NCBI GenBank assembly: GCA_012839355.1
Contig: DUNK01000033.1
Location: 48,213-112,212 of the forward strand
Direction: 5' to 3'
Length of the DNA stretch: 64,000 nt
Origin: Acholeplasma sp.
Lineage (GTDB): Bacteria > Bacillota_I > Bacilli_A > Acholeplasmatales > UBA5453
The notes beneath the pieces are model-generated. The model saw only the letters and a program-made list of their open reading frames with translations. It was not told the origin of the DNA and did no database searches. Of the stretch, positions 1 to 64,000 are shown piece by piece (position 1 is the first letter of the stretch; each line of letters begins with the position of its first letter). The position numbers were made by a program, and so were the translations under genes.

Positions 1-1
1 T

Positions 2-145
2 TATATAGAAGGCAAGAGCGTTAACTATTTAAGTAAGAAACTTAAACTATCAAAAAAACAAGTTTATAATGGTATATATCGTGTTAAGCGAAAGTTATCT
101 GAACAATTAAAAGAGGAAGATAAAAATCTTTTAATTAAAAAATAA
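2..145 (+). CDS. C-terminal fragment of a sigma-70 family factor (region 4 HTH), truncated by window start
   Basis: Frame 2 reads YIEGKSVNYLSKKLKLSKKQVYNGIYRVKRKLSEQLKEEDKNLLIKK*; region-4-like helix-turn-helix and position upstream of rpmG-secE-nusG. Confidence 0.55.
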   Translation, partial: YIEGKSVNYLSKKLKLSKKQVYNGIYRVKRKLSEQLKEEDKNLLIKK

Positions 146-160
146 TTGTTGTATAATATA

Positions 161-189
161 TTGACTAATAAATAGCCATTTGTTAAAAT
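161..189 (+). promoter_or_regulatory. sigma-A type promoter TTGACT-N17-TAAAAT for rpmG-secE-nusG
   Basis: -35 at 161-166, -10 at 184-189, 17-bp spacer. Confidence 0.55.
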
Positions 190-222
190 AAGATTACTAA
201 TGGCCACTGGAGTGGTTTTTTT

Positions 223-372
223 ATGCGAAAAAAAATAATTTTAATTTGTGAAGAATGTCTGTCAAGAAATTACACAACAACTAAAAATGTTGTTAAAAAC
301 AAAGAAAGACTTGAGTTAAAAAAATATTGTAAGCACTGCAATAAATCAACGCTTCACAAAGAAACAAAATAG
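223..372 (+). CDS. rpmG: 50S ribosomal protein L33
   Basis: 49-aa [49 protein letters not shown] with two CxxC motifs; upstream of secE (absent from ORF track because short). Confidence 0.85.
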
Positions 373-385
373 GAGATGAGTTTTC

Positions 386-790
386 ATGGCAATTAAAGAG
401 AAAAAAGAAAGAAAAGGTAAATTGTTAGACGTTTTAAGAACGGAATATAAATGGGAAAACATTGTTTTAGCGATTTTAGCGAGTTTAGCGTTAGCTTTTT
501 CATTAATGATTATTAATGGTACGTTAACAGTAAGAGCTGATTTTCCAATTATTGGTAAATATCCAAAAGTTTTTGCGTGGATTTTATTTTCGGTTGCGGT
601 TGTTGGGATATTATTAGTTATTGCCCCATTCTTTATTCAAGCATTACCAGAAATTAAGAAAATATCATGGGCAGACTTTAAAACAACCCTAGATGCAGTT
701 ATTAAAGTATTTGTATTCGTAATTATTTTAGCGTTCTTATTTATCGGTTTTGATTATATTATCGGATTAGTAATAGGAAGATTAACATGA
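386..790 (+). CDS. secE: Preprotein translocase subunit SecE
   Basis: 134 aa, C-terminal SecE segment EIKKISWADFKTTLDAVIKVFVFVIILAFLFIGFDYIIG; precedes nusG. Confidence 0.85.
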   Translation: MAIKEKKERKGKLLDVLRTEYKWENIVLAILASLALAFSLMIINGTLTVRADFPIIGKYPKVFAWILFSVAVVGILLVIAPFFIQALPEIKKISWADFKTTLDAVIKVFVFVIILAFLFIGFDYIIGLVIGRLT

Positions 791-1341
791 GTTTAAAGAA
801 AAGATGGTATGTTGTTCAAACTTATTCGGGTTCTGAAGATTCAGTAAAAAAAGATATTGAAAGAAGAATCGAATCGATGGGGATGACAGAGTTAATCTTT
901 GATGTAATTATTCCTGAAGAGACGATTGTTGAGAAAAAAGTTAACTCGAAAGGTGAAGAAGAAACAGTCGAAAAAATTAAAAAGATTTTCCCTGGGTATG
1001 TTTTCGTACATATGATCATTACTGATGAATCATGGCACGTAATTAGAAACACGCCACAAGTAACAGGATTCTTAGGCTCATCAGGCGGAAGAACTAAACC
1101 TGTTCCTGTGGAAACAGAAGAAATGAACAAGATTTTACTTAATATTGGTGTAATAGAATTACCTAAATTTAAATATAATATTGGCGATGTTGTTGAGATT
1201 GCAAGAGGACCATTTGAAGGTCAAACAGGCGAAGTTCTTTCTTTTGATAATCATCAACAAAAAGCGGTTGTTAATATTGAGGTTTTTGGGAGAGGTACAC
1301 CAACAGAATTTGATTTTATTGACATAAAAGAAGAGGAATAA
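787..1341 (+). CDS. nusG: Transcription termination/antitermination factor NusG
   Basis: MKKRWYVVQTYSGSE start region, FPGYVFVHM, KOW motif GDVVEIARGPFEGQTGEV. Confidence 0.95.
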   Translation: MSLKKRWYVVQTYSGSEDSVKKDIERRIESMGMTELIFDVIIPEETIVEKKVNSKGEEETVEKIKKIFPGYVFVHMIITDESWHVIRNTPQVTGFLGSSGGRTKPVPVETEEMNKILLNIGVIELPKFKYNIGDVVEIARGPFEGQTGEVLSFDNHQQKAVVNIEVFGRGTPTEFDFIDIKEEE

Positions 1342-1372
1342 AAAACTCTTTCTTTTTTTATGGTGACTAACT

Positions 1373-1756
1373 ATGAAAAGAATTGAAAAGATTAAAGAAT
1401 TAAATCTAACAAACTCAGGCAATCTATTTTTAATTGAACTTATACCTAATGATGGTAATATTTATGAGGGGATAGGAGAAGCAGTAATTACTTATAACGA
1501 AGAATGTTTCAATCTTCATATTTTTGAAGGCATCTTTAAAAAGCAATACATTAAAAGTTTAGAATATAAATTTGCGGATATAAAAGATGTTGAATTTGGT
1601 AAATATGGATTTAAACATCCATATGTACAAATATATTTTGAAGAAGACTTATACTTAGTATTTAGTTACTATCTCAAAATTAAGAATTTTTCTAATCAAG
1701 AAGAAAACATTAAACACTTCTTTAATATATTAGGAGAAATAGAAGTACAATTATAA
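1373..1756 (+). CDS. Hypothetical protein, 127 aa
   Basis: Complete ORF between nusG and rplK; no recognised family. Confidence 0.6.
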   Translation: MKRIEKIKELNLTNSGNLFLIELIPNDGNIYEGIGEAVITYNEECFNLHIFEGIFKKQYIKSLEYKFADIKDVEFGKYGFKHPYVQIYFEEDLYLVFSYYLKIKNFSNQEENIKHFFNILGEIEVQL

Positions 1757-1792
1757 GTTGGATATGATACTTTCAAAGTAGAAATATGAAAT

Positions 1793-1830
1793 AATGCCTG
1801 ACTCTAAAAGAATCGAGTTGGGCATTTTTA
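1793..1830 (+). terminator. Rho-independent terminator
   Basis: AATGCCTGACTC ... GAGTTGGGCATTTTT stem followed by T-run. Confidence 0.6.
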
Positions 1831-1860
1831 ATTAAATTTTAATAAATTTACTAAGTTCTC

Positions 1861-1889
1861 TTGACAAACAAAAAATAGTTTGTTATTAT
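1861..1889 (+). promoter_or_regulatory. Promoter TTGACA-N17-TATTAT for rplKA(JL)
   Basis: -35 at 1861-1866, -10 at 1884-1889. Confidence 0.7.
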
Positions 1890-1915
1890 TTATAAGCGTG
1901 TGTAGATGCACCGTA

Positions 1916-1940
1916 GTGGGAGGAGAAATCCAAGAACCAC
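1916..1940 (+). promoter_or_regulatory. Candidate L1-type mRNA operator upstream of rplK
   Basis: GTGGGAGGagaaatccaagaACCAC, same motif as before rplA (2418-2444). Confidence 0.45.
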
Positions 1941-1970
1941 ATACTGAAGATAAAAAGGAGGTTGTGTCTA

Positions 1971-2396
1971 ATGGATAAAAAGGTTGCCAAACTTGTAAAA
2001 TTGCAAATTCCCGCTGGAAGAGCTACTCCAGCACCACCAATCGGTCCAGCTTTAGGACAAGCAGGAGTTAATATTCCTCAGTTTGTACAGCAGTTCAATG
2101 AAAGAACTAAAGATCAAATGGGTTATATAGTTCCAGTTGTAATAAGCGTTTATGAAGACCGTACATTTTCGTTTGTAACGAAAACACCACCAGCAAGTGA
2201 TTTAATTAAAAAAGCGGCTGGTATTAATAAAGGATCAGGTTCTCCACATGCTGATAAAGTAGGAAGCATCACTACTGAACAGTTAAGAGAAATTGCAACA
2301 ATGAAGTTACCTGATTTAAATGCGTATGATGTAGAAGCGGCTATGGAAATTATTAGAGGAACATGCCGTAATATGGGAATTACAATTAGAGATTAA
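1971..2396 (+). CDS. rplK: 50S ribosomal protein L11
   Basis: [38 protein letters not shown] at 1971 preferred over TTG at 1962. Confidence 0.97.
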
Positions 2397-2417
2397 TTTA
2401 ATTAATGTATCTAATTT

Positions 2418-2444
2418 GTGGGAGGTAATTATCCCGATTACCAC
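2418..2444 (+). promoter_or_regulatory. Candidate L1-type mRNA operator upstream of rplA
   Basis: GTGGGAGGTAATTATCCCGATTACCAC; GGTAAT/ATTACC stem with GTGGGAGG. Confidence 0.5.
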
Positions 2445-2461
2445 ATTTTAGGAGGAAAGAA

Positions 2462-3154
2462 ATGAAAAGAGGAAAAAGATATCAAGAGGTTGTTAAACTC
2501 GTTGATAAGCAGAAAAGATATCCAGTTGAAGAAGCTTTTGAACTTCTTTTAAAAACTGCCTCAGCTAAGTTTGATGAAACAGTTGAAATAGCTTTCCGTT
2601 TAAACATTAACCCACGCTATGCTGACCAAAACTTAAGAGGAGCGATTGTTCTTCCTCACGGTACTGGTAAAACAAAAACAGTTGTTGTTATTGCTAAAGG
2701 TGAAAAAGCAACTGAAGCAAAAGAAGCGGGCGCTGATTATGTAGGAGACCAAGATATTCTAGCTAAAATCGAAGGCGGTTGGTTAGATTTCGATACAATG
2801 GTAGCTACACCAGATATGATGGGTCAATTAGGAAAACTTGGTAGAGTTTTAGGTCCTAGAGGTTTAATGCCAAACCCTAAAACAGGAACAGTTACAATGG
2901 ACGTAGCAAAAGCAGTAAAAGATATTAAAGCCGGTAAAATTGAATATAAAACAGATCGTATTGGAAATATTCAAGGCTCAATTGGTAAAGTATCATTTGG
3001 TACTCAAAAATTGGTAGAAAACGCAAAAGAGTTCTATCAAAGATTAGTCCAAGTAAGACCTTCAACAGTTAAGGGAGTATATATGAAGAATGTTACTATC
3101 TCAACTGCAATGGGTCCAGGAATTCGTCTTGACGTTGAATCGTTCAAGTCGTAA
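2462..3154 (+). CDS. rplA: 50S ribosomal protein L1
   Basis: [12 protein letters not shown] motif and full-length match. Confidence 0.97.
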
Positions 3155-3177
3155 AATAGTATTAAAGAAAACTTAAA

Positions 3178-3285
3178 AGCCAAAGACAGTAGGTGGATAA
3201 TCCTTAATAATGCCTACCGAGGAGATGAAAATAAAAAGAAACCCTCTTTGTCTATGGCTTATGAGGGTTTTAAATTTATTTAGGA
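3178..3285 (+). promoter_or_regulatory. L10 leader of rplJL
   Basis: AGCCAAAGACAGTAGGTGG...CCTACCGAGGAGATGAA...CCTCTTTGTCTATGGCT; overlapping terminator-like AAACCCTC/GAGGGTTT. Confidence 0.8.
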
Positions 3286-3295
3286 GGAAGCAAAA

Positions 3296-3796
3296 GTGAG
3301 AAAATCGGTTTTGTTAAAAAAGGAACAAGTTGCTGAACTTAAAGAAAGACTTTTAGCAGCAAAAACGGTTGTTATATTTGATGAATTAGGTTTGACAGTA
3401 GATGAATCTACAAAGTTAAGAGTAGAATTAAATCAAGCAAATTGTCAAATGCAATTTTACAAAAACAATATTACAAGACGCGCTTTAATTGACGCAGGCT
3501 ATGAAAAGTTAGCTGAAAAAATCGTTGATAGAAAAGTTTTAGCGTTTAGTAATGATGATGTAGTTGCACCTGCAAGAATCATTTATAACTTCGCAAAAAC
3601 AAACAAAAGAGTAGTATTACAAGCGGGTATCATTGAAGGTAAAGCGGCTTCAGAAAGCGACATACTTGCATTAGCAACATTACCATCATATGAGACATTA
3701 TTGACACAAATTGCAGCAGGACTACTTATGCCACTCAAAGAATTGGCTATTGGTCTAAATATGTTAGCTGAACAAAAAGAACAAACACAAGCATAA
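3296..3796 (+). CDS. rplJ: 50S ribosomal protein L10
   Basis: GTG start with AGGAGGAAG SD; L10 family sequence. Confidence 0.93.
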   Translation: MRKSVLLKKEQVAELKERLLAAKTVVIFDELGLTVDESTKLRVELNQANCQMQFYKNNITRRALIDAGYEKLAEKIVDRKVLAFSNDDVVAPARIIYNFAKTNKRVVLQAGIIEGKAASESDILALATLPSYETLLTQIAAGLLMPLKELAIGLNMLAEQKEQTQA

Positions 3797-3808
3797 GAAA
3801 AGGAGTAT

Positions 3809-4186
3809 ATGAAAATGGCAAAACTTACTAAAGAACAATTTGTTGAAGCATTAAAAGAAATGACTATTTTAGAAATTAAAGAATTAGTCGATGGATTAAA
3901 AGAAGAATTTGGAATAGATCCTACAGCAGTAGCAGTAGCTGCGGGTCCGGTTGAAGCTACAGCAGCTGAAGAAAAATCAACATTTGACGTTATTTTAAAA
4001 TCATTTGGAGATAAGAAAATTGCTGTTATTAAAGTTGTTAGAGAATTAACTTCTTTAGGATTAGCTGAAGCTAAGACATTAACAGAAACTCCAGACGGAG
4101 TAATCAAACAAAACGTTAGTAAAGACGACGCTGAAGCTGCTAAACAAGCATTAGAAGAAGCTGGCGCAGTAGTTGAACTTAAGTAA
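3809..4186 (+). CDS. rplL: 50S ribosomal protein L7/L12
   Basis: [35 protein letters not shown] motif. Confidence 0.96.
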
Positions 4187-4206
4187 TAAAAACTGCATAA
4201 GATAGA

Positions 4207-4228
4207 CCTGAGTTAAACTCGGGTTTTT
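4207..4228 (+). terminator. Rho-independent terminator after rplL
   Basis: CCTGAGTT/AACTCGGG stem plus TTTTT. Confidence 0.65.
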
Positions 4229-4249
4229 CTCGTGCTTAAAAAGGTGAAG

Positions 4250-4846
4250 ATGGTAAAACACTATTTTACAAACGATTCTAATTTAAGTGATGAACTTAAT
4301 ATTATCAAAGAAGAAATTAACGGTATTTCATACCGTTTTTACACTGATAGTGGTGTTTTTTCAAAAAGTAGAGTTGATTTTGGATCAGTTTTACTGATAA
4401 AGGTACTAATTGAACATTTAGATGGTGAAGGAACTTTTCTTGATTTAGGTTCGGGTTATGGGCCGATTGGAATAGTGGTGAAGAGAAATTTTCCGAAAAT
4501 AACTGTTCATCAAACTGATATTAACGAAAAAGCCGTGATTTTAGCTAGTAAAAATAGCGAGTTAAATAAAGTTACTACTAAATGTTATCAATCTGATGGA
4601 TTTTCTAATATAAAAGAAGCGTTTGATGTTATCTCGCTTAACCCACCTATAAGAATAGGTAAACAAGGGGTTTTTGCGCTTTATGACGGTGTTTATAATA
4701 ATTTAAAAGAAGGTGGTAAATGCTTTATAGTTATTAGAAAACAACAAGGCGCATTAAGCCATTTAGAATATCTTAAAAAGCTGTTTAAAACAACTGAAGT
4801 TGTTAGGAAAAGCAAAGGATATTATGTAATATTTATGCAAAAATAA
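4250..4846 (+). CDS. Class I SAM methyltransferase, RsmC/YbxB-like
   Basis: LDLGSGYGPIGI motif and SLNPPIR (NPP(F/I)); between rplL and rpoB; ATG at 4250 with AAGGTG SD. Confidence 0.8.
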   Translation: MVKHYFTNDSNLSDELNIIKEEINGISYRFYTDSGVFSKSRVDFGSVLLIKVLIEHLDGEGTFLDLGSGYGPIGIVVKRNFPKITVHQTDINEKAVILASKNSELNKVTTKCYQSDGFSNIKEAFDVISLNPPIRIGKQGVFALYDGVYNNLKEGGKCFIVIRKQQGALSHLEYLKKLFKTTEVVRKSKGYYVIFMQK

Positions 4847-4855
4847 TATTTTGCA

Positions 4856-4884
4856 TTGACATATTGACAAACTTAATATATAAT
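4856..4884 (+). promoter_or_regulatory. Promoter TTGACA-N17-TATAAT for rpoBC
   Basis: -35 at 4856-4861, -10 at 4879-4884. Confidence 0.75.
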
Positions 4885-4952
4885 ATTAAAATGCGTATAT
4901 GTGGACTTTTTTTGTAAAAAAGTTACATTAATTCGTTGAAGGGGGCAAATGA

Positions 4953-7900
4953 ATGGCATTTAAAGATGTAAACTATGGGAAAAAAGCGAAAAGAAGAAAT
5001 TATAGTCAGATGCACTATAACGTCGAGTTGCCAAACTTGATTGAAATTCAAACAGAATCTTTTAAGAAATTTGTTAATGAAGGCTTAAGAGAACTATTTG
5101 AAGAATTTTCGCCAGTTGTATCATACAATGGTGAATATCGCTTATATTTTTCCGATCATCGATTTAAAGATTTTAAATATTCTGTTATGGAAGCGAAAAG
5201 AAGAGATGTTAGTTATGGCAGACCTCTTTTTGTGACAGTACAACTTGAAAAGGTTCGTACAGGTGAAATTATCGAGAAAGAAATATTTATGGGTGATTTA
5301 CAGTGGATGACTCCTGTTGGAACATATATTGTTAATGGTGCTGAACGCGTAGTGGTAAGCCAAATCGTTCGTTCAAGTGGCATTTACTTTACTACTGAAA
5401 TCGATAAAGGCACTAACCTACCTAAATATGCTTCACAAGTTATACCTACTCGTGGAGCTTGGTTAGAGTATGAGTTAGGTGCTAGAAACATTTTCTATGG
5501 TAAATTAGACCGTTCTAAAAAAGTAACACTAACTTCAATGATACACACACTTGGATTTAGTGGTTTAGATGAAATTAAATCCCTCATTCCTTATTATAAC
5601 GACATGTTAGATGAAACTTATAAGAAAGATGAGAAAGATGGAATAATTACTGCAGATTCAGCAATTGAAGAATTATATTCAAAAATGCGTCAAGGAGATA
5701 GAATCCCAATTGAAGCAGCAAAAGAATATATTCGTTCAAGAATGTTTGAAGAGCGCAGATATGATCTTGAAGAAGTTGGACGCTACAAGTTTAATGAAAA
5801 ACTTGATGTTACTCAGCGTTTAACATCAATTGCTCAAGGCGTTCCTTATGTATCAAATCCAACAATCTATCGTTTTGCAACAGATATTGTTAACCCTAAT
5901 ACTGGTGAGGTTGTAATTGCAAAAGATAGTATTGTTAATGTTGAAAACATTGAAATATTAAAAGAAAATAGAGATGCAATTAGAAAGACTGTTTTAGAAA
6001 AGGAAAGATCAATTCAAAACTTACCTGAACATAATATTTTTGGTGTTAAAACAAACGATTTAAATGAACAGTATGCTCATGAAACCATTTACGCGTTTTA
6101 TACTGAGGAAAACAATTTAGTTTCTTTAGTTGAAAAAGGAACTAAAATAACACCTGAAATTAGAGAAAGACTTTTCCAAAATAAAGCATTTATTGTGTTC
6201 CTTGAATATAACGAGCATGGGCAAGTTGAACATATTCAAGATGATGCAAGAACAAGTATTTTACTTGAACTTTATGGAAATATAGATAATGTTGAACCTT
6301 TAGCATATGCTAGAAAAGTTGTTGTTGAAGAAAACATTGAAAACTTATTAACTGGCGAGATTATTGTTGAAAAAGGGACAGAGTTAACGCCAGAAGTTAG
6401 ACAAACATTAATGGAAAACAGAGAAGGTTTAACTTACAAGTCGCTTCGTTATTTAACTCCGTATATTAAAGCGGATGTTAATTTAAGCGATGGTACGCTT
6501 CTTTACAAAGAAGGAACACTAGTTGATAACGAAGTTTATTTTAATATTTATAAAAACCGCAATAATTTAATGAACTTTGAAGATTATAAGTATGCAACAG
6601 TATATGCAAAATCAAATATTGGCATTTTAGATGGTAAAAATAAAAAGGCAGAACCTTTAATTTATGCAGGTAGAGAAATTACGGATAGCGATTTATTAAA
6701 TCTTCAAAATAACCGCAATAAGTTAGATGAACATGTAATTACCTATTTCTTAGAGCCAGGTAAAAAAGGAGAATTCTACTATAGAGAAGCTAATAGAAGA
6801 GATGTTTTTGTTGAAGAAGTATTAGTTAAAGCTGATGCAAGAAATGAAGAGGCGGTTGAAAGAGTAATTGGTATTATCGGAAATGATTCTCGTGAAGATA
6901 GATTAATTATTACTGTTTCAGATATTTTAGCTTCAATTAGTTATTACTTAAATCTTTATGATGAGATTGGTGATATTGTTGATATTGACCATTTATCAAA
7001 TAGAAGATTAAGATTAATTGGCGAATTACTTAAAAACCAGTTTAGAATTGGTTTATCAAAATTAGAGAAAAATATTAAAGACCGCATGTCAACTGCTGAT
7101 GAAAATGATGTAACTCCACAGAGTTTAATAAATGTTAGACCTTTAACAGCTTCATTAAAAGAGTTCTTTGGTAGTTCACAATTATCACAGTTTATGGACC
7201 AAGTTAACCCACTATCAGAATTAACACAGAAAAGAAGAATTTCTGCGTTAGGTACTGGTGGTTTAGCAAGAGATAGAGCGGGGGTAGAAGTTAGAGACGT
7301 TCATGAGTCACACTACGGCAGAATTTGTCCGATTGAAACTCCAGAAGGTCCATCTATTGGTTTAATTAGCTCGCTTGCTAGTTATTCAAAAGTGGATGAG
7401 TTTGGGTTTATTAAAACACCATACTTAAAAGTTGTTAGAAATGATCAAAATGTACCGGTTGTTACTGATGAATATATTTATTTAACAGCTGGCGAAGAAG
7501 AAAAATATGTTATTGCATCTGCGAACAGCCCAATTAACGATGATGCAACATTTAAAGAAGAAACTGTAATTGGTCGTGTAAGAGGCGAAACGAAAGTATT
7601 TTCAGTTGAAGAAGTTCAATTAATGGACGTTAGCCCACAACAGATTGTCTCAGTTGGTACGGCAACAATTCCGTTTTTAGAGCACGATGATGCTTCTAGA
7701 GCGTTAATGGGTGCTAACATGCAACGACAAGCAGTGCCACTATTAGTCCCAGAATCACCAATTGTTGGTACAGGTGTTGAATACCGTGTTGCAAAAGATT
7801 CAGGTGCTGTAATTGTTAGTGATGTTGATGGTATCGTTACATATGTTGATGCAAATAGAATTGAAGTAGCAATTAAGCCAGAAGAAGATATAAAAACAAC

Positions 7901-9389
7901 AAGAGGAAAAGTTATTTATAGCGTAGAAGATGAATTTAACTTAGAAGCATTAGAAGAAATTCAAAATTCGAGTCAGAAAAATAAACTTGAAACAAAAACA
8001 TTTGAATTAATTACTTTCTTAAGAAGTAACCAAGATACACTAATCTTGCAAAAACCATTAGTTGAAATTGGTGAAAAGATTAAAAAAGGTGACGTTATTA
8101 CTGATGGAGCTGCAACTGATAAAGGAGAACTAGCTTTAGGTAGAAACGTAACTGTTGCGTTTATGACTTGGGAAGGTTATAACTACGAGGATGCCATCGT
8201 AATGAGCGAAAAATTAGTAATTGATGATGTTTATACATCAATTCACATTGACGAATTACAAATAGAATCTCGTGATACAAAATTAGGTAAAGAAACAATT
8301 ACTAGAGAAGTTCCAGGAGCGCCAACAAATCAACTAAAATATTTAGATGAAAGAGGAATTATTATCCCTGGTACAGAAGTTTATGAAGGACAAATACTAG
8401 TAGGTAAAATTACACCTAAAGGTCATACAGATCCAACGCCTGAAGAAAGACTCTTACAAGCAATCTTTAATGAAAAAGCGCAAGAAGTTAGAGATACAAG
8501 CTTAAAAGTTCCTCACGGCGGTGGTGGTATCGTTCACTCAGTCAGACATTATACAAAAGCTAACGGCGATGAACTTCCACCAGGAGTTAACGAAGTTGTT
8601 AGAGTGTATATCATTAAGAAAAGAAAGATTAGTGAAGGCGATAAGATGGCTGGTAGACATGGTAATAAAGGTGTTATTTCTAAGATATTACCAGTTGAAG
8701 ATATGCCTTATATGGAAGATGGAACACCGATTGATATTATGCTTAACCCATTAGGAGTTCCAAGCAGAATGAATATCGGACAAGTTTTAGAAGTTCATTT
8801 AGGTATGGCAGCGAAGAAATTAGGAATCAAAATCGCTACACCGGTATTTGATGGATTATCAGCCGGAGATTTAGCAAAGATATTAGAAGAAGCAGACATG
8901 CCTGAAGATGGTAAGCAAGTTTTATATGATGGTAGAACTGGTGAACCATTTGAAAGCAGAGTTAATGTGGGCGTTATGTATATGATTAAATTAAGTCATA
9001 TGGTAGAAGATAAACTACACGCTAGAAACGTTGGTCCTTACACATTAGTAACTCAACAACCTATGGGTGGTAAAGCTCAAAAAGGTGGACAAAGATTTGG
9101 TGAGATGGAAGTTTGGGCGCTTTATGCTTATGGAGCAGCTCATACATTAAAAGAATTATTAACTGTTAAATCAGATGATATTATCGGACGTAATAGAGTT
9201 TATAGTGCAATCACTGATGGTAAACAAATTCCACAATCACACCTACCTGAATCATTTAGAGTTTTAACTAGAGAACTTCAAGCCTTAGGTTTACACGTTG
9301 AACTTATTGATGCAGATACAGGCGAAAACGAAGTTAATAAATCGTTAGTCGATCATACGAGTTCATTTGGCAGAAGGAGGTTTTTCTAA
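4953..9389 (+). CDS. rpoB: RNA polymerase beta subunit (1478 aa, expanded)
   Basis: Canonical motifs [40 protein letters not shown] and [15 protein letters not shown]; large internal insertion. Confidence 0.97.
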
Positions 9390-12300
9390 TGTTAAATAAA
9401 GAAGTTGGTAAATTAAAATTAAAAGATTTAAAATTATCTGAAGATATAGTTACAGTTCTCCACTTAAATGGGATTGATACTTTAGAAGACTTAAATGGGT
9501 TTTCATTACTTCAACTTAGAAAATACGTTTTTAGAGAAGAAGAAGAACAGTTTGAAAAACTTGTTCCATTATTAAAGAAATATGAAATACCGACAGAAGT
9601 TAGAAACTTATCTTTATCAAAGGAATTAACAGATCATTTAGAAACTAAAAACATCACTGAAACATACGACTTAATTAATATTAAGAGAGAAGTTTATGCT
9701 GAGTTAGTTTTAAACGATGAGTTTATTGCGCAAGAATTATCACAAATTTTTAAAATTTATGGTGTTAATGTTGAAGAATTAGAAATTCATGAAGAACCAG
9801 AGGTTGATGTTGGCGAGTATGTAAGATTACAAAAAGCAAAAACAAAACCACGAAAAAGAGGATCAAAAGAGTTTTCACATTTAAGTATTAGACTTGCGAG
9901 TCCAGAAGAAATTAGAATGTGGAGTTATGGTGAAGTTTTAAACCATGAAACGATTAACTATCGTAGTTTAAAACCAGAAGATGGTGGATTATTCTGCGAA
10001 AAGATCTTTGGACCTTATAAAGATTATCAATGTCAGTGTGGTAAAAAGCGAAACATAGAAAAAGGTCAAGTCTGCGATAAGTGTGGAGTTGAAATTACAG
10101 AAGCAAAAGTTCGTCGCGAAAGAATGGGACATATTGAGTTAGAAGCCCCAGTCGTTCATACATGGTATTTAAAAAATACTCCTTCAAGATTAGCTTTATT
10201 GTTAGACATTAAAGCCAAAGACTTAGAAGAAGTAGTTTACCTTGCTAGTTATATCGTTACTAATCCTGGTGCGCCAGGTGAAACTGAACTAGTTAAAAAA
10301 CAAATTTTATCAGAAATGGAATACTCACAGTATTTTGAAAAATATGGAAACAGATTTACTGCTGAAACTGGCGCAGAAGCTGTTAAACGTTTATTGATGG
10401 ATTTAGATTTAGAAGAAGAAGCTAGAAAAATTCGTAGAAAACTAAAATCTACATCTAAACAAAAACGCGAAAGAGCGATTAAACGTTTAGAAGTTGTTGA
10501 GGCGTTTTTAAATAGCGATAATAAACCAGAATGGATGGTGCTTGATGTACTACCAGTTATTCCGCCTGATTTAAGACCGATGGTTGCACTTGATGGTGGT
10601 AGATTCGCAACAACAGATTTAAACGATTTATATCGCAGAATTATTAATAGAAACAACAGATTAAAGAAACAAAAAGAACAATTCGTTCCCCGTTTAATTA
10701 TTAAAAACGAAAAACGTCTTTTACAAGAATCTGTTGACGCTTTAATTGATAATGCTAAGAGAGGTAAAAAAGCGAGCGTTGAACGTAACAGACAATTAAA
10801 ATCATTAAGTGATATGCTCCGCGGTAAGCAAGGAAGGTTCCGTCAAAACCTATTAGGTAAACGTGTTGACTTTAGTGCTCGTAGTGTTATTATTGTTGGT
10901 CCGGACTTAGAGATGTATCAGTGTGGTATTCCTAGAGAGATGGCACTAACATTATTTAAACCTTTCGTTATTAAAGAACTAACAGACCATTTTGGTAACT
11001 TACAAGAAGCAAAAAGATCTTATGATAATAAAGACCCTGAAGCGTGGGATGCATTAGAAGAAATAGTTGTTGAACACCCAGTATTATTAAACCGTGCTCC
11101 AACTCTTCACCGTTTAGGTATTCAAGCCTTCCAACCAAAATTAATTGATGGTAAAGCGATTAGATTACACCCACTTGTAACAACAGCATTTAACGCTGAC
11201 TTTGACGGTGACCAAATGGCTGTACACGTACCTTTAAGTCACGAAGCACAAGCAGAAGCGAGACTTTTAATGTTAGGTTCTAACAACATTCTTTCACCTA
11301 AAAACGGAAGACCGGTTGTTACACCTTCACAAGATATGGTTTTAGGAAACTATTACTTAACAATGAGTAAAAAAGGATTAAAGAATGAAGGTAGTTTTTA
11401 TATTAGTATGGATGAAGCATACTTAGCTTATAAAAATGGTGAAATTGAACTTCACACATTAATTATTTTAAATCCAAACTCAATTAATAAGAAGTTTTCT
11501 GAAAGTCAAAAAGACAAGTATTTAATTACAACTTTAGGTAAATTAATATTTAACGATATTTTACCAGGGTCATTCCCATATTTAAACGAACCGACAAGAG
11601 ATAATTTGGTTGGTTATACAGATGATAGATTTTTCTTTGAAAAAGGAACAGATGCAAGAAAAGCGATTAAAAAACTAGAAAATCCTGATCCGTTTGGAGT
11701 TAAATATTTATCGCAAGTTATTGCGGAAGTATTTAAACAATTTGAAATTAATGAAACTTCAAAAATCTTAGACAAATTAAAGGATTTAGGTTTCAAATAT
11801 TCAACAGTTTCAGGAATTACAGTATCGCACTCAGACATGCAAGTTTATTCAGGTAAAGCAGCGAGAGTTAAAGAGACAGAAGAAAGAGTTGCGGCACTTG
11901 AAGAAAACTATGAAGATGGTTTATTAACAGATGAAGAAAGATACCGTTTAGTAATTCAAGAATGGGAAAAAGCCGGAGAAGATATCCAAAAAGGTGTTAT
12001 GGGTGACTTTGAGTATGATAACCATATTTATATGATGTTCCACTCAGGAGCTCGTGCTAACCCATCTAACTTCGCACAGATGTTAGGCATGCGCGGACTG
12101 ATGAGAAACCCAACCGGTGAAATTATTGAAGTTCCTGTTAAGGCAAGTTTTAAAGAAGGTTTAACAGTTTCTGAGTTCTTTATTTCGACTCACGGAGCGA
12201 GAAAAGGATCTACAGATACAGCCTTAAAGACTGCTGAATCAGGATACTTAACAAGAAGATTAGTTGATGTAGCGCAAGATGTGATTGTTGATGCAGAAGA

Positions 12301-13480
12301 TTGCGGAACAGATAAAACAGTTTTAGTTGAACCACTTTACTCAGTTGAAAAAGACGAAGTAAAAGAAACAATTCCACTATACGATAGAATTGTTGGTAGA
12401 TTTGCAGGTGAACCAGTATTCCATCCAAAGACTGGAGAAATGCTTGTTGATCGCGATGAATTAATTACTAATGAAATTGCTGAAGAAATAACTAACTTAG
12501 GTATTAAGGCAGTTCGTATCCGCAGTGTATTTACATGTAATAGCTATACGGGCGTGTGCATGAAGTGTTATGGTAGAAACTTAGCGACTAACAAGATAGT
12601 TGAAATGGGCGAAGCGGTTGGAGTTATTGCTGCACAATCAATTGGTGAGCCTGGTACACAGTTAACGATGCGTACATTCCACACAGGTGGGGTTGCATCA
12701 AGTACAGATATTACTGCTGGTTTACCACGTGTTCAAGAGTTGTTTGAGGCAAGAAAGCCAAAAGGTAAAGCGACAATTGTTGAAGAAAGATCTAAGGTTA
12801 AGAAAATCGAAAACAAAGCTCATGAGATTATCGTTACAATAACTGAGTTAGGTAAAGAAGAAGCAAAAGAGAAGAAAATCACATTAGATCCAAACTCACA
12901 ATTATTAGTTAAAGAAGGCGACATCTTAAAGCCGGGCGATAGAATTAATAAAGGTTCAATTGATCCAAAAGAACTCTTAAGAGCTACAGATGTTAGAACT
13001 GTTGAAAAATATTTACTTGAAGAAATTCAAAAAGTATATAGAATTACCGGTGAAGAAATTTCTGATAAGCACATTGAAATAATTATTAGACAAATGCTTA
13101 AGAAAGTAAGAATTATTTATGAAGCAGAAACTGATTTATTACCGGGTTCAGAAGTATCAATTAGAGATTTCTATGAAGCCAATGAAGCGGCAATTAAAGA
13201 AGGAAAACGACCAGCGATTGGCCAAACAATTTTATTAGGAATCGCTAAAGCCGCTTTACAAAGCGAATCATTCTTATCAGCGGCATCATTCCAAGAAACA
13301 ACAAGAGTCTTAACAGATGCAGCTGTTCATGGTAAATCTGATGAGTTACACGGATTAAAAGAAAACGTAATTATCGGCGGATTAATCCCAGCTGGTACAG
13401 GTATTTTAAAAGAAAAATCCTATACATATTTAGGTGAAGATTTAGAGGAAGAAGAAATAAGTGAAGAGGGCTCTTTTTAA
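9389..13480 (+). CDS. rpoC: RNA polymerase beta' subunit with N-terminal extension
   Basis: [12 protein letters not shown] catalytic motif, CQCG...CDKCG zinc site; ~160 aa precede the canonical start [22 protein letters not shown]. Confidence 0.97.
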
Positions 13481-13508
13481 GGGTCCTCTCCTAATTTCTT
13501 TAAAAAGA

Positions 13509-13537
13509 TTGACAACAACTTTTAAAAGTTGTATAAT
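13509..13537 (+). promoter_or_regulatory. str operon promoter TTGACA-N17-TATAAT
   Basis: -35 at 13509-13514, -10 at 13532-13537. Confidence 0.75.
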
Positions 13538-13647
13538 AATATCGCTGTCAAAAGCAAACAACAAATATTTTGGCTTAGTAATGCCAAAATAATATTTTGA
13601 AAAAGAAATGGAACACTTGGCCATGTGGCCAGTAGAAAGGAGAACAT

Positions 13648-14061
13648 ATGCCAACGATTTCCCAATTAGTTAGAAAAGGAAGACAAAGTAAGACAACAAA
13701 ATCAAAATCACCTTATTTAGGCTTAGGCTATAATAGTATCAAAAAACATCATACAAATTATGATAGCCCACAAAAACGTGGAGTATGTGTTAGGGTTACT
13801 ACAATGACACCTAGAAAACCAAACTCTGCATTAAGAAAATATGCACGTGTTAGATTGTCTAATGGAATTGAAGTTAACGCTTATATTCCAGGTGAAGGTC
13901 ACGCATTACAAGAGCACAGTGTTGTTTTAGTTCGCGGTGGACGTGTAAAAGACTTACCGGGTGTTAGATATCATATCGTTAGAGGAACTCTTGACGCATC
14001 AGGTGTTGAAAAACGCAGGCAGTCACGTTCTAAATATGGTACACCACGCCCAAGCAAATAA
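13648..14061 (+). CDS. rpsL: 30S ribosomal protein S12
   Basis: [30 protein letters not shown]. Confidence 0.98.
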
Positions 14062-14111
14062 TTAATAGTATAAGAAGATTTTAAAAGGTTTATTTTGAAA
14101 GGAGGATACAT

Positions 14112-14582
14112 ATGCCAAGAAAAGGACATGTTCCGAAGCGAGATGTATTGCCTGACCCGATTTATAACTCAAAATTAGTAACGAAATTAATTAATGCGAT
14201 AATGCTTGATGGTAAAAAAGGTACTGCTCAATCAATTTTATATGGTGCTTTTAGACTTGTTGAAAAAACAACAGGTGAAGAAGCGATGGCTGTATTTAAT
14301 CAAGCGTTGGAAAACATTATGCCGATATTAGAAACGAGATCAAGAAGAATAGGTGGTCAAAACTACCAAGTTCCAACTGAAGTTCGTCCAGAAAGAAAAG
14401 AGGTATTAGGGTTAAGATGGTTAGTGCAATATGCAAGACTAAGACATGAAAAAACAATGGAAGAAAGATTAGCAAAAGAAATAATCGATGCTTCTAAAGG
14501 TACTGGTGCAGCTGTTAAGAAACGCGAAGACACTCATAGAATGGCAGAGGCTAACAAAGCATTTGCTCATTACAGGTGGTAA
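14112..14582 (+). CDS. rpsG: 30S ribosomal protein S7
   Basis: [28 protein letters not shown]. Confidence 0.98.
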
Positions 14583-14585
14583 TTT

Positions 14586-16658
14586 ATGTCTAGAGAATAT
14601 CCATTAGACAAAACCCGCAACATTGGTATTATGGCACACATTGATGCCGGCAAGACGACAACGACTGAAAGAATTTTGTTTCATACAAATAAAATTCACC
14701 GCTTAGGTGAAACACATGATGGTGCTAGCCAAATGGATTGGATGGAACAAGAACAAGAACGTGGGATTACAATTACTAGTGCGGCAACTACGGCTTATTG
14801 GAAAGAGTATAAATTAAATATAATTGATACTCCAGGGCATGTAGACTTTACAGTTGAAGTTTCTAGAAGTTTAAGAGTTTTAGATGGAGCGATTACACTT
14901 TTAGATGCACAAGCAGGAGTAGAACCACAAACTGAAACGGTTTGGCGTCAAGCAACTGAGTATAAAGTCCCAAGAATTATTTTAATTAACAAGATGGATA
15001 AAACAGGTGCAGACTTTGCCTATTCAATTAATTCAATTCATGAAAGATTAGGAGTTAAGGCATCTGCAGTTCAGTTGCCAATTGGTGCGGAAAGCAAATT
15101 TAACGGAATAATTGATTTAGTAGAATTAAAAGCGTATGAGTATGATGGCGAACCAGAAGAAAACCCAAAACTAATTGAAATTCCGAGCGAGTTAAAAGAT
15201 TTAGTATTAGAAAAAAGAAATGAATTAATCGAAACATTAGCTGATTTCGATGAAGAATTAATGGTTGCTTATTTAGAAGGTGAAGAGATATCACCAAAAC
15301 TTATTAAAAGAGCAATCCGTAAAGGTACACTATCTGTTGAGTTTTTCCCAGTATTTTGTGGAACGGCTTTCCGTAATAAAGGGATTAAGTTTGTTTTAGA
15401 TGCGATTATTGATTACTTACCTTCACCGCTCGATGTAGCAGGAGTTAAAGGAATTAATTCTAAAGATGAAGAAGTGTTAATAATACCGGCTGATGATGAA
15501 CCATTCGTCGCTTTAGCATTTAAAGTTATGACAGATCCGTTTGTTGGAAGATTAACATTCTTTAGAGTGTATTCAGGAAAACTAAAAACGGGATCATATA
15601 TTTATAATACAAACAAAGAAAACCGTGAAAGAATAGGTAGATTACTAATAATGCACGCAAATCACCGAGAGGAAACTGATGAAGTTTATACAGGCGATAT
15701 TGCGGCAGCAATCGGTTTAAGACAAACAACAACTGGTGATACACTAGCATCAGTGGGACAAAGTGTTATTTTAGAATCAATGAATTTCCCAGAACCAGTT
15801 ATTAGTGTAGCGATTGAACCAAAAACTCAGCAAGACCAAGAAAAAATTGCGCAAGCACTAATTAAACTTGCAGAGGAAGACCCGACATTTAAAACTAGAC
15901 ATGATAAAGAAACGGGTCAAACATTAATTTCGGGAATGGGAGAGTTACATTTAGATATTATTGTTGACCGTCTTAAAAGAGAGTTTAGAGTTGGAGCTAA
16001 TGTTGGTAAACCGGAAGTGTCATATAGAGAGACAATTACGAAACCAGCAGAAATAGAAGGAAAGTTTATTCGTCAATCTGGTGGTAGAGGTCAATATGGA
16101 CATGTTAATATTAGGTTTGAACCAAACCCAGGTGGAGGCTTTAAATTCGTTGATAAAATAGTCGGTGGAGTTATTCCTAAAGAATATATAAAACCGATTG
16201 AAAAAGGCTTAGAAGAAGCCTTAGAAACAGGAATAGTTGCTGGTTATCCAGTGATGGACATTAAAGCAACTTTATATGATGGTTCATATCATGAAGTTGA
16301 TTCAAGTGAGTTAGCGTTTAGAATAGCAGCTAGCGACGCTCTTAGAAAAACAAGAGAGTTATGTGCTCCAACATTATTAGAACCTATAATGAAGTTGGAT
16401 GTTACTACACCAAATGATTATGTAGGAAACGTAATTGGTGATATTACCTCAAGAAGAGGAAGATTAGAAAGCCAAGAGATGAAAGGTGCGAATTTAATAA
16501 GCGTATCAGCGTTTGTCCCACTGGCAGAATTATTTGGTTATGCAACAGCGTTAAGAAGCGTAACACAAGGAAGAGCAACATTTGTAATGCAATTTGATAG
16601 ATATGAAAAAGCACCTAAAGAGATCGCTGATGAGATAATAACAAAGAGAAACGGTTAA
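14586..16658 (+). CDS. fusA: Elongation factor G
   Basis: [21 protein letters not shown]...[11 protein letters not shown]. Confidence 0.98.
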
Positions 16659-16760
16659 AAACTTGCAAAAGCAGCGATGATAGGTTAAAATTATAATTAG
16701 TTAAAAAGTTAATTTACAATTAACTATATTAAAATATATAAATAGTAAGGAGAAAGTATA

Positions 16761-17945
16761 ATGGCAAAACAAAAATTTGAAAGAACGAAACCACACGTAA
16801 ACGTTGGTACAATCGGTCACGTAGACCACGGTAAAACAACTTTAACAGCGGCGATTACAGTTGTATTAGCTAAAAAAGGATTTGCAGAATTTAAAGACTA
16901 TGCGTCTATTGATAAAGCACCCGAAGAAAGAGAAAGAGGAATTACAATTAGCACATCGCACGTTGAATATGAAACAGAAACGCGTCACTACGCACACGTT
17001 GACTGCCCAGGACACGCAGACTATGTTAAAAACATGATTACTGGTGCTGCACAAATGGACGGCGGTATCTTAGTAGTTTCTGCAGCTGATGGCCCAATGC
17101 CTCAAACAAGAGAACACATCTTATTAGCACGTCAAGTTGGCGTACCTAAGTTAGTTGTATTCTTAAACAAAGCAGACTTAGTAGATGACGAAGAGTTAAT
17201 CGAGTTAGTTGAAATGGAAGTTAGAGAATTATTAAGCGAATATGACTTCCCTGGCGATGAAATTCCGATTATTGCAGGATCAGCTTTAAAAGCTTTAGAT
17301 GGTGATGAAGCTGCACAAGAAAAGATTTTAGAATTAATGCAAGCTGTTGATGACTACATTGACACTCCGTTAAGAGATACTGATAAACCATTCTTAATGC
17401 CAGTTGAGGACGTATTTACGATTACTGGTCGTGGTACAGTTGCTACAGGTAGAGTTGAACGTGGAACAGTTAAAGTTAACGAACCAGTTGAAATTGTCGG
17501 TTTAAGACCAACTCGTCAAACAGTTGTTACTGGAGTAGAAATGTTTAGAAAATTACTAGACAGAGCTGAAGCAGGAGACAACATTGGTGCACTTTTAAGA
17601 GGAGTATCAAGAACTGAAGTTGAACGTGGTCAAGTATTAGCTAAACCAGGTTCAGTTAAACCGCATAAAAAGTTTGAAGCTCAAGTTTACGTTTTAAGTA
17701 AAGAAGAAGGTGGAAGACACACTCCATTCTTCGCAAACTATAGACCTCAGTTTTATTTCCGTACAACAGACGTTACAGGTATTATTCAATTACCAGCAGG
17801 CGTTGAAATGATTATGCCTGGCGATAATACAGCAATGGTAGTTGAATTAATTAGCCCAATCGCAATTGAAGAAGGAACTAAATTCTCAATTCGTGAAGGT
17901 GGAAAAACTGTAGGAGCAGGTTCAGTTACTAAGATTTTAGCTTAA
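16761..17945 (+). CDS. tuf: Elongation factor Tu
   Basis: [24 protein letters not shown]...[14 protein letters not shown]. Confidence 0.98.
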
Positions 17946-17960
17946 TATTAAAATTAATTA

Positions 17961-17990
17961 AAAACCATATCTTAGCGGATATGGTTTTTT
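17961..17990 (+). terminator. Rho-independent terminator after tuf
   Basis: AAAACCATATC/GGATATGGTTTTTT. Confidence 0.75.
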
Positions 17991-18043
17991 TCTTATCATT
18001 CTATGATAAAATATACTTACTACTTGAAAAAGGAAGAAGAATA

Positions 18044-18811
18044 ATGATTGATACACACGCTCATTTGACTGAAAAAGTTTTATATGAAGATTTAGATAAT
18101 ATCATTAAAAAGGCTAAAGAATTTGGTGTTAATGATATCATTTCTGTTGGAATGACAAATACTCATAATATAAGAGCGATTAAGATTGCTGAAAAATATG
18201 AAAATGTTTATGCAACTGTAGGTATTCATCCAAATGAGGCAACAAGAGAAAAGTTAGATTTAAACTTGTTAAGAGAACAAGCCAATCATAAAAAAGTTAT
18301 CGCAATCGGGGAGATTGGGATAGATTTATATAGAAACAAAGAAACTTTAGAAATTCAAAAAAAATACTTTATTAAACAAATAAAGTTAGCAATGGAACTT
18401 GATCTACCTATTATTGTTCACTCAAGAAACTCAGCAGAAGTTATTTATGATATATTAAAAGATTATAAAGGTGTAAAAGGTGTTATGCATTGTTATAGCG
18501 AACATCCTGAACTGGTTAGTAAGTTTATCGATTTAGGCTTTTATATAAGCGTTGGTGGTATAGTGACATTTAAAAGCGCAGAAGTAGTCAGAGATATTGC
18601 TAAAATGATACCGATAGATAGATTATTAATTGAGACCGATGCGCCTTATTTGGCGCCGATGCCTTATCGAGGCAAAAGAAATGAACCTGCTTATGTAAAA
18701 TATACAATGTTAAAACTAGCAGAAGTTAAAAATATTAACGAAAAAGAACTAGTTAATATTATGAGAGAAAATACATACCGTCTATTTTCAAAAATGAAGC
18801 GAAAAAGTTAA
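18044..18811 (+). CDS. tatD: TatD family metal-dependent hydrolase
   Basis: MIDTHAHL...GEIGIDLYR...IETDAPYLAP; ATG at 18044 with AAGGAAGAAG SD (17981 start lies in terminator). Confidence 0.92.
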   Translation: MIDTHAHLTEKVLYEDLDNIIKKAKEFGVNDIISVGMTNTHNIRAIKIAEKYENVYATVGIHPNEATREKLDLNLLREQANHKKVIAIGEIGIDLYRNKETLEIQKKYFIKQIKLAMELDLPIIVHSRNSAEVIYDILKDYKGVKGVMHCYSEHPELVSKFIDLGFYISVGGIVTFKSAEVVRDIAKMIPIDRLLIETDAPYLAPMPYRGKRNEPAYVKYTMLKLAEVKNINEKELVNIMRENTYRLFSKMKRKS

Positions 18812-18851
18812 TGTTTTATGGTAAAATAGATATGTTGAGGTGTAAGAGTAA

Positions 18852-19640
18852 ATGTTATTTAATAGTTTATTATTAAAAATTGAAACAGGCCAGGAGTTAA
18901 CAAAACAACAAGAAAAAAGATTAGCGAGATCTTTAATGTTAATTCCGTCTTTACTTAGAATGACTATTTATGTCATAATTGCTGTTGCAGTAATTTTATT
19001 GCTGTATGTTGGGTTTATTGGTGGATATCCACCAATAGGAGCAAGTTTAGCATTTATTCTTGCTGGTGTTTTACTTTTACTTATGGGAATGTTAATGATT
19101 GTCCCAAAAGTTATAAGAATTAAAAAATATTTGGATACTGTTAATAAATATTATGAGATTAGATTTAAAGATTATAAAGACTTAGATTTATATTATATAG
19201 ATCAACATGTAAGTCCGTATATAAAGCCATTAAGCACGAAAAAGATTTATGTTTTAACTGATGGTTATCATTTTCTCTTTATGTCTGACCCTTTTAAAAA
19301 TACTGAATATAAAATGCCAAAACTATTTAATGCAAATAAAGAAGATAGTTACTTAAGAGTAATTAATAAAGAAGTAAGTGAACACTCACAAATAATGGTA
19401 AGGTTAGAAGATGTAGAAAACTTCTACATAACATCTAATAATATTCCTGAAGAAAAACCAATTAAGCAAGTAAGATTAGCTAAATATATTAAATATTTCT
19501 TTAATCAAACATCTAATTATGTTGAAAGTTGTATAGTTGTATTAAAGTTAAAGTCTGGAGTTATTTTACGCTTATCACATGAAATATATCCAGTCTTAAA
19601 AAACTTAATGATACACAAAGAAAGAAAAGATGAATTCTAA
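18852..19640 (+). CDS. Hypothetical membrane protein with two N-terminal TM helices
   Basis: Hydrophobic segments LRMTIYVIIAVAVILLLYVGFI and SLAFILAGVLLLLMGMLMIV. Confidence 0.65.
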   Translation: MLFNSLLLKIETGQELTKQQEKRLARSLMLIPSLLRMTIYVIIAVAVILLLYVGFIGGYPPIGASLAFILAGVLLLLMGMLMIVPKVIRIKKYLDTVNKYYEIRFKDYKDLDLYYIDQHVSPYIKPLSTKKIYVLTDGYHFLFMSDPFKNTEYKMPKLFNANKEDSYLRVINKEVSEHSQIMVRLEDVENFYITSNNIPEEKPIKQVRLAKYIKYFFNQTSNYVESCIVVLKLKSGVILRLSHEIYPVLKNLMIHKERKDEF

Positions 19641-20100
19641 AGACGTTTTAAACTTATTAAAAGAGAAAAAAATGACAATTTCTTTTGCAGAATCCATTAC
19701 TGGTGGCAAGTTAGCAAGCGAGTTTGTTGGTAATGAAGGTGCATCAGAAGTGTTTAGTTTGGGTCTGGTTACATACTCAAATAAAATGAAGACCAAACTA
19801 TTAAATGTGAGCGAAGAAACGCTTGAAAAACACGGAGTTGTTTCTGCTGAGGTTGTTAGGATAATGGCTTTAAATGCACAAAAACTGGCTAATGCTGATA
19901 TTAGTGTAGCGACTAGCGGAAACGCTGGGCCAACAGTTTTAGGTGATACAAATGTTGGTGATGTTTATGTAGGAATTATTGTTAAAGGAAACATCAACAC
20001 TTATAAGTTAATTATCAAAGAAAAAACAAGAAAGAAAATTATAAATGAAGTAGTAAAAGAAGTTTGGAATTTAATATACAAAACATTAAAAGAATGTTAA
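19630..20100 (+). CDS. CinA C-terminal domain (nicotinamide-nucleotide amidase type)
   Basis: TISFAESITGGKLASEFVGNEGASEVFSLGLVTYSNKMKTKLL. Confidence 0.88.
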   Translation: MNSKDVLNLLKEKKMTISFAESITGGKLASEFVGNEGASEVFSLGLVTYSNKMKTKLLNVSEETLEKHGVVSAEVVRIMALNAQKLANADISVATSGNAGPTVLGDTNVGDVYVGIIVKGNINTYKLIIKEKTRKKIINEVVKEVWNLIYKTLKEC

Positions 20101-20174
20101 ACAATTAATGCGGGAAAAAAGAATTGTATATTACTATTCTTTATGTTATAATAACAAAGCGTAGTTATTAAGAA

Positions 20175-20210
20175 CTATCCTTGTCATATTATATTAATAT
20201 GACCAAATAG
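20175..20210 (+). promoter_or_regulatory. Candidate S6:S18 autoregulatory leader hairpin
   Basis: CTAT-CC-TT-GTCATATTA/TAATATGAC-C-AA-ATAG: long hairpin with CC/C bulge just upstream of rpsF. Confidence 0.4.
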
Positions 20211-20229
20211 ACCAGAAGGAGGAATAAAA

Positions 20230-20517
20230 ATGAAAAAGTACGAAATAATGTATATTGTTAAACCTGATGTTGAATCGGAAAGACTTAACAATGTTATTGA
20301 GAGACTAAGCAAAACAATTACAGACTTTGATTCAACTATTCTTGAACACAAAGAAATGGGTTTAAAAGAACTAGCTTATGAAATCCAACACTACAGAAAA
20401 GGTTACTATATCTGGCAGTCTGTAGAAGCAACTAATGAAGCAGTTGCTGAGTTCAATAGAATTGCAAGAATTACTGAAGATGTTATTCGTTTCATCGTAT
20501 TAAAAGACGAAAGATAA
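20230..20517 (+). CDS. rpsF: 30S ribosomal protein S6
   Basis: MKKYEIMYIVKPDVE. Confidence 0.95.
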   Translation: MKKYEIMYIVKPDVESERLNNVIERLSKTITDFDSTILEHKEMGLKELAYEIQHYRKGYYIWQSVEATNEAVAEFNRIARITEDVIRFIVLKDER

Positions 20518-20529
20518 GGGGGAGTATTC

Positions 20530-20949
20530 ATGATGAATAGAGTCGTATTAGTAGGAAGAATTACTCATGATTTAGAATTAGCATACACAACTGCTGGAGT
20601 TGCGGTTATGAGTTTTTCACTCGCCGTTAATCGTAATTATGTAAATGAACAAGGCGAAAGAGATGCAGATTTCATTAGATGTGTTGTGTGGCGTGGCCAA
20701 GCAGAAAACATGGCTAAATACGTTGGCAAAGGTTCTTTAATCGGAGTTGATGGAAGAATCCAAAGCAGAAATTATGAAACCCCACAAGGCGAAAAAAGAA
20801 CAGCCGTTGAAGTTATCGCAGATCAAGTTATATTTTTAGAACCGAAAAGTGCTCGTGAAGGATATGAGTATGATCAAGGTTTTGAAGAAGATGATGAGTT
20901 ATACGAATCAGCTTTGGATATAGCTAGCGATGATGATTTACCATTTTAA
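20530..20949 (+). CDS. ssb: Single-stranded DNA-binding protein
   Basis: [25 protein letters not shown], acidic tail ending DDDLPF. Confidence 0.96.
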
Positions 20950-20963
20950 AAAGGAGTAGAAAA

Positions 20964-21185
20964 ATGCAAAGAAGATTTAGAAGAAAAAAGAGTTGTTACT
21001 TTACTGATAATAAAATCACACATATAGATTTCAAAGACGTTGATTTATTAAAAAGATTTATATCTGATCGCGGAAAAATTTTACCTAGAAGAGTTACAGG
21101 TACAAGCGCAAAGTGGCAAAGAAAACTTGCGGTAGCTATTAAAAACGCAAGACACATGGCATTATTACCATTTGTTAATGATTGA
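20964..21185 (+). CDS. rpsR: 30S ribosomal protein S18
   Basis: [50 protein letters not shown]. Confidence 0.97.
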
Positions 21186-21193
21186 TAATAAAA

Positions 21194-21230
21194 AAAAGTG
21201 ATTGATAAATCTTACAATCACTTTTCTTTT
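21194..21230 (+). terminator. Rho-independent terminator after rpsR
   Basis: AAAAGTGATTG/CAATCACTTTT stem then TCTTTT. Confidence 0.75.
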
Positions 21231-21287
21231 AAATAACGTTATTTAGTTGATAAAGTTTTACTTTAAACATGTTATAATTGTAAGTAG

Positions 21288-23735
21288 GTGAAGAAAATGA
21301 GAAGAATGATTGCCTTTTTTACAACTTTAGGTGTCTTTATAATAGTACTCGTTTATGGTGCAATAAACGGTCTTCTTTTCATTGAACAGTTATCGCTTTA
21401 TCACTTACTGCTCGTTATAGTAATATTGGCATTAATGGCGATGATAATCGTAATTATTAATTATGATAGTCAAGAAAAAATTAAAGTTTTAGAAAATAGG
21501 CTATCTGTTTGGAGCAACTTATCTTACTATGTTAATAAGATAGGGGATGAGGCGTTTTATAAACTTCCAATAGGTATTCTTTTATATGATGAAGAAACAT
21601 ATAAAGTAACTTGGAATAACCCTTATTTAGAAACGATATTTAAAGATAAGGCATTAGCAGACAAACACTTAAATGAACTTCATCCTGACATTATTCCTTT
21701 AATTAAGAGCGAAGAATTAAAATCAACTGTTAGTTTGTTTGGACGTAAGTATGATATGTATCATAACGAAGAAAACTTTGTTGTATATTTATTTGATGTA
21801 ACAGAAAGAGAAGAACTTAAAGATCGTTATATAAACCGTCAACCAGCGTTAGGTATTGTTCATATTGATAATATTGAAGAAGCGCTTCAAAACTTTGATG
21901 TTTATGAGAAAAACAATATTAAAGGCGAATACTTAGCTGTAATAAATGATTGGATTTATGAACATGGTGGTTTTTTAAGAATGTTTACGGATGATAAAAT
22001 GTTTTTCATGTTAACATATGAAGAATTAGAAAAAATTTTGGAAACTAAGTTTGATGTTTTAAATAAAATTAAAAATATTTCGATGAGACACCAAGTTAGA
22101 ATTTCTGTCTCTATCGGTATTGCATCGTGGGATGTTAGTTATGAAGAGTTAGAACAATTAGCTCAAAACGCAATTGAACTTGCTGAAAAGCGAGGAGGAG
22201 ATCAAGCTGTTGTTAATATTCAAAACCAGGCGATTGCCTATTTTGGTGGTAAGACAGATGCGAGTGAAAAGAGTAGTAGAGTTACAGCAAGACTAAGAAC
22301 TCAACACTTTAAAGATTTAGTTGAAAAATCAAAAAATGTTTTAGTTATGGGTCATAAGAGTTTTGATATTGATGCATTAGGTGCGATGATTGGTGTTTTA
22401 AAAGCAGTTGAATCTAGTGATATTCCTTGCCGTATTGTCGGCGATGAAGCGGAGATGGACGATACTGTTAAGAAAATAGTAAAAGATTTAGAAAAAGAAG
22501 CGCCAAAAACATATAGATCAATCATTGATACAGCAGAAGCATTAAAGATGATTGATGAGGAATCTTTAGTTGTAGTAGTAGATACACAATCACCAAAAAT
22601 TGTTGCCTCACCAGAGGTTTATAGTAAGGCAACGAGAATAGCTGTTATTGATCACCATAGACATGGTGAAGAAACGTTTCCAGCTGACTTTTCATATGTT
22701 GAACCATATGCTTCAAGTAGTGTAGAGTTAGTTGCAGAAATGATTCAGTTTTATAATGAAGATATTGATTTACTACCAATTGAAGCAACAATTATGTATG
22801 GCGGGATTGTTGTTGATACAAACGACTTTTCTTATCGCGCTGGAACAAGAACATTTAGTGCGGCAGCATTTTTAAGAGAACACGAAGCATCTACATCTAA
22901 AGTTAAAACGTGGTTAAGATTACCAAAAGAAGATCTCCAAACAATTGATGATATGTTTGGTAAACTAACGAAAATAACTGCTGGTTATGCGGCAATTGTT
23001 GATAATACAAGAAAGAGCCGCAGTAGAATTTTAATTGCGAAAGCAAGCGAAAAAATAATTGAAATTGATGGTATAAACGCAGGCTTTACAATTGCTTATG
23101 TTGATGAAAACACAGTTGGAGTTAGTGCGAGAAGTGTTGGTCAGATAAATGTGCAAATTATTTTAGAAGAGATGGGTGGAGGCGGACATTTAAACAGCGC
23201 CGCAGTTCAAATAAAAAATCGTACGGTTGAAGAAGTATACGCACAGTTAAAAGCGATAATTTTACGTGATACTGCCGAAGGAGGAGAAAGCATGAAAGTT
23301 ATTTTATTAGAAGACTTAAAAGGTAAAGGTAAAAAAGATGAAATCATTGACGTGCCAATGGGTTATGCAAGATATTTAATTTCTAGTAAGACTGCAATTG
23401 AAGCAAATGCAGAAAACTTAAAAGAATTGGAAGAGAAGCGCAAACTAGAAATTGAAAAAGAACGACAACATATTGCCTTAATGAAAAAGTTAAAAGAAGA
23501 AATTGAGTCTAAAAGTGTTAATATCTTTATTAAGATGGGTGAAGATGGAAAACTATTTGGTAGTGTTACACCAAAAATGGTTGCCGATGCCTTTAAAGAG
23601 CAAAATGGCATTGAGTTTGATCGTAAAAAATTAGAGTTCACAAGCGAAATTAACTCAATTGGTATTTATACAGCAAAAGTCAATTTAACAAAGGATATTA
23701 AAGCGACATTTGAGATTAACGTGTTAGAACAGTAG
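21288..23735 (+). CDS. gdpP-rplI: GdpP-type c-di-AMP phosphodiesterase (TM-PAS-degenerate GGDEF-DHH/DHHA1) fused in frame to ribosomal protein L9
   Basis: DHH motifs [33 protein letters not shown]-terminal [30 protein letters not shown] is L9; no stop between. Confidence 0.9.
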
Positions 23736-23745
23736 GAGGGAAATT

Positions 23746-25071
23746 GTGAAAGATACAAAAACAATGCCCCATAATATTGAGGCTGAAAAATCTGTTTTAG
23801 GTGCAATCTTTTTATCACCTGAAACTCTCGCAACAATTGCAGATGAACTTAGTGTTGAAGATTTCTATGAGGAAAGAAACCGAAGTGTTTTTTATGCGCT
23901 TACGAGACTATTAGAGAAAAACGAAAAAATCGATTTAACTACAGTATCAACTGAATTAGCTCAAATAAACATGATGAGTAAAGTTGGCGGTAACTATTTA
24001 GCTGAATTAATTGATTTTACGCCGACTCTAGCCAATTTAGAATCTTATATTGAAATAGTTAAGGATTATTCTTTAAAACGCGCTATGATTGAATTAAGCG
24101 GTGATATTTATGCGCGTGGGTTTGATTCAGAACTTACGGCAACTGAATATGTTGATGAAGCAGAAGAGAAAATATTTAAACTGATTAAAAGAAGAAGAGC
24201 AGGCGAGTTTATTACAATTAATGAAGTTTTAGATACTGTTAAATCAAAAGCGGAAGTTAAACGTAGTGAAGGCGATGTAACAGGTTTAAATACAGGAATA
24301 GGACGTTTAAATTTCCTTACAAGCGGATTTCAAAAACAAGAATTAATAATTTTAGCAGCTAGACCATCTGTTGGTAAATCTGCTTTAGCAATGAACCTAG
24401 CAATTCAAGCAGCTAAAAATAATAAAGAAGGTAATGCGTGCGTGGCATTATTCTCACTAGAAATGTCTAATGAACAATTAGGAAGCAGAATGTTATCTTA
24501 TGAAAGTTTAGTTGACAATAAGAGTATTCGTAATGGTAGATTAACAGCCAACGACTGGAGTGATATTAATGCAGCGATGGCAGTATTAAACTCATTAAAT
24601 ATTTATTTTGATGATACAGCGGGTATTAGAGTTCAAGATTTAAGAGCTAAATGTCGTAAACTTAAACAAGAAAACAGATTAGATTTCGTCGTAATAGACT
24701 ATTTACAATTAATTCAAGAATCAGGGAGTTCACGTAGAAATAGACAAGAAAATGTTGCAGAAATTTCTAGAGGGTTAAAATTAATGGCTAGAGAACTTGA
24801 AGTTCCAGTATTAGCGTTATCGCAATTATCTAGAAACGTTGAAAAAGATGATCGAGCACCAAGATTAGCAGACTTAAGAGAATCAGGTGCAATTGAACAA
24901 GATGCGGATATCGTAATGTTTATGTATGAACCAGACAAAGAAAGTGATAACATTGAAATTATTGTAGCGAAAAACCGTCAAGGTGCAACTGGCTCATTTA
25001 TGTTAAGATTCCAAAAAGAACATTCAAGATTTTATCCATTAAAAGAAAGAGACGAACGAGAAGCACAATAA
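23746..25071 (+). CDS. dnaB: Replicative DNA helicase DnaB
   Basis: MPHNIEAEKSVLGAIFLSPE, AARPSVGKSALAMNLA, VVIDYLQLI; GTG start. Confidence 0.97.
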   Translation: MKDTKTMPHNIEAEKSVLGAIFLSPETLATIADELSVEDFYEERNRSVFYALTRLLEKNEKIDLTTVSTELAQINMMSKVGGNYLAELIDFTPTLANLESYIEIVKDYSLKRAMIELSGDIYARGFDSELTATEYVDEAEEKIFKLIKRRRAGEFITINEVLDTVKSKAEVKRSEGDVTGLNTGIGRLNFLTSGFQKQELIILAARPSVGKSALAMNLAIQAAKNNKEGNACVALFSLEMSNEQLGSRMLSYESLVDNKSIRNGRLTANDWSDINAAMAVLNSLNIYFDDTAGIRVQDLRAKCRKLKQENRLDFVVIDYLQLIQESGSSRRNRQENVAEISRGLKLMARELEVPVLALSQLSRNVEKDDRAPRLADLRESGAIEQDADIVMFMYEPDKESDNIEIIVAKNRQGATGSFMLRFQKEHSRFYPLKERDEREAQ

Positions 25072-25075
25072 AAAG

Positions 25076-25104
25076 AAAAGCTAATTCCATGCGAATTAGC
25101 TTTT
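25076..25104. terminator. Bidirectional terminator between convergent dnaB and dps
   Basis: AAAAGCTAATTC/GAATTAGCTTTT. Confidence 0.75.
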
Positions 25105-25124
25105 ATTTAGGAAAATTAAGGTTT

Positions 25125-25556
25125 TTATTTTAATAGTGCATTTAACATCCAAATGTGCTTTTGGAAAACTGCACGATTAGATGTCATAATGTCTTGTGTT
25201 ACATCATCGTTTGCTTCTTCAGCAAGAACTAGCAATTCTTTAAAACTAGCATCTAATTGTTTATAATCATTTAAAACTTGTTGAATCATTTCTTTAGTAG
25301 TTTCATTTCCAGTAGCTTCTTTTAAAGTAGCAACAGCTAGTGAATCTTTTAAAGTAGCAACAGGCTTCATATTTAACATTAGCATTCTTTCAGCTATTAC
25401 ATCATAAGTTTCAGTGATTTCATCATACATTTGTTCAAATAGGTTATGTAGACGATAAAATTGATTGCCTTTTACAAACCAATGATAGTTATGTAACTTT
25501 ACATAAAATAAAATTAAGTTTCCAACGGCTTCGTTTAATTTGTTTTGTAATTTCAT
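25125..25556 (-). CDS. dps: Dps/ferritin-like DNA-protection protein
   Basis: LILFYVKLHNYHWFVKGNQFYRLHNLFEQMYDEITETYDVIAERML; ATG at 25554-25556 with upstream GGGAGG. Confidence 0.9.
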   Translation of the reverse strand: MKLQNKLNEAVGNLILFYVKLHNYHWFVKGNQFYRLHNLFEQMYDEITETYDVIAERMLMLNMKPVATLKDSLAVATLKEATGNETTKEMIQQVLNDYKQLDASFKELLVLAEEANDDVTQDIMTSNRAVFQKHIWMLNALLK

Positions 25557-25795
25557 AATTTTTACCTCCCTTTGTAATTCACCTATATAATAACAAAAAT
25601 TATAGATATATTCAATTTGTTTGCTCAATATTTAAAAAAAGATAAAAAGGTGTTATTTTTTACACATTAAAGCAAATAATTTGCATGTTAACTTTAGTTA
25701 ATAATAAACTTTGGGAGAGAAAATCAATGTAATCATATGTGGAAATGAGACTTAATCTATGTTAAAATAATTAAGATGTAGGAAGTGAGATATTA

Positions 25796-26863
25796 ATGTT
25801 TGATAGATTACAATTAATGCAAGACAGATACAATGAAATAACAAATCTCTTAACACAACAAGAAATAATTAGCGATATCAAAGAGATGACAAAACTTTTA
25901 AAAGAACAAAAAGGCTTAGAAAAGCCTGTTTTATTGTATAAAAAATATAAAGAAACTTTAGAAACGCTAGATGAATTAGAAGTTTTAATGGATGATAAAG
26001 ATAAAGATATTCAAGCGATGGCTCAAGCGGAATATGAAGATTTGAAAGAAACAGTTGAGCCGATGGTAGAAGAATTAAAGATATTATTGTTACCAACTGA
26101 TCCTCATGATGATAAAAACGTTATTTTTGAAATTAAAGGGGCAACAGGTGGAGATGAAGCGAATATTTTTGCTGGCGATTTGTTTAGAATGTATACACGT
26201 TATGCTGAATCTAATGGTTGGACAGTAGAACTTTTAAACGTGCAAGAAGGTACTATGGGTGGGTTTACTTCGGTTGAGTTTTTAGTAAACGGAGAAGGGG
26301 CATACTCAAAATTAAAATATGAAGCTGGCGTTCATAGAGTTCAAAGAGTGCCTTTAACAGAATCGCAAGGTAGAATCCATACTTCAACTGCGACTGTAAT
26401 TGTGATGCCAGAGGTTGAAGAACTTGATATAGAGTTGTCATGGAATGATATTAAAGTTGATGTGTTTTTCTCTAGTGGTCCAGGTGGTCAATCAGTTAAC
26501 ACTACAGCATCAGCTGTAAGACTAACGCATTTACCTACAGGAATAGTAGTTAGTTGTCAAGAAGGTAAAAGTCAACACGGCAACAAAGAAAAAGCGTATA
26601 AAATACTTGCGGCAAGAGTTTATGATAAGTTTCAGTCAGAGTTAGATGAAAAACTAGGCGAAGAACGTTTAGCGATGGTTGGGAGAGGTAAAAGAAGTGA
26701 AAAAATCAGAACATACAACTATCCGCAAAATAGAGTTTCTGATCATAGAATCAATTTAACTATTCAAAGACTAGATGCGATTATGGATGGTAAACTTGAT
26801 TTAGTTATTGAACCACTAATTAATGAAGATCAAAAAAGATTATTGCAAAAATCAGGGAATTAA
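25796..26863 (+). CDS. prfA: Peptide chain release factor 1
   Basis: SSGPGGQSVNTTASAVRLTH GGQ motif; followed by prmC. Confidence 0.96.
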   Translation: MFDRLQLMQDRYNEITNLLTQQEIISDIKEMTKLLKEQKGLEKPVLLYKKYKETLETLDELEVLMDDKDKDIQAMAQAEYEDLKETVEPMVEELKILLLPTDPHDDKNVIFEIKGATGGDEANIFAGDLFRMYTRYAESNGWTVELLNVQEGTMGGFTSVEFLVNGEGAYSKLKYEAGVHRVQRVPLTESQGRIHTSTATVIVMPEVEELDIELSWNDIKVDVFFSSGPGGQSVNTTASAVRLTHLPTGIVVSCQEGKSQHGNKEKAYKILAARVYDKFQSELDEKLGEERLAMVGRGKRSEKIRTYNYPQNRVSDHRINLTIQRLDAIMDGKLDLVIEPLINEDQKRLLQKSGN

Positions 26864-26865
26864 TA

Positions 26866-27723
26866 ATGACTTATAAACAATTATTAGATGAAGCAATTAA
26901 AAAAATTAAAAAAGCGAAATTAGAAGAAGTTGTCGCAAAGTTATTATTAATTCATTACACAGAAGAAGAACTCGCAAACATTTACGCTAATTTAAATAAA
27001 GAAGCAAGCCAAGAAGTTATTAAAAAGTATAATGAAGCAATTAGAAAGTATGTAGAAGAAGAAATGCCTTTTCAATATATAACAGGAATACAAAATTTTT
27101 TCGGATATGATTTTAAAGTAAATGAAAGTGTCTTAATTCCTAGAAGAGAAACAGAAGAATTAGTAGAAAGAGTAATTTATTATATTGAAGATAATTTTGG
27201 TGATAGAAAAATAGATGTTTTAGATATAGGTACAGGTTCAGGTTGTATAGCCATAACATTAGATAAAGAGTTAGATAATGTTTCAGTTACAGCAGTAGAT
27301 ATTAGTAATGAAGCATTAGAAGTTGCTAAAGAAAATAATCAAAAACTAAGCGCTAATGTTAAGTTTAAATTAGGAGATTTATATGAACCTGTTAAAGGTG
27401 AAAAATATGATGTTATAGTTTCTAATCCACCTTATATTGTAGATTATGGTTATATCGGCAAAACAGTTAAACATGAACCAAAAGTTTCTTTATATGGTGG
27501 TGCCGATGGACTTAACTTTTATAGAAGAATAATTAGTGAGTCTAGAGATTATTTAAAAGAAAATGGTGTGATTGCGTTTGAACACGCTTATGATACCGCT
27601 AAGGAATTAGAAAAAATTATATTAGGCGTTTATCCAAATGCGAAAGTAACGCTCTATCAAGATTTAAGCGGATATGATAGAATTACATTTATTGAAGTAG
27701 GGGAAATAGATGGAAAATTATAG
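26866..27723 (+). CDS. prmC: Release factor glutamine methyltransferase PrmC
   Basis: PFQYITGIQNFFGYDFKVNESVLIPRRETEELV, VSNPPYI. Confidence 0.95.
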   Translation: MTYKQLLDEAIKKIKKAKLEEVVAKLLLIHYTEEELANIYANLNKEASQEVIKKYNEAIRKYVEEEMPFQYITGIQNFFGYDFKVNESVLIPRRETEELVERVIYYIEDNFGDRKIDVLDIGTGSGCIAITLDKELDNVSVTAVDISNEALEVAKENNQKLSANVKFKLGDLYEPVKGEKYDVIVSNPPYIVDYGYIGKTVKHEPKVSLYGGADGLNFYRRIISESRDYLKENGVIAFEHAYDTAKELEKIILGVYPNAKVTLYQDLSGYDRITFIEVGEIDGKL

Positions 27724-28300
27724 TTTACAACAAGGTTTTTTAAGTGAAGGGTCAGTAGTTATTTTTCCAACAGATACAGTTTTTGGAATAGGCTGTAGGC
27801 TTTATGATGATGAAGCGATTGGGAAAATATTTAAAATAAAAAACAGGCCAGTTGAAAAAAAGTTACCAGTCCTATGTGATATTTTAGTTACTGTTAATGA
27901 TTTAGCAGTTTTAGATGCAAGAGCATTAAAGTTAGCTCATGCTTTTTGGCCAGGACCACTGACGATAATTCTTCCTTCATCTTTGAAATATTACGAGAAG
28001 ACAGGAAATAAAACTATCGGTGTAAGAATACCAGACCATCCAGGAGTAGTTAGATTAATTAGACAAAACGGACCACTCGTAACAACATCGGTAAATATTA
28101 GCGGAGAAAAAGAGTTAACTAATTATGATGAAATAAAAAAACTTTTTAGTAATAAAGTTGACTATATTTATCACGATGAAAAAAGCGTATATTTAAATAT
28201 TGCATCAACAACTGTTGACTTAACAAATAATGAAGTTAAAATTTTAAGAGAAGGAACAATTACAAAAGAAGAAATAGAAGAAGTTTTAAACAAAGATTAA
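27710..28300 (+). CDS. tsaC: L-threonylcarbamoyladenylate synthase (Sua5/TsaC)
   Basis: VVIFPTDTVFGIGCRLYDDEAIGKIFKIKNRP. Confidence 0.93.
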   Translation: MENYSLQQGFLSEGSVVIFPTDTVFGIGCRLYDDEAIGKIFKIKNRPVEKKLPVLCDILVTVNDLAVLDARALKLAHAFWPGPLTIILPSSLKYYEKTGNKTIGVRIPDHPGVVRLIRQNGPLVTTSVNISGEKELTNYDEIKKLFSNKVDYIYHDEKSVYLNIASTTVDLTNNEVKILREGTITKEEIEEVLNKD

Positions 28301-28314
28301 AGGATGTGAAGTTA

Positions 28315-28749
28315 ATGATAGTTATAGCATCAGATCATGCAGGTTTTAAATTAAAAGAAGGACTTATAAAATATTTTAATGAAAATCAAATTGCCTACAA
28401 AGATTTAGGAACAAATAACGAAGAATCTGTTGATTATCCAGACTATGGAATTAAACTTGCCGAAGAGTTTATTAAGGGCGGATATGAACTAGGTATAGTT
28501 ATTTGCGGAACAGGTATTGGTATTTCAATTGCAGCAAATAAAGTTAAAGGTATTAGAGCAGCTTTAATTTATAGTTTAGAGACTGCTGAGTTAGCCAAAA
28601 AACATAACGACGCAAATGTTATAAGTTTTGGTGGAAGAACAACTAAACTTGAAGATGCAATTAAATATTTAGAAGTTTATAGACAAACAAAATTTGAAAA
28701 AAGACATCAAAAAAGAATAGACAAAATAAATGAATATGAGGTGAAATAA
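28315..28749 (+). CDS. rpiB: Ribose-5-phosphate isomerase B
   Basis: MIVIASDHAGFKLKEGL...GIVICGTGIGISIAANKVKGIRAAL. Confidence 0.93.
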   Translation: MIVIASDHAGFKLKEGLIKYFNENQIAYKDLGTNNEESVDYPDYGIKLAEEFIKGGYELGIVICGTGIGISIAANKVKGIRAALIYSLETAELAKKHNDANVISFGGRTTKLEDAIKYLEVYRQTKFEKRHQKRIDKINEYEVK

Positions 28750-29375
28750 TGGGCTATTTAAAAGTATTAGATCATCCTTTGATTGACCATAAAATGGCAA
28801 TCATCAGAAACAAAAACACCGGGCCAAAAGAGTTTAGAGAAAGTGTTTTCGAGATAGGAATGTTGCTTACCTATGAGCTTTCCAAGAACTTCAAGAGTGT
28901 TCCGGTTGAGGTGGAAACACCGATGGAAAAGACGACTTGTTATGTTTTAGAAAAACCAGTAGTTATTGTTCCAATCTTAAGAGCAGGTCTTGGAATGGTT
29001 GAAGGAATTCATACGATAATTCCACAAGCAAAAATTGGTCATGTTGGACTTTACCGAGATGAAAAAACATTTGAACCAGTTTGGTATTTTTGTAAACTAC
29101 CTCCTAACATTACTGAAGCAGTGGTTTTAGTAGTGGATCCAATGTTAGCGACAGGTGGTTCAGCAAGTGTTACAATTTCAATGCTCAAAGAAAAAGGAGT
29201 AACTGACATTAGATTTATCGGTATCGTTGGTTGTCCAGAAGGAGTTAAAAGACTTGCTACTGATCATCCTGATGTTGCTATTTATTTAGCAGCTATGGAT
29301 AGTCACTTAAACGAGGATGCTTATATCGTACCTGGATTAGGAGATTGCGGAGACCGTTTATTCGGAACAAAATAA
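28749..29375 (+). CDS. upp: Uracil phosphoribosyltransferase
   Basis: LDHPLIDHKMAIIRNKNTGPKEFRE, VVDPMLATGGSA. Confidence 0.97.
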   Translation: MGYLKVLDHPLIDHKMAIIRNKNTGPKEFRESVFEIGMLLTYELSKNFKSVPVEVETPMEKTTCYVLEKPVVIVPILRAGLGMVEGIHTIIPQAKIGHVGLYRDEKTFEPVWYFCKLPPNITEAVVLVVDPMLATGGSASVTISMLKEKGVTDIRFIGIVGCPEGVKRLATDHPDVAIYLAAMDSHLNEDAYIVPGLGDCGDRLFGTK

Positions 29376-29587
29376 TGAACGACTATTTTTATTTTGGTGG
29401 TTTGTTAATTGGTTTTATTTGGACTTTCAAAACTCTTCAATCAACTGAGATTGAAAAAATATTTAAAAAAGGCCACGTTTGGCAAATAAGAAGTGCGTAC
29501 ACTTTATTAGCGCTTTTAGGTGGCCATGTTTTTGGTTCAGTTTTTGAAAGAATATATTTACTTATTCTAAGGGCGTTTGAGCTTTAA
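29375..29587 (+). CDS. Small membrane protein, DUF1146-like
   Basis: MNDYFYFGGLLIGFIWTFKTLQSTEIEKIFKKGHVWQIRSAYTLLALLGGHVFGSVFERI; ATG overlaps upp stop. Confidence 0.65.
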   Translation: MNDYFYFGGLLIGFIWTFKTLQSTEIEKIFKKGHVWQIRSAYTLLALLGGHVFGSVFERIYLLILRAFEL

Positions 29588-30167
29588 TAATTTCTTTTTT
29601 AGCAAACTCTAATTGTCCATTGAATTGATTTTCTAATTCAGAAATTTCGATATCTAATAAGTAAAACTCAATGGTTACATTAACCGCAAAGTCTTCTTTT
29701 AAGACTATCGCTTTATCTTTGATGAAGTGAGAAAAAGTATCATAGATTGTATATGGGACTATTGTTTCATATACTTGTTTGGCTTCCTCTTTATAGAAAG
29801 AAGCCTTTTTTATTGCCTCTAAAGTTGTGTTTTTATAGGCTCTAATTAATCCGCCTTTTCCTAACTTAATACCACCAAAGTAGCGTGTTACAACACATAA
29901 AACATTGTCTAAGTTGTTGTTTAATAAAGTATCTAAAATTGGAAAACCTGCAGTTCTTGAAGGTTCTCCATCATCACTCATCTTTTGATTGTTTTGCTCG
30001 TTAACGACATATGCATAACAATTATGCGTTGCATCATAATGTTTCTTTTTGATTAACGCAAGTTCATTTTCCGCATCTGTAACAGAACGAACGGGGATTA
30101 AATTGGCAATAAATTTTGATTTTCTTATTTCGATTTCTACGACAACATGTTCTTTAACCTGTTTCAT
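29562..30167 (-). CDS. yigZ: YigZ/IMPACT family protein
   Basis: SKFIANLIPVRS...DDGEPSRTAGFPIL...VTRYFGGIKLGKGGLIRAY. Confidence 0.92.
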   Translation of the reverse strand: MKQVKEHVVVEIEIRKSKFIANLIPVRSVTDAENELALIKKKHYDATHNCYAYVVNEQNNQKMSDDGEPSRTAGFPILDTLLNNNLDNVLCVVTRYFGGIKLGKGGLIRAYKNTTLEAIKKASFYKEEAKQVYETIVPYTIYDTFSHFIKDKAIVLKEDFAVNVTIEFYLLDIEISELENQFNGQLEFAKKEIIKAQTPLE

Positions 30168-30294
30168 CTTATCACCGTAATTATTATAACATGTCTTTAA
30201 AAGATTATTTCTCATAAGCATAAAATTAGTAGAAATTGTTTAGTTTGTTTGAATATATCAAACAATACATGTTATAATTAATCTTGGTGATGAT

Positions 30295-31452
30295 GTGAAA
30301 TCAATTGATAATGGCAAATTTGTAGTAAGAAAACTTAAACACAACGGATTTAAAGCTTTTTTTGTCGGTGGTTGTGTAAGAGATTATTTGCTGAAGGAAG
30401 AAGTTAACGATATTGATATAACTACAGATGCTACACCAAATGAAGTGATGCGTCTATTTAATAAAGCAGTTCCAACAGGATTAAAATATGGAACAGTCAC
30501 CGTTGTCCACGAACATAATAAAATCGAAGTGACAACTTTTAGACTTGATGGAAATTATTCAGATTTTAGAAGACCAGATGAAGTAGAACTGACAAACTTA
30601 GAAACTATAGATGTTAAAAGAAGAGACTTTACTGTTAATGGTTTATTGATGGATGAAAATTATAAAGTCTATGATTATGTTGGTGGAATGGAAGATTTAA
30701 ACAATAAAGTTATTAGAGCGATCGGTAATCCAAATGAAAGATTTAACGAAGACGCTTTAAGGATGTTAAGAGCGATTTATTTTGAGTCAAAGTTAGGTTT
30801 TGAAATTGAAAAAGAAACTTTAGAAGCGATTAAAGAAAACGCAAGTAAAATTAAACTCTTACCAAACGAAAGAGTAATGACAGAAATGCAAAAAGCATTA
30901 ACTGGTAAACATCAAAATGAAGCTATCAAGAGTTTATACAGAAGTGATTTATATAAATACTTACCAGGTTTAGAAAAGGGGATAGAGTTTATCTACAAAA
31001 ATATTAATCAAAATATTTCTGTTGAAGTATTTTATAGTTTATGTTTCTATTTAAATGGTAAAGTAGATACAAAGTGGAAGTTTTCTAACATTGATAAAAA
31101 TAAATATCAAAAAGTTTTAGAGTTATTAGAAAAAGGGAAAGAATTTAATTATTTTACATTATATGATTATGGTATAGAAATTAATGTGTTAGCCAATCTA
31201 GTTTTATATTATTTAGGTGAAACTGATAATAAAATAAAAGATATCCGTTATAAATTTGAAACTATGCCTTTAAGAAGTTTAACTGATTTAAAAGTTAGAG
31301 GTAATGATATATTAAAATTAACGGATAAAAAGCGAGGAGCATGGCTCAATAAAATTTTAAATGAATTGGCATTTAAAGTTTTAAACGGAGAACTTAAAAA
31401 CGATAAGAAAAGCTTATTAAAATATTGTGAGGCATATTTAAATGAAGAATGA
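30295..31452 (+). CDS. cca: CCA-adding tRNA nucleotidyltransferase
   Basis: FFVGGCVRDYLL, DIDITTDATP, RRDFTVNGL; GTG start. Confidence 0.93.
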   Translation: MKSIDNGKFVVRKLKHNGFKAFFVGGCVRDYLLKEEVNDIDITTDATPNEVMRLFNKAVPTGLKYGTVTVVHEHNKIEVTTFRLDGNYSDFRRPDEVELTNLETIDVKRRDFTVNGLLMDENYKVYDYVGGMEDLNNKVIRAIGNPNERFNEDALRMLRAIYFESKLGFEIEKETLEAIKENASKIKLLPNERVMTEMQKALTGKHQNEAIKSLYRSDLYKYLPGLEKGIEFIYKNINQNISVEVFYSLCFYLNGKVDTKWKFSNIDKNKYQKVLELLEKGKEFNYFTLYDYGIEINVLANLVLYYLGETDNKIKDIRYKFETMPLRSLTDLKVRGNDILKLTDKKRGAWLNKILNELAFKVLNGELKNDKKSLLKYCEAYLNEE

Positions 31453-33520
31453 TTTTTATTCATATTTAGATGGTTTTAATGAAATAACTTTAATCGTCCC
31501 AAATAGTATATATAAAGACCATAAAAGGTTTCATTTAGAGGCGGAAAATTTTACTACTGAACTTATTATCTATGCTATAATTCCGCTTGGCAATGAAACT
31601 AAATACCAATGTGGTATTGATGATACTATTTTGTTAAATGAATCTTATGTTGTAGTGGATGAGGATGATAATCGCTCGTTTTTAAGGATGGGTAAAGTTG
31701 TTAGGACTGAACTATTTGATATGCTGTATGTTAGTGATGGGAACGATTATGGTTTTGTTTATTCAAAAGAAAAAACGAAGTTTAAGGTTTGGAGTCCTGT
31801 TGCGAAAGAAATAGAATTAGAGTTAGTAAAAAAAGATGGAAGTCGTGAGTTTATTGATTTACGCTATTTAACTACTGGTAATTGGCAAGCAGTTGTTTAT
31901 GAAGACTTAGAAGGCGTTAAGTATCGTTATCGAGTTAGAGTTAATGAATCGTTTAAAACTACTACAGATCCTTACGCGATTGCTTCAACTGCAAATGGCG
32001 AATATAACTATGTTGTAGATAAGAAGAAGTTTAGAAAGTTTAAACATCCAAAACCAGAGTTTAGCGGTAAGTCAGTGGATGCAATTATTTATGAAGCCTC
32101 AATTAGAGATTTAACTAGTTCTAAAACATCTAAAGCAGTTAATAAGGGTAAGTTTAAAGGTTTATTAGAAAATCATAAAAATGAAGGAATTAATTATATT
32201 GCTTCACTTGGTGTAACCCATATTCAGTTATTACCAATTTATGATTTTGAAGGTGTTGATGAAAAAGATCAATTTAAAAGATATAACTGGGGTTATAACC
32301 CAAGTCAATATAATGTTGTTGAAGGTTCATTTGCGACTGATCCAGATGATCCATATAAGAGAATTAATGAGTTAATTGAATTAATTGATTATATTCACTC
32401 AAAAGGAATGAGAGTGAGCATGGATGTTGTTTATAACCATGTTTATAATGTCAAAACATTTTCTATGGAAGCTTTCGTGCCAGGCTATACTTTTAGATAT
32501 GATGAAAGTGGTATGCGAACTACTATTAGCGGTTGTAATAATGATGTTGCAACTGAAAGAGGGAAAATACATAGATTTATTGTTAATTCAGTCAAACATT
32601 GGATGGAAACATATAACATCTCAGCCTTTAGATTTGATTTAATGGGATTAATTGATATAGAAACGATGAATAAAGTTGTTACTGAAGCGAAAGCTATTGA
32701 CCCTGATGTTTTAATTTATGGTGAAGGTTGGAATATGCCAAGCAATATTCCAAAAAGCCATCGCGCTAATATGACTAATTCAAGATTTATGCCTAACATT
32801 GCCTTCTTTAATGATAGATTTAGAGAGTTAATTAAAGGTGGTACATTTAATAATATTTTAGGTTATGCGATGGGCGGGCAAGTTAAGAGAAGCGATTTAT
32901 ATTATTTATATACAGGTAGTTCATTGGATAAATATTTATTATCTAGTCCAACTCAATCGTTGAACTATGTTGAGTGTCACGATAATCATACATTTTATGA
33001 TAGAATTAAATTATTAAATAAAGATTTAACAGAAGAACAGATTAAAGATTATGCAAGACTAGCGATGGGAGTTGTGATACTTTCACAAGGCATGCCGTTT
33101 ATCCACGCAGGTCAAGAGTTTTTAAGAACTAAACAAGGAGTTGAAAACTCATACCGTCATCCAGACTCAATTAATGAGATTGACTGGGAGTTAAGAGACA
33201 AACATCAAGATTTAGTTAATACAACAAAAGATTTAATTACTTTAAGAAAGACATATAAAGTCTTTAGATTAGATACTAACGCAAGAATTAGAAAACAAAT
33301 AAAAATAGTTGATACACATGCATATGAGAAAACAAGTCAATTTATTTTAAGTGATTTAAATAAAGAAATTAGGTTGTTTTTTAAAAACGATTATGTAAAA
33401 GAATTGTTAACAGTTGAAAGAGACTATAAACTTATTTTTGATGGTTATAAGATAGTTGAATCAACTGAACATGAACTTTATGTAGAAAAACCTGGAACAT
33501 ATATATTTTTAAAGGAGTAA
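31442..33520 (+). CDS. pulA: Type I pullulanase
   Basis: YNWGYNPSQYNVVEGSFATDP, MDVVYNHVY, FRFDLMGLID. Confidence 0.93.
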   Translation: MKNDFYSYLDGFNEITLIVPNSIYKDHKRFHLEAENFTTELIIYAIIPLGNETKYQCGIDDTILLNESYVVVDEDDNRSFLRMGKVVRTELFDMLYVSDGNDYGFVYSKEKTKFKVWSPVAKEIELELVKKDGSREFIDLRYLTTGNWQAVVYEDLEGVKYRYRVRVNESFKTTTDPYAIASTANGEYNYVVDKKKFRKFKHPKPEFSGKSVDAIIYEASIRDLTSSKTSKAVNKGKFKGLLENHKNEGINYIASLGVTHIQLLPIYDFEGVDEKDQFKRYNWGYNPSQYNVVEGSFATDPDDPYKRINELIELIDYIHSKGMRVSMDVVYNHVYNVKTFSMEAFVPGYTFRYDESGMRTTISGCNNDVATERGKIHRFIVNSVKHWMETYNISAFRFDLMGLIDIETMNKVVTEAKAIDPDVLIYGEGWNMPSNIPKSHRANMTNSRFMPNIAFFNDRFRELIKGGTFNNILGYAMGGQVKRSDLYYLYTGSSLDKYLLSSPTQSLNYVECHDNHTFYDRIKLLNKDLTEEQIKDYARLAMGVVILSQGMPFIHAGQEFLRTKQGVENSYRHPDSINEIDWELRDKHQDLVNTTKDLITLRKTYKVFRLDTNARIRKQIKIVDTHAYEKTSQFILSDLNKEIRLFFKNDYVKELLTVERDYKLIFDGYKIVESTEHELYVEKPGTYIFLKE

Positions 33521-33524
33521 GGAA

Positions 33525-34430
33525 ATGAAACTAGAAGGTAAAGTAGAAAATATGAATATTGGCGAAGACTTTTTTAATTGTAATATTAGTACTGCAGATG
33601 GTACAAAATACAATATTAAACTGACAAAAGAACAAGCCGCAGAAATTAAAATAAACAAAGTTTATCTTTTTGAGGTAGAAGAAACTCTTAATCATAATAA
33701 TAAGACTCAATATATTTTAAATGACTTTCAGGATTTAATTGAAAGTATTGATGATTTTTTAGAGATTAAAGAAAAACTGAGAAATTATTATAATTTTTCT
33801 GAACTACCAGTTAAAGATATTAAAAAGAAAATAGAATCGTATTTAAACCAAATCGAAAACAAAATAATTAAAGAAATAACAACTAATCTTTATAATCGTC
33901 ATCAAAAGAACTTTTACATATATCCTGCAGCAGTAAGGTTTCATCATGCATATATAGGTGGATTAAGCCATCACACGAAAACGATGTTAAGAATTGCCGA
34001 AGGGATATTAGAAGTTTATGATTTTATCAATAAAGATTTAGTTTATGCAGGAATTATTTTACATGATTTATGTAAAGTAGTTGAACTTGGTGGTTTTGAA
34101 GCGGAAGAATATTCAGTAGAAGGTCAATTAATTGGTCATTTAGTAATGATTAGTCAAGAGTTAGTAGTAGAAGCCGCGCGACTTGGCTATGAAGATAGCG
34201 AAGAAGTATTAATGCTTAATCATATATTATTAAGCCATCACGGACTACCTAATTTTGGTTCAGCAAGAAGACCTCAAACAGCAGAAGCACTTCTCGTTTG
34301 GTACATTGATACAATAGATTCAAAATTTGCGGTCATCGGTGAAGAGTTAAAAGAAATAAAAGAAGGCGAGTTTACTGGTAATATTAGTGTAGCAGACAGA
34401 ATGAAGTTTTATAAAAATAAAATTAAGTAA
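33525..34430 (+). CDS. yhaM: YhaM-like 3'-5' exoribonuclease (HD domain)
   Basis: HHAYIGGLSHHTKTMLRIAEGI, ILHDLCKV HD motif. Confidence 0.88.
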   Translation: MKLEGKVENMNIGEDFFNCNISTADGTKYNIKLTKEQAAEIKINKVYLFEVEETLNHNNKTQYILNDFQDLIESIDDFLEIKEKLRNYYNFSELPVKDIKKKIESYLNQIENKIIKEITTNLYNRHQKNFYIYPAAVRFHHAYIGGLSHHTKTMLRIAEGILEVYDFINKDLVYAGIILHDLCKVVELGGFEAEEYSVEGQLIGHLVMISQELVVEAARLGYEDSEEVLMLNHILLSHHGLPNFGSARRPQTAEALLVWYIDTIDSKFAVIGEELKEIKEGEFTGNISVADRMKFYKNKIK

Positions 34431-34440
34431 AATAAAAATA

Positions 34441-34476
34441 AAAAAACTTGGAATTTGCGTTCCAAGTTTTTTATTA
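34441..34476. terminator. Bidirectional terminator
   Basis: AAAAAAACTTGGAA/TTCCAAGTTTTTT. Confidence 0.8.
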
Positions 34477-34489
34477 TTATCAATTATTA

Positions 34490-37387
34490 TTAACCAAATA
34501 GGTCAAACCAATCTGCGTAAATTTCTAAGAATAATTCGTTGTCTTCGTTATATTCTAAGAATTGTCTCATGTTGACATCTAATACACCGTCTAATTTAAC
34601 AGTTGATTGTGGGTTTGCGTAAGTATAGTTTGTTTCTTTAAGTAATTTATATAGTAAGAACATCTTAGTGTAATTACTTTCATACTTAGTTTTAATAGGT
34701 GTTAAATAATTGTTTAATGCAGATAGTACATCGTTAGGGAGTGATACAACACCACGATCTGTAGTAGATTCATACATGAATATTCTTGCTTGGTTAACTG
34801 AGATGTCATCATCAGCGCTATAAGCATCTAAGATAACTTCGTTACCTTCTCGGTCTTTAACCTTAATTTCTTCAAAGATCTTTAAGCTCTCTTCATCTTC
34901 ACTATCAATATAAGTATCATCTTCATAAGTGAACTTAGCGCTCTTCGCAACATCTCCACCTGTAACTAAGATTAAGTGCCATCCGAAGGATGTTTCTAAT
35001 ACGCCTAAGTTTTCTTCGTCACCATCATAACTAAGTGGTTTATCATCTAATAATTGTGTTGGGAATTTTTTATCAACATCATAATATTCCGCTTTAATTT
35101 CTCCGTGTAAGTGGTGTAAGCGAGCGAAGAAATCTTTATCCCAGCCACTGTCACTATCAGGATAGTTAGCTGTATGGTTAATATCACCTAAGTCTTCAAA
35201 TTTTAAGAAGAATCCATAACGCTTATATTTTGCCCATGTGCATTCTGGTCTATATTCGATGTTTTCATCAGCATCGCATAAGTCAGTTCTAAACTTAGTA
35301 GAATCATTGAAGTCACTTACAACGCTTCTTAATCCTGCCGCGAAGCTTGAATGCTTACTAGCTCTATCGTGGATTAGTTGCATTAATTCAACAACCATTT
35401 CTTTATAAGTTGCGATTTGAACTTCTGTTAATGTTTTAAAGAAATCTTCAGGATTATCTGGTTCATCATCTTCATCCATATCAACATAGATTAATAAGTG
35501 AGAAGAAGAGATTGTGAAGAATTGATTTCTTAATCTATTAGCCACTGCGGCAAATTTTTCATAAGCAACATCTCCATAAAATCTTTCATAATCCATATAG
35601 AATAAACGTTCTAGTTCGTTTCTAATATAAACTCTTTCAACTGCTTCCTCGATAGTTTCGCTATTGAATGACAAACGTAAGAAGTTTTTTCTACCCATAC
35701 TTGCAGGCATACCGCTTTGTTCATAACCGTTTTGGCTAAATTCTCTAATGACGTTCTCAACGTTATCTTTATATTCTTTCTTCATTTCATCAGTGATTTT
35801 TTCCATATAATCACTATTAAGTAGAATCTGTCTAACTGCCATATCCATAGCGATGTTTGGGCCAATCTTAGCTTCTAACTCTTCGTATAAGTCATCAACT
35901 AAAATTTCTTTATCATCAACTTTTACAACTACAGTATTACTATTTTTCTTACTTAAAGTTGCAGGAACTTCTTCACGTTTAAGGTGTAAATAAAGAACCT
36001 CATCATAAACAACAATTTTAGCTTCTTTTAATAAATCTTTAAATTTAGTTGAAATATAAGTGCTTGATAATTTTGATTTTGCGATTTCATCATAATATTC
36101 TTGAGCATAGTCAGTTAAAGTTTCTTCAGTTTCATCTGTATAAATAATCAACTCATCATCTTCGTTTAAATATGCTTTGATATCTTCGTTATGATCCTTA
36201 AGTTTAAATGAAAGGAAATAATAGTTTCCATAGTTACGAGGAGAAGCAGTATATCTTGTACCATCTTCCTCTGTGCTTAAAGTGTCATAGATATATGTTC
36301 TTAATGAACTTTGAGCACTTGGATAATCATCATAAAGTTTTGTAAATTGACCTAAATTTTCTTCATCATCATTAACTAATTCAGGAGCATTTAACACATC
36401 TTCAACTGTTGAGTATAAATTAGTATCAACTTCTGCTTTATAAGGATAAACGAAGTTATAAATTTCAAAGAATTTAACAAGTACTTCATCAAGTGTTAAT
36501 GAAACATCAGCGTGTTCAACTGGTTCTCTAGTTGGGTTTACAACATACTTGTCATAGTATTCTTGGTGTTCAGATTCTGATAAACTACCATTTTTATCTT
36601 CTAAGTCAAGTTCTACTAAAACATCTCTTGCATAACCTTCAACAACATCAACTCTTGGGTTTGGAACTAAATACCATTTTGAACGATATGATTTTAAGTT
36701 AAAATGTCTTAATGTTTGGTTTGCTTCATAACTATTAGTAAAGCGAATATTAATTGAACTTAAAGGATATTTCTTTTCTACTTCATTTTTGTAGTAGTTT
36801 TGAAGAGCATCTTTAACATCAATATAATAATCTGATTTTTCATCTAAAATTTCTTCATCCAATAATTTTTGAGCATGAATCTTTTTCGCAACATCGATAA
36901 TATAGAAATCAAGAATTACTTGACTATGTTCAGTAAAATTAACCGTATCAACATCAGTTGGGTTAATAACTACTCCTTCTAAGTACAATAAGTCAACGAA
37001 TTTCGCAACAAGTTTGTTGATGTCTTCGTCTTTCATTTCTTTTAATTCATCGATATCATCTTCAAAAAAGATTTTATCATTAACGATATCAACAAAATCA
37101 TCTTTATAGTTAGCTTTGTTTTCGTTAATTGTTTCAATTTCATCAGCCAAAATTAGGCGATAAATCATTTTTTCGAGAACGCTTATTTCGTTTGTTCTCA
37201 TTTCCTTGTATAGCTCTTTTTTAGTGATCTTATAACCATCGCCTGATAGATATACAGTCTCATCTAAAGATCCATAAGGAATTTTTTTCGTGCTACCCTT
37301 ACAAGCTGCTAATGCAAATCCTGCTATTAGTACAATAATAAGAGCTACAACTTTCTTCAATAAATATTTTGTTTTCACCTTTTTCAC
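34490..37387 (-). CDS. Large PrsA/SurA-like lipoprotein foldase, 965 aa
   Basis: Lipobox VLIAGFALAAC; SurA_N-like DETVYLSGDGYKITKKELYKEM; PPIC-like NLGVLETSFGWHLILV. Confidence 0.7.
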   Translation of the reverse strand: MKKVKTKYLLKKVVALIIVLIAGFALAACKGSTKKIPYGSLDETVYLSGDGYKITKKELYKEMRTNEISVLEKMIYRLILADEIETINENKANYKDDFVDIVNDKIFFEDDIDELKEMKDEDINKLVAKFVDLLYLEGVVINPTDVDTVNFTEHSQVILDFYIIDVAKKIHAQKLLDEEILDEKSDYYIDVKDALQNYYKNEVEKKYPLSSINIRFTNSYEANQTLRHFNLKSYRSKWYLVPNPRVDVVEGYARDVLVELDLEDKNGSLSESEHQEYYDKYVVNPTREPVEHADVSLTLDEVLVKFFEIYNFVYPYKAEVDTNLYSTVEDVLNAPELVNDDEENLGQFTKLYDDYPSAQSSLRTYIYDTLSTEEDGTRYTASPRNYGNYYFLSFKLKDHNEDIKAYLNEDDELIIYTDETEETLTDYAQEYYDEIAKSKLSSTYISTKFKDLLKEAKIVVYDEVLYLHLKREEVPATLSKKNSNTVVVKVDDKEILVDDLYEELEAKIGPNIAMDMAVRQILLNSDYMEKITDEMKKEYKDNVENVIREFSQNGYEQSGMPASMGRKNFLRLSFNSETIEEAVERVYIRNELERLFYMDYERFYGDVAYEKFAAVANRLRNQFFTISSSHLLIYVDMDEDDEPDNPEDFFKTLTEVQIATYKEMVVELMQLIHDRASKHSSFAAGLRSVVSDFNDSTKFRTDLCDADENIEYRPECTWAKYKRYGFFLKFEDLGDINHTANYPDSDSGWDKDFFARLHHLHGEIKAEYYDVDKKFPTQLLDDKPLSYDGDEENLGVLETSFGWHLILVTGGDVAKSAKFTYEDDTYIDSEDEESLKIFEEIKVKDREGNEVILDAYSADDDISVNQARIFMYESTTDRGVVSLPNDVLSALNNYLTPIKTKYESNYTKMFLLYKLLKETNYTYANPQSTVKLDGVLDVNMRQFLEYNEDNELFLEIYADWFDLFG

Positions 37388-37562
37388 TCCTTGATAAAAA
37401 AATTACAGCATTTATAATATAACATAGTTATAATATGAATGCAACGCTTTCTTTCTACTTTTCTAGATGAATTTTAAAACTTCATCCAAACTATATGATA
37501 CCAAATTTCTTAATCTTTATCAAAACAATAAGTAATATGTTAGAATATTTATAGGTGGTTTT

Positions 37563-38333
37563 ATGAAATTTTATGTAATTGCATCTAGTTCTAAAGGAAA
37601 TGTAAGTTATTTAGAGACGGGCAATAAAAAGATTTTAATTGATGCAGGAATCAGTTATACAAAAATTAAAAAAGCATTAAAAGATATAGGCGTAAATATA
37701 AAACATGTTACAGATATTTTTATTACACATGAACATAGTGATCATGTTAAGGGTTTAAAGGTGTTAATGAGATATATAAGTCCTAAACTTCATATGTCAT
37801 TAGGAACGAAAGAAGCACTACAACTATCTGATGATGAAGTTAATGTGATAGGCGCATTTGAAGAGTTTATAATAGAAGATTTGAATGTTTTACCACTACC
37901 TTTATCTCATGATGCACGTGAGCCGTTAGGTTTTTTATTTTCTAATGCTAAATCTAAAATTGTTTATATAACTGATACAGGTTATTTAAGTAAAGGAGTT
38001 TTAGAAAGAATAGAAAACGCAACCTTATATTATTTAGAAACTAATCATGACCCATATTTATTAACGAATTCTACTAGACCTTATTATTTAATTAATAGAA
38101 TATTAAATGAAAAAGGGCATTTATCTAATTATGATGCGGCTTATTATTTTTCAAAACTTATCGGTAAAGAGACAACGCACTTAATCCACGCTCATGTGAG
38201 TGAAGAGTGTAATACGAGTGAGCATATAGAAAAAACATATATTGAAGTTTTAAAAGCGCAAAAAGTAGATTTTTCTAATGTAACATTTATTGAAGCTAAG
38301 CCAGATGAACCGTTAGAGGTAATAGAGTTATGA
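37563..38333 (+). CDS. YycJ/WalJ-like metallo-beta-lactamase fold protein
   Basis: SSSKGNVSYLETGNKKILIDAGIS, ITHEHSDHVKG. Confidence 0.9.
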   Translation: MKFYVIASSSKGNVSYLETGNKKILIDAGISYTKIKKALKDIGVNIKHVTDIFITHEHSDHVKGLKVLMRYISPKLHMSLGTKEALQLSDDEVNVIGAFEEFIIEDLNVLPLPLSHDAREPLGFLFSNAKSKIVYITDTGYLSKGVLERIENATLYYLETNHDPYLLTNSTRPYYLINRILNEKGHLSNYDAAYYFSKLIGKETTHLIHAHVSEECNTSEHIEKTYIEVLKAQKVDFSNVTFIEAKPDEPLEVIEL

Positions 38334-38776
38334 AAATATATATAATTGCAGTTGGTAAAGTTAAAAATAAAAGTTATCTTGAAGAAATTGATAATTATAT
38401 TAAACAGCTTCCATACCCTTTTATAATACATGAGGTAAAAGATGAGCCGGTCAAAGAAGGTATGGTAAGAGAAAAAGATAATATAATAAAGAAGATACCT
38501 AAAGATAGTTATGTAATTTGTCTAGATAGAAAAGGAAAAGAATTTGATTCAATTAAGTTTGCAAGCCATTTAGAAAACTTAATTACAACAAGTAAGAAAG
38601 ATATAGTATTTATTATTGGTGGATCATATGGCATTCATAAAGACTTGTTAAATGCTGCTGATGAGAAACTTTCTTTTTCTAAATTCACTTTTCCACATCA
38701 ATTGATGAGATTAATATTAGTTGAACAAATTTATCGTGCGTTTAAAATAATGGAAAATCATCCATATCATAAGTGA
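38330..38776 (+). CDS. rlmH: 23S rRNA m3Psi1915 methyltransferase RlmH
   Basis: FIIGGSYGIHKDLL, LSFSKFTFPHQLMRLILVEQIYRAFKI. Confidence 0.95.
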   Translation: MKIYIIAVGKVKNKSYLEEIDNYIKQLPYPFIIHEVKDEPVKEGMVREKDNIIKKIPKDSYVICLDRKGKEFDSIKFASHLENLITTSKKDIVFIIGGSYGIHKDLLNAADEKLSFSKFTFPHQLMRLILVEQIYRAFKIMENHPYHK

Positions 38777-38783
38777 GGTTATA

Positions 38784-39437
38784 ATGATTAAATATGTTTT
38801 TTGGGACTTTAATGGGACCATTTTAGATGATAGAATTCTTTGTTGGGAACTATTAAATGAACTTTTAAAAATGGAAAATAAAGAAGAGATAAGTTATGAA
38901 AAATATTTAGATGTGTTTGGTTTTCCGATTAAAGAATATTATAAAAAAGCAGGGATTGAATTTAAGCATCAAACATTTGAAGAAATGGGCGATTATTTTA
39001 TTAGAAAATATCAACCATTAAGTCTCGAACAATCGCTCTATGAAGGTGTTGAAAAGACGCTTAAAACACTAAAAGAAATGGGAGTCAGCAATATCTGTTT
39101 ATCCGCTTCACAAACCGATAATTTAAAAGAACAGTTAAGGCATTTTAAGATTGATAAATACTTTACTGAAATACTTGGTACAGATAATGTTTTAGCGGTT
39201 GGAAAAAGAGATGTGGCGAAGAGTTATATTTTAGAAAACAAGATTGAAAATAGTGAGTGTTTGTTAGTTGGAGATACAGACGCTGATTATAATCTCGCGA
39301 AGAGTTTAGGGTTTGTTCCGGTTTTATTTCTTAATGGTCATCAGTCAAAAAACAAACTAGAAAAATTAGATACGACGACTATTAATAAAATAGAAGAAAT
39401 AATAAAGATAGTAGAAGGGAAGGAAGCAAGAAAATGA
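38784..39437 (+). CDS. HAD family hydrolase (phosphoglycolate phosphatase-like)
   Basis: FWDFNGTILDD, LVGDTDADYNLAKSLG. Confidence 0.85.
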   Translation: MIKYVFWDFNGTILDDRILCWELLNELLKMENKEEISYEKYLDVFGFPIKEYYKKAGIEFKHQTFEEMGDYFIRKYQPLSLEQSLYEGVEKTLKTLKEMGVSNICLSASQTDNLKEQLRHFKIDKYFTEILGTDNVLAVGKRDVAKSYILENKIENSECLLVGDTDADYNLAKSLGFVPVLFLNGHQSKNKLEKLDTTTINKIEEIIKIVEGKEARK

Positions 39438-39946
39438 GAATGTTTTTTAAAGATTTTAAAGCGTTTATTATGAGAGGAAATGTTTTGGATTTAGCTGTTG
39501 GTATGATTATTGGTGCAGCTTTCAATGCGATTGTTAAAAGTTTAGTTAACGACATTCTAATGCCTGTAATTGGTCTTGCATATCAAGGAGATGTGTCAAG
39601 TCAATATTGGGTTTTAAGAGGAACGGCAGCGGTTGATGGTGCTGGTAATTTAGTATTATCTGATGGTGCAGTTTTAATGTACTGGGGAAGATTTCTTCAA
39701 AACATCATTGATTTTTTAATTATTGGTTTAACATTATTTATTATTGTTAGATTAGCAGTAAGATTCCAAAAACTCCGTGAAGAAAAGAGAAAGGAACTTT
39801 TAAGAAAAATCCGTGCTGGCGAAGAGTTAACAGAAGCTGAAGAAAAAGAAACTGAAGAAACAATCCTAGAAGTGAGCGAAGAGATTTTACTTTTAAGAGA
39901 GATTAGAGACAGTCTACAAAAAGACAAAGCAGTTCAAAAAGAGTAA
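39434..39946 (+). CDS. mscL: Large-conductance mechanosensitive channel MscL
   Basis: FKAFIMRGNVLDLAVGMIIGAAFNAIVKSLVNDILMPVIG. Confidence 0.96.
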   Translation: MRMFFKDFKAFIMRGNVLDLAVGMIIGAAFNAIVKSLVNDILMPVIGLAYQGDVSSQYWVLRGTAAVDGAGNLVLSDGAVLMYWGRFLQNIIDFLIIGLTLFIIVRLAVRFQKLREEKRKELLRKIRAGEELTEAEEKETEETILEVSEEILLLREIRDSLQKDKAVQKE

Positions 39947-40034
39947 TTAGTTTTAAATTGTATTAAGTGTTTTAATGTGATAAAATAAACGAAAGTTTAT
40001 TTGATAAAACAAGTAGTTGAGGAGCGACTTTTTT

Positions 40035-41039
40035 ATGATTGTACAAATGAAAAAATATGCAACTGAAAAAGAAATTAAAAAATTAGTTGATTTTTTAACT
40101 GAAAGAGGTTTTAGTGTGAAAGATATCTCAAGCGAAGAAATTAAGATGTTTGGGGTAGTTGGCGATACTATGAATCTCAATGTTTCGCATATTGAAGCAT
40201 TTGAAGGAGTTTATAAAGTTCACAAAATTCAAAAAACATATAGACTTGCAAGTAGAGATTATAAAAAAGAAGACACAATCATTAAAGTAAAAGAAGGCTT
40301 AACTATCGGTGGTGGATCTTTTCAAATAATTGCTGGGCCTTGTGCGGTTGAAGATAAAGAGACTATGATTGAAATCGCTGAAAATCTTAGAGATAATAAT
40401 GTAAAAATGATTAGAGGCGGTGTTTTTAAACCAAGAACTTCACCTTACTCATTCCAAGGTTTAGGAATTGCGGGATTAAAGATGTTAAAAGAAGTAGCAG
40501 ACAAGTATAATTTAGTTGTTGTTACAGAAGTGATTAGTCCTGAACAAGTAGATTTGATTAAAGATTATGTAGATATTTATCAGGTTGGGACAAGAAACAT
40601 GCAAAACTATCCACTTTTAAAAGTTTTAGGTGCACAGAAAAAACCTGTAATTATTAAAAGAGGAATGTCGGCAACAATCGAAGAATGGCTTTTAAGCGCA
40701 GAGTATGTTTTAGAAGGCGGGAACCCGAATGTTATTCTTTGCGAAAGAGGAATTAGAACCTTTGAAAGATATACGAGAAACACGCTTGATATTACCGCCG
40801 TCTTAGCGGTTAAAGAATTATCACATTTACCAGTGATGGTTGATCCATCTCACGCTAGTGGTAAATATGAGATGATTGAAAAACTAAGTTTGGCTAGTTT
40901 AGTCGTTGGTGCTGATGGAATAATGGTTGAGATTCATCCTCATCCAGAAAAAGCCTATTCTGATGGTGCACAATCTTTAAAATTGCATAAGTTTAACAGT
41001 CTTGTAAAAGAAGTAAACAGATTAAAAAAAGTTCTTTGA
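40035..41039 (+). CDS. aroF: DAHP synthase with N-terminal ferredoxin-like domain
   Basis: IIAGPCAVEDKETM, GGVFKPRTSPYSFQGLG; ATG at 40035. Confidence 0.94.
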   Translation: MIVQMKKYATEKEIKKLVDFLTERGFSVKDISSEEIKMFGVVGDTMNLNVSHIEAFEGVYKVHKIQKTYRLASRDYKKEDTIIKVKEGLTIGGGSFQIIAGPCAVEDKETMIEIAENLRDNNVKMIRGGVFKPRTSPYSFQGLGIAGLKMLKEVADKYNLVVVTEVISPEQVDLIKDYVDIYQVGTRNMQNYPLLKVLGAQKKPVIIKRGMSATIEEWLLSAEYVLEGGNPNVILCERGIRTFERYTRNTLDITAVLAVKELSHLPVMVDPSHASGKYEMIEKLSLASLVVGADGIMVEIHPHPEKAYSDGAQSLKLHKFNSLVKEVNRLKKVL

Positions 41040-41055
41040 TAAAGGAGGAGTTACA

Positions 41056-42078
41056 ATTAAAAAGTTAAGTATTGAAACTAAATTTTATAAATACGATATT
41101 TTTATGGGTAACTCTTTAAAAATTGAAGAGTTTTTTTTAAATTATAAAAAGAACACTTTATTTATTATCACAGATAAAAACATTTATGAAATATACGAAA
41201 ACTATTTAAAAGAAAGATTTAAAGAATTTAAATTTCATTTAATAGTTATTGAACCAGGTGAACAATCAAAAACATTAACTGTTTATGAAAAAACTATTAA
41301 TGAATTAATGAAAAAAGAAATGAAAAAAACAGATTTAATAATCGCTTTTGGTGGAGGAGTAGTTGGAGATTTAGCAGGTTTTATTGCGGGGACTATTTTT
41401 AGAGGCGTGAGATTCGTTAATATACCTACAACATTATTATCAATGTGTGATAGTTCTATAGGTGGTAAAACAGGGATAGATTTAACTTATGGGAAAAACT
41501 TGTTAGGAGTTTATAAACAGCCTGAGTTTGTTCTTATTGATACAAGATATTTAGAAACACTTAAAAGAGAAGAATATGAAAGTGCGATGGCAGAAGTTAT
41601 TAAAGTAGGTTTAATTAAATCAAAAGAATTAATAGATTATTTATTAGAAGAAAAGATAGATAATTTAAAGATGATTCAAATGGCTGTAAAGATTAAAAAA
41701 GAAATTGTCGAAGAAGATCCATATGAAGAAAATAAAAGAATGCTACTTAACTTTGGTCATACATTTGGCCATGCAATAGAAAGTTATCACAACTATGAAA
41801 TTAAGCATGGGTACTCTGTCGCAAAAGGGATGGACTTAGCAATCAAGTATGGAATTAAAATAAACAAAACAAATAAAGAAGTAGAAGTTGTTTTAAATAA
41901 GTTATATAAAAAGTTTAAGTTAGAAAAATTCACAGGAGATTCCAATAAATATTTAAGTAAAATAAAGTATGATAAAAAGAATAAAGATGATGATTTAAAC
42001 TTTGTTGTAATTGCCGAATTGGGCAGAGCGAAAATAATAAAAATAAAGGAGGAGGATTTAAATGATTTATCAAGTTAA
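41056..42078 (+). CDS. aroB: 3-dehydroquinate synthase, probable ATT start
   Basis: AFGGGVVGDLAGFIAGTIFRGVRFVNIPTTLLSMCDSSIGGKTGID; AAAGGAGGAG SD 5 nt before in-frame ATT. Confidence 0.92.
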   Translation: MKKLSIETKFYKYDIFMGNSLKIEEFFLNYKKNTLFIITDKNIYEIYENYLKERFKEFKFHLIVIEPGEQSKTLTVYEKTINELMKKEMKKTDLIIAFGGGVVGDLAGFIAGTIFRGVRFVNIPTTLLSMCDSSIGGKTGIDLTYGKNLLGVYKQPEFVLIDTRYLETLKREEYESAMAEVIKVGLIKSKELIDYLLEEKIDNLKMIQMAVKIKKEIVEEDPYEENKRMLLNFGHTFGHAIESYHNYEIKHGYSVAKGMDLAIKYGIKINKTNKEVEVVLNKLYKKFKLEKFTGDSNKYLSKIKYDKKNKDDDLNFVVIAELGRAKIIKIKEEDLNDLSS

Positions 42079-43324
42079 AGAATCAAAATTGAGTGGTTCG
42101 ATTTATATTGTTCCATCTAAAAGTTTGATGCATAGAGCACTAATTGCCGCAAGCTTAGCAGATGGCGAATCAACCATTTATAATCCTCTATATGCAATAG
42201 ATACTTTGCAGACAATTGAAGGTTTAAAAGGGCTAGGAGTCTTATTTGAAACACGGTTAGATAAGATTGGTGTTTTAGGTGGAGAAATAAGACACATCGG
42301 CAAACAAATTAACGCACGAGAGTCTGGCTCTACTTTAAGGTTTTTAATTCCGGTTTCAACAATTACCGGAGAAAAGGAAACCTTTTTGTTAGGCGATTCT
42401 CTGGCGAGAAGGCCAATGAAACCTTTTGAAGATATCTTTAAAGAAAAAGGCCTTTTTTACGAACAAAAAGACAACACAATCACTTGTAAAGGACCACTTA
42501 TTCCTGGTGATTATATTGTCCCTGGTGATGTTTCAAGCCAATTTATAAGTGGTCTTTTATTTGCGTTACCTTTACTGAAAGATGATTCAAAAATTGTTAT
42601 AAAAGGTGACTATGAATCTAAGAGTTATGTCGATATGACAATTGATGTTTTAAAAAGATTTAATATTAAGATTGAAGAGAGAAAAAAAGTGTTATATATA
42701 AGAGGAAATCAAAAATATATTCCAACTGATTTCGTTATTGAAGGTGATTATTCTCAGGCAGCATCTTTCTTAGTTGCAAACGCTCTTGGACATGAAATAA
42801 AATTAAAAGGTTTACCAGAAAAATCACTTCAAGGAGATAAGGCGATTTTAGGTTTTTTAAAAGATTATGGTTGCGATATTTCTATTGGTGATTCTATAAC
42901 GTTAAAAAAAGTTAGACCGACACCAGAGAACCTTGTTTTTGATATTTCTAACTCGCCTGATTTAGGGCCGATTTTATTTGCTCTAGCAGCATTGAGCGAT
43001 GAAAAAATAATCATTAAAGGAATTAAACGATTAAGATATAAAGAATCAGACAGAGTTAAAGCGATGACAGATAATTTAGAACTTTTAGGAAGCAAATTTG
43101 AAGTAGAAGATAATCAAATTACATTTTATCCTTCAGTATTAAAGGGTGGAATAACAGTTAACTCTTTTAATGATCATAGAATCGCGATGAGTTTAGCAAT
43201 TATCGCAACTGTTTTAGAGGATGGGTTAATTATTGAAGGCGCAGATGCGGTTAGTAAAAGTTATCCTACATTCTTTGAAGATATGAGACACTTTGGGGGT
43301 AAGACAAATGAAGTTAAAAAATAA
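42062..43324 (+). CDS. aroA: 3-phosphoshikimate 1-carboxyvinyltransferase
   Basis: ARESGSTLRFLIP, NDHRIAMSLAI, RYKESDR. Confidence 0.95.
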   Translation: MIYQVKESKLSGSIYIVPSKSLMHRALIAASLADGESTIYNPLYAIDTLQTIEGLKGLGVLFETRLDKIGVLGGEIRHIGKQINARESGSTLRFLIPVSTITGEKETFLLGDSLARRPMKPFEDIFKEKGLFYEQKDNTITCKGPLIPGDYIVPGDVSSQFISGLLFALPLLKDDSKIVIKGDYESKSYVDMTIDVLKRFNIKIEERKKVLYIRGNQKYIPTDFVIEGDYSQAASFLVANALGHEIKLKGLPEKSLQGDKAILGFLKDYGCDISIGDSITLKKVRPTPENLVFDISNSPDLGPILFALAALSDEKIIIKGIKRLRYKESDRVKAMTDNLELLGSKFEVEDNQITFYPSVLKGGITVNSFNDHRIAMSLAIIATVLEDGLIIEGADAVSKSYPTFFEDMRHFGGKTNEVKK

Positions 43325-43565
43325 GAGAGCCCAAATAGATGAAATAGACAAAAAGATAGCTATCCTTTTAAATGAAAGGTTTTTAATTATTGAAGAAATT
43401 AAAAAGATTAAAGAGGAAGAAAATTTGTTAGTAGAAGATAAAAATCGTGAAAGTGAAGTTATAGTTAATAATAGTAAATATATAGAAACTAAATATCACA
43501 ATTACTACAAAAAGATTTATGAAGTTATCTTTTCATCTTCAAAAGACATTCAGCAACATGAATAA
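43308..43565 (+). CDS. Chorismate mutase (AroQ fold)
   Basis: RAQIDEIDKKIAILLNERFLIIEEIKKIK. Confidence 0.88.
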   Translation: MKLKNKRAQIDEIDKKIAILLNERFLIIEEIKKIKEEENLLVEDKNRESEVIVNNSKYIETKYHNYYKKIYEVIFSSSKDIQQHE

Positions 43566-44349
43566 GTATGGTTTAATCGGTAAAAAAATTTCTTATTCAA
43601 TGAGTCCTAAACTCCATCATTTGATTGGCAAACGATTAGGTTGTGAATTGGTTTATGAATTAATTGATATTGATGAAGAAGAAATAATTAAATACTTAAA
43701 CTTATTAAAAGAGAAAAAGTATCAAGGATTTAATGTAACAATTCCTTATAAAGAAAAAGTGATTAAGTATTTAGATGTAGTTACTATTTCAGCAAATAAA
43801 ATAGGGGCAGTAAATACTATTTATTTAAATGATGAAGGTTTAATAGTGGGAGATAATACTGATTATTATGGTTTTTTAAAACTAGTTGAAAGAAACAATG
43901 TTTTAGCAGATGTTCAAAGAGCGTATGTTTTAGGTACTGGTGGAAGTGCTAAAACAGTCTTTCATGTTTTAAATGATAAAAATATAGAAGTGATTAATGT
44001 TTCAAGAAATAAAAAAGATAAAAAAGGATTTAAAGACGTTATTAGTTATGAAGAGATAAAAGAAGTTAAAGAAATAGATTTATTAATTAACTGTACACCT
44101 ATTGGTAATATTTTAAATGAAGGAATTCCAATTAAAAAAAGCAATCAAAAAATTAATAAGATTATAGACTTAACTTACAATCCTTTAACAACAAAATTAA
44201 TGAGCCTTGCTGAAAAATCATATAACGGGCTTGAAATGTTAATCTTTCAAGGGATTAAGAGTCAGTCTATTTGGAATAAAAAGAAGATAGATGATGAAAA
44301 ACTTTTTAAATTAATTAAGGAGGCGTTTGAAGATGAACTCATTCGGTAA
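43558..44349 (+). CDS. aroE: Shikimate dehydrogenase
   Basis: YGLIGKKISYSMSPKLHHLIG, NVTIPYKEKV, GAVNTI. Confidence 0.95.
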   Translation: MNKYGLIGKKISYSMSPKLHHLIGKRLGCELVYELIDIDEEEIIKYLNLLKEKKYQGFNVTIPYKEKVIKYLDVVTISANKIGAVNTIYLNDEGLIVGDNTDYYGFLKLVERNNVLADVQRAYVLGTGGSAKTVFHVLNDKNIEVINVSRNKKDKKGFKDVISYEEIKEVKEIDLLINCTPIGNILNEGIPIKKSNQKINKIIDLTYNPLTTKLMSLAEKSYNGLEMLIFQGIKSQSIWNKKKIDDEKLFKLIKEAFEDELIR

Positions 44350-45319
44350 ATTATTTAGCGTTAGTCTATATGGTGAATCACATGGTTCATCTGTTGGCGT
44401 GTTAATTACTGGTGCTAGAGCAGGAATTAAAATTGATTATGATTTAATTAATGAAATGCTGGAAAGAAGAAAACCTAATTATCTTGGTTCAACGGAAAGA
44501 AAAGAAAAAGATGAGTATATAATTGAATCGGGCGTTTATGATGGTTTTACGACCGGAACTCCCATTTTAGTTAGAGTTCCCAACAGAGATATTAAAAAAA
44601 CCGACTACGACGAATTTAAAGATGTTTTTAGACCATCTCATACCGACTTTGTCGCCCACAAAAAATATAAGGGTTATAATAACCTCTCTGGCAGCGGGCA
44701 TTTTTCTGGTAGGCTTACAGTTGGTTTAGTTATTGCTGGAGCGATTGCGAAAATGCATACTAACTATAAAATAGATACAGAGTTTAGCTGTGTTGGTAAT
44801 TTAAAAGAATTATCGAAACTAGATAGTTATATTGAAGAAGTTAGTGAAAAGGGCGACTCTATTGGTGCTGTTATCAAACTGACAATTAAAAATGTTGAAG
44901 CGGGACTGGGGGAACCGTTTTTTGGTGGCGTAGAATCAGTTCTTTCTAGTATTCTCTATAGTGTGCCAGCAGTTAAAGGTGTTAGTTTTGGTGTGGGTTT
45001 TAAAGGTGTTAAAATGTTAGGCAGTGAATATAATGATATTTATGTTAATGAAGAAGGTAAGACACTAACTAATAATTCAGGCGGAATTAATGGTGGAATT
45101 ACTAATGGTAATGATTTAATAGTAAATGTCTTTGTTAGACCTGCTTCTTCAATTAATATTGAACAAGAAACATTTAATTTTAAAACTAATAAAATGGATA
45201 AATTAAAAATTAAAGGAAGACATGACAGTTTTATAGCTAAAAGAGTTATGGTAGTTTTAGAAAGTGCAGTGCATATTGCTTTATGTGATTTATTGATGCA
45301 AAAAAGAAGTAGAGAGTAG
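44333..45319 (+). CDS. aroC: Chorismate synthase
   Basis: FGKLFSVSLYGESHGSSVGVLI, GGINGGITNG, GRHD. Confidence 0.95.
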   Translation: MNSFGKLFSVSLYGESHGSSVGVLITGARAGIKIDYDLINEMLERRKPNYLGSTERKEKDEYIIESGVYDGFTTGTPILVRVPNRDIKKTDYDEFKDVFRPSHTDFVAHKKYKGYNNLSGSGHFSGRLTVGLVIAGAIAKMHTNYKIDTEFSCVGNLKELSKLDSYIEEVSEKGDSIGAVIKLTIKNVEAGLGEPFFGGVESVLSSILYSVPAVKGVSFGVGFKGVKMLGSEYNDIYVNEEGKTLTNNSGGINGGITNGNDLIVNVFVRPASSINIEQETFNFKTNKMDKLKIKGRHDSFIAKRVMVVLESAVHIALCDLLMQKRSRE

Positions 45320-45322
45320 TTT

Positions 45323-47275
45323 ATGGAACCTATTGGTAACGTTAAAGGTGTAGGTAAAAAAACTGAAGAGATATTAAATAATAACGGCATATATACGGTT
45401 AGTGATATGCTTTTTAATTATCCAAAAAAATATGATTCTTTTAAGGAAGATAATTTACTATTTGCAGTAGATAAGACTGATGTTACTACAGTTGGAATAG
45501 TAGCAACACTACCAATAGTAGTTGACCATAGAGGTTCTTTAAAAAGTTTACAGTTTAAACTTTTAGTTGATCATGAATTATATAAAGTAATAGCTTTTAG
45601 AAGAGAGTTTTTAAAAGATCAATTAAAAGAAAATATGACTATTCAAGTTAAAGGGAGATTTAATAAAAAAAGAAAAGAAATCAATGCCTCGCAAATTATA
45701 TTAAAACCGATTAAAAGTGAGTTTAAAGCTGTTTATAATATTGAAGGAATTTATGATTCAAATATAAGTAAGATAGTTAGAAACATCTTTGCAGAGAGGC
45801 TAGTTAAAATAAATGAAACACTACCAAGAACACTGATGAATAAACATAAATTAGTTGATAGATATAAGATGGTTTATCATCTTCACTTTCCTTATAGCGA
45901 AAATGATTTAAGCGAAGCATTAAGAAGATTAAAATATGAAGAAGCTTTAAATTATCAGTTTAATATAATGAACGAAAGAAGAAAGGTTGATTCAGTTTAT
46001 AAAGAACGAAAAATATATGATTTAAAGAAAATAAAAGAGTTTATTAAAACTATTCCTTATGAACTAACAAAAGATCAAAAAGATGCAGTTAATGATATCT
46101 TTCGAGATTTTAAAAAGACACATGCGGTTAAAAGATTAATTCAAGGTGATGTTGGTTCGGGTAAAACAATAGTTGTAGCGATTGCGATTTATGGTGCGAA
46201 GACTGCTGGCTTTCAAAGCGCAATAATGGCACCGACAGAAGTGCTTGCGAATCAGCACTATGAAACATTTGTTAATAATCATCCTGAAATTAAAACATGC
46301 TTATTAACAGGTTCAACAAAAAACAAAGAAAAATTAAAAGAAAAAATTAAAAGTAATGAATATGATTTAATTATTGGAACACACGCATTAATAACTGATG
46401 ATACTGAGTTTCATAAGTTAGGATTTGTTGTAATAGATGAGCAGCATAGGTTTGGAGTTCTTGCAAGAGAAAAACTTGAAACTAAAGGTAATCCTGATAT
46501 ATGTTATTTAACTGCAACGCCTATTCCAAGAACGTTAGCGATAGTTGTTTTTGGCGATATGGAAATATCCAACATCTATGAAAAACCAGAAGGTAGATTA
46601 GAGGTTATTACGAAGTATTTCACAACTGAACAAGAACATAGCGTTTTTGAGCATGTTAAAAAGGAATTAGAAAAAGGTAATCAAGCATACTTTGTTGCGC
46701 CAGCGATTGATAGCGAACATAGAGGCGAAACAGTCTTAAATTTATATGAAAGAGTTAAAGAAATATTTACTGAACCTATCTTTGTCTTACACGGACAATT
46801 ATCAAGCGCTGAAAAACAATCAGTTATGGAAAAGTTTAGCGAGACAAAAGGAGCAATTTTAATTTCCACAACAGTTGTTGAGGTTGGGTTAGATATTAAA
46901 GATGCAACGATGATGATTATCTTTGATGGTAAATATTTTGGGTTAAGTCAACTTCATCAGTTAAGAGGTAGAGTTGGTAGAAGCGATAAACAAAGTTATT
47001 GTTATGTTATAAGCGATGAAGCAGATATTGAAAGACTGCAAATATTTGAAAAGAATAACGACGGGTTTGTTTTATCAGAGTATGATTTAGAAAACAGAGG
47101 TCCAGGCGAAGTATTAGGAGTTAGACAAAGCGGAATGATTGATTTTAAATATTTAGATATTAATCAAGATTTTAATTTGTTTTTAGAAACTAAAAAGGAT
47201 GCAGCATACTTATTTACTAACGAAAGCGACTTTAATTATTATTTAGTTCAAAATGTAAATAATAATAAAAATTAA
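45323..47275 (+). CDS. recG: ATP-dependent DNA helicase RecG
   Basis: QGDVGSGKTIVVAIAIYGA, VIDEQHRFGV, GRVGRSDKQSYC. Confidence 0.96.
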   Translation: MEPIGNVKGVGKKTEEILNNNGIYTVSDMLFNYPKKYDSFKEDNLLFAVDKTDVTTVGIVATLPIVVDHRGSLKSLQFKLLVDHELYKVIAFRREFLKDQLKENMTIQVKGRFNKKRKEINASQIILKPIKSEFKAVYNIEGIYDSNISKIVRNIFAERLVKINETLPRTLMNKHKLVDRYKMVYHLHFPYSENDLSEALRRLKYEEALNYQFNIMNERRKVDSVYKERKIYDLKKIKEFIKTIPYELTKDQKDAVNDIFRDFKKTHAVKRLIQGDVGSGKTIVVAIAIYGAKTAGFQSAIMAPTEVLANQHYETFVNNHPEIKTCLLTGSTKNKEKLKEKIKSNEYDLIIGTHALITDDTEFHKLGFVVIDEQHRFGVLAREKLETKGNPDICYLTATPIPRTLAIVVFGDMEISNIYEKPEGRLEVITKYFTTEQEHSVFEHVKKELEKGNQAYFVAPAIDSEHRGETVLNLYERVKEIFTEPIFVLHGQLSSAEKQSVMEKFSETKGAILISTTVVEVGLDIKDATMMIIFDGKYFGLSQLHQLRGRVGRSDKQSYCYVISDEADIERLQIFEKNNDGFVLSEYDLENRGPGEVLGVRQSGMIDFKYLDINQDFNLFLETKKDAAYLFTNESDFNYYLVQNVNNNKN

Positions 47276-47350
47276 CTTAAAATAATGAATCAATAATTAA
47301 AAGTGTTATAATGATTTATACTAATAATAAGTTTATTGGAGGTTTTAAAG

Positions 47351-48352
47351 ATGATTAAAATTGCATTGGATGCGATGGGTGGAGATTTTGGTCCTGAGGT
47401 AACAGTTTTAGGTGCAATGGCTGCTGTAAAGGAACTTTCTAATGTTGAAATAACATTATATGGAAAAGAAGAAGAAATCTTAAAATATTTAACTAATAAT
47501 GAAAGAATTAAAGTTGTGCACTGTGAATCTGTAATAGATATGGGTGAAACCGATCCAATTAGAGCGATTAGAAAAGAAAAAGATTCAAGTTTAGTTAAGG
47601 CTCTAGAAAGTGTAAAGAATAACGAAAACCAAGCGATAGTTTCAGCTGGTGCTACACAAGCTTTAGTAGTAGGTGCACATTTAATTATTCGTAGAATGAA
47701 AAACATGCATAGAGTAGCATTAGCACCAATTATGCCGACATTAGACAAAAGAGGATTAATCTTATTAGATGTTGGAGCGAATGTAGAACTGAGACCTGAA
47801 CATTTATATGAACTAGCAGTCTACGCAACAATTGTTGCAAAACTTTATTTGAAACGTGAAAACCCTAAAGTGGGACTATTAAATATCGGTTCTGAAAAAG
47901 GTAAAGGTAGAGAAGTAGATAATGAAGTTTATGAGTTGTTAGAAAATTCAGAATTAATTAATTTTATCGGTAATGTTGAAGGCGTTGATATATTTACAAC
48001 TGAAGCAGACATTGTAGTTACTGATGGTTTTTCAGGGAACTTGGTATTAAAGACAATTGAAGGTACTGCAAAAGCAATGGGTGAAATGTTGAAAGAAGAA
48101 ATAGCAGCTAGCCTTGGTGGAAAGATTGGATATCTTTTCATGAAAAAGAATCTTAGAAACTTTAAGAAAAGATTGAGTTCAAGTGAGGTTGGTGGAACAC
48201 TCGTTTACGGATTAAATTCACCGGTCATCAAAGCACATGGATCATCAGATGCAAGAGCAATATATAATGCGATTAGACAAGCAGTATTATTTACCGAAGC
48301 AAACATTATAGAAAACGTTAATAAAGAGTTAGAAAAGATAGTTCAAAAATAG
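47351..48352 (+). CDS. plsX: Phosphate acyltransferase PlsX
   Basis: MIKIALDAMGGDFGPEVTVLGA. Confidence 0.96.
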   Translation: MIKIALDAMGGDFGPEVTVLGAMAAVKELSNVEITLYGKEEEILKYLTNNERIKVVHCESVIDMGETDPIRAIRKEKDSSLVKALESVKNNENQAIVSAGATQALVVGAHLIIRRMKNMHRVALAPIMPTLDKRGLILLDVGANVELRPEHLYELAVYATIVAKLYLKRENPKVGLLNIGSEKGKGREVDNEVYELLENSELINFIGNVEGVDIFTTEADIVVTDGFSGNLVLKTIEGTAKAMGEMLKEEIAASLGGKIGYLFMKKNLRNFKKRLSSSEVGGTLVYGLNSPVIKAHGSSDARAIYNAIRQAVLFTEANIIENVNKELEKIVQK

Positions 48353-48364
48353 TAGGGAGATTTA

Positions 48365-49030
48365 ATGATTAATAAGTTAGAAAAGAAATTAAAAATTAAA
48401 TTCTACAACAAAGATTTATTGTTAAGAGCACTGACTCACTCTAGTTATAAAAATGAAAATCCGACCGAAGATGATAATGAAAGATTAGAGTTTTTAGGAG
48501 ATGCCGTAATTGAATTATTAATTTCAAATTACTTGTATGATTTAGGTATAAAAGAGGAAGGCGAACTCACTAAAAGAAGAGCTCAGGCGGTTTGTGAAGA
48601 AGCGCTTGCGATATATGCAAAACACTTAGGATTATCACAATTTCTAAGAGTAGGAAAAGGCTTAGATGCGGCAAATTACAGAACAAACCCAACGATTAAT
48701 GCTGACGCTTTTGAGGCGGTTTTTGCGGCAGTTTATTTAGATCAAGGTTATGAAAAAGTTAAAGAGGTTTTTAATAATTTAATTGTTCCTCATTTAGATG
48801 AAGTTAAAAATATTAAAGACTATAAATCTACACTTCAAGAGTTAGTTCAAACTGATAGGAAAAATGTTGTTTATGAGTTAACAAATGAAACCGGTCCATC
48901 ACACAATAAAAGATTTACAATTGTTGTAAAATTAGAAGACAAAGTGTTAGGAACAGGCACCGCAGGGACTAAAAAAGAAGCCGAACAAAGAGCTGCCAAA
49001 GAAGCTCTTAAAAAGGTAAAAAAGGAGTAA
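48365..49030 (+). CDS. rnc: Ribonuclease III
   Basis: NERLEFLGDAVIELLISNYLY; C-terminal dsRBD. RNase III is the processing enzyme expected for type II crRNA:tracrRNA. Confidence 0.97.
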   Translation: MINKLEKKLKIKFYNKDLLLRALTHSSYKNENPTEDDNERLEFLGDAVIELLISNYLYDLGIKEEGELTKRRAQAVCEEALAIYAKHLGLSQFLRVGKGLDAANYRTNPTINADAFEAVFAAVYLDQGYEKVKEVFNNLIVPHLDEVKNIKDYKSTLQELVQTDRKNVVYELTNETGPSHNKRFTIVVKLEDKVLGTGTAGTKKEAEQRAAKEALKKVKKE

Positions 49031-49035
49031 AGGAA

Positions 49036-49656
49036 ATGATTGGGAAATTATTTGATAAAGGACTCATAAATTATCATCAATTAATATTTGAATATCAATC
49101 AAAATTAGAGTTAACTTCTGATGAGGTTGTTGTCTTAATGCAACTATTAAATTTAGCTCAAAGAAAAAGATACAGTTTATCAACATTGACGTTAGCAAGA
49201 ATGACATCTTTAAAAACGAATGTTGTTGGCGAGATTGTCAATTCTCTTTTCGAAAAGGATATTATAAGCATTCAGTTTGAAAGAAAAACATCTAATGAGA
49301 AACTTAAAGAGGTCTTTGATTTAAAACCTTTATTTGCGAAAATTTTAGACTTTCTAGAAGAAGACATTGAAAGGGATAAAGAAATCAAAAGTATTACTGA
49401 TATTGAGTATGTAATAAGAGTTTTAGAAAAGACATTTGACAAACCACTAACACCTAGATATTTAGAAATAGTTAAACAATGGTTTACTGATGAATATACA
49501 AAAGAAGAGATTGATCAGGCAATCGAAACAACAAAAGAACACGGTAGAAAAAGTGTCAATTATGTTGATAAGATTTTAAGAAGTGAAACATTTGCTCAGG
49601 AAACAAACATTGATGAAAAAACAGCTGATTTTTTAAGGAAGTTAGTAGGTAAATGA
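49036..49656 (+). CDS. dnaD: DnaD-like replication protein
   Basis: DnaD/DnaB2 C-terminal motif; adjacent to nth as in Bacilli. Confidence 0.82.
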   Translation: MIGKLFDKGLINYHQLIFEYQSKLELTSDEVVVLMQLLNLAQRKRYSLSTLTLARMTSLKTNVVGEIVNSLFEKDIISIQFERKTSNEKLKEVFDLKPLFAKILDFLEEDIERDKEIKSITDIEYVIRVLEKTFDKPLTPRYLEIVKQWFTDEYTKEEIDQAIETTKEHGRKSVNYVDKILRSETFAQETNIDEKTADFLRKLVGK

Positions 49657-50291
49657 TAAAAAAAGCGGAGTGGATAGTTGAAACATTAGAAGCGATGTTT
49701 CCTAATGCGAAAGCAGAGTTAGACTTCACTAATAATTTTGAACTTTTGGTTGCGGTTGTACTATCAGCTCAGACAACGGATGTAGCAGTTAATAAAGTAA
49801 CGCCAACACTTTTTAAAAGTTATCCGAACCCTAATGTTTTAAGCAATGCCAAACAAGAAGATGTTGAAAATCATATAAAGTCTATTGGACTATACAGAAA
49901 CAAAGCTAAACATTTAATTGGCTTATCAAAAAAAATAGTAGAAGAACATAATGGTATTGTCCCTAACACAAGAAAAGAATTAGAAGCATTACCGGGCGTT
50001 GGTAGAAAAACAGCTAATGTTGTTTTAGCGAACGCTTTTAATAAACCAACGATTGCTGTTGATACGCATGTCCAAAGAGTTTCAATTAGGTTAGGATTAG
50101 CAAAGAAGAATTCAAGCCCACTTCAAGTTGAAAATAGTTTGTATAAGATTTTCCCTAAAGACACATGGATTAAGTTGCATCACCAATTAATATTTTTTGG
50201 TAGATATCAATGTTTAGCGAGAAACCCTAGATGTCACAATTGTCCATTTTTTGATATATGCAAGTTTCCACTGAAAGAACAATATAGATAG
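49653..50291 (+). CDS. nth: Endonuclease III
   Basis: LEALPGVGRKTANVVLANAF, CxnPrChnCpffdiC FeS site. Confidence 0.96.
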   Translation: MIKKAEWIVETLEAMFPNAKAELDFTNNFELLVAVVLSAQTTDVAVNKVTPTLFKSYPNPNVLSNAKQEDVENHIKSIGLYRNKAKHLIGLSKKIVEEHNGIVPNTRKELEALPGVGRKTANVVLANAFNKPTIAVDTHVQRVSIRLGLAKKNSSPLQVENSLYKIFPKDTWIKLHHQLIFFGRYQCLARNPRCHNCPFFDICKFPLKEQYR

Positions 50292-50308
50292 GTTTATCAA
50301 TAAATAAT

Positions 50309-50337
50309 AAAAACACAGCAATTTTGGTGTGTTTTTT
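50309..50337 (+). terminator. Rho-independent terminator after nth
   Basis: AAACACA/TGTGTTT stem plus T-run. Confidence 0.65.
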
Positions 50338-50629
50338 TATGCGTAAAATGAAAATTAAAATAATATAAAAAATAAAGTATATACAAAAAAAGTTAAAGAA
50401 AATTAACTGCGCTATTAAAAGGTTAAAAACGAATAGAAGTAATTAAAAGATATATTTGATGTTTTTGTATAAAAAAGCGATTTGACAAAAGATAAATCTT
50501 TGACTAATATATAAAATTGTGTACCTAAAAAAAACAAAAAAGTAAACAAAAGAATTGAAAATGTATATATTAATTAAATGAAAGACATACTAATGTAATC
50601 CAATAAAACATATATTTAGGAGGAATTAT

Positions 50630-51823
50630 ATGAAAACAACTGAAATTGCAAGGTTAATAAAAAAGAGACAAGAAGAAGAAAGGACAATTGTCGGTAAAAT
50701 TGGAGCAAACATTAAGTTGAAAAGAAAGGGAAAAAAGCGAACATTGAACCATTTGAGTGAGTTGTCGGGAGTTTCTATTTCGTATTTATCAAAAATAGAA
50801 AATAATCTTTTAAAACCTAACTTAGATTATTTAAGTAATGTTTTGGAGGATTTAGAAATTAATGAAGAATTTCTAGCGCAATCAACGATAATGAATGAAT
50901 GGTATTTAATGACCATTAAAGATTTTTTAAATATTCGCAGTTATGAAACAGAGCTAAAGACTTTTGTTAGTGAAAGAAACGATTTTCAATCTAATCTAAT
51001 TGAGTTTTGCATGATGGTTAAAGAAAACAAACTTTCAAACATCCCTAAACTTGTTAAGTTGTTACTCCAAAACATTAATGTAATGCATACTGCTGAAATG
51101 CATATTTTCATGTTAGCTTTATGTCAATATTACATTAAAACTGAAAATCATTTTTCAGCTGGAGAAATTTTAAAACAATTTAATAATGAATTCGAAGATG
51201 CTAGTTTATTAAAGTTGTGGTATTTAGAATTAAGGCATGAATTAGCTTTATACCAAAGTTCATTTACATATTATAATAATGCGGTGAGTGAACTATTAAA
51301 AAATTATTTTCTATTTAATTTAGAAGATAAAATAAAAGAATTAAAAGCTAGATCAACTGCAGCGTTAGCATACTTTTTAGAACCTGATAATTTTAAAGAT
51401 TATTTGGATGATGAAGAAATGTATAAGAGCTATAGATTAAGCCATGTTTATTTTAAGAGATATGAAAACTTTGAAAGTTTAGAGAAGAAAAATGATTTAG
51501 CGCAACTTTTAATTGATGAATTAAATGGGCGAGAAGATTTAGTTTTAAAGAGATGGTCAAAAGTAGAATATCGCGAAGACCCTTTTGAGTTAGCATTAAA
51601 AGAATACTTTAAGTATAAGTATGATCAAAATAACGCAAATCTTTTCTTGCAAGAAACATTGTTTGCGGGTACGGGTTCAATTCAACACCACTATGTGAGT
51701 TTGTTTGTTAGCGAAAGGTTAATGGAAAACTATAGTAGCGAACACAAGTATAAGCAGTGTTATCTTGTAAGCGAAAGAATGAGAAATCTAAATGAATCAA
51801 GAAGAATATATTTAAAGTTTTAA
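50630..51823 (+). CDS. XRE-family regulator with long C-terminal, possibly TPR-like (Rgg/MutR-type layout)
   Basis: N-terminal HTH LSELSGVSISYLSKIENNLLKPNLDYLSNVLEDLEI then ~300-aa helical region. Confidence 0.7.
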   Translation: MKTTEIARLIKKRQEEERTIVGKIGANIKLKRKGKKRTLNHLSELSGVSISYLSKIENNLLKPNLDYLSNVLEDLEINEEFLAQSTIMNEWYLMTIKDFLNIRSYETELKTFVSERNDFQSNLIEFCMMVKENKLSNIPKLVKLLLQNINVMHTAEMHIFMLALCQYYIKTENHFSAGEILKQFNNEFEDASLLKLWYLELRHELALYQSSFTYYNNAVSELLKNYFLFNLEDKIKELKARSTAALAYFLEPDNFKDYLDDEEMYKSYRLSHVYFKRYENFESLEKKNDLAQLLIDELNGREDLVLKRWSKVEYREDPFELALKEYFKYKYDQNNANLFLQETLFAGTGSIQHHYVSLFVSERLMENYSSEHKYKQCYLVSERMRNLNESRRIYLKF

Positions 51824-51874
51824 ATATTAAAGTAATTTAATAAATACCAATGTAAGTATTAATTGGTGAAGAAA

Positions 51875-53257
51875 ATGAAACGATTACTATTAGTATGGAT
51901 TTTAATAATATGTTTTAATGGTTTTTTAATATTGGCAACAGATGAAGATATCTTTGTTTGGGGCGAGTTTAATGTGAAGGTAGAACTTGGTGAAGATATA
52001 CAAGTAGTCTTAGCGAGAGTTAAGTCTAACATAAAATTAAAAGAGGGTTATGAAGACCCTGACTTTTTTGTGGAAAATAACTATGTTAATTACACAACTC
52101 AAAGTGTGATAAACACCAACAATGTAAGAACATATAGATTAGATCATAGAGCGGTCTCACCCAAATATAATAAAAAAGAAATTAGATCATACTACTTTCA
52201 TGTTGTAGATTTAACTGCACCAGAAGTTATATCCTCATCTAGTTTTAAAATTGCTTATGGCCAAGACGAACCAGACTATTTAATAGGTTTAGTAGTTAGT
52301 GATAACTATACACAAAAAGACCAAATAGAAATAATAGTTGATAGTAGCAATGTAGATTACAGCAGGATAGGAGTTTATGAAATTTTATATACGATAAGTG
52401 ATTGTTCTGGTAATAAGACTTTTCACACTGAAACCTTAGAAATTGTGGATTTAATTAAACCGACTATTACGAAATTAAAAGATTTAACTATTCAAGTTGG
52501 TGATGCTTTTTTAGTAGAAGAGTATTTTTTGATAGAAGATAATTATGATCCGAATCCAACAATTATTTATGAAATAATAGGTGGCACAAACGAGTTAGGA
52601 GATAAAGAAATTAATATAAGAGTTATCGATCAAAGCGGCAACGAAACTATTTATAATGATATGGTTACAATTGTTGATAATATACCGCCAACAATAACTT
52701 TAAGTAAAGATGTAGTTGAAGTTAATGTTAATGAAGAAATTGACTTATACTCGTTTGTAGAAGTTAGTGATAATTATGACGAAGTTACTTTAGATAATTT
52801 AGTAATAACAAATAATATTAATTATGCGTTGGTAGGTTCGTATGAAGTAATTTATACACTAACAGATAGTTCAGGTAATGAAAGTGTAGAGATATTAACT
52901 GTTGTAGTAAGGGACTTAATAAAACCAACTATTCATGCTAATGATATGGAAATAAATAAAGGTGAAGATGTTAACTTTTTAATGTATGCAAGGGTGACAG
53001 ATAATTTATCAGAACCAGGTGAGATTAGTTTAAAAATTATTTATAACGATGTGAATATCAATAAACCTGGGATATATTCAGTTACTTTTGAAGCAGTAGA
53101 TCAGTTTGGCAATCATGCATATAAAACAATTAATGTGACTGTTTTAGGTTCGACAGAAGAGCAGAAAATCTTTTATTTTCTCTTAGCTATAGGAGGCGCT
53201 ACATTAGTAGGTTTAACAACTATAATTGTTATTAAAAAAAGAAAAAAGGCTTATTAA
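51875..53257 (+). CDS. Surface protein with tandem bacterial Ig-like domains and C-terminal TM anchor
   Basis: Signal peptide; repeated G.Y.V.Y...D.SGN... units; C-terminal hydrophobic helix then KKRKKAY. Confidence 0.75.
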   Translation: MKRLLLVWILIICFNGFLILATDEDIFVWGEFNVKVELGEDIQVVLARVKSNIKLKEGYEDPDFFVENNYVNYTTQSVINTNNVRTYRLDHRAVSPKYNKKEIRSYYFHVVDLTAPEVISSSSFKIAYGQDEPDYLIGLVVSDNYTQKDQIEIIVDSSNVDYSRIGVYEILYTISDCSGNKTFHTETLEIVDLIKPTITKLKDLTIQVGDAFLVEEYFLIEDNYDPNPTIIYEIIGGTNELGDKEINIRVIDQSGNETIYNDMVTIVDNIPPTITLSKDVVEVNVNEEIDLYSFVEVSDNYDEVTLDNLVITNNINYALVGSYEVIYTLTDSSGNESVEILTVVVRDLIKPTIHANDMEINKGEDVNFLMYARVTDNLSEPGEISLKIIYNDVNINKPGIYSVTFEAVDQFGNHAYKTINVTVLGSTEEQKIFYFLLAIGGATLVGLTTIIVIKKRKKAY

Positions 53258-53288
53258 TTTATGTTATACTTATATAGAGGTGTTAACA

Positions 53289-56243
53289 TTGATAGGAGCT
53301 TTTGGTTTTTTAAGTGAATATAATCTTTTAAATAGCACTTACAAGTTAAAAGATATAATAAACGACGCGAAAAGCGAAGATTATCCGTTTAGCGCATTAA
53401 ATGACACAAATAACTTATACGGTTCATATAAGTTGTTTAAGCATGCTTTAACGCCTTATATCATTGGGATGAAATTAGATATTATCCATTTAGGTTATGA
53501 ATGTTCGGTTATTGCTTATGCGATGGATAAAGAAGGTTATCAAAACTTAAATATTTTATCTTCAACAATTCAGTTAGGAGAAACTAAAAGATTGGAACTT
53601 AATGATATATTACCTTTCCAAAAAGGCCTATATTTTATATCTTCTGGACACGAATCAAACATTGATAAAACAATCATCAATGATAATTTGAACGAGACTA
53701 GAAACATCTTAATTGACTATAAAGAAAAGCTAAATCATTTTTCAATTGGTTTAAGCCTTCAGAGTTATGTTCAAGAAAGAAAGGTAGCACCTAAGTTAAA
53801 GGAACTTGCTGATGAGTTTAAGATATTATTGGTGCCACTTAACTATATGGCATATAGAAAAGAAGACAAAGAAACATTTAATTTAATTATTAAAATTCAA
53901 AAAGAAGATAACGACTTTAGCGATTATGATTTTAGTTTTCAAACTTTAAAAGAATTAGAAAAAAGATATGCGTTATATCCTGAAGTCTTTAGTAATTTAA
54001 AAAGAATATATCCATTATTTAAGTTTCAATATGAGAAACCTAAGTTTAATTTACCTAAAGTAAAGGGTGTTAAAAACAGTAAAAATGCTTTAATCACTTT
54101 AACTAAAAAAGGATTAGAAAAGTATTTGAGAGAAGAAAGAATAAAAGATAAAATAGTTTATTATGAAAGATTAAAAAAAGAATTAACAGTTATTGATAGT
54201 TTAGGTTATAATGATTATTTTTTAATTGTTTGGGATTTTGTTAAATATGCGAAGGATAATGATATTTTAGTTGGGCCGGGTAGAGGTTCTGCTGCAGGCA
54301 GTTTAGTTAGTTTCGCATTAAATATCACCGATGTTGATCCGATTAAGTATGGTCTTTTATTTGAAAGATTTTTAAACAAAGAAAGAAAAACAATGCCTGA
54401 TATCGATATGGATTTTCCTGATGATAGAAGAGAAGAGGTTATTGAATATATTAAAAACAGATATGGATCAAATCGTGTTTTATCAATTAATACTTTTAGT
54501 AAGTTTTCAGATAAAAGTTCAATTCGTGATGTTTGCAGGGTAAAAGGATATTCACCCGATAGAACAAATCAAATCGTAAAAATCTTAACGGAGCAAAAAG
54601 AAAATTTGAGCACTGAATTAGCTGAGGTTAAAAGACTCGCAGAAGGTTTAGATGGTCTACCAAGACAGACCGGGACTCATGCTGCAGGAATTATACTGGC
54701 GGAAGAAGACTTAAGATATTATCTACCTTTACAACAAGGACCAACAATCTACCAAGCACAGTTTGAGCATGAAGATTTAGTTGATATGGGTCTTTTAAAG
54801 ATTGACCTTTTAGGAATTAGAAACTTAACAATTATTAAAAGAACATTAGAAATAATTAAAGAAAAAAGAAACATTGATATAAATATAAATAAATTATCGT
54901 TAAATGATAAAAAGACATATGAACTTTTATCTGCCGGTGACACTTTAGGAATATTTCAGTTAGAATCTCAAGGAATGAGAAATGTTTTAAGAAAATTAAA
55001 GCCGAACAAGTTTAATGACCTTGTAGCTCTTTTAGCGTTATATAGACCAGGGCCAATGGAAAACATCGATGTTTATATCAATAGAAGAAATGGTGAAAAG
55101 TTTAGTTATATTGATAATAGTTTAGCAAAAATCTTAAAAGAAACTTATGGCATTATTGTCTACCAGGAACAAATAATTTTAATTGCAGAAGAGTTTGCTG
55201 GTTATACTTTAAGTGAAGCAGATATGCTAAGAGTTGGAATATCTAAAAAAGATAAAAAGATTTTAAACGAAGAAAGAAAAATCTTTGTTGAAAAGAGTAT
55301 TAAAAATAATAGACCGAAAGAATTGGCTGAAAAGATTTATGATTATATTGTTAGATTTGCTGATTATGGATTTAATAAGTCACACTCGGTTGCTTATGCC
55401 TTAGTTGCTTATCAAATGGCATATTTAAAGGCTAATTATTATGATGTTTTTATGGCGGTGTTACTATCAAAAATGGTTAATGATACAAACATCTTTTATA
55501 GCATTAATGATTTAAGAAAACGGGGAATAATTGTTTATCCGCCAAACATCAATATTTCAACAGATGAATATTTAGTGGCAGAAAAAGGAATATATTATCC
55601 GCTTTTAGGCATTAAAGGTATTGGCACACAAATAGTTAAGAGAATAATTGAAGAAAGAGAAAAGAATGGTCTATTTAAAAACTATGATGATTTTAAATTA
55701 AGATTAAATGGTGTTTTAAGCGATAAAATGTTAGAAAACTTAATCTTTAGCGGAGCGCTGAATTGTTTTAAACTAACGAAACATCAAATGTATGAAGAAA
55801 GATCAGCTTCAACTATTTTATATGAAGATTTAATTGTTGATATAATAGAAAAAGTTTATGAAGAATATGATTTAGAATACTTAGCAGAAAAAGAAAAAGA
55901 AGCGCTTGGGTTTAATTTAGATGTAAGCCCATTAACGGACATAATAAAATATGAAAAAGAACATAAGCTCACAAGTATTAAAAACTTAACATTTAAAAAG
56001 AGTTCTGAAAGGGTAGTTGGACTAGTTAAAAGGGTTTCTGAAATTACAACTAAGTCAGGCGAGAAAATGGCTTTTATTACTATGACTGATTATTTGGGTG
56101 ATGTAGAAATTACTGTCTTTCCAGAAGTCTATGAAAAGCATAAAGAAATTTTAGTAGAAAACGAAAAAATTGTAGTAAATATTCAAAGTCAAAAATATGG
56201 TGGCGGCTCTTGGATATTAAAAGATGCGACAGTAATGCGATAA
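53289..56243 (+). CDS. dnaE: DNA polymerase III alpha subunit (DnaE)
   Basis: PDIDMDFPDDRREEVIEYI, GPGRGSAAGSLVSFALNITDVDP; TTG start at 53289 with GAGGTG SD. Confidence 0.93.
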   Translation: MIGAFGFLSEYNLLNSTYKLKDIINDAKSEDYPFSALNDTNNLYGSYKLFKHALTPYIIGMKLDIIHLGYECSVIAYAMDKEGYQNLNILSSTIQLGETKRLELNDILPFQKGLYFISSGHESNIDKTIINDNLNETRNILIDYKEKLNHFSIGLSLQSYVQERKVAPKLKELADEFKILLVPLNYMAYRKEDKETFNLIIKIQKEDNDFSDYDFSFQTLKELEKRYALYPEVFSNLKRIYPLFKFQYEKPKFNLPKVKGVKNSKNALITLTKKGLEKYLREERIKDKIVYYERLKKELTVIDSLGYNDYFLIVWDFVKYAKDNDILVGPGRGSAAGSLVSFALNITDVDPIKYGLLFERFLNKERKTMPDIDMDFPDDRREEVIEYIKNRYGSNRVLSINTFSKFSDKSSIRDVCRVKGYSPDRTNQIVKILTEQKENLSTELAEVKRLAEGLDGLPRQTGTHAAGIILAEEDLRYYLPLQQGPTIYQAQFEHEDLVDMGLLKIDLLGIRNLTIIKRTLEIIKEKRNIDININKLSLNDKKTYELLSAGDTLGIFQLESQGMRNVLRKLKPNKFNDLVALLALYRPGPMENIDVYINRRNGEKFSYIDNSLAKILKETYGIIVYQEQIILIAEEFAGYTLSEADMLRVGISKKDKKILNEERKIFVEKSIKNNRPKELAEKIYDYIVRFADYGFNKSHSVAYALVAYQMAYLKANYYDVFMAVLLSKMVNDTNIFYSINDLRKRGIIVYPPNINISTDEYLVAEKGIYYPLLGIKGIGTQIVKRIIEEREKNGLFKNYDDFKLRLNGVLSDKMLENLIFSGALNCFKLTKHQMYEERSASTILYEDLIVDIIEKVYEEYDLEYLAEKEKEALGFNLDVSPLTDIIKYEKEHKLTSIKNLTFKKSSERVVGLVKRVSEITTKSGEKMAFITMTDYLGDVEITVFPEVYEKHKEILVENEKIVVNIQSQKYGGGSWILKDATVMR

Positions 56244-56350
56244 ATAAAAAAGTCGTAATAAATTGTTTTAAAAACCAAAAAATATAAACAACTATTTTGT
56301 TGATGTACGATTGACTTTTAAGCAAAAAAAAAGAGTACGCTATACGTATA

Positions 56351-56439
56351 GTTTTGTTACCCTAAAAATTTTTGCTATTTGAAAACTTGGATTAATTGGA
56401 TTTATACCGGCAATATGTTTTGTTACCCTAAAAATTTTT
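56351..56439 (+). CRISPR. One-spacer mini-array: full repeat, 30-bp spacer, truncated repeat
   Basis: Repeat GTTTTGTTACCCTAAAAATTTTTGCTATTTGAAAAC 56351-56386, spacer 56387-56416, 23-nt repeat 5' part at 56417-56439. Confidence 0.9.
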
Positions 56440-56443
56440 AGAT

Positions 56444-57838
56444 TTGCGTTTTGAAAAGGAAGTTCCTGAAACAAGAACATTAGAGGTAAATGCAAATATT
56501 GTTGAATGTAATGCATATATTATTCATTTTTCAAATAATGAAGTTTATAGCATTAGCAGCAAAAAGTTCTTTGAGTTAGGTGGCACATATACTGTCACAT
56601 TCAAGAATTTAGAATATGTCAAAATCAGTTATGACAACAAACATATGATTTATCATTATAAGACAGCTAAACTCTTATATACACTTGATATAGATCCTAA
56701 TGTTAGATACACTTTTGAACGATATACGATTACAGTTGAAGATCTTGTTGAGGGTGAATATGAACTTAGAAAGGTTTATCGTTTTGATGATTATGAACCA
56801 ATTGAAGAAGATTTAGAATTCAAACCAATTGATTTATCAAACTATCGAACAATTAAAGAATATGCTTATAAGACAGATACTGATGGTATTACAGTTTATA
56901 AAAACGGAAAGTTTTATGCGTACTATTATTATGAAGAAAATCATACAAGAACTTTCTATTTGCCAAACGGAAACATGTTGTTTTATCATGAAGAAGAATT
57001 AGATGCTGACGCAGAAGAGTATGATTTTAACGATGGATATGATAAATATAACTATTATTATTTACTATACGATCTAGCAGCTAAAAAGATTAAAAAGGTT
57101 GCATTACCAATTATTATTAACAATATAGTTCTATATGATGATGCGTTTGGTTTTATTAAAGTAGATGCAGGGCTTGATTTCAATGCGATTGATCCAAAGA
57201 CTAAAATGCTTACGCGCGATAGAATAGGTTCAATCAATAATGATTTAAAAATTAAGGAAATCAATTTTGAGTTTGGTGAAATGGATGACTTCTATGCATA
57301 TCATAATAATCGTTTCTTAATCATAAGTAGAGAAGCAGGCGCTTTCTTAGTTGATGGTAAAAACAATAAAATAATTAGTTCATTTGAATATGATAAGTAT
57401 CTTCAATTGACACCATTACCAGGCGAAACAGTTGCACTATATGATGATTATAATGAAAAAATACACATCTATAGTTTAGAAACTGGCAAATCTATTCATA
57501 GTGAATATGACTTATTAGGTATTATTGACACTAATATTTTACTACTTGAAAAAGATGATAAGTATTATCGTTATGATGGAAGTTTACATTTATTAGATGG
57601 AAAGCCAATTGTATTAGAATATGGAAATGTTCCAATGTATATTATTGAAAGAGATGATGGATATGATTATTATATGTCTAATGGAGTAAAACTTTTCAAA
57701 GCGGCAGATGCTAATGCACTTGTTAAAAGAGACTATATCTTTGAAGATATGAAAACATTCTATATATTCTCATATACAGTTGATGGAGTAATTAAACATT
57801 GTATAGTTGAACGTAGCCAATTTCTTATGGTTATGTAA
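56444..57838 (+). CDS. Uncharacterised 464-aa protein (possible 5'-truncated gene) lying between truncated CRISPR repeats
   Basis: Single long ORF from 56432; only a TTG start with no SD; TAA ends 1 nt before the next repeat fragment; rich in Y/D/E, beta-strand-like pattern. Confidence 0.6.
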   Translation: MRFEKEVPETRTLEVNANIVECNAYIIHFSNNEVYSISSKKFFELGGTYTVTFKNLEYVKISYDNKHMIYHYKTAKLLYTLDIDPNVRYTFERYTITVEDLVEGEYELRKVYRFDDYEPIEEDLEFKPIDLSNYRTIKEYAYKTDTDGITVYKNGKFYAYYYYEENHTRTFYLPNGNMLFYHEEELDADAEEYDFNDGYDKYNYYYLLYDLAAKKIKKVALPIIINNIVLYDDAFGFIKVDAGLDFNAIDPKTKMLTRDRIGSINNDLKIKEINFEFGEMDDFYAYHNNRFLIISREAGAFLVDGKNNKIISSFEYDKYLQLTPLPGETVALYDDYNEKIHIYSLETGKSIHSEYDLLGIIDTNILLLEKDDKYYRYDGSLHLLDGKPIVLEYGNVPMYIIERDDGYDYYMSNGVKLFKAADANALVKRDYIFEDMKTFYIFSYTVDGVIKHCIVERSQFLMVM

Positions 57839-57839
57839 G

Positions 57840-57863
57840 GTTTTGTTACCCTAAAAATTTTTG
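57840..57863 (+). repeat. Isolated truncated CRISPR repeat
   Basis: GTTTTGTTACCCTAAAAATTTTTG identical to first 24 nt of the 36-nt repeat. Confidence 0.92.
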
Positions 57864-57966
57864 ATACAATAGTGATTTAAATAGAGTTTAATAAGAAATA
57901 AAAAAGCGGCAATTCAAAAAAGGGCTATTTTATGGTAGAATAAGATAAATGCGAGGTGAAAAATAA

Positions 57967-60900
57967 ATGAACAAGAAAATTTTGGGTGTTGATATTGGAG
58001 TTGCCTCTGTTGGTTGGGGAATTATTGACCAAGATAATAATGTTGTTGCCACAGGGGTAAGGCTGTTTCAAGAGGCTGATAATAGTTCCAATGAAGAAAG
58101 ACGCAATTTTAGAGGAAATAGAAGGTTAAAATCAAGACGAAAAATTAGAATAAAAGATATGCGCGATTTATTAGTAGAATATAACATCATCGGTAAAGAT
58201 GAGGATGTTAGTTCTATTAATCCGTATGAAGCACGATATAAGGGCTTAACGCAAAAACTAACTAACAAAGAGTTAGCTTCTGCGCTTTTACATATTGCCA
58301 AGAGACGCGGTTCAAGCTTGGAAGTAGCTGAAGAAGAATCAACAAACAAGGATGTTAGTCCAAAAAAGATTTTGGCAGATAACAAATTAGAATTAATGGA
58401 TAAGTATGTTGTTGAAGTCCAGTTAGAAAGATTAGAAAAAGGAAAAATAAGAAATCAAAAAAACATTTTTAAAACAGAAGATTATGTTAAAGAAGTTAAA
58501 CAAATATTTAAAAATCAAAATTTATCTGAACCATTTAAAGAAGAAGCAATTGCAATAATTGAAAGAAGAAGACACTTTTCAGAAGGGCCAGGTTCAGAAA
58601 AAAGTCCGACGCCTTACGGAAGATGGAGAGTTATTGAAGAAGATTTAAAAAATAAAATTGTTAAAAACTTTTCTAAAGAAGAAAAGAATAATTTTGGAGC
58701 AAAGAAGTTTGTAACAAATTATGATGATGTTTCATATGTTGTATTAAAAAACAAAACGATAATTAATAAAAAGCCATTAAACTTAATTGATTTAATGAGG
58801 GGCAAATGTAGTGTTTATAGTGATGAATTAAGGGCGCCCAAAAATAGTTATTCTGCACTAATTTATAATCTATTAGATGAAATAAATAATATGACCATTG
58901 TAAGTAGAGAAAATGGTAAGTTTACAAAAGAAGAAAAGGAAAAAGCAATTCAAGTTATAAAAGAGAATGGAAGATTTAAACCAAATAACATAGATGGGTT
59001 TTTAAAATTATTTGATTTAACAATTGAAGATATAGTGGGTTATCGAATTAATGCTAATGAAAAACCGATAATAACAGAATTTAAAACATTTAAAGAGTTA
59101 TTAGATATATTTAAAGATGAAGGTGTTGAACTTACAGAACAAAAAGCAGATAGCATTGCTGATATTTTAACTAAAACTCAAGTTGTTGAAGAAAGAAAAG
59201 ATGAAGTGGTTAAAATAGTAAACAATGAAAATTTAGCATTAAAGATTGCTAATTTAAAAGGTTACAATGGATATCATGCTTTTTCATTTAAAGCACTTAA
59301 ATTATTAAAAGAAGAACTATTGAATACAAATTTAAATCAACAGCAAATTTTATCTGCTCAATCTCTTCGAGAAGAAAAACCAATAACAAAATTAATTTTA
59401 GATGAAACATTAATTCTTTCTGCTGTGGCTAGAAGAGCTCATAGAGAAGCATTAAAAGTTATAAACGAACTTATTGGAGAGTTTGGTAATTTTGATAGAA
59501 TAGTTATTGAAACAACAAGAGAGAAAAACTCTAAGGAAGCAACAGCAAGACACACGAAAAATCAAAAACGTTTCATAGAACAAAAAACTGAGGCAATAGA
59601 ATTATTAAAAGAGGCGGGTTTTTCAGATAATGATTATTCCAATCAAACAGCACTTAAAGTTAGATTGTATAACGAGCAAAATGGTAAATGTGCATATTCT
59701 GGGATGCCGCTTGAACTTGTAAAAGTTGTAACAGATCCCAAAGCATATGAAATAGATCATATTATTCCTAGAAGTATTTCACAAGATAATAGTTTAAATA
59801 ATAAAGTGTTAGTTTTACATGAAGTTAATCAAGCAAAAGGCAATAGAACGCCATTTCAATATTTTAGCAGTGGACTAGCAAAAAAGAGTTATCCAATAAA
59901 CAATTATAATGCGTTTAAAGAATATGTGAATGGAAATGTCAATTATCAAAAAAATGCATTTAAGAGAAGAAATCTTTTAAATGAAGAAGACATAACAAAA
60001 TATGATGTACTAAGAGAATTTTCAAATAGAAATTTAATAGATACAAGTTATGCTGCGCGAAGTTTAATGACGACTATTAAAAATTATTTTAAAGCAAATA
60101 ACATAGAAACGACTGTTCTAACTATTAGAGGTAAACAAACGGATATGTTTAGAGGAATCGCAAGAGGTTTGTGGAATCAAGAACATCGCCATATCAGCCC
60201 AGAGTTTAATCCGTTTAATAAAGATAGAAATTACTATAATCATCACGCTTTAGATGCGTTAATTATTGCTGGACTTAGCAACCAAAAGACATTAAAGTAT
60301 TTATTTGATTTAGAAACAACAAAAAAAGAAACTTATGTGACAAAAAAAGATACTGGTGAAGTGTTTGACCTTGACCCGGCAGAAGATTCTTCACTGCTTA
60401 AGTTTTTAAAGAATGTTGGTAATTTAGATGATAAAGATATAAGATTTTCTTGGAAGGTAGATAAAAAGATAAACCGAAGTTTTTCAAACCAAACAATCTA
60501 TTCAACTAGAAAGTATGATAACGACGAGTATTTAATCCAAACACATAAAAACATCTATGAAATGAAACAAGAAGATTTAAGTAAGATTTTCGAAGATGAA
60601 AAAGAGAGTGAAAAACTTTTAATTTATCAACACGACCGAGGCACTTTTGATTTAATTAAAAAGGCATATTTACAATACAAACACGAAAAGTTTCCTTTAA
60701 AAGCCTATATGGAACAGCATGGTAAAATTAAGAAAAATGGTGTTGGTCCTTATGTGACAAATTTAAAATATCGCAAAGAAAAACTTGGTAATCATATTGA
60801 TATTACAAAATCAACAACCAAAAATAAAAAAGAAGTCTTACTACAAATTCGTCCTTATAGAACAGATATATATAAAGATTCTAATGATAATTATAAATTT

Positions 60901-61260
60901 GTAACAATTAGATATGCCGACTTTTCAAGTGATGCAAAAGGATATTATATTGATAAGAATTTATATGCTGAAAAACTTCAACAAAAAGGTATAAGTGAAA
61001 ACTTTAAATTTACTAATAGTTTCCACACAAATGAAATAATTGCATTTAAGCAAAAAGATGAAGAATTTGGTTATTATAGGTTTGTAGGAACTAATAACGA
61101 TGTAACAAATAAAATAGAAATTAAATCAATCAATAAAAAAGATAACAAACGAAACACGCCAGCTATAGGGAAAAAAATTGAAAAAATTTATAAATATGCT
61201 GTATCACCTGCGGGAAGAATTAAACGAGTTGAAAACGAAAGATTGACATTAGTAAGATAA
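57967..61260 (+). CDS. cas9: CRISPR-associated endonuclease Cas9, 1097 aa, SaCas9-like clade
   Basis: RuvC-I KILGVDIGVASVGWGI; bridge helix RRNFRGNRRLKSRRKIRI; RuvC-II IVIETTRE; HNH YEIDHIIPRSISQDNSLNNKVLV; RuvC-III YYNHHALDALIIAG. Confidence 0.98.
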   Translation: MNKKILGVDIGVASVGWGIIDQDNNVVATGVRLFQEADNSSNEERRNFRGNRRLKSRRKIRIKDMRDLLVEYNIIGKDEDVSSINPYEARYKGLTQKLTNKELASALLHIAKRRGSSLEVAEEESTNKDVSPKKILADNKLELMDKYVVEVQLERLEKGKIRNQKNIFKTEDYVKEVKQIFKNQNLSEPFKEEAIAIIERRRHFSEGPGSEKSPTPYGRWRVIEEDLKNKIVKNFSKEEKNNFGAKKFVTNYDDVSYVVLKNKTIINKKPLNLIDLMRGKCSVYSDELRAPKNSYSALIYNLLDEINNMTIVSRENGKFTKEEKEKAIQVIKENGRFKPNNIDGFLKLFDLTIEDIVGYRINANEKPIITEFKTFKELLDIFKDEGVELTEQKADSIADILTKTQVVEERKDEVVKIVNNENLALKIANLKGYNGYHAFSFKALKLLKEELLNTNLNQQQILSAQSLREEKPITKLILDETLILSAVARRAHREALKVINELIGEFGNFDRIVIETTREKNSKEATARHTKNQKRFIEQKTEAIELLKEAGFSDNDYSNQTALKVRLYNEQNGKCAYSGMPLELVKVVTDPKAYEIDHIIPRSISQDNSLNNKVLVLHEVNQAKGNRTPFQYFSSGLAKKSYPINNYNAFKEYVNGNVNYQKNAFKRRNLLNEEDITKYDVLREFSNRNLIDTSYAARSLMTTIKNYFKANNIETTVLTIRGKQTDMFRGIARGLWNQEHRHISPEFNPFNKDRNYYNHHALDALIIAGLSNQKTLKYLFDLETTKKETYVTKKDTGEVFDLDPAEDSSLLKFLKNVGNLDDKDIRFSWKVDKKINRSFSNQTIYSTRKYDNDEYLIQTHKNIYEMKQEDLSKIFEDEKESEKLLIYQHDRGTFDLIKKAYLQYKHEKFPLKAYMEQHGKIKKNGVGPYVTNLKYRKEKLGNHIDITKSTTKNKKEVLLQIRPYRTDIYKDSNDNYKFVTIRYADFSSDAKGYYIDKNLYAEKLQQKGISENFKFTNSFHTNEIIAFKQKDEEFGYYRFVGTNNDVTNKIEIKSINKKDNKRNTPAIGKKIEKIYKYAVSPAGRIKRVENERLTLVR

Positions 61261-61271
61261 AAATATATAAT
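61243..61271 (+). promoter_or_regulatory. tracrRNA promoter TTGACA-N17-TATAAT overlapping cas9 3' end
   Basis: -35 at 61243-61248 (inside cas9), -10 at 61266-61271, both perfect consensus. Confidence 0.8.
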
Positions 61272-61277
61272 ATTTAT

Positions 61278-61378
61278 GTATCCAATAAAGGATACTCAAA
61301 TAGCAAAGGTTTTTAGGACCTAACAAAACAAGGGATTATTCCCGAAATCGAGCCCGCATTATTGCGGGTTCTTTCTTT
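61278..61378 (+). ncRNA. tracrRNA
   Basis: Anti-repeat CAAATAGCAAAGGTTTTTAGGACCTAACAAAAC (61297-61329) pairs with the repeat; hairpin GGGATTATTCCC; terminator GAGCCCGCATTATTGCGGGTTC plus TTTCTTT. Confidence 0.9.
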
Positions 61379-61384
61379 ATGTAA

Positions 61385-62281
61385 ATGAGTTGGAGAGTAT
61401 TGTATATTGAGGAGTCGGATAAATTATCTTTATATTTAGATAACATAAAAGTTATTAAAAATGATGAGGAAATATTAGTACCGATTAAAGATATCCACTC
61501 CTTGATTGTAGACAACTATAAGATTTTATTGTCAGTTCATTTATTGAATGCATTATCTCACGCAAATGTAAATGTAGTTTTATGCGGAGTAGATCATTTG
61601 CCTCAAACGATATTCTTTCCTTTGTTTGGAAATAGTAATGCTGCAGCAAGTTTAAAGAAACAATTAAAATGGGATGGACTGAGAAAAAAGATATTACATC
61701 AAGAGATTGTTAGAAGAAAAATTAAACATCAAAAAGAGTTGTTAATGGCGGTAGATAAACATAATCCGGAAATTGAAATTTTATCAAAATATGAAAAAGA
61801 AGTGGAGTTAGGAGATGAAACTAATAGAGAAGGATTAGCAGCTAAACAATACTTTAAAGGCTTGTTTGGGGATGAGTTTAAAAGGTTTGAAAACGACATT
61901 ATTAACGCGGGGTTAAATTATGGATATGCTATTCTTCGTTCACAAATTAGTAAAACATTAGTTTCTAAAGGACTGAACACAACGATTGGAATATTTCATA
62001 AAAACCCTACCAACAACTTTAACCTTAGCGATGATATAATTGAACCATTTAGACCTATTATCGATTATTGGGTTTATAAAAATTTAATGGAAGAAGAGAT
62101 TTTTCTTAGAGATCATCGATTAGAGTTAATTAACCAAACAACTAAAGATGTATATTTTAAAAACACGAGACAAACAATCTTTAACGCAATATCTATGTAT
62201 GTTGATTCGATATTAACATTTTTAGATACTGGAGATGTAGATAAATTATTCCATCCAGAAATCAAATACGATGAGCTATAA
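61385..62281 (+). CDS. cas1: CRISPR-associated endonuclease Cas1 (type II)
   Basis: WRVLYIEESDKLSLYLDNIKVIKNDEEILVPIKDIHSLIVDN; order cas9-cas1-cas2. Confidence 0.95.
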   Translation: MSWRVLYIEESDKLSLYLDNIKVIKNDEEILVPIKDIHSLIVDNYKILLSVHLLNALSHANVNVVLCGVDHLPQTIFFPLFGNSNAAASLKKQLKWDGLRKKILHQEIVRRKIKHQKELLMAVDKHNPEIEILSKYEKEVELGDETNREGLAAKQYFKGLFGDEFKRFENDIINAGLNYGYAILRSQISKTLVSKGLNTTIGIFHKNPTNNFNLSDDIIEPFRPIIDYWVYKNLMEEEIFLRDHRLELINQTTKDVYFKNTRQTIFNAISMYVDSILTFLDTGDVDKLFHPEIKYDEL

Positions 62282-62594
62282 AATAATGCGACTAATGTTG
62301 TTTTTCGACTTGCCGGTTAAAACTAAGAAGGATAGAAGAGCGTATGCAAATTTTAGAAAAGATTTAATAAGAAAAGGTTATATGATGATTCAATACTCCG
62401 TTTACGTAAAAATATTTGCAAATAGAGATTCAGCAACCAACCACATTAAGATACTAAAAAGAGACTTGCCAAAAAAAGGACAAATAAGAATAATGTTAGT
62501 AACAGAAAAACAGTATGCAAAAATGGAAATAATATTAGGCGGAATTTCAATGCAAGAACAACATTTAACAAGTGAAGTTCTTACAGTGTTATAG
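62271..62594 (+). CDS. cas2: CRISPR-associated endoribonuclease Cas2
   Basis: RLMLFFDLPVKTKKDRRAYANFRKDLIRKGYMMIQYSVYVKI. Confidence 0.95.
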   Translation: MSYKIMRLMLFFDLPVKTKKDRRAYANFRKDLIRKGYMMIQYSVYVKIFANRDSATNHIKILKRDLPKKGQIRIMLVTEKQYAKMEIILGGISMQEQHLTSEVLTVL

Positions 62595-62603
62595 GAGGTC
62601 AGA

Positions 62604-63488
62604 TTGATAAATTTAAGCATACGAAATGGTAGTGAAAGAATTTCTTTTCCTTTAAGTACAGTAACATATTTTCATGGTAAAAATTACCCATTAAAGTATG
62701 AGTACATAAAGGTTATAAGGAAACATTTTAATAAAATAAATCATTCAGACTATGATTTAGAAAACAATACAACAACTAATATCTATATAGATAATGATGA
62801 AATTAATTTAAGAAATTGGAATTATTTTGAAATTGATACCAAATTTGATTTTGATTCACAATTTAAATTAAGATCAAAATCATTAATGCTTCAGTATTTA
62901 GAATCAGTATTGGTAAATATTGAATATGATGATACGGTATCAACAATTAATATTCTATTTGATGATTTAACAAAAGTTATTAATGAAAAAATTGAATTAG
63001 GGAACAGTGAGTTTTCCATTGATGCAAAACTAGAAGAACTAACATTAAAAAGTTTATTAAAACTTATTGAATTAAATATTATAAAAGAAGAATCTTTGGC
63101 AACAGAATATAATTTGACTTACACCGAATATGTTTTAACACAAATAAGACTAATAAAGAAAGTTGCTAAAACCAATGAATTAAAAAACAATTTAGTGCTT
63201 GTGCAACTTCCATATTATGATGAAACAATAATTGATGAATTAAAGTGCGATTTAGAAAACTTATATTTTATTGTTGTAAATGAAGATAATGAAATAGATG
63301 CTAAAAGAGAAGAAGTAATTTATTTTGGCAAACAAATTACTCCCTTATATGATGATGTGGAACTTTACAATAAAATAATGTTAGAACACGGCGTAATAAC
63401 AACATTAGAAGAATTAAATAGTGTGGTAAACGACTTTTTAAAAAATATTGACAATGAAATCACGAAAATTTTAAAAGAAAACTTATAG
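62604..63488 (+). CDS. csn2: Csn2-like type II-A adaptation protein
   Basis: 294-aa ORF (TTG start, GGAGGT SD) directly between cas2 and the array; N-terminus RNGSERISFPLSTVTYFHGKN.. compatible with Csn2. Confidence 0.65.
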   Translation: MINLSIRNGSERISFPLSTVTYFHGKNYPLKYEYIKVIRKHFNKINHSDYDLENNTTTNIYIDNDEINLRNWNYFEIDTKFDFDSQFKLRSKSLMLQYLESVLVNIEYDDTVSTINILFDDLTKVINEKIELGNSEFSIDAKLEELTLKSLLKLIELNIIKEESLATEYNLTYTEYVLTQIRLIKKVAKTNELKNNLVLVQLPYYDETIIDELKCDLENLYFIVVNEDNEIDAKREEVIYFGKQITPLYDDVELYNKIMLEHGVITTLEELNSVVNDFLKNIDNEITKILKENL

Positions 63489-63510
63489 TATAGCGACAAA
63501 GTCAAAAATG

Positions 63511-63528
63511 TGCTATAATACTTTTGAG
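63511..63528 (+). promoter_or_regulatory. Array leader: extended -10 promoter TGCTATAAT and leader-end TTTTGAG
   Basis: TGCTATAAT at 63511-63519; CTTTTGAG abuts first repeat. Confidence 0.65.
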
Positions 63529-63869
63529 GTTTTGTTACCCTAAAAATTTTTGCTATTTGAAAACAAGATATTGTTATTATCGGTGCTGGTCGGTGTTTTG
63601 TTACCCTAAAAATTTTTGCTATTTGAAAACAAATAAACGAAATAAAACTTAAATATCAACGTTTTGTTACCCTAAAAATTTTTGCTATTTGAAAACTAGT
63701 GTTATATGGAACTTGCCACGAACATTGTTTTGTTACCCTAAAAATTTTTGCTATTTGAAAACAAGAAAGGGTGAGAAAATGAAAGATAAAAGGTTTTGTT
63801 ACCCTAAAAATTTTTGCTATTTGAAAACCGCTTGGGCAGAATATAAAAGATTACCAAGGTTTTGTTACC
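63529..63869 (+). CRISPR. Main array, forward arm: 5 full 36-bp repeats, 5 spacers of 30 bp, then an 11-nt repeat fragment
   Basis: Identical repeats at 63529, 63595, 63661, 63727, 63793; truncated repeat 63859-63869. Confidence 0.97.
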
Positions 63870-63885
63870 GTCATAACCTAAATCA

Positions 63886-64000
63886 GTTTTCAAATAGCAA
63901 AAATTTTTAGGGTAACAAAACCTTGGTAATCTTTTATATTCTGCCCAAGCGGTTTTCAAATAGCAAAAATTTTTAGGGTAACAAAACCTTTTATCTTTCA
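63886..64000 (-). CRISPR. Inverted copy of the array end (reverse-complement repeats at 63886-63921 and 63952-63987)
   Basis: 63922-63951 is the exact reverse complement of spacer 63829-63858; 63988-64000 is the reverse complement of the end of spacer 63763-63792. Confidence 0.97.

Follow-up and report, generated by a model that had tools for sequence, protein, structure and literature searches.

We describe an arrangement upstream of cas9 in Acholeplasma sp., in which an open reading frame (ORF) of 464 codons lies between two incomplete CRISPR repeats. The arrangement is probably the scar of a rearrangement within a CRISPR-Cas locus of type II-A-like layout, the locus being itself inserted between the genes dnaE and pfp. 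The window, by which we mean the whole stretch of 64,000 nucleotides that was analysed, is part of contig C32 of a draft genome, and the features listed below all lie on its forward strand. According to our preferred reading, positions 56351-56439 would be the tail of an old array that has no leader, comprising one repeat, one spacer and a degenerate terminal repeat (Rt1), while positions 57840-57863 (Rt2) would be a second terminal-type repeat. Between the two would lie the body of a lipoprotein gene that has lost its first 34-50 codons or so, the front of the gene having been removed by recombination between the AAAAATTTTT tract of the repeat and a similar stretch of the gene. The order of these events is one that we infer, and the ORF, if this reading is correct, would not be expressed.

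The remnant array begins with a complete 36-nt repeat, GTTTTGTTACCCTAAAAATTTTTGCTATTTGAAAAC, at 56351-56386, followed by a single 30-nt spacer, TTGGATTAATTGGATTTATACCGGCAATAT, at 56387-56416, which is unique in the genome and for which no target was found there. Rt1 (56417-56439) corresponds to nucleotides 1-23 of the repeat and Rt2 (57840-57863), which lies 103 bp upstream of cas9, to nucleotides 1-24. Rt1 follows the 30-nt spacer, whereas Rt2 starts 1 nt past the stop codon of the ORF and is preceded by the ORF itself, with no spacer-like interval. The coordinates that the initial annotation had given for the repeats, the spacer, the fragments, the ORF and its stop were all reproduced exactly. 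Within the draft genome the shared 23-mer is confined to the window's contig and to contig C29, with 34 copies in all, and its absence from the reversed control (0 copies) means that the match of the fragments to the repeat is not due to chance. On the 5' side the identity to the repeat is 23/24 for Rt1 and 24/24 for Rt2, falling on the 3' side to 2/12 and 3/12, respectively, and the sequences flanking the two differ from nucleotide 24-25 onward. Pairing with the anti-repeat has a predicted duplex energy of -37.4 kcal/mol for the full repeat, against -20.4 for Rt1 and -22.9 for Rt2; these values and the repeat alignment bear out the earlier observation that both fragments keep the 5' part that pairs with the tracrRNA and lose the 3' part.

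There is no leader before position 56351, where alignment to the leader of the main array scores 24 against a shuffle mean of 26 and the TTTGAG anchor is missing, so that the repeat-spacer pair on the left is best regarded as the tail of a remnant array that lacks its head. A search for a trailer common to Rt1, Rt2 and the main terminal repeat gave a result no better than shuffles for Rt2 and a marginal one for Rt1 (27/300 shuffles), and an Rfam search returned nothing over threshold.

The apparent truncation of Rt1 and Rt2 looks, on sequence comparison, like the ordinary wear of leader-distal terminal repeats in Acholeplasma sp. and its relatives. The terminal repeat of the main array, on contig C29, reads GTTTTGTTACCCTAAAAATTTTTG; it keeps nucleotides 1-24 and then diverges. 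The terminal repeat of the array in the congener G001 keeps nucleotides 1-27, and that of the array in G005 is eroded from about nucleotide 17. Among 126 type II-A arrays of Streptococcus agalactiae the terminal repeat has likewise degenerated chiefly toward the 3' end (PMC4466440), and array-finding software tolerates degeneracy in leader-distal repeats (PMC4869251). That both fragments stop at nucleotides 23-24 would follow if terminal repeats are constrained only in their tracrRNA-pairing half, and this half ends in an A/T tract. A small array in another genome (G008; contig C38, L058:1501-1660) contains two repeats related to the Acholeplasma sp. repeat and a third that is badly degraded, and no related Cas9 was found in that genome.

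The ORF between the fragments (56432-57838) is a 5'-truncated gene, probably for a beta-propeller-like lipoprotein, which has no signal peptide, no lipobox and no start codon with a Shine-Dalgarno (SD) sequence. Its frame is open from 56432, the first TTG is at 56444 and the stop is at 57836-57838; as had been noticed at the outset, there is no SD and no nearby ATG. The frame is intact over all 464 codons and the codon usage is native, like that of the neighbouring genes (GC3 0.187), which together suggest either that the truncation is recent or that the body of the ORF is still under selection. Close homologs within the order were found in 2 of 161 genomes, and a profile search across the class adds three more (G405, G197 and G322), from another family; a search of 85,462 GTDB genomes recovered just the first two, the Acholeplasmataceae MAGs G005 and G015, in which the identity to the ORF is about 35%. 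Every homolog with a readable 5' end, namely those of G005, G197, G405, G322 and, when read across a stop, G015, carries a lipoprotein signal and lipobox. The relatives extend the protein N-terminally by about 34-50 residues, the window copy beginning at approximately position 34 of the G005 protein, and it is this additional N-terminus, with its signal peptide and lipobox, that identifies the ORF as 5'-truncated. Full-length homologs had been proposed as the test of truncation, and their extra N-terminal region upholds the suggestion that the ORF is a captured 5'-truncated gene fragment or recombination scar.

Sequence searches of Pfam, NCBIfam, PHROGs and the PDB with the ORF were all negative, and no paralog was found elsewhere in the genome at E values up to 10. 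The structural model (mean pLDDT 67) is composed almost entirely of strands and matches WD40-type propellers locally, with low global TM-scores, and we tentatively assign the product a beta-propeller-like fold. The neighbourhoods of the relatives differ, those of G005 and G015 being among ribosomal-protein genes, and no CRISPR was noticed beside any of them in an unsystematic look. Two of the relatives are themselves interrupted close to the 5' end: that of G015 (L067:1936-2107) has an in-frame TGA, in a neighbourhood where the long genes have none, and that of G405 (L071:2850-3051, minus strand) has a shift at a T-run within the signal peptide. These breaks may reflect decay, phase variation or draft errors.

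The left join between repeat and gene falls at AAATTTTT, a tract present in the repeat and probably also in the gene, making microhomology-mediated (illegitimate) recombination the likeliest cause. At this point the window reads AAA TTT (Lys-Phe); the G005 homolog has Lys-Phe in the alignment as well, that of G405 has Phe-Phe and that of G015, placed by hand across its stop codon, has Gln-Phe. Because the 5' end is resolved in few homologs, at an identity of about 35%, the case for microhomology depends on a single codon pair. The right join fits the scar less well: the position of Rt2, 1 nt after the stop and with no spacer before it, is unexplained by terminal-repeat status alone and counts against our reading. 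It may have arisen from two array tails arriving independently, from recombination between repeats or from a misjoin.

Judged from its gene content, the remainder of the locus is type II-A-like, with cas9, cas1 and cas2 in one operon, a csn2-like gene and the characteristic leader motif. A probable promoter, TTCAAA-17-TAGAAT (57913-57941), weakly common to G001 in alignment, precedes cas9 (57967-61260; TIGR01865, 3.9e-172), which is followed by the tracrRNA region (61297-61375), consisting of an anti-repeat at 61297-61329 and then a terminator hairpin, by cas1 (61385-62281; TIGR03639), by cas2 (62271-62594; TIGR01573) and by the csn2-like gene (62604-63488), which matches Cas_St_Csn2 with an E value of 1.1e-8, above the Pfam cut-off, and has no NCBIfam match. 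The leader end of the main array (63489-63528) resembles the G001 leader and ends in TTTTGAG beside the GTTT, where G005 has ATTTGAG; the main leaders of G000 and G001 align with a score of 109 against 29 for shuffles. In type II-A systems the leader end carries the motif ATTTGAG or a variant of it, and adaptation requires both this end of the leader and the first repeat (PMC5382924). The main array starts at 63529-63865 and probably continues on contig C29, which holds 24 copies of this repeat and the far end of an array, finishing with a terminal repeat adjoining pfp; the order of the genes supports the view that the two contigs hold parts of a single array. One AT-rich spacer of this array (c29_12) has weak matches of 22-23/30 in the window, which we judged to be due to chance, and the other main-array spacers have none there.

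To the left of the island is dnaE (53226-56243). In G001, G003 and G015 dnaE directly adjoins pfp, which is oppositely oriented and some 60-75 bp away, and in the Acholeplasma sp. genome pfp lies beyond the main array; the whole CRISPR-Cas island therefore occupies the dnaE-pfp gap, which is empty in these relatives. The cas genes of G001 are at another site, adjoining a zinc-transporter-like cluster. The initial annotation had suggested looking in relatives for the same bracketed ORF, or for an empty single-repeat site, upstream of cas9, and the corresponding regions of G001 and G005 contain neither the ORF nor any repeat or repeat fragment.

The principal rival to the scar is an error of assembly, in which the flanks have been wrongly joined through the 23-nt repeat and the true locus reads repeat, spacer, terminal repeat and cas9, or is a longer array that has collapsed. 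The draft is fragmented (41 contigs, 86% complete), the main array is split over C32 and C29, and at least one chimeric join exists at the locus: the end of the contig (63866-64000) is a fold-back palindrome in the array, with the last repeat-spacer units repeated in inverted order on the other side of a 16-nt centre, and it probably arose as a chimera in the library or the assembly. Against this, at both edges of the ORF unique sequence abuts a repeat of at least 23 nt, so that the short k-mers spanning these edges must be real and the doubt is confined to the spacer and the cas9 flank that go with them. The island also has dnaE to its left and pfp past the array to its right, in keeping with the dnaE-pfp order of the relatives, so that its placement is coherent, and on balance we regard a misjoin as unlikely.

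It is less probable still that the ORF was inserted together with a duplication of the terminal repeat, whether through homologous recombination involving a circle that carried the repeat or through aberrant action of Cas1-Cas2, the 'mega-spacer' of the initial annotation, which had also offered cargo bounded by direct repeats. The 23-nt direct repeats do flank the ORF exactly and both begin at nucleotide 1 of the repeat, but a product of Cas1-Cas2 is expected to show duplication of the full 36 nt at a leader, whereas here identity ends at nucleotide 23 and there is no leader. The insert, moreover, is 1.4 kb in length and contains no recombinase or transposase, and no phage or plasmid homolog of the ORF was found. 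With the repeats incomplete, their flanks divergent and the fragments matching ordinary terminal repeats, neither proposal is supported. We consider it very improbable that the interval is an excisable gene cassette, with CRISPR repeats at the border of the island serving as recombination sites that capture chromosomal genes and move them, and with the lipoprotein body still in use. Least credible of all is a regulatory role in which the left mini-array would act as a crRNA-like gene and direct Cas9 to the cas9 promoter: a degenerate repeat retaining its tracrRNA-pairing half does lie near cas9, but the 3' seed of the spacer matches the cas9 promoter over 4 nt, as do 385/500 shuffles, the tracr/cas1 region over 5 nt (164/500) and the leader over 6 nt (26/500), and the cas9 genes of G001 and G005 have no such repeat upstream. 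Lacking a leader, a recombinase, a phage or plasmid relative and a seed match to the cas9 promoter, a functional cassette is not supported.

Several features of the scar have counterparts in known systems. As in the terminal repeats of S. agalactiae CRISPR1, a type II-A array (PMC4466440), the tracrRNA-pairing 5' part is intact and the 3' part has diverged; unlike that array, two further terminal-type repeats exist here outside the main array, one of them with no normal spacer before it. Orphan or remnant leaderless arrays likewise consist of one repeat-spacer unit and a terminal repeat that are not beside an active leader, but they are found at distant loci, whereas the Acholeplasma sp. unit is in the cas9 island itself, upstream of that gene. 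The ORF can be compared with bacterial lipoproteins of predicted beta-propeller-like fold, its relatives having the signal peptide and lipobox and its model being rich in strands, although the window copy has no lipobox. No paper describing a gene-sized insert between CRISPR repeats was found in the literature covered, which was mainly open-access. Decay of terminal repeats combined with one rearrangement can thus mimic a cargo cassette bounded by repeats, and surveys for 'mega-spacers' should first compare such fragments with the terminal repeat of the array itself. The dnaE-pfp junction, in turn, offers a clear empty site with which to date the arrival of the CRISPR-Cas island in the family. 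The gene at 51863-53257, immediately upstream of dnaE, encodes a surface protein that contains repeated Ig-like domains and is anchored in the membrane by its C-terminus, and signal-bearing genes of similar size also precede dnaE in G002, G009 and G011.
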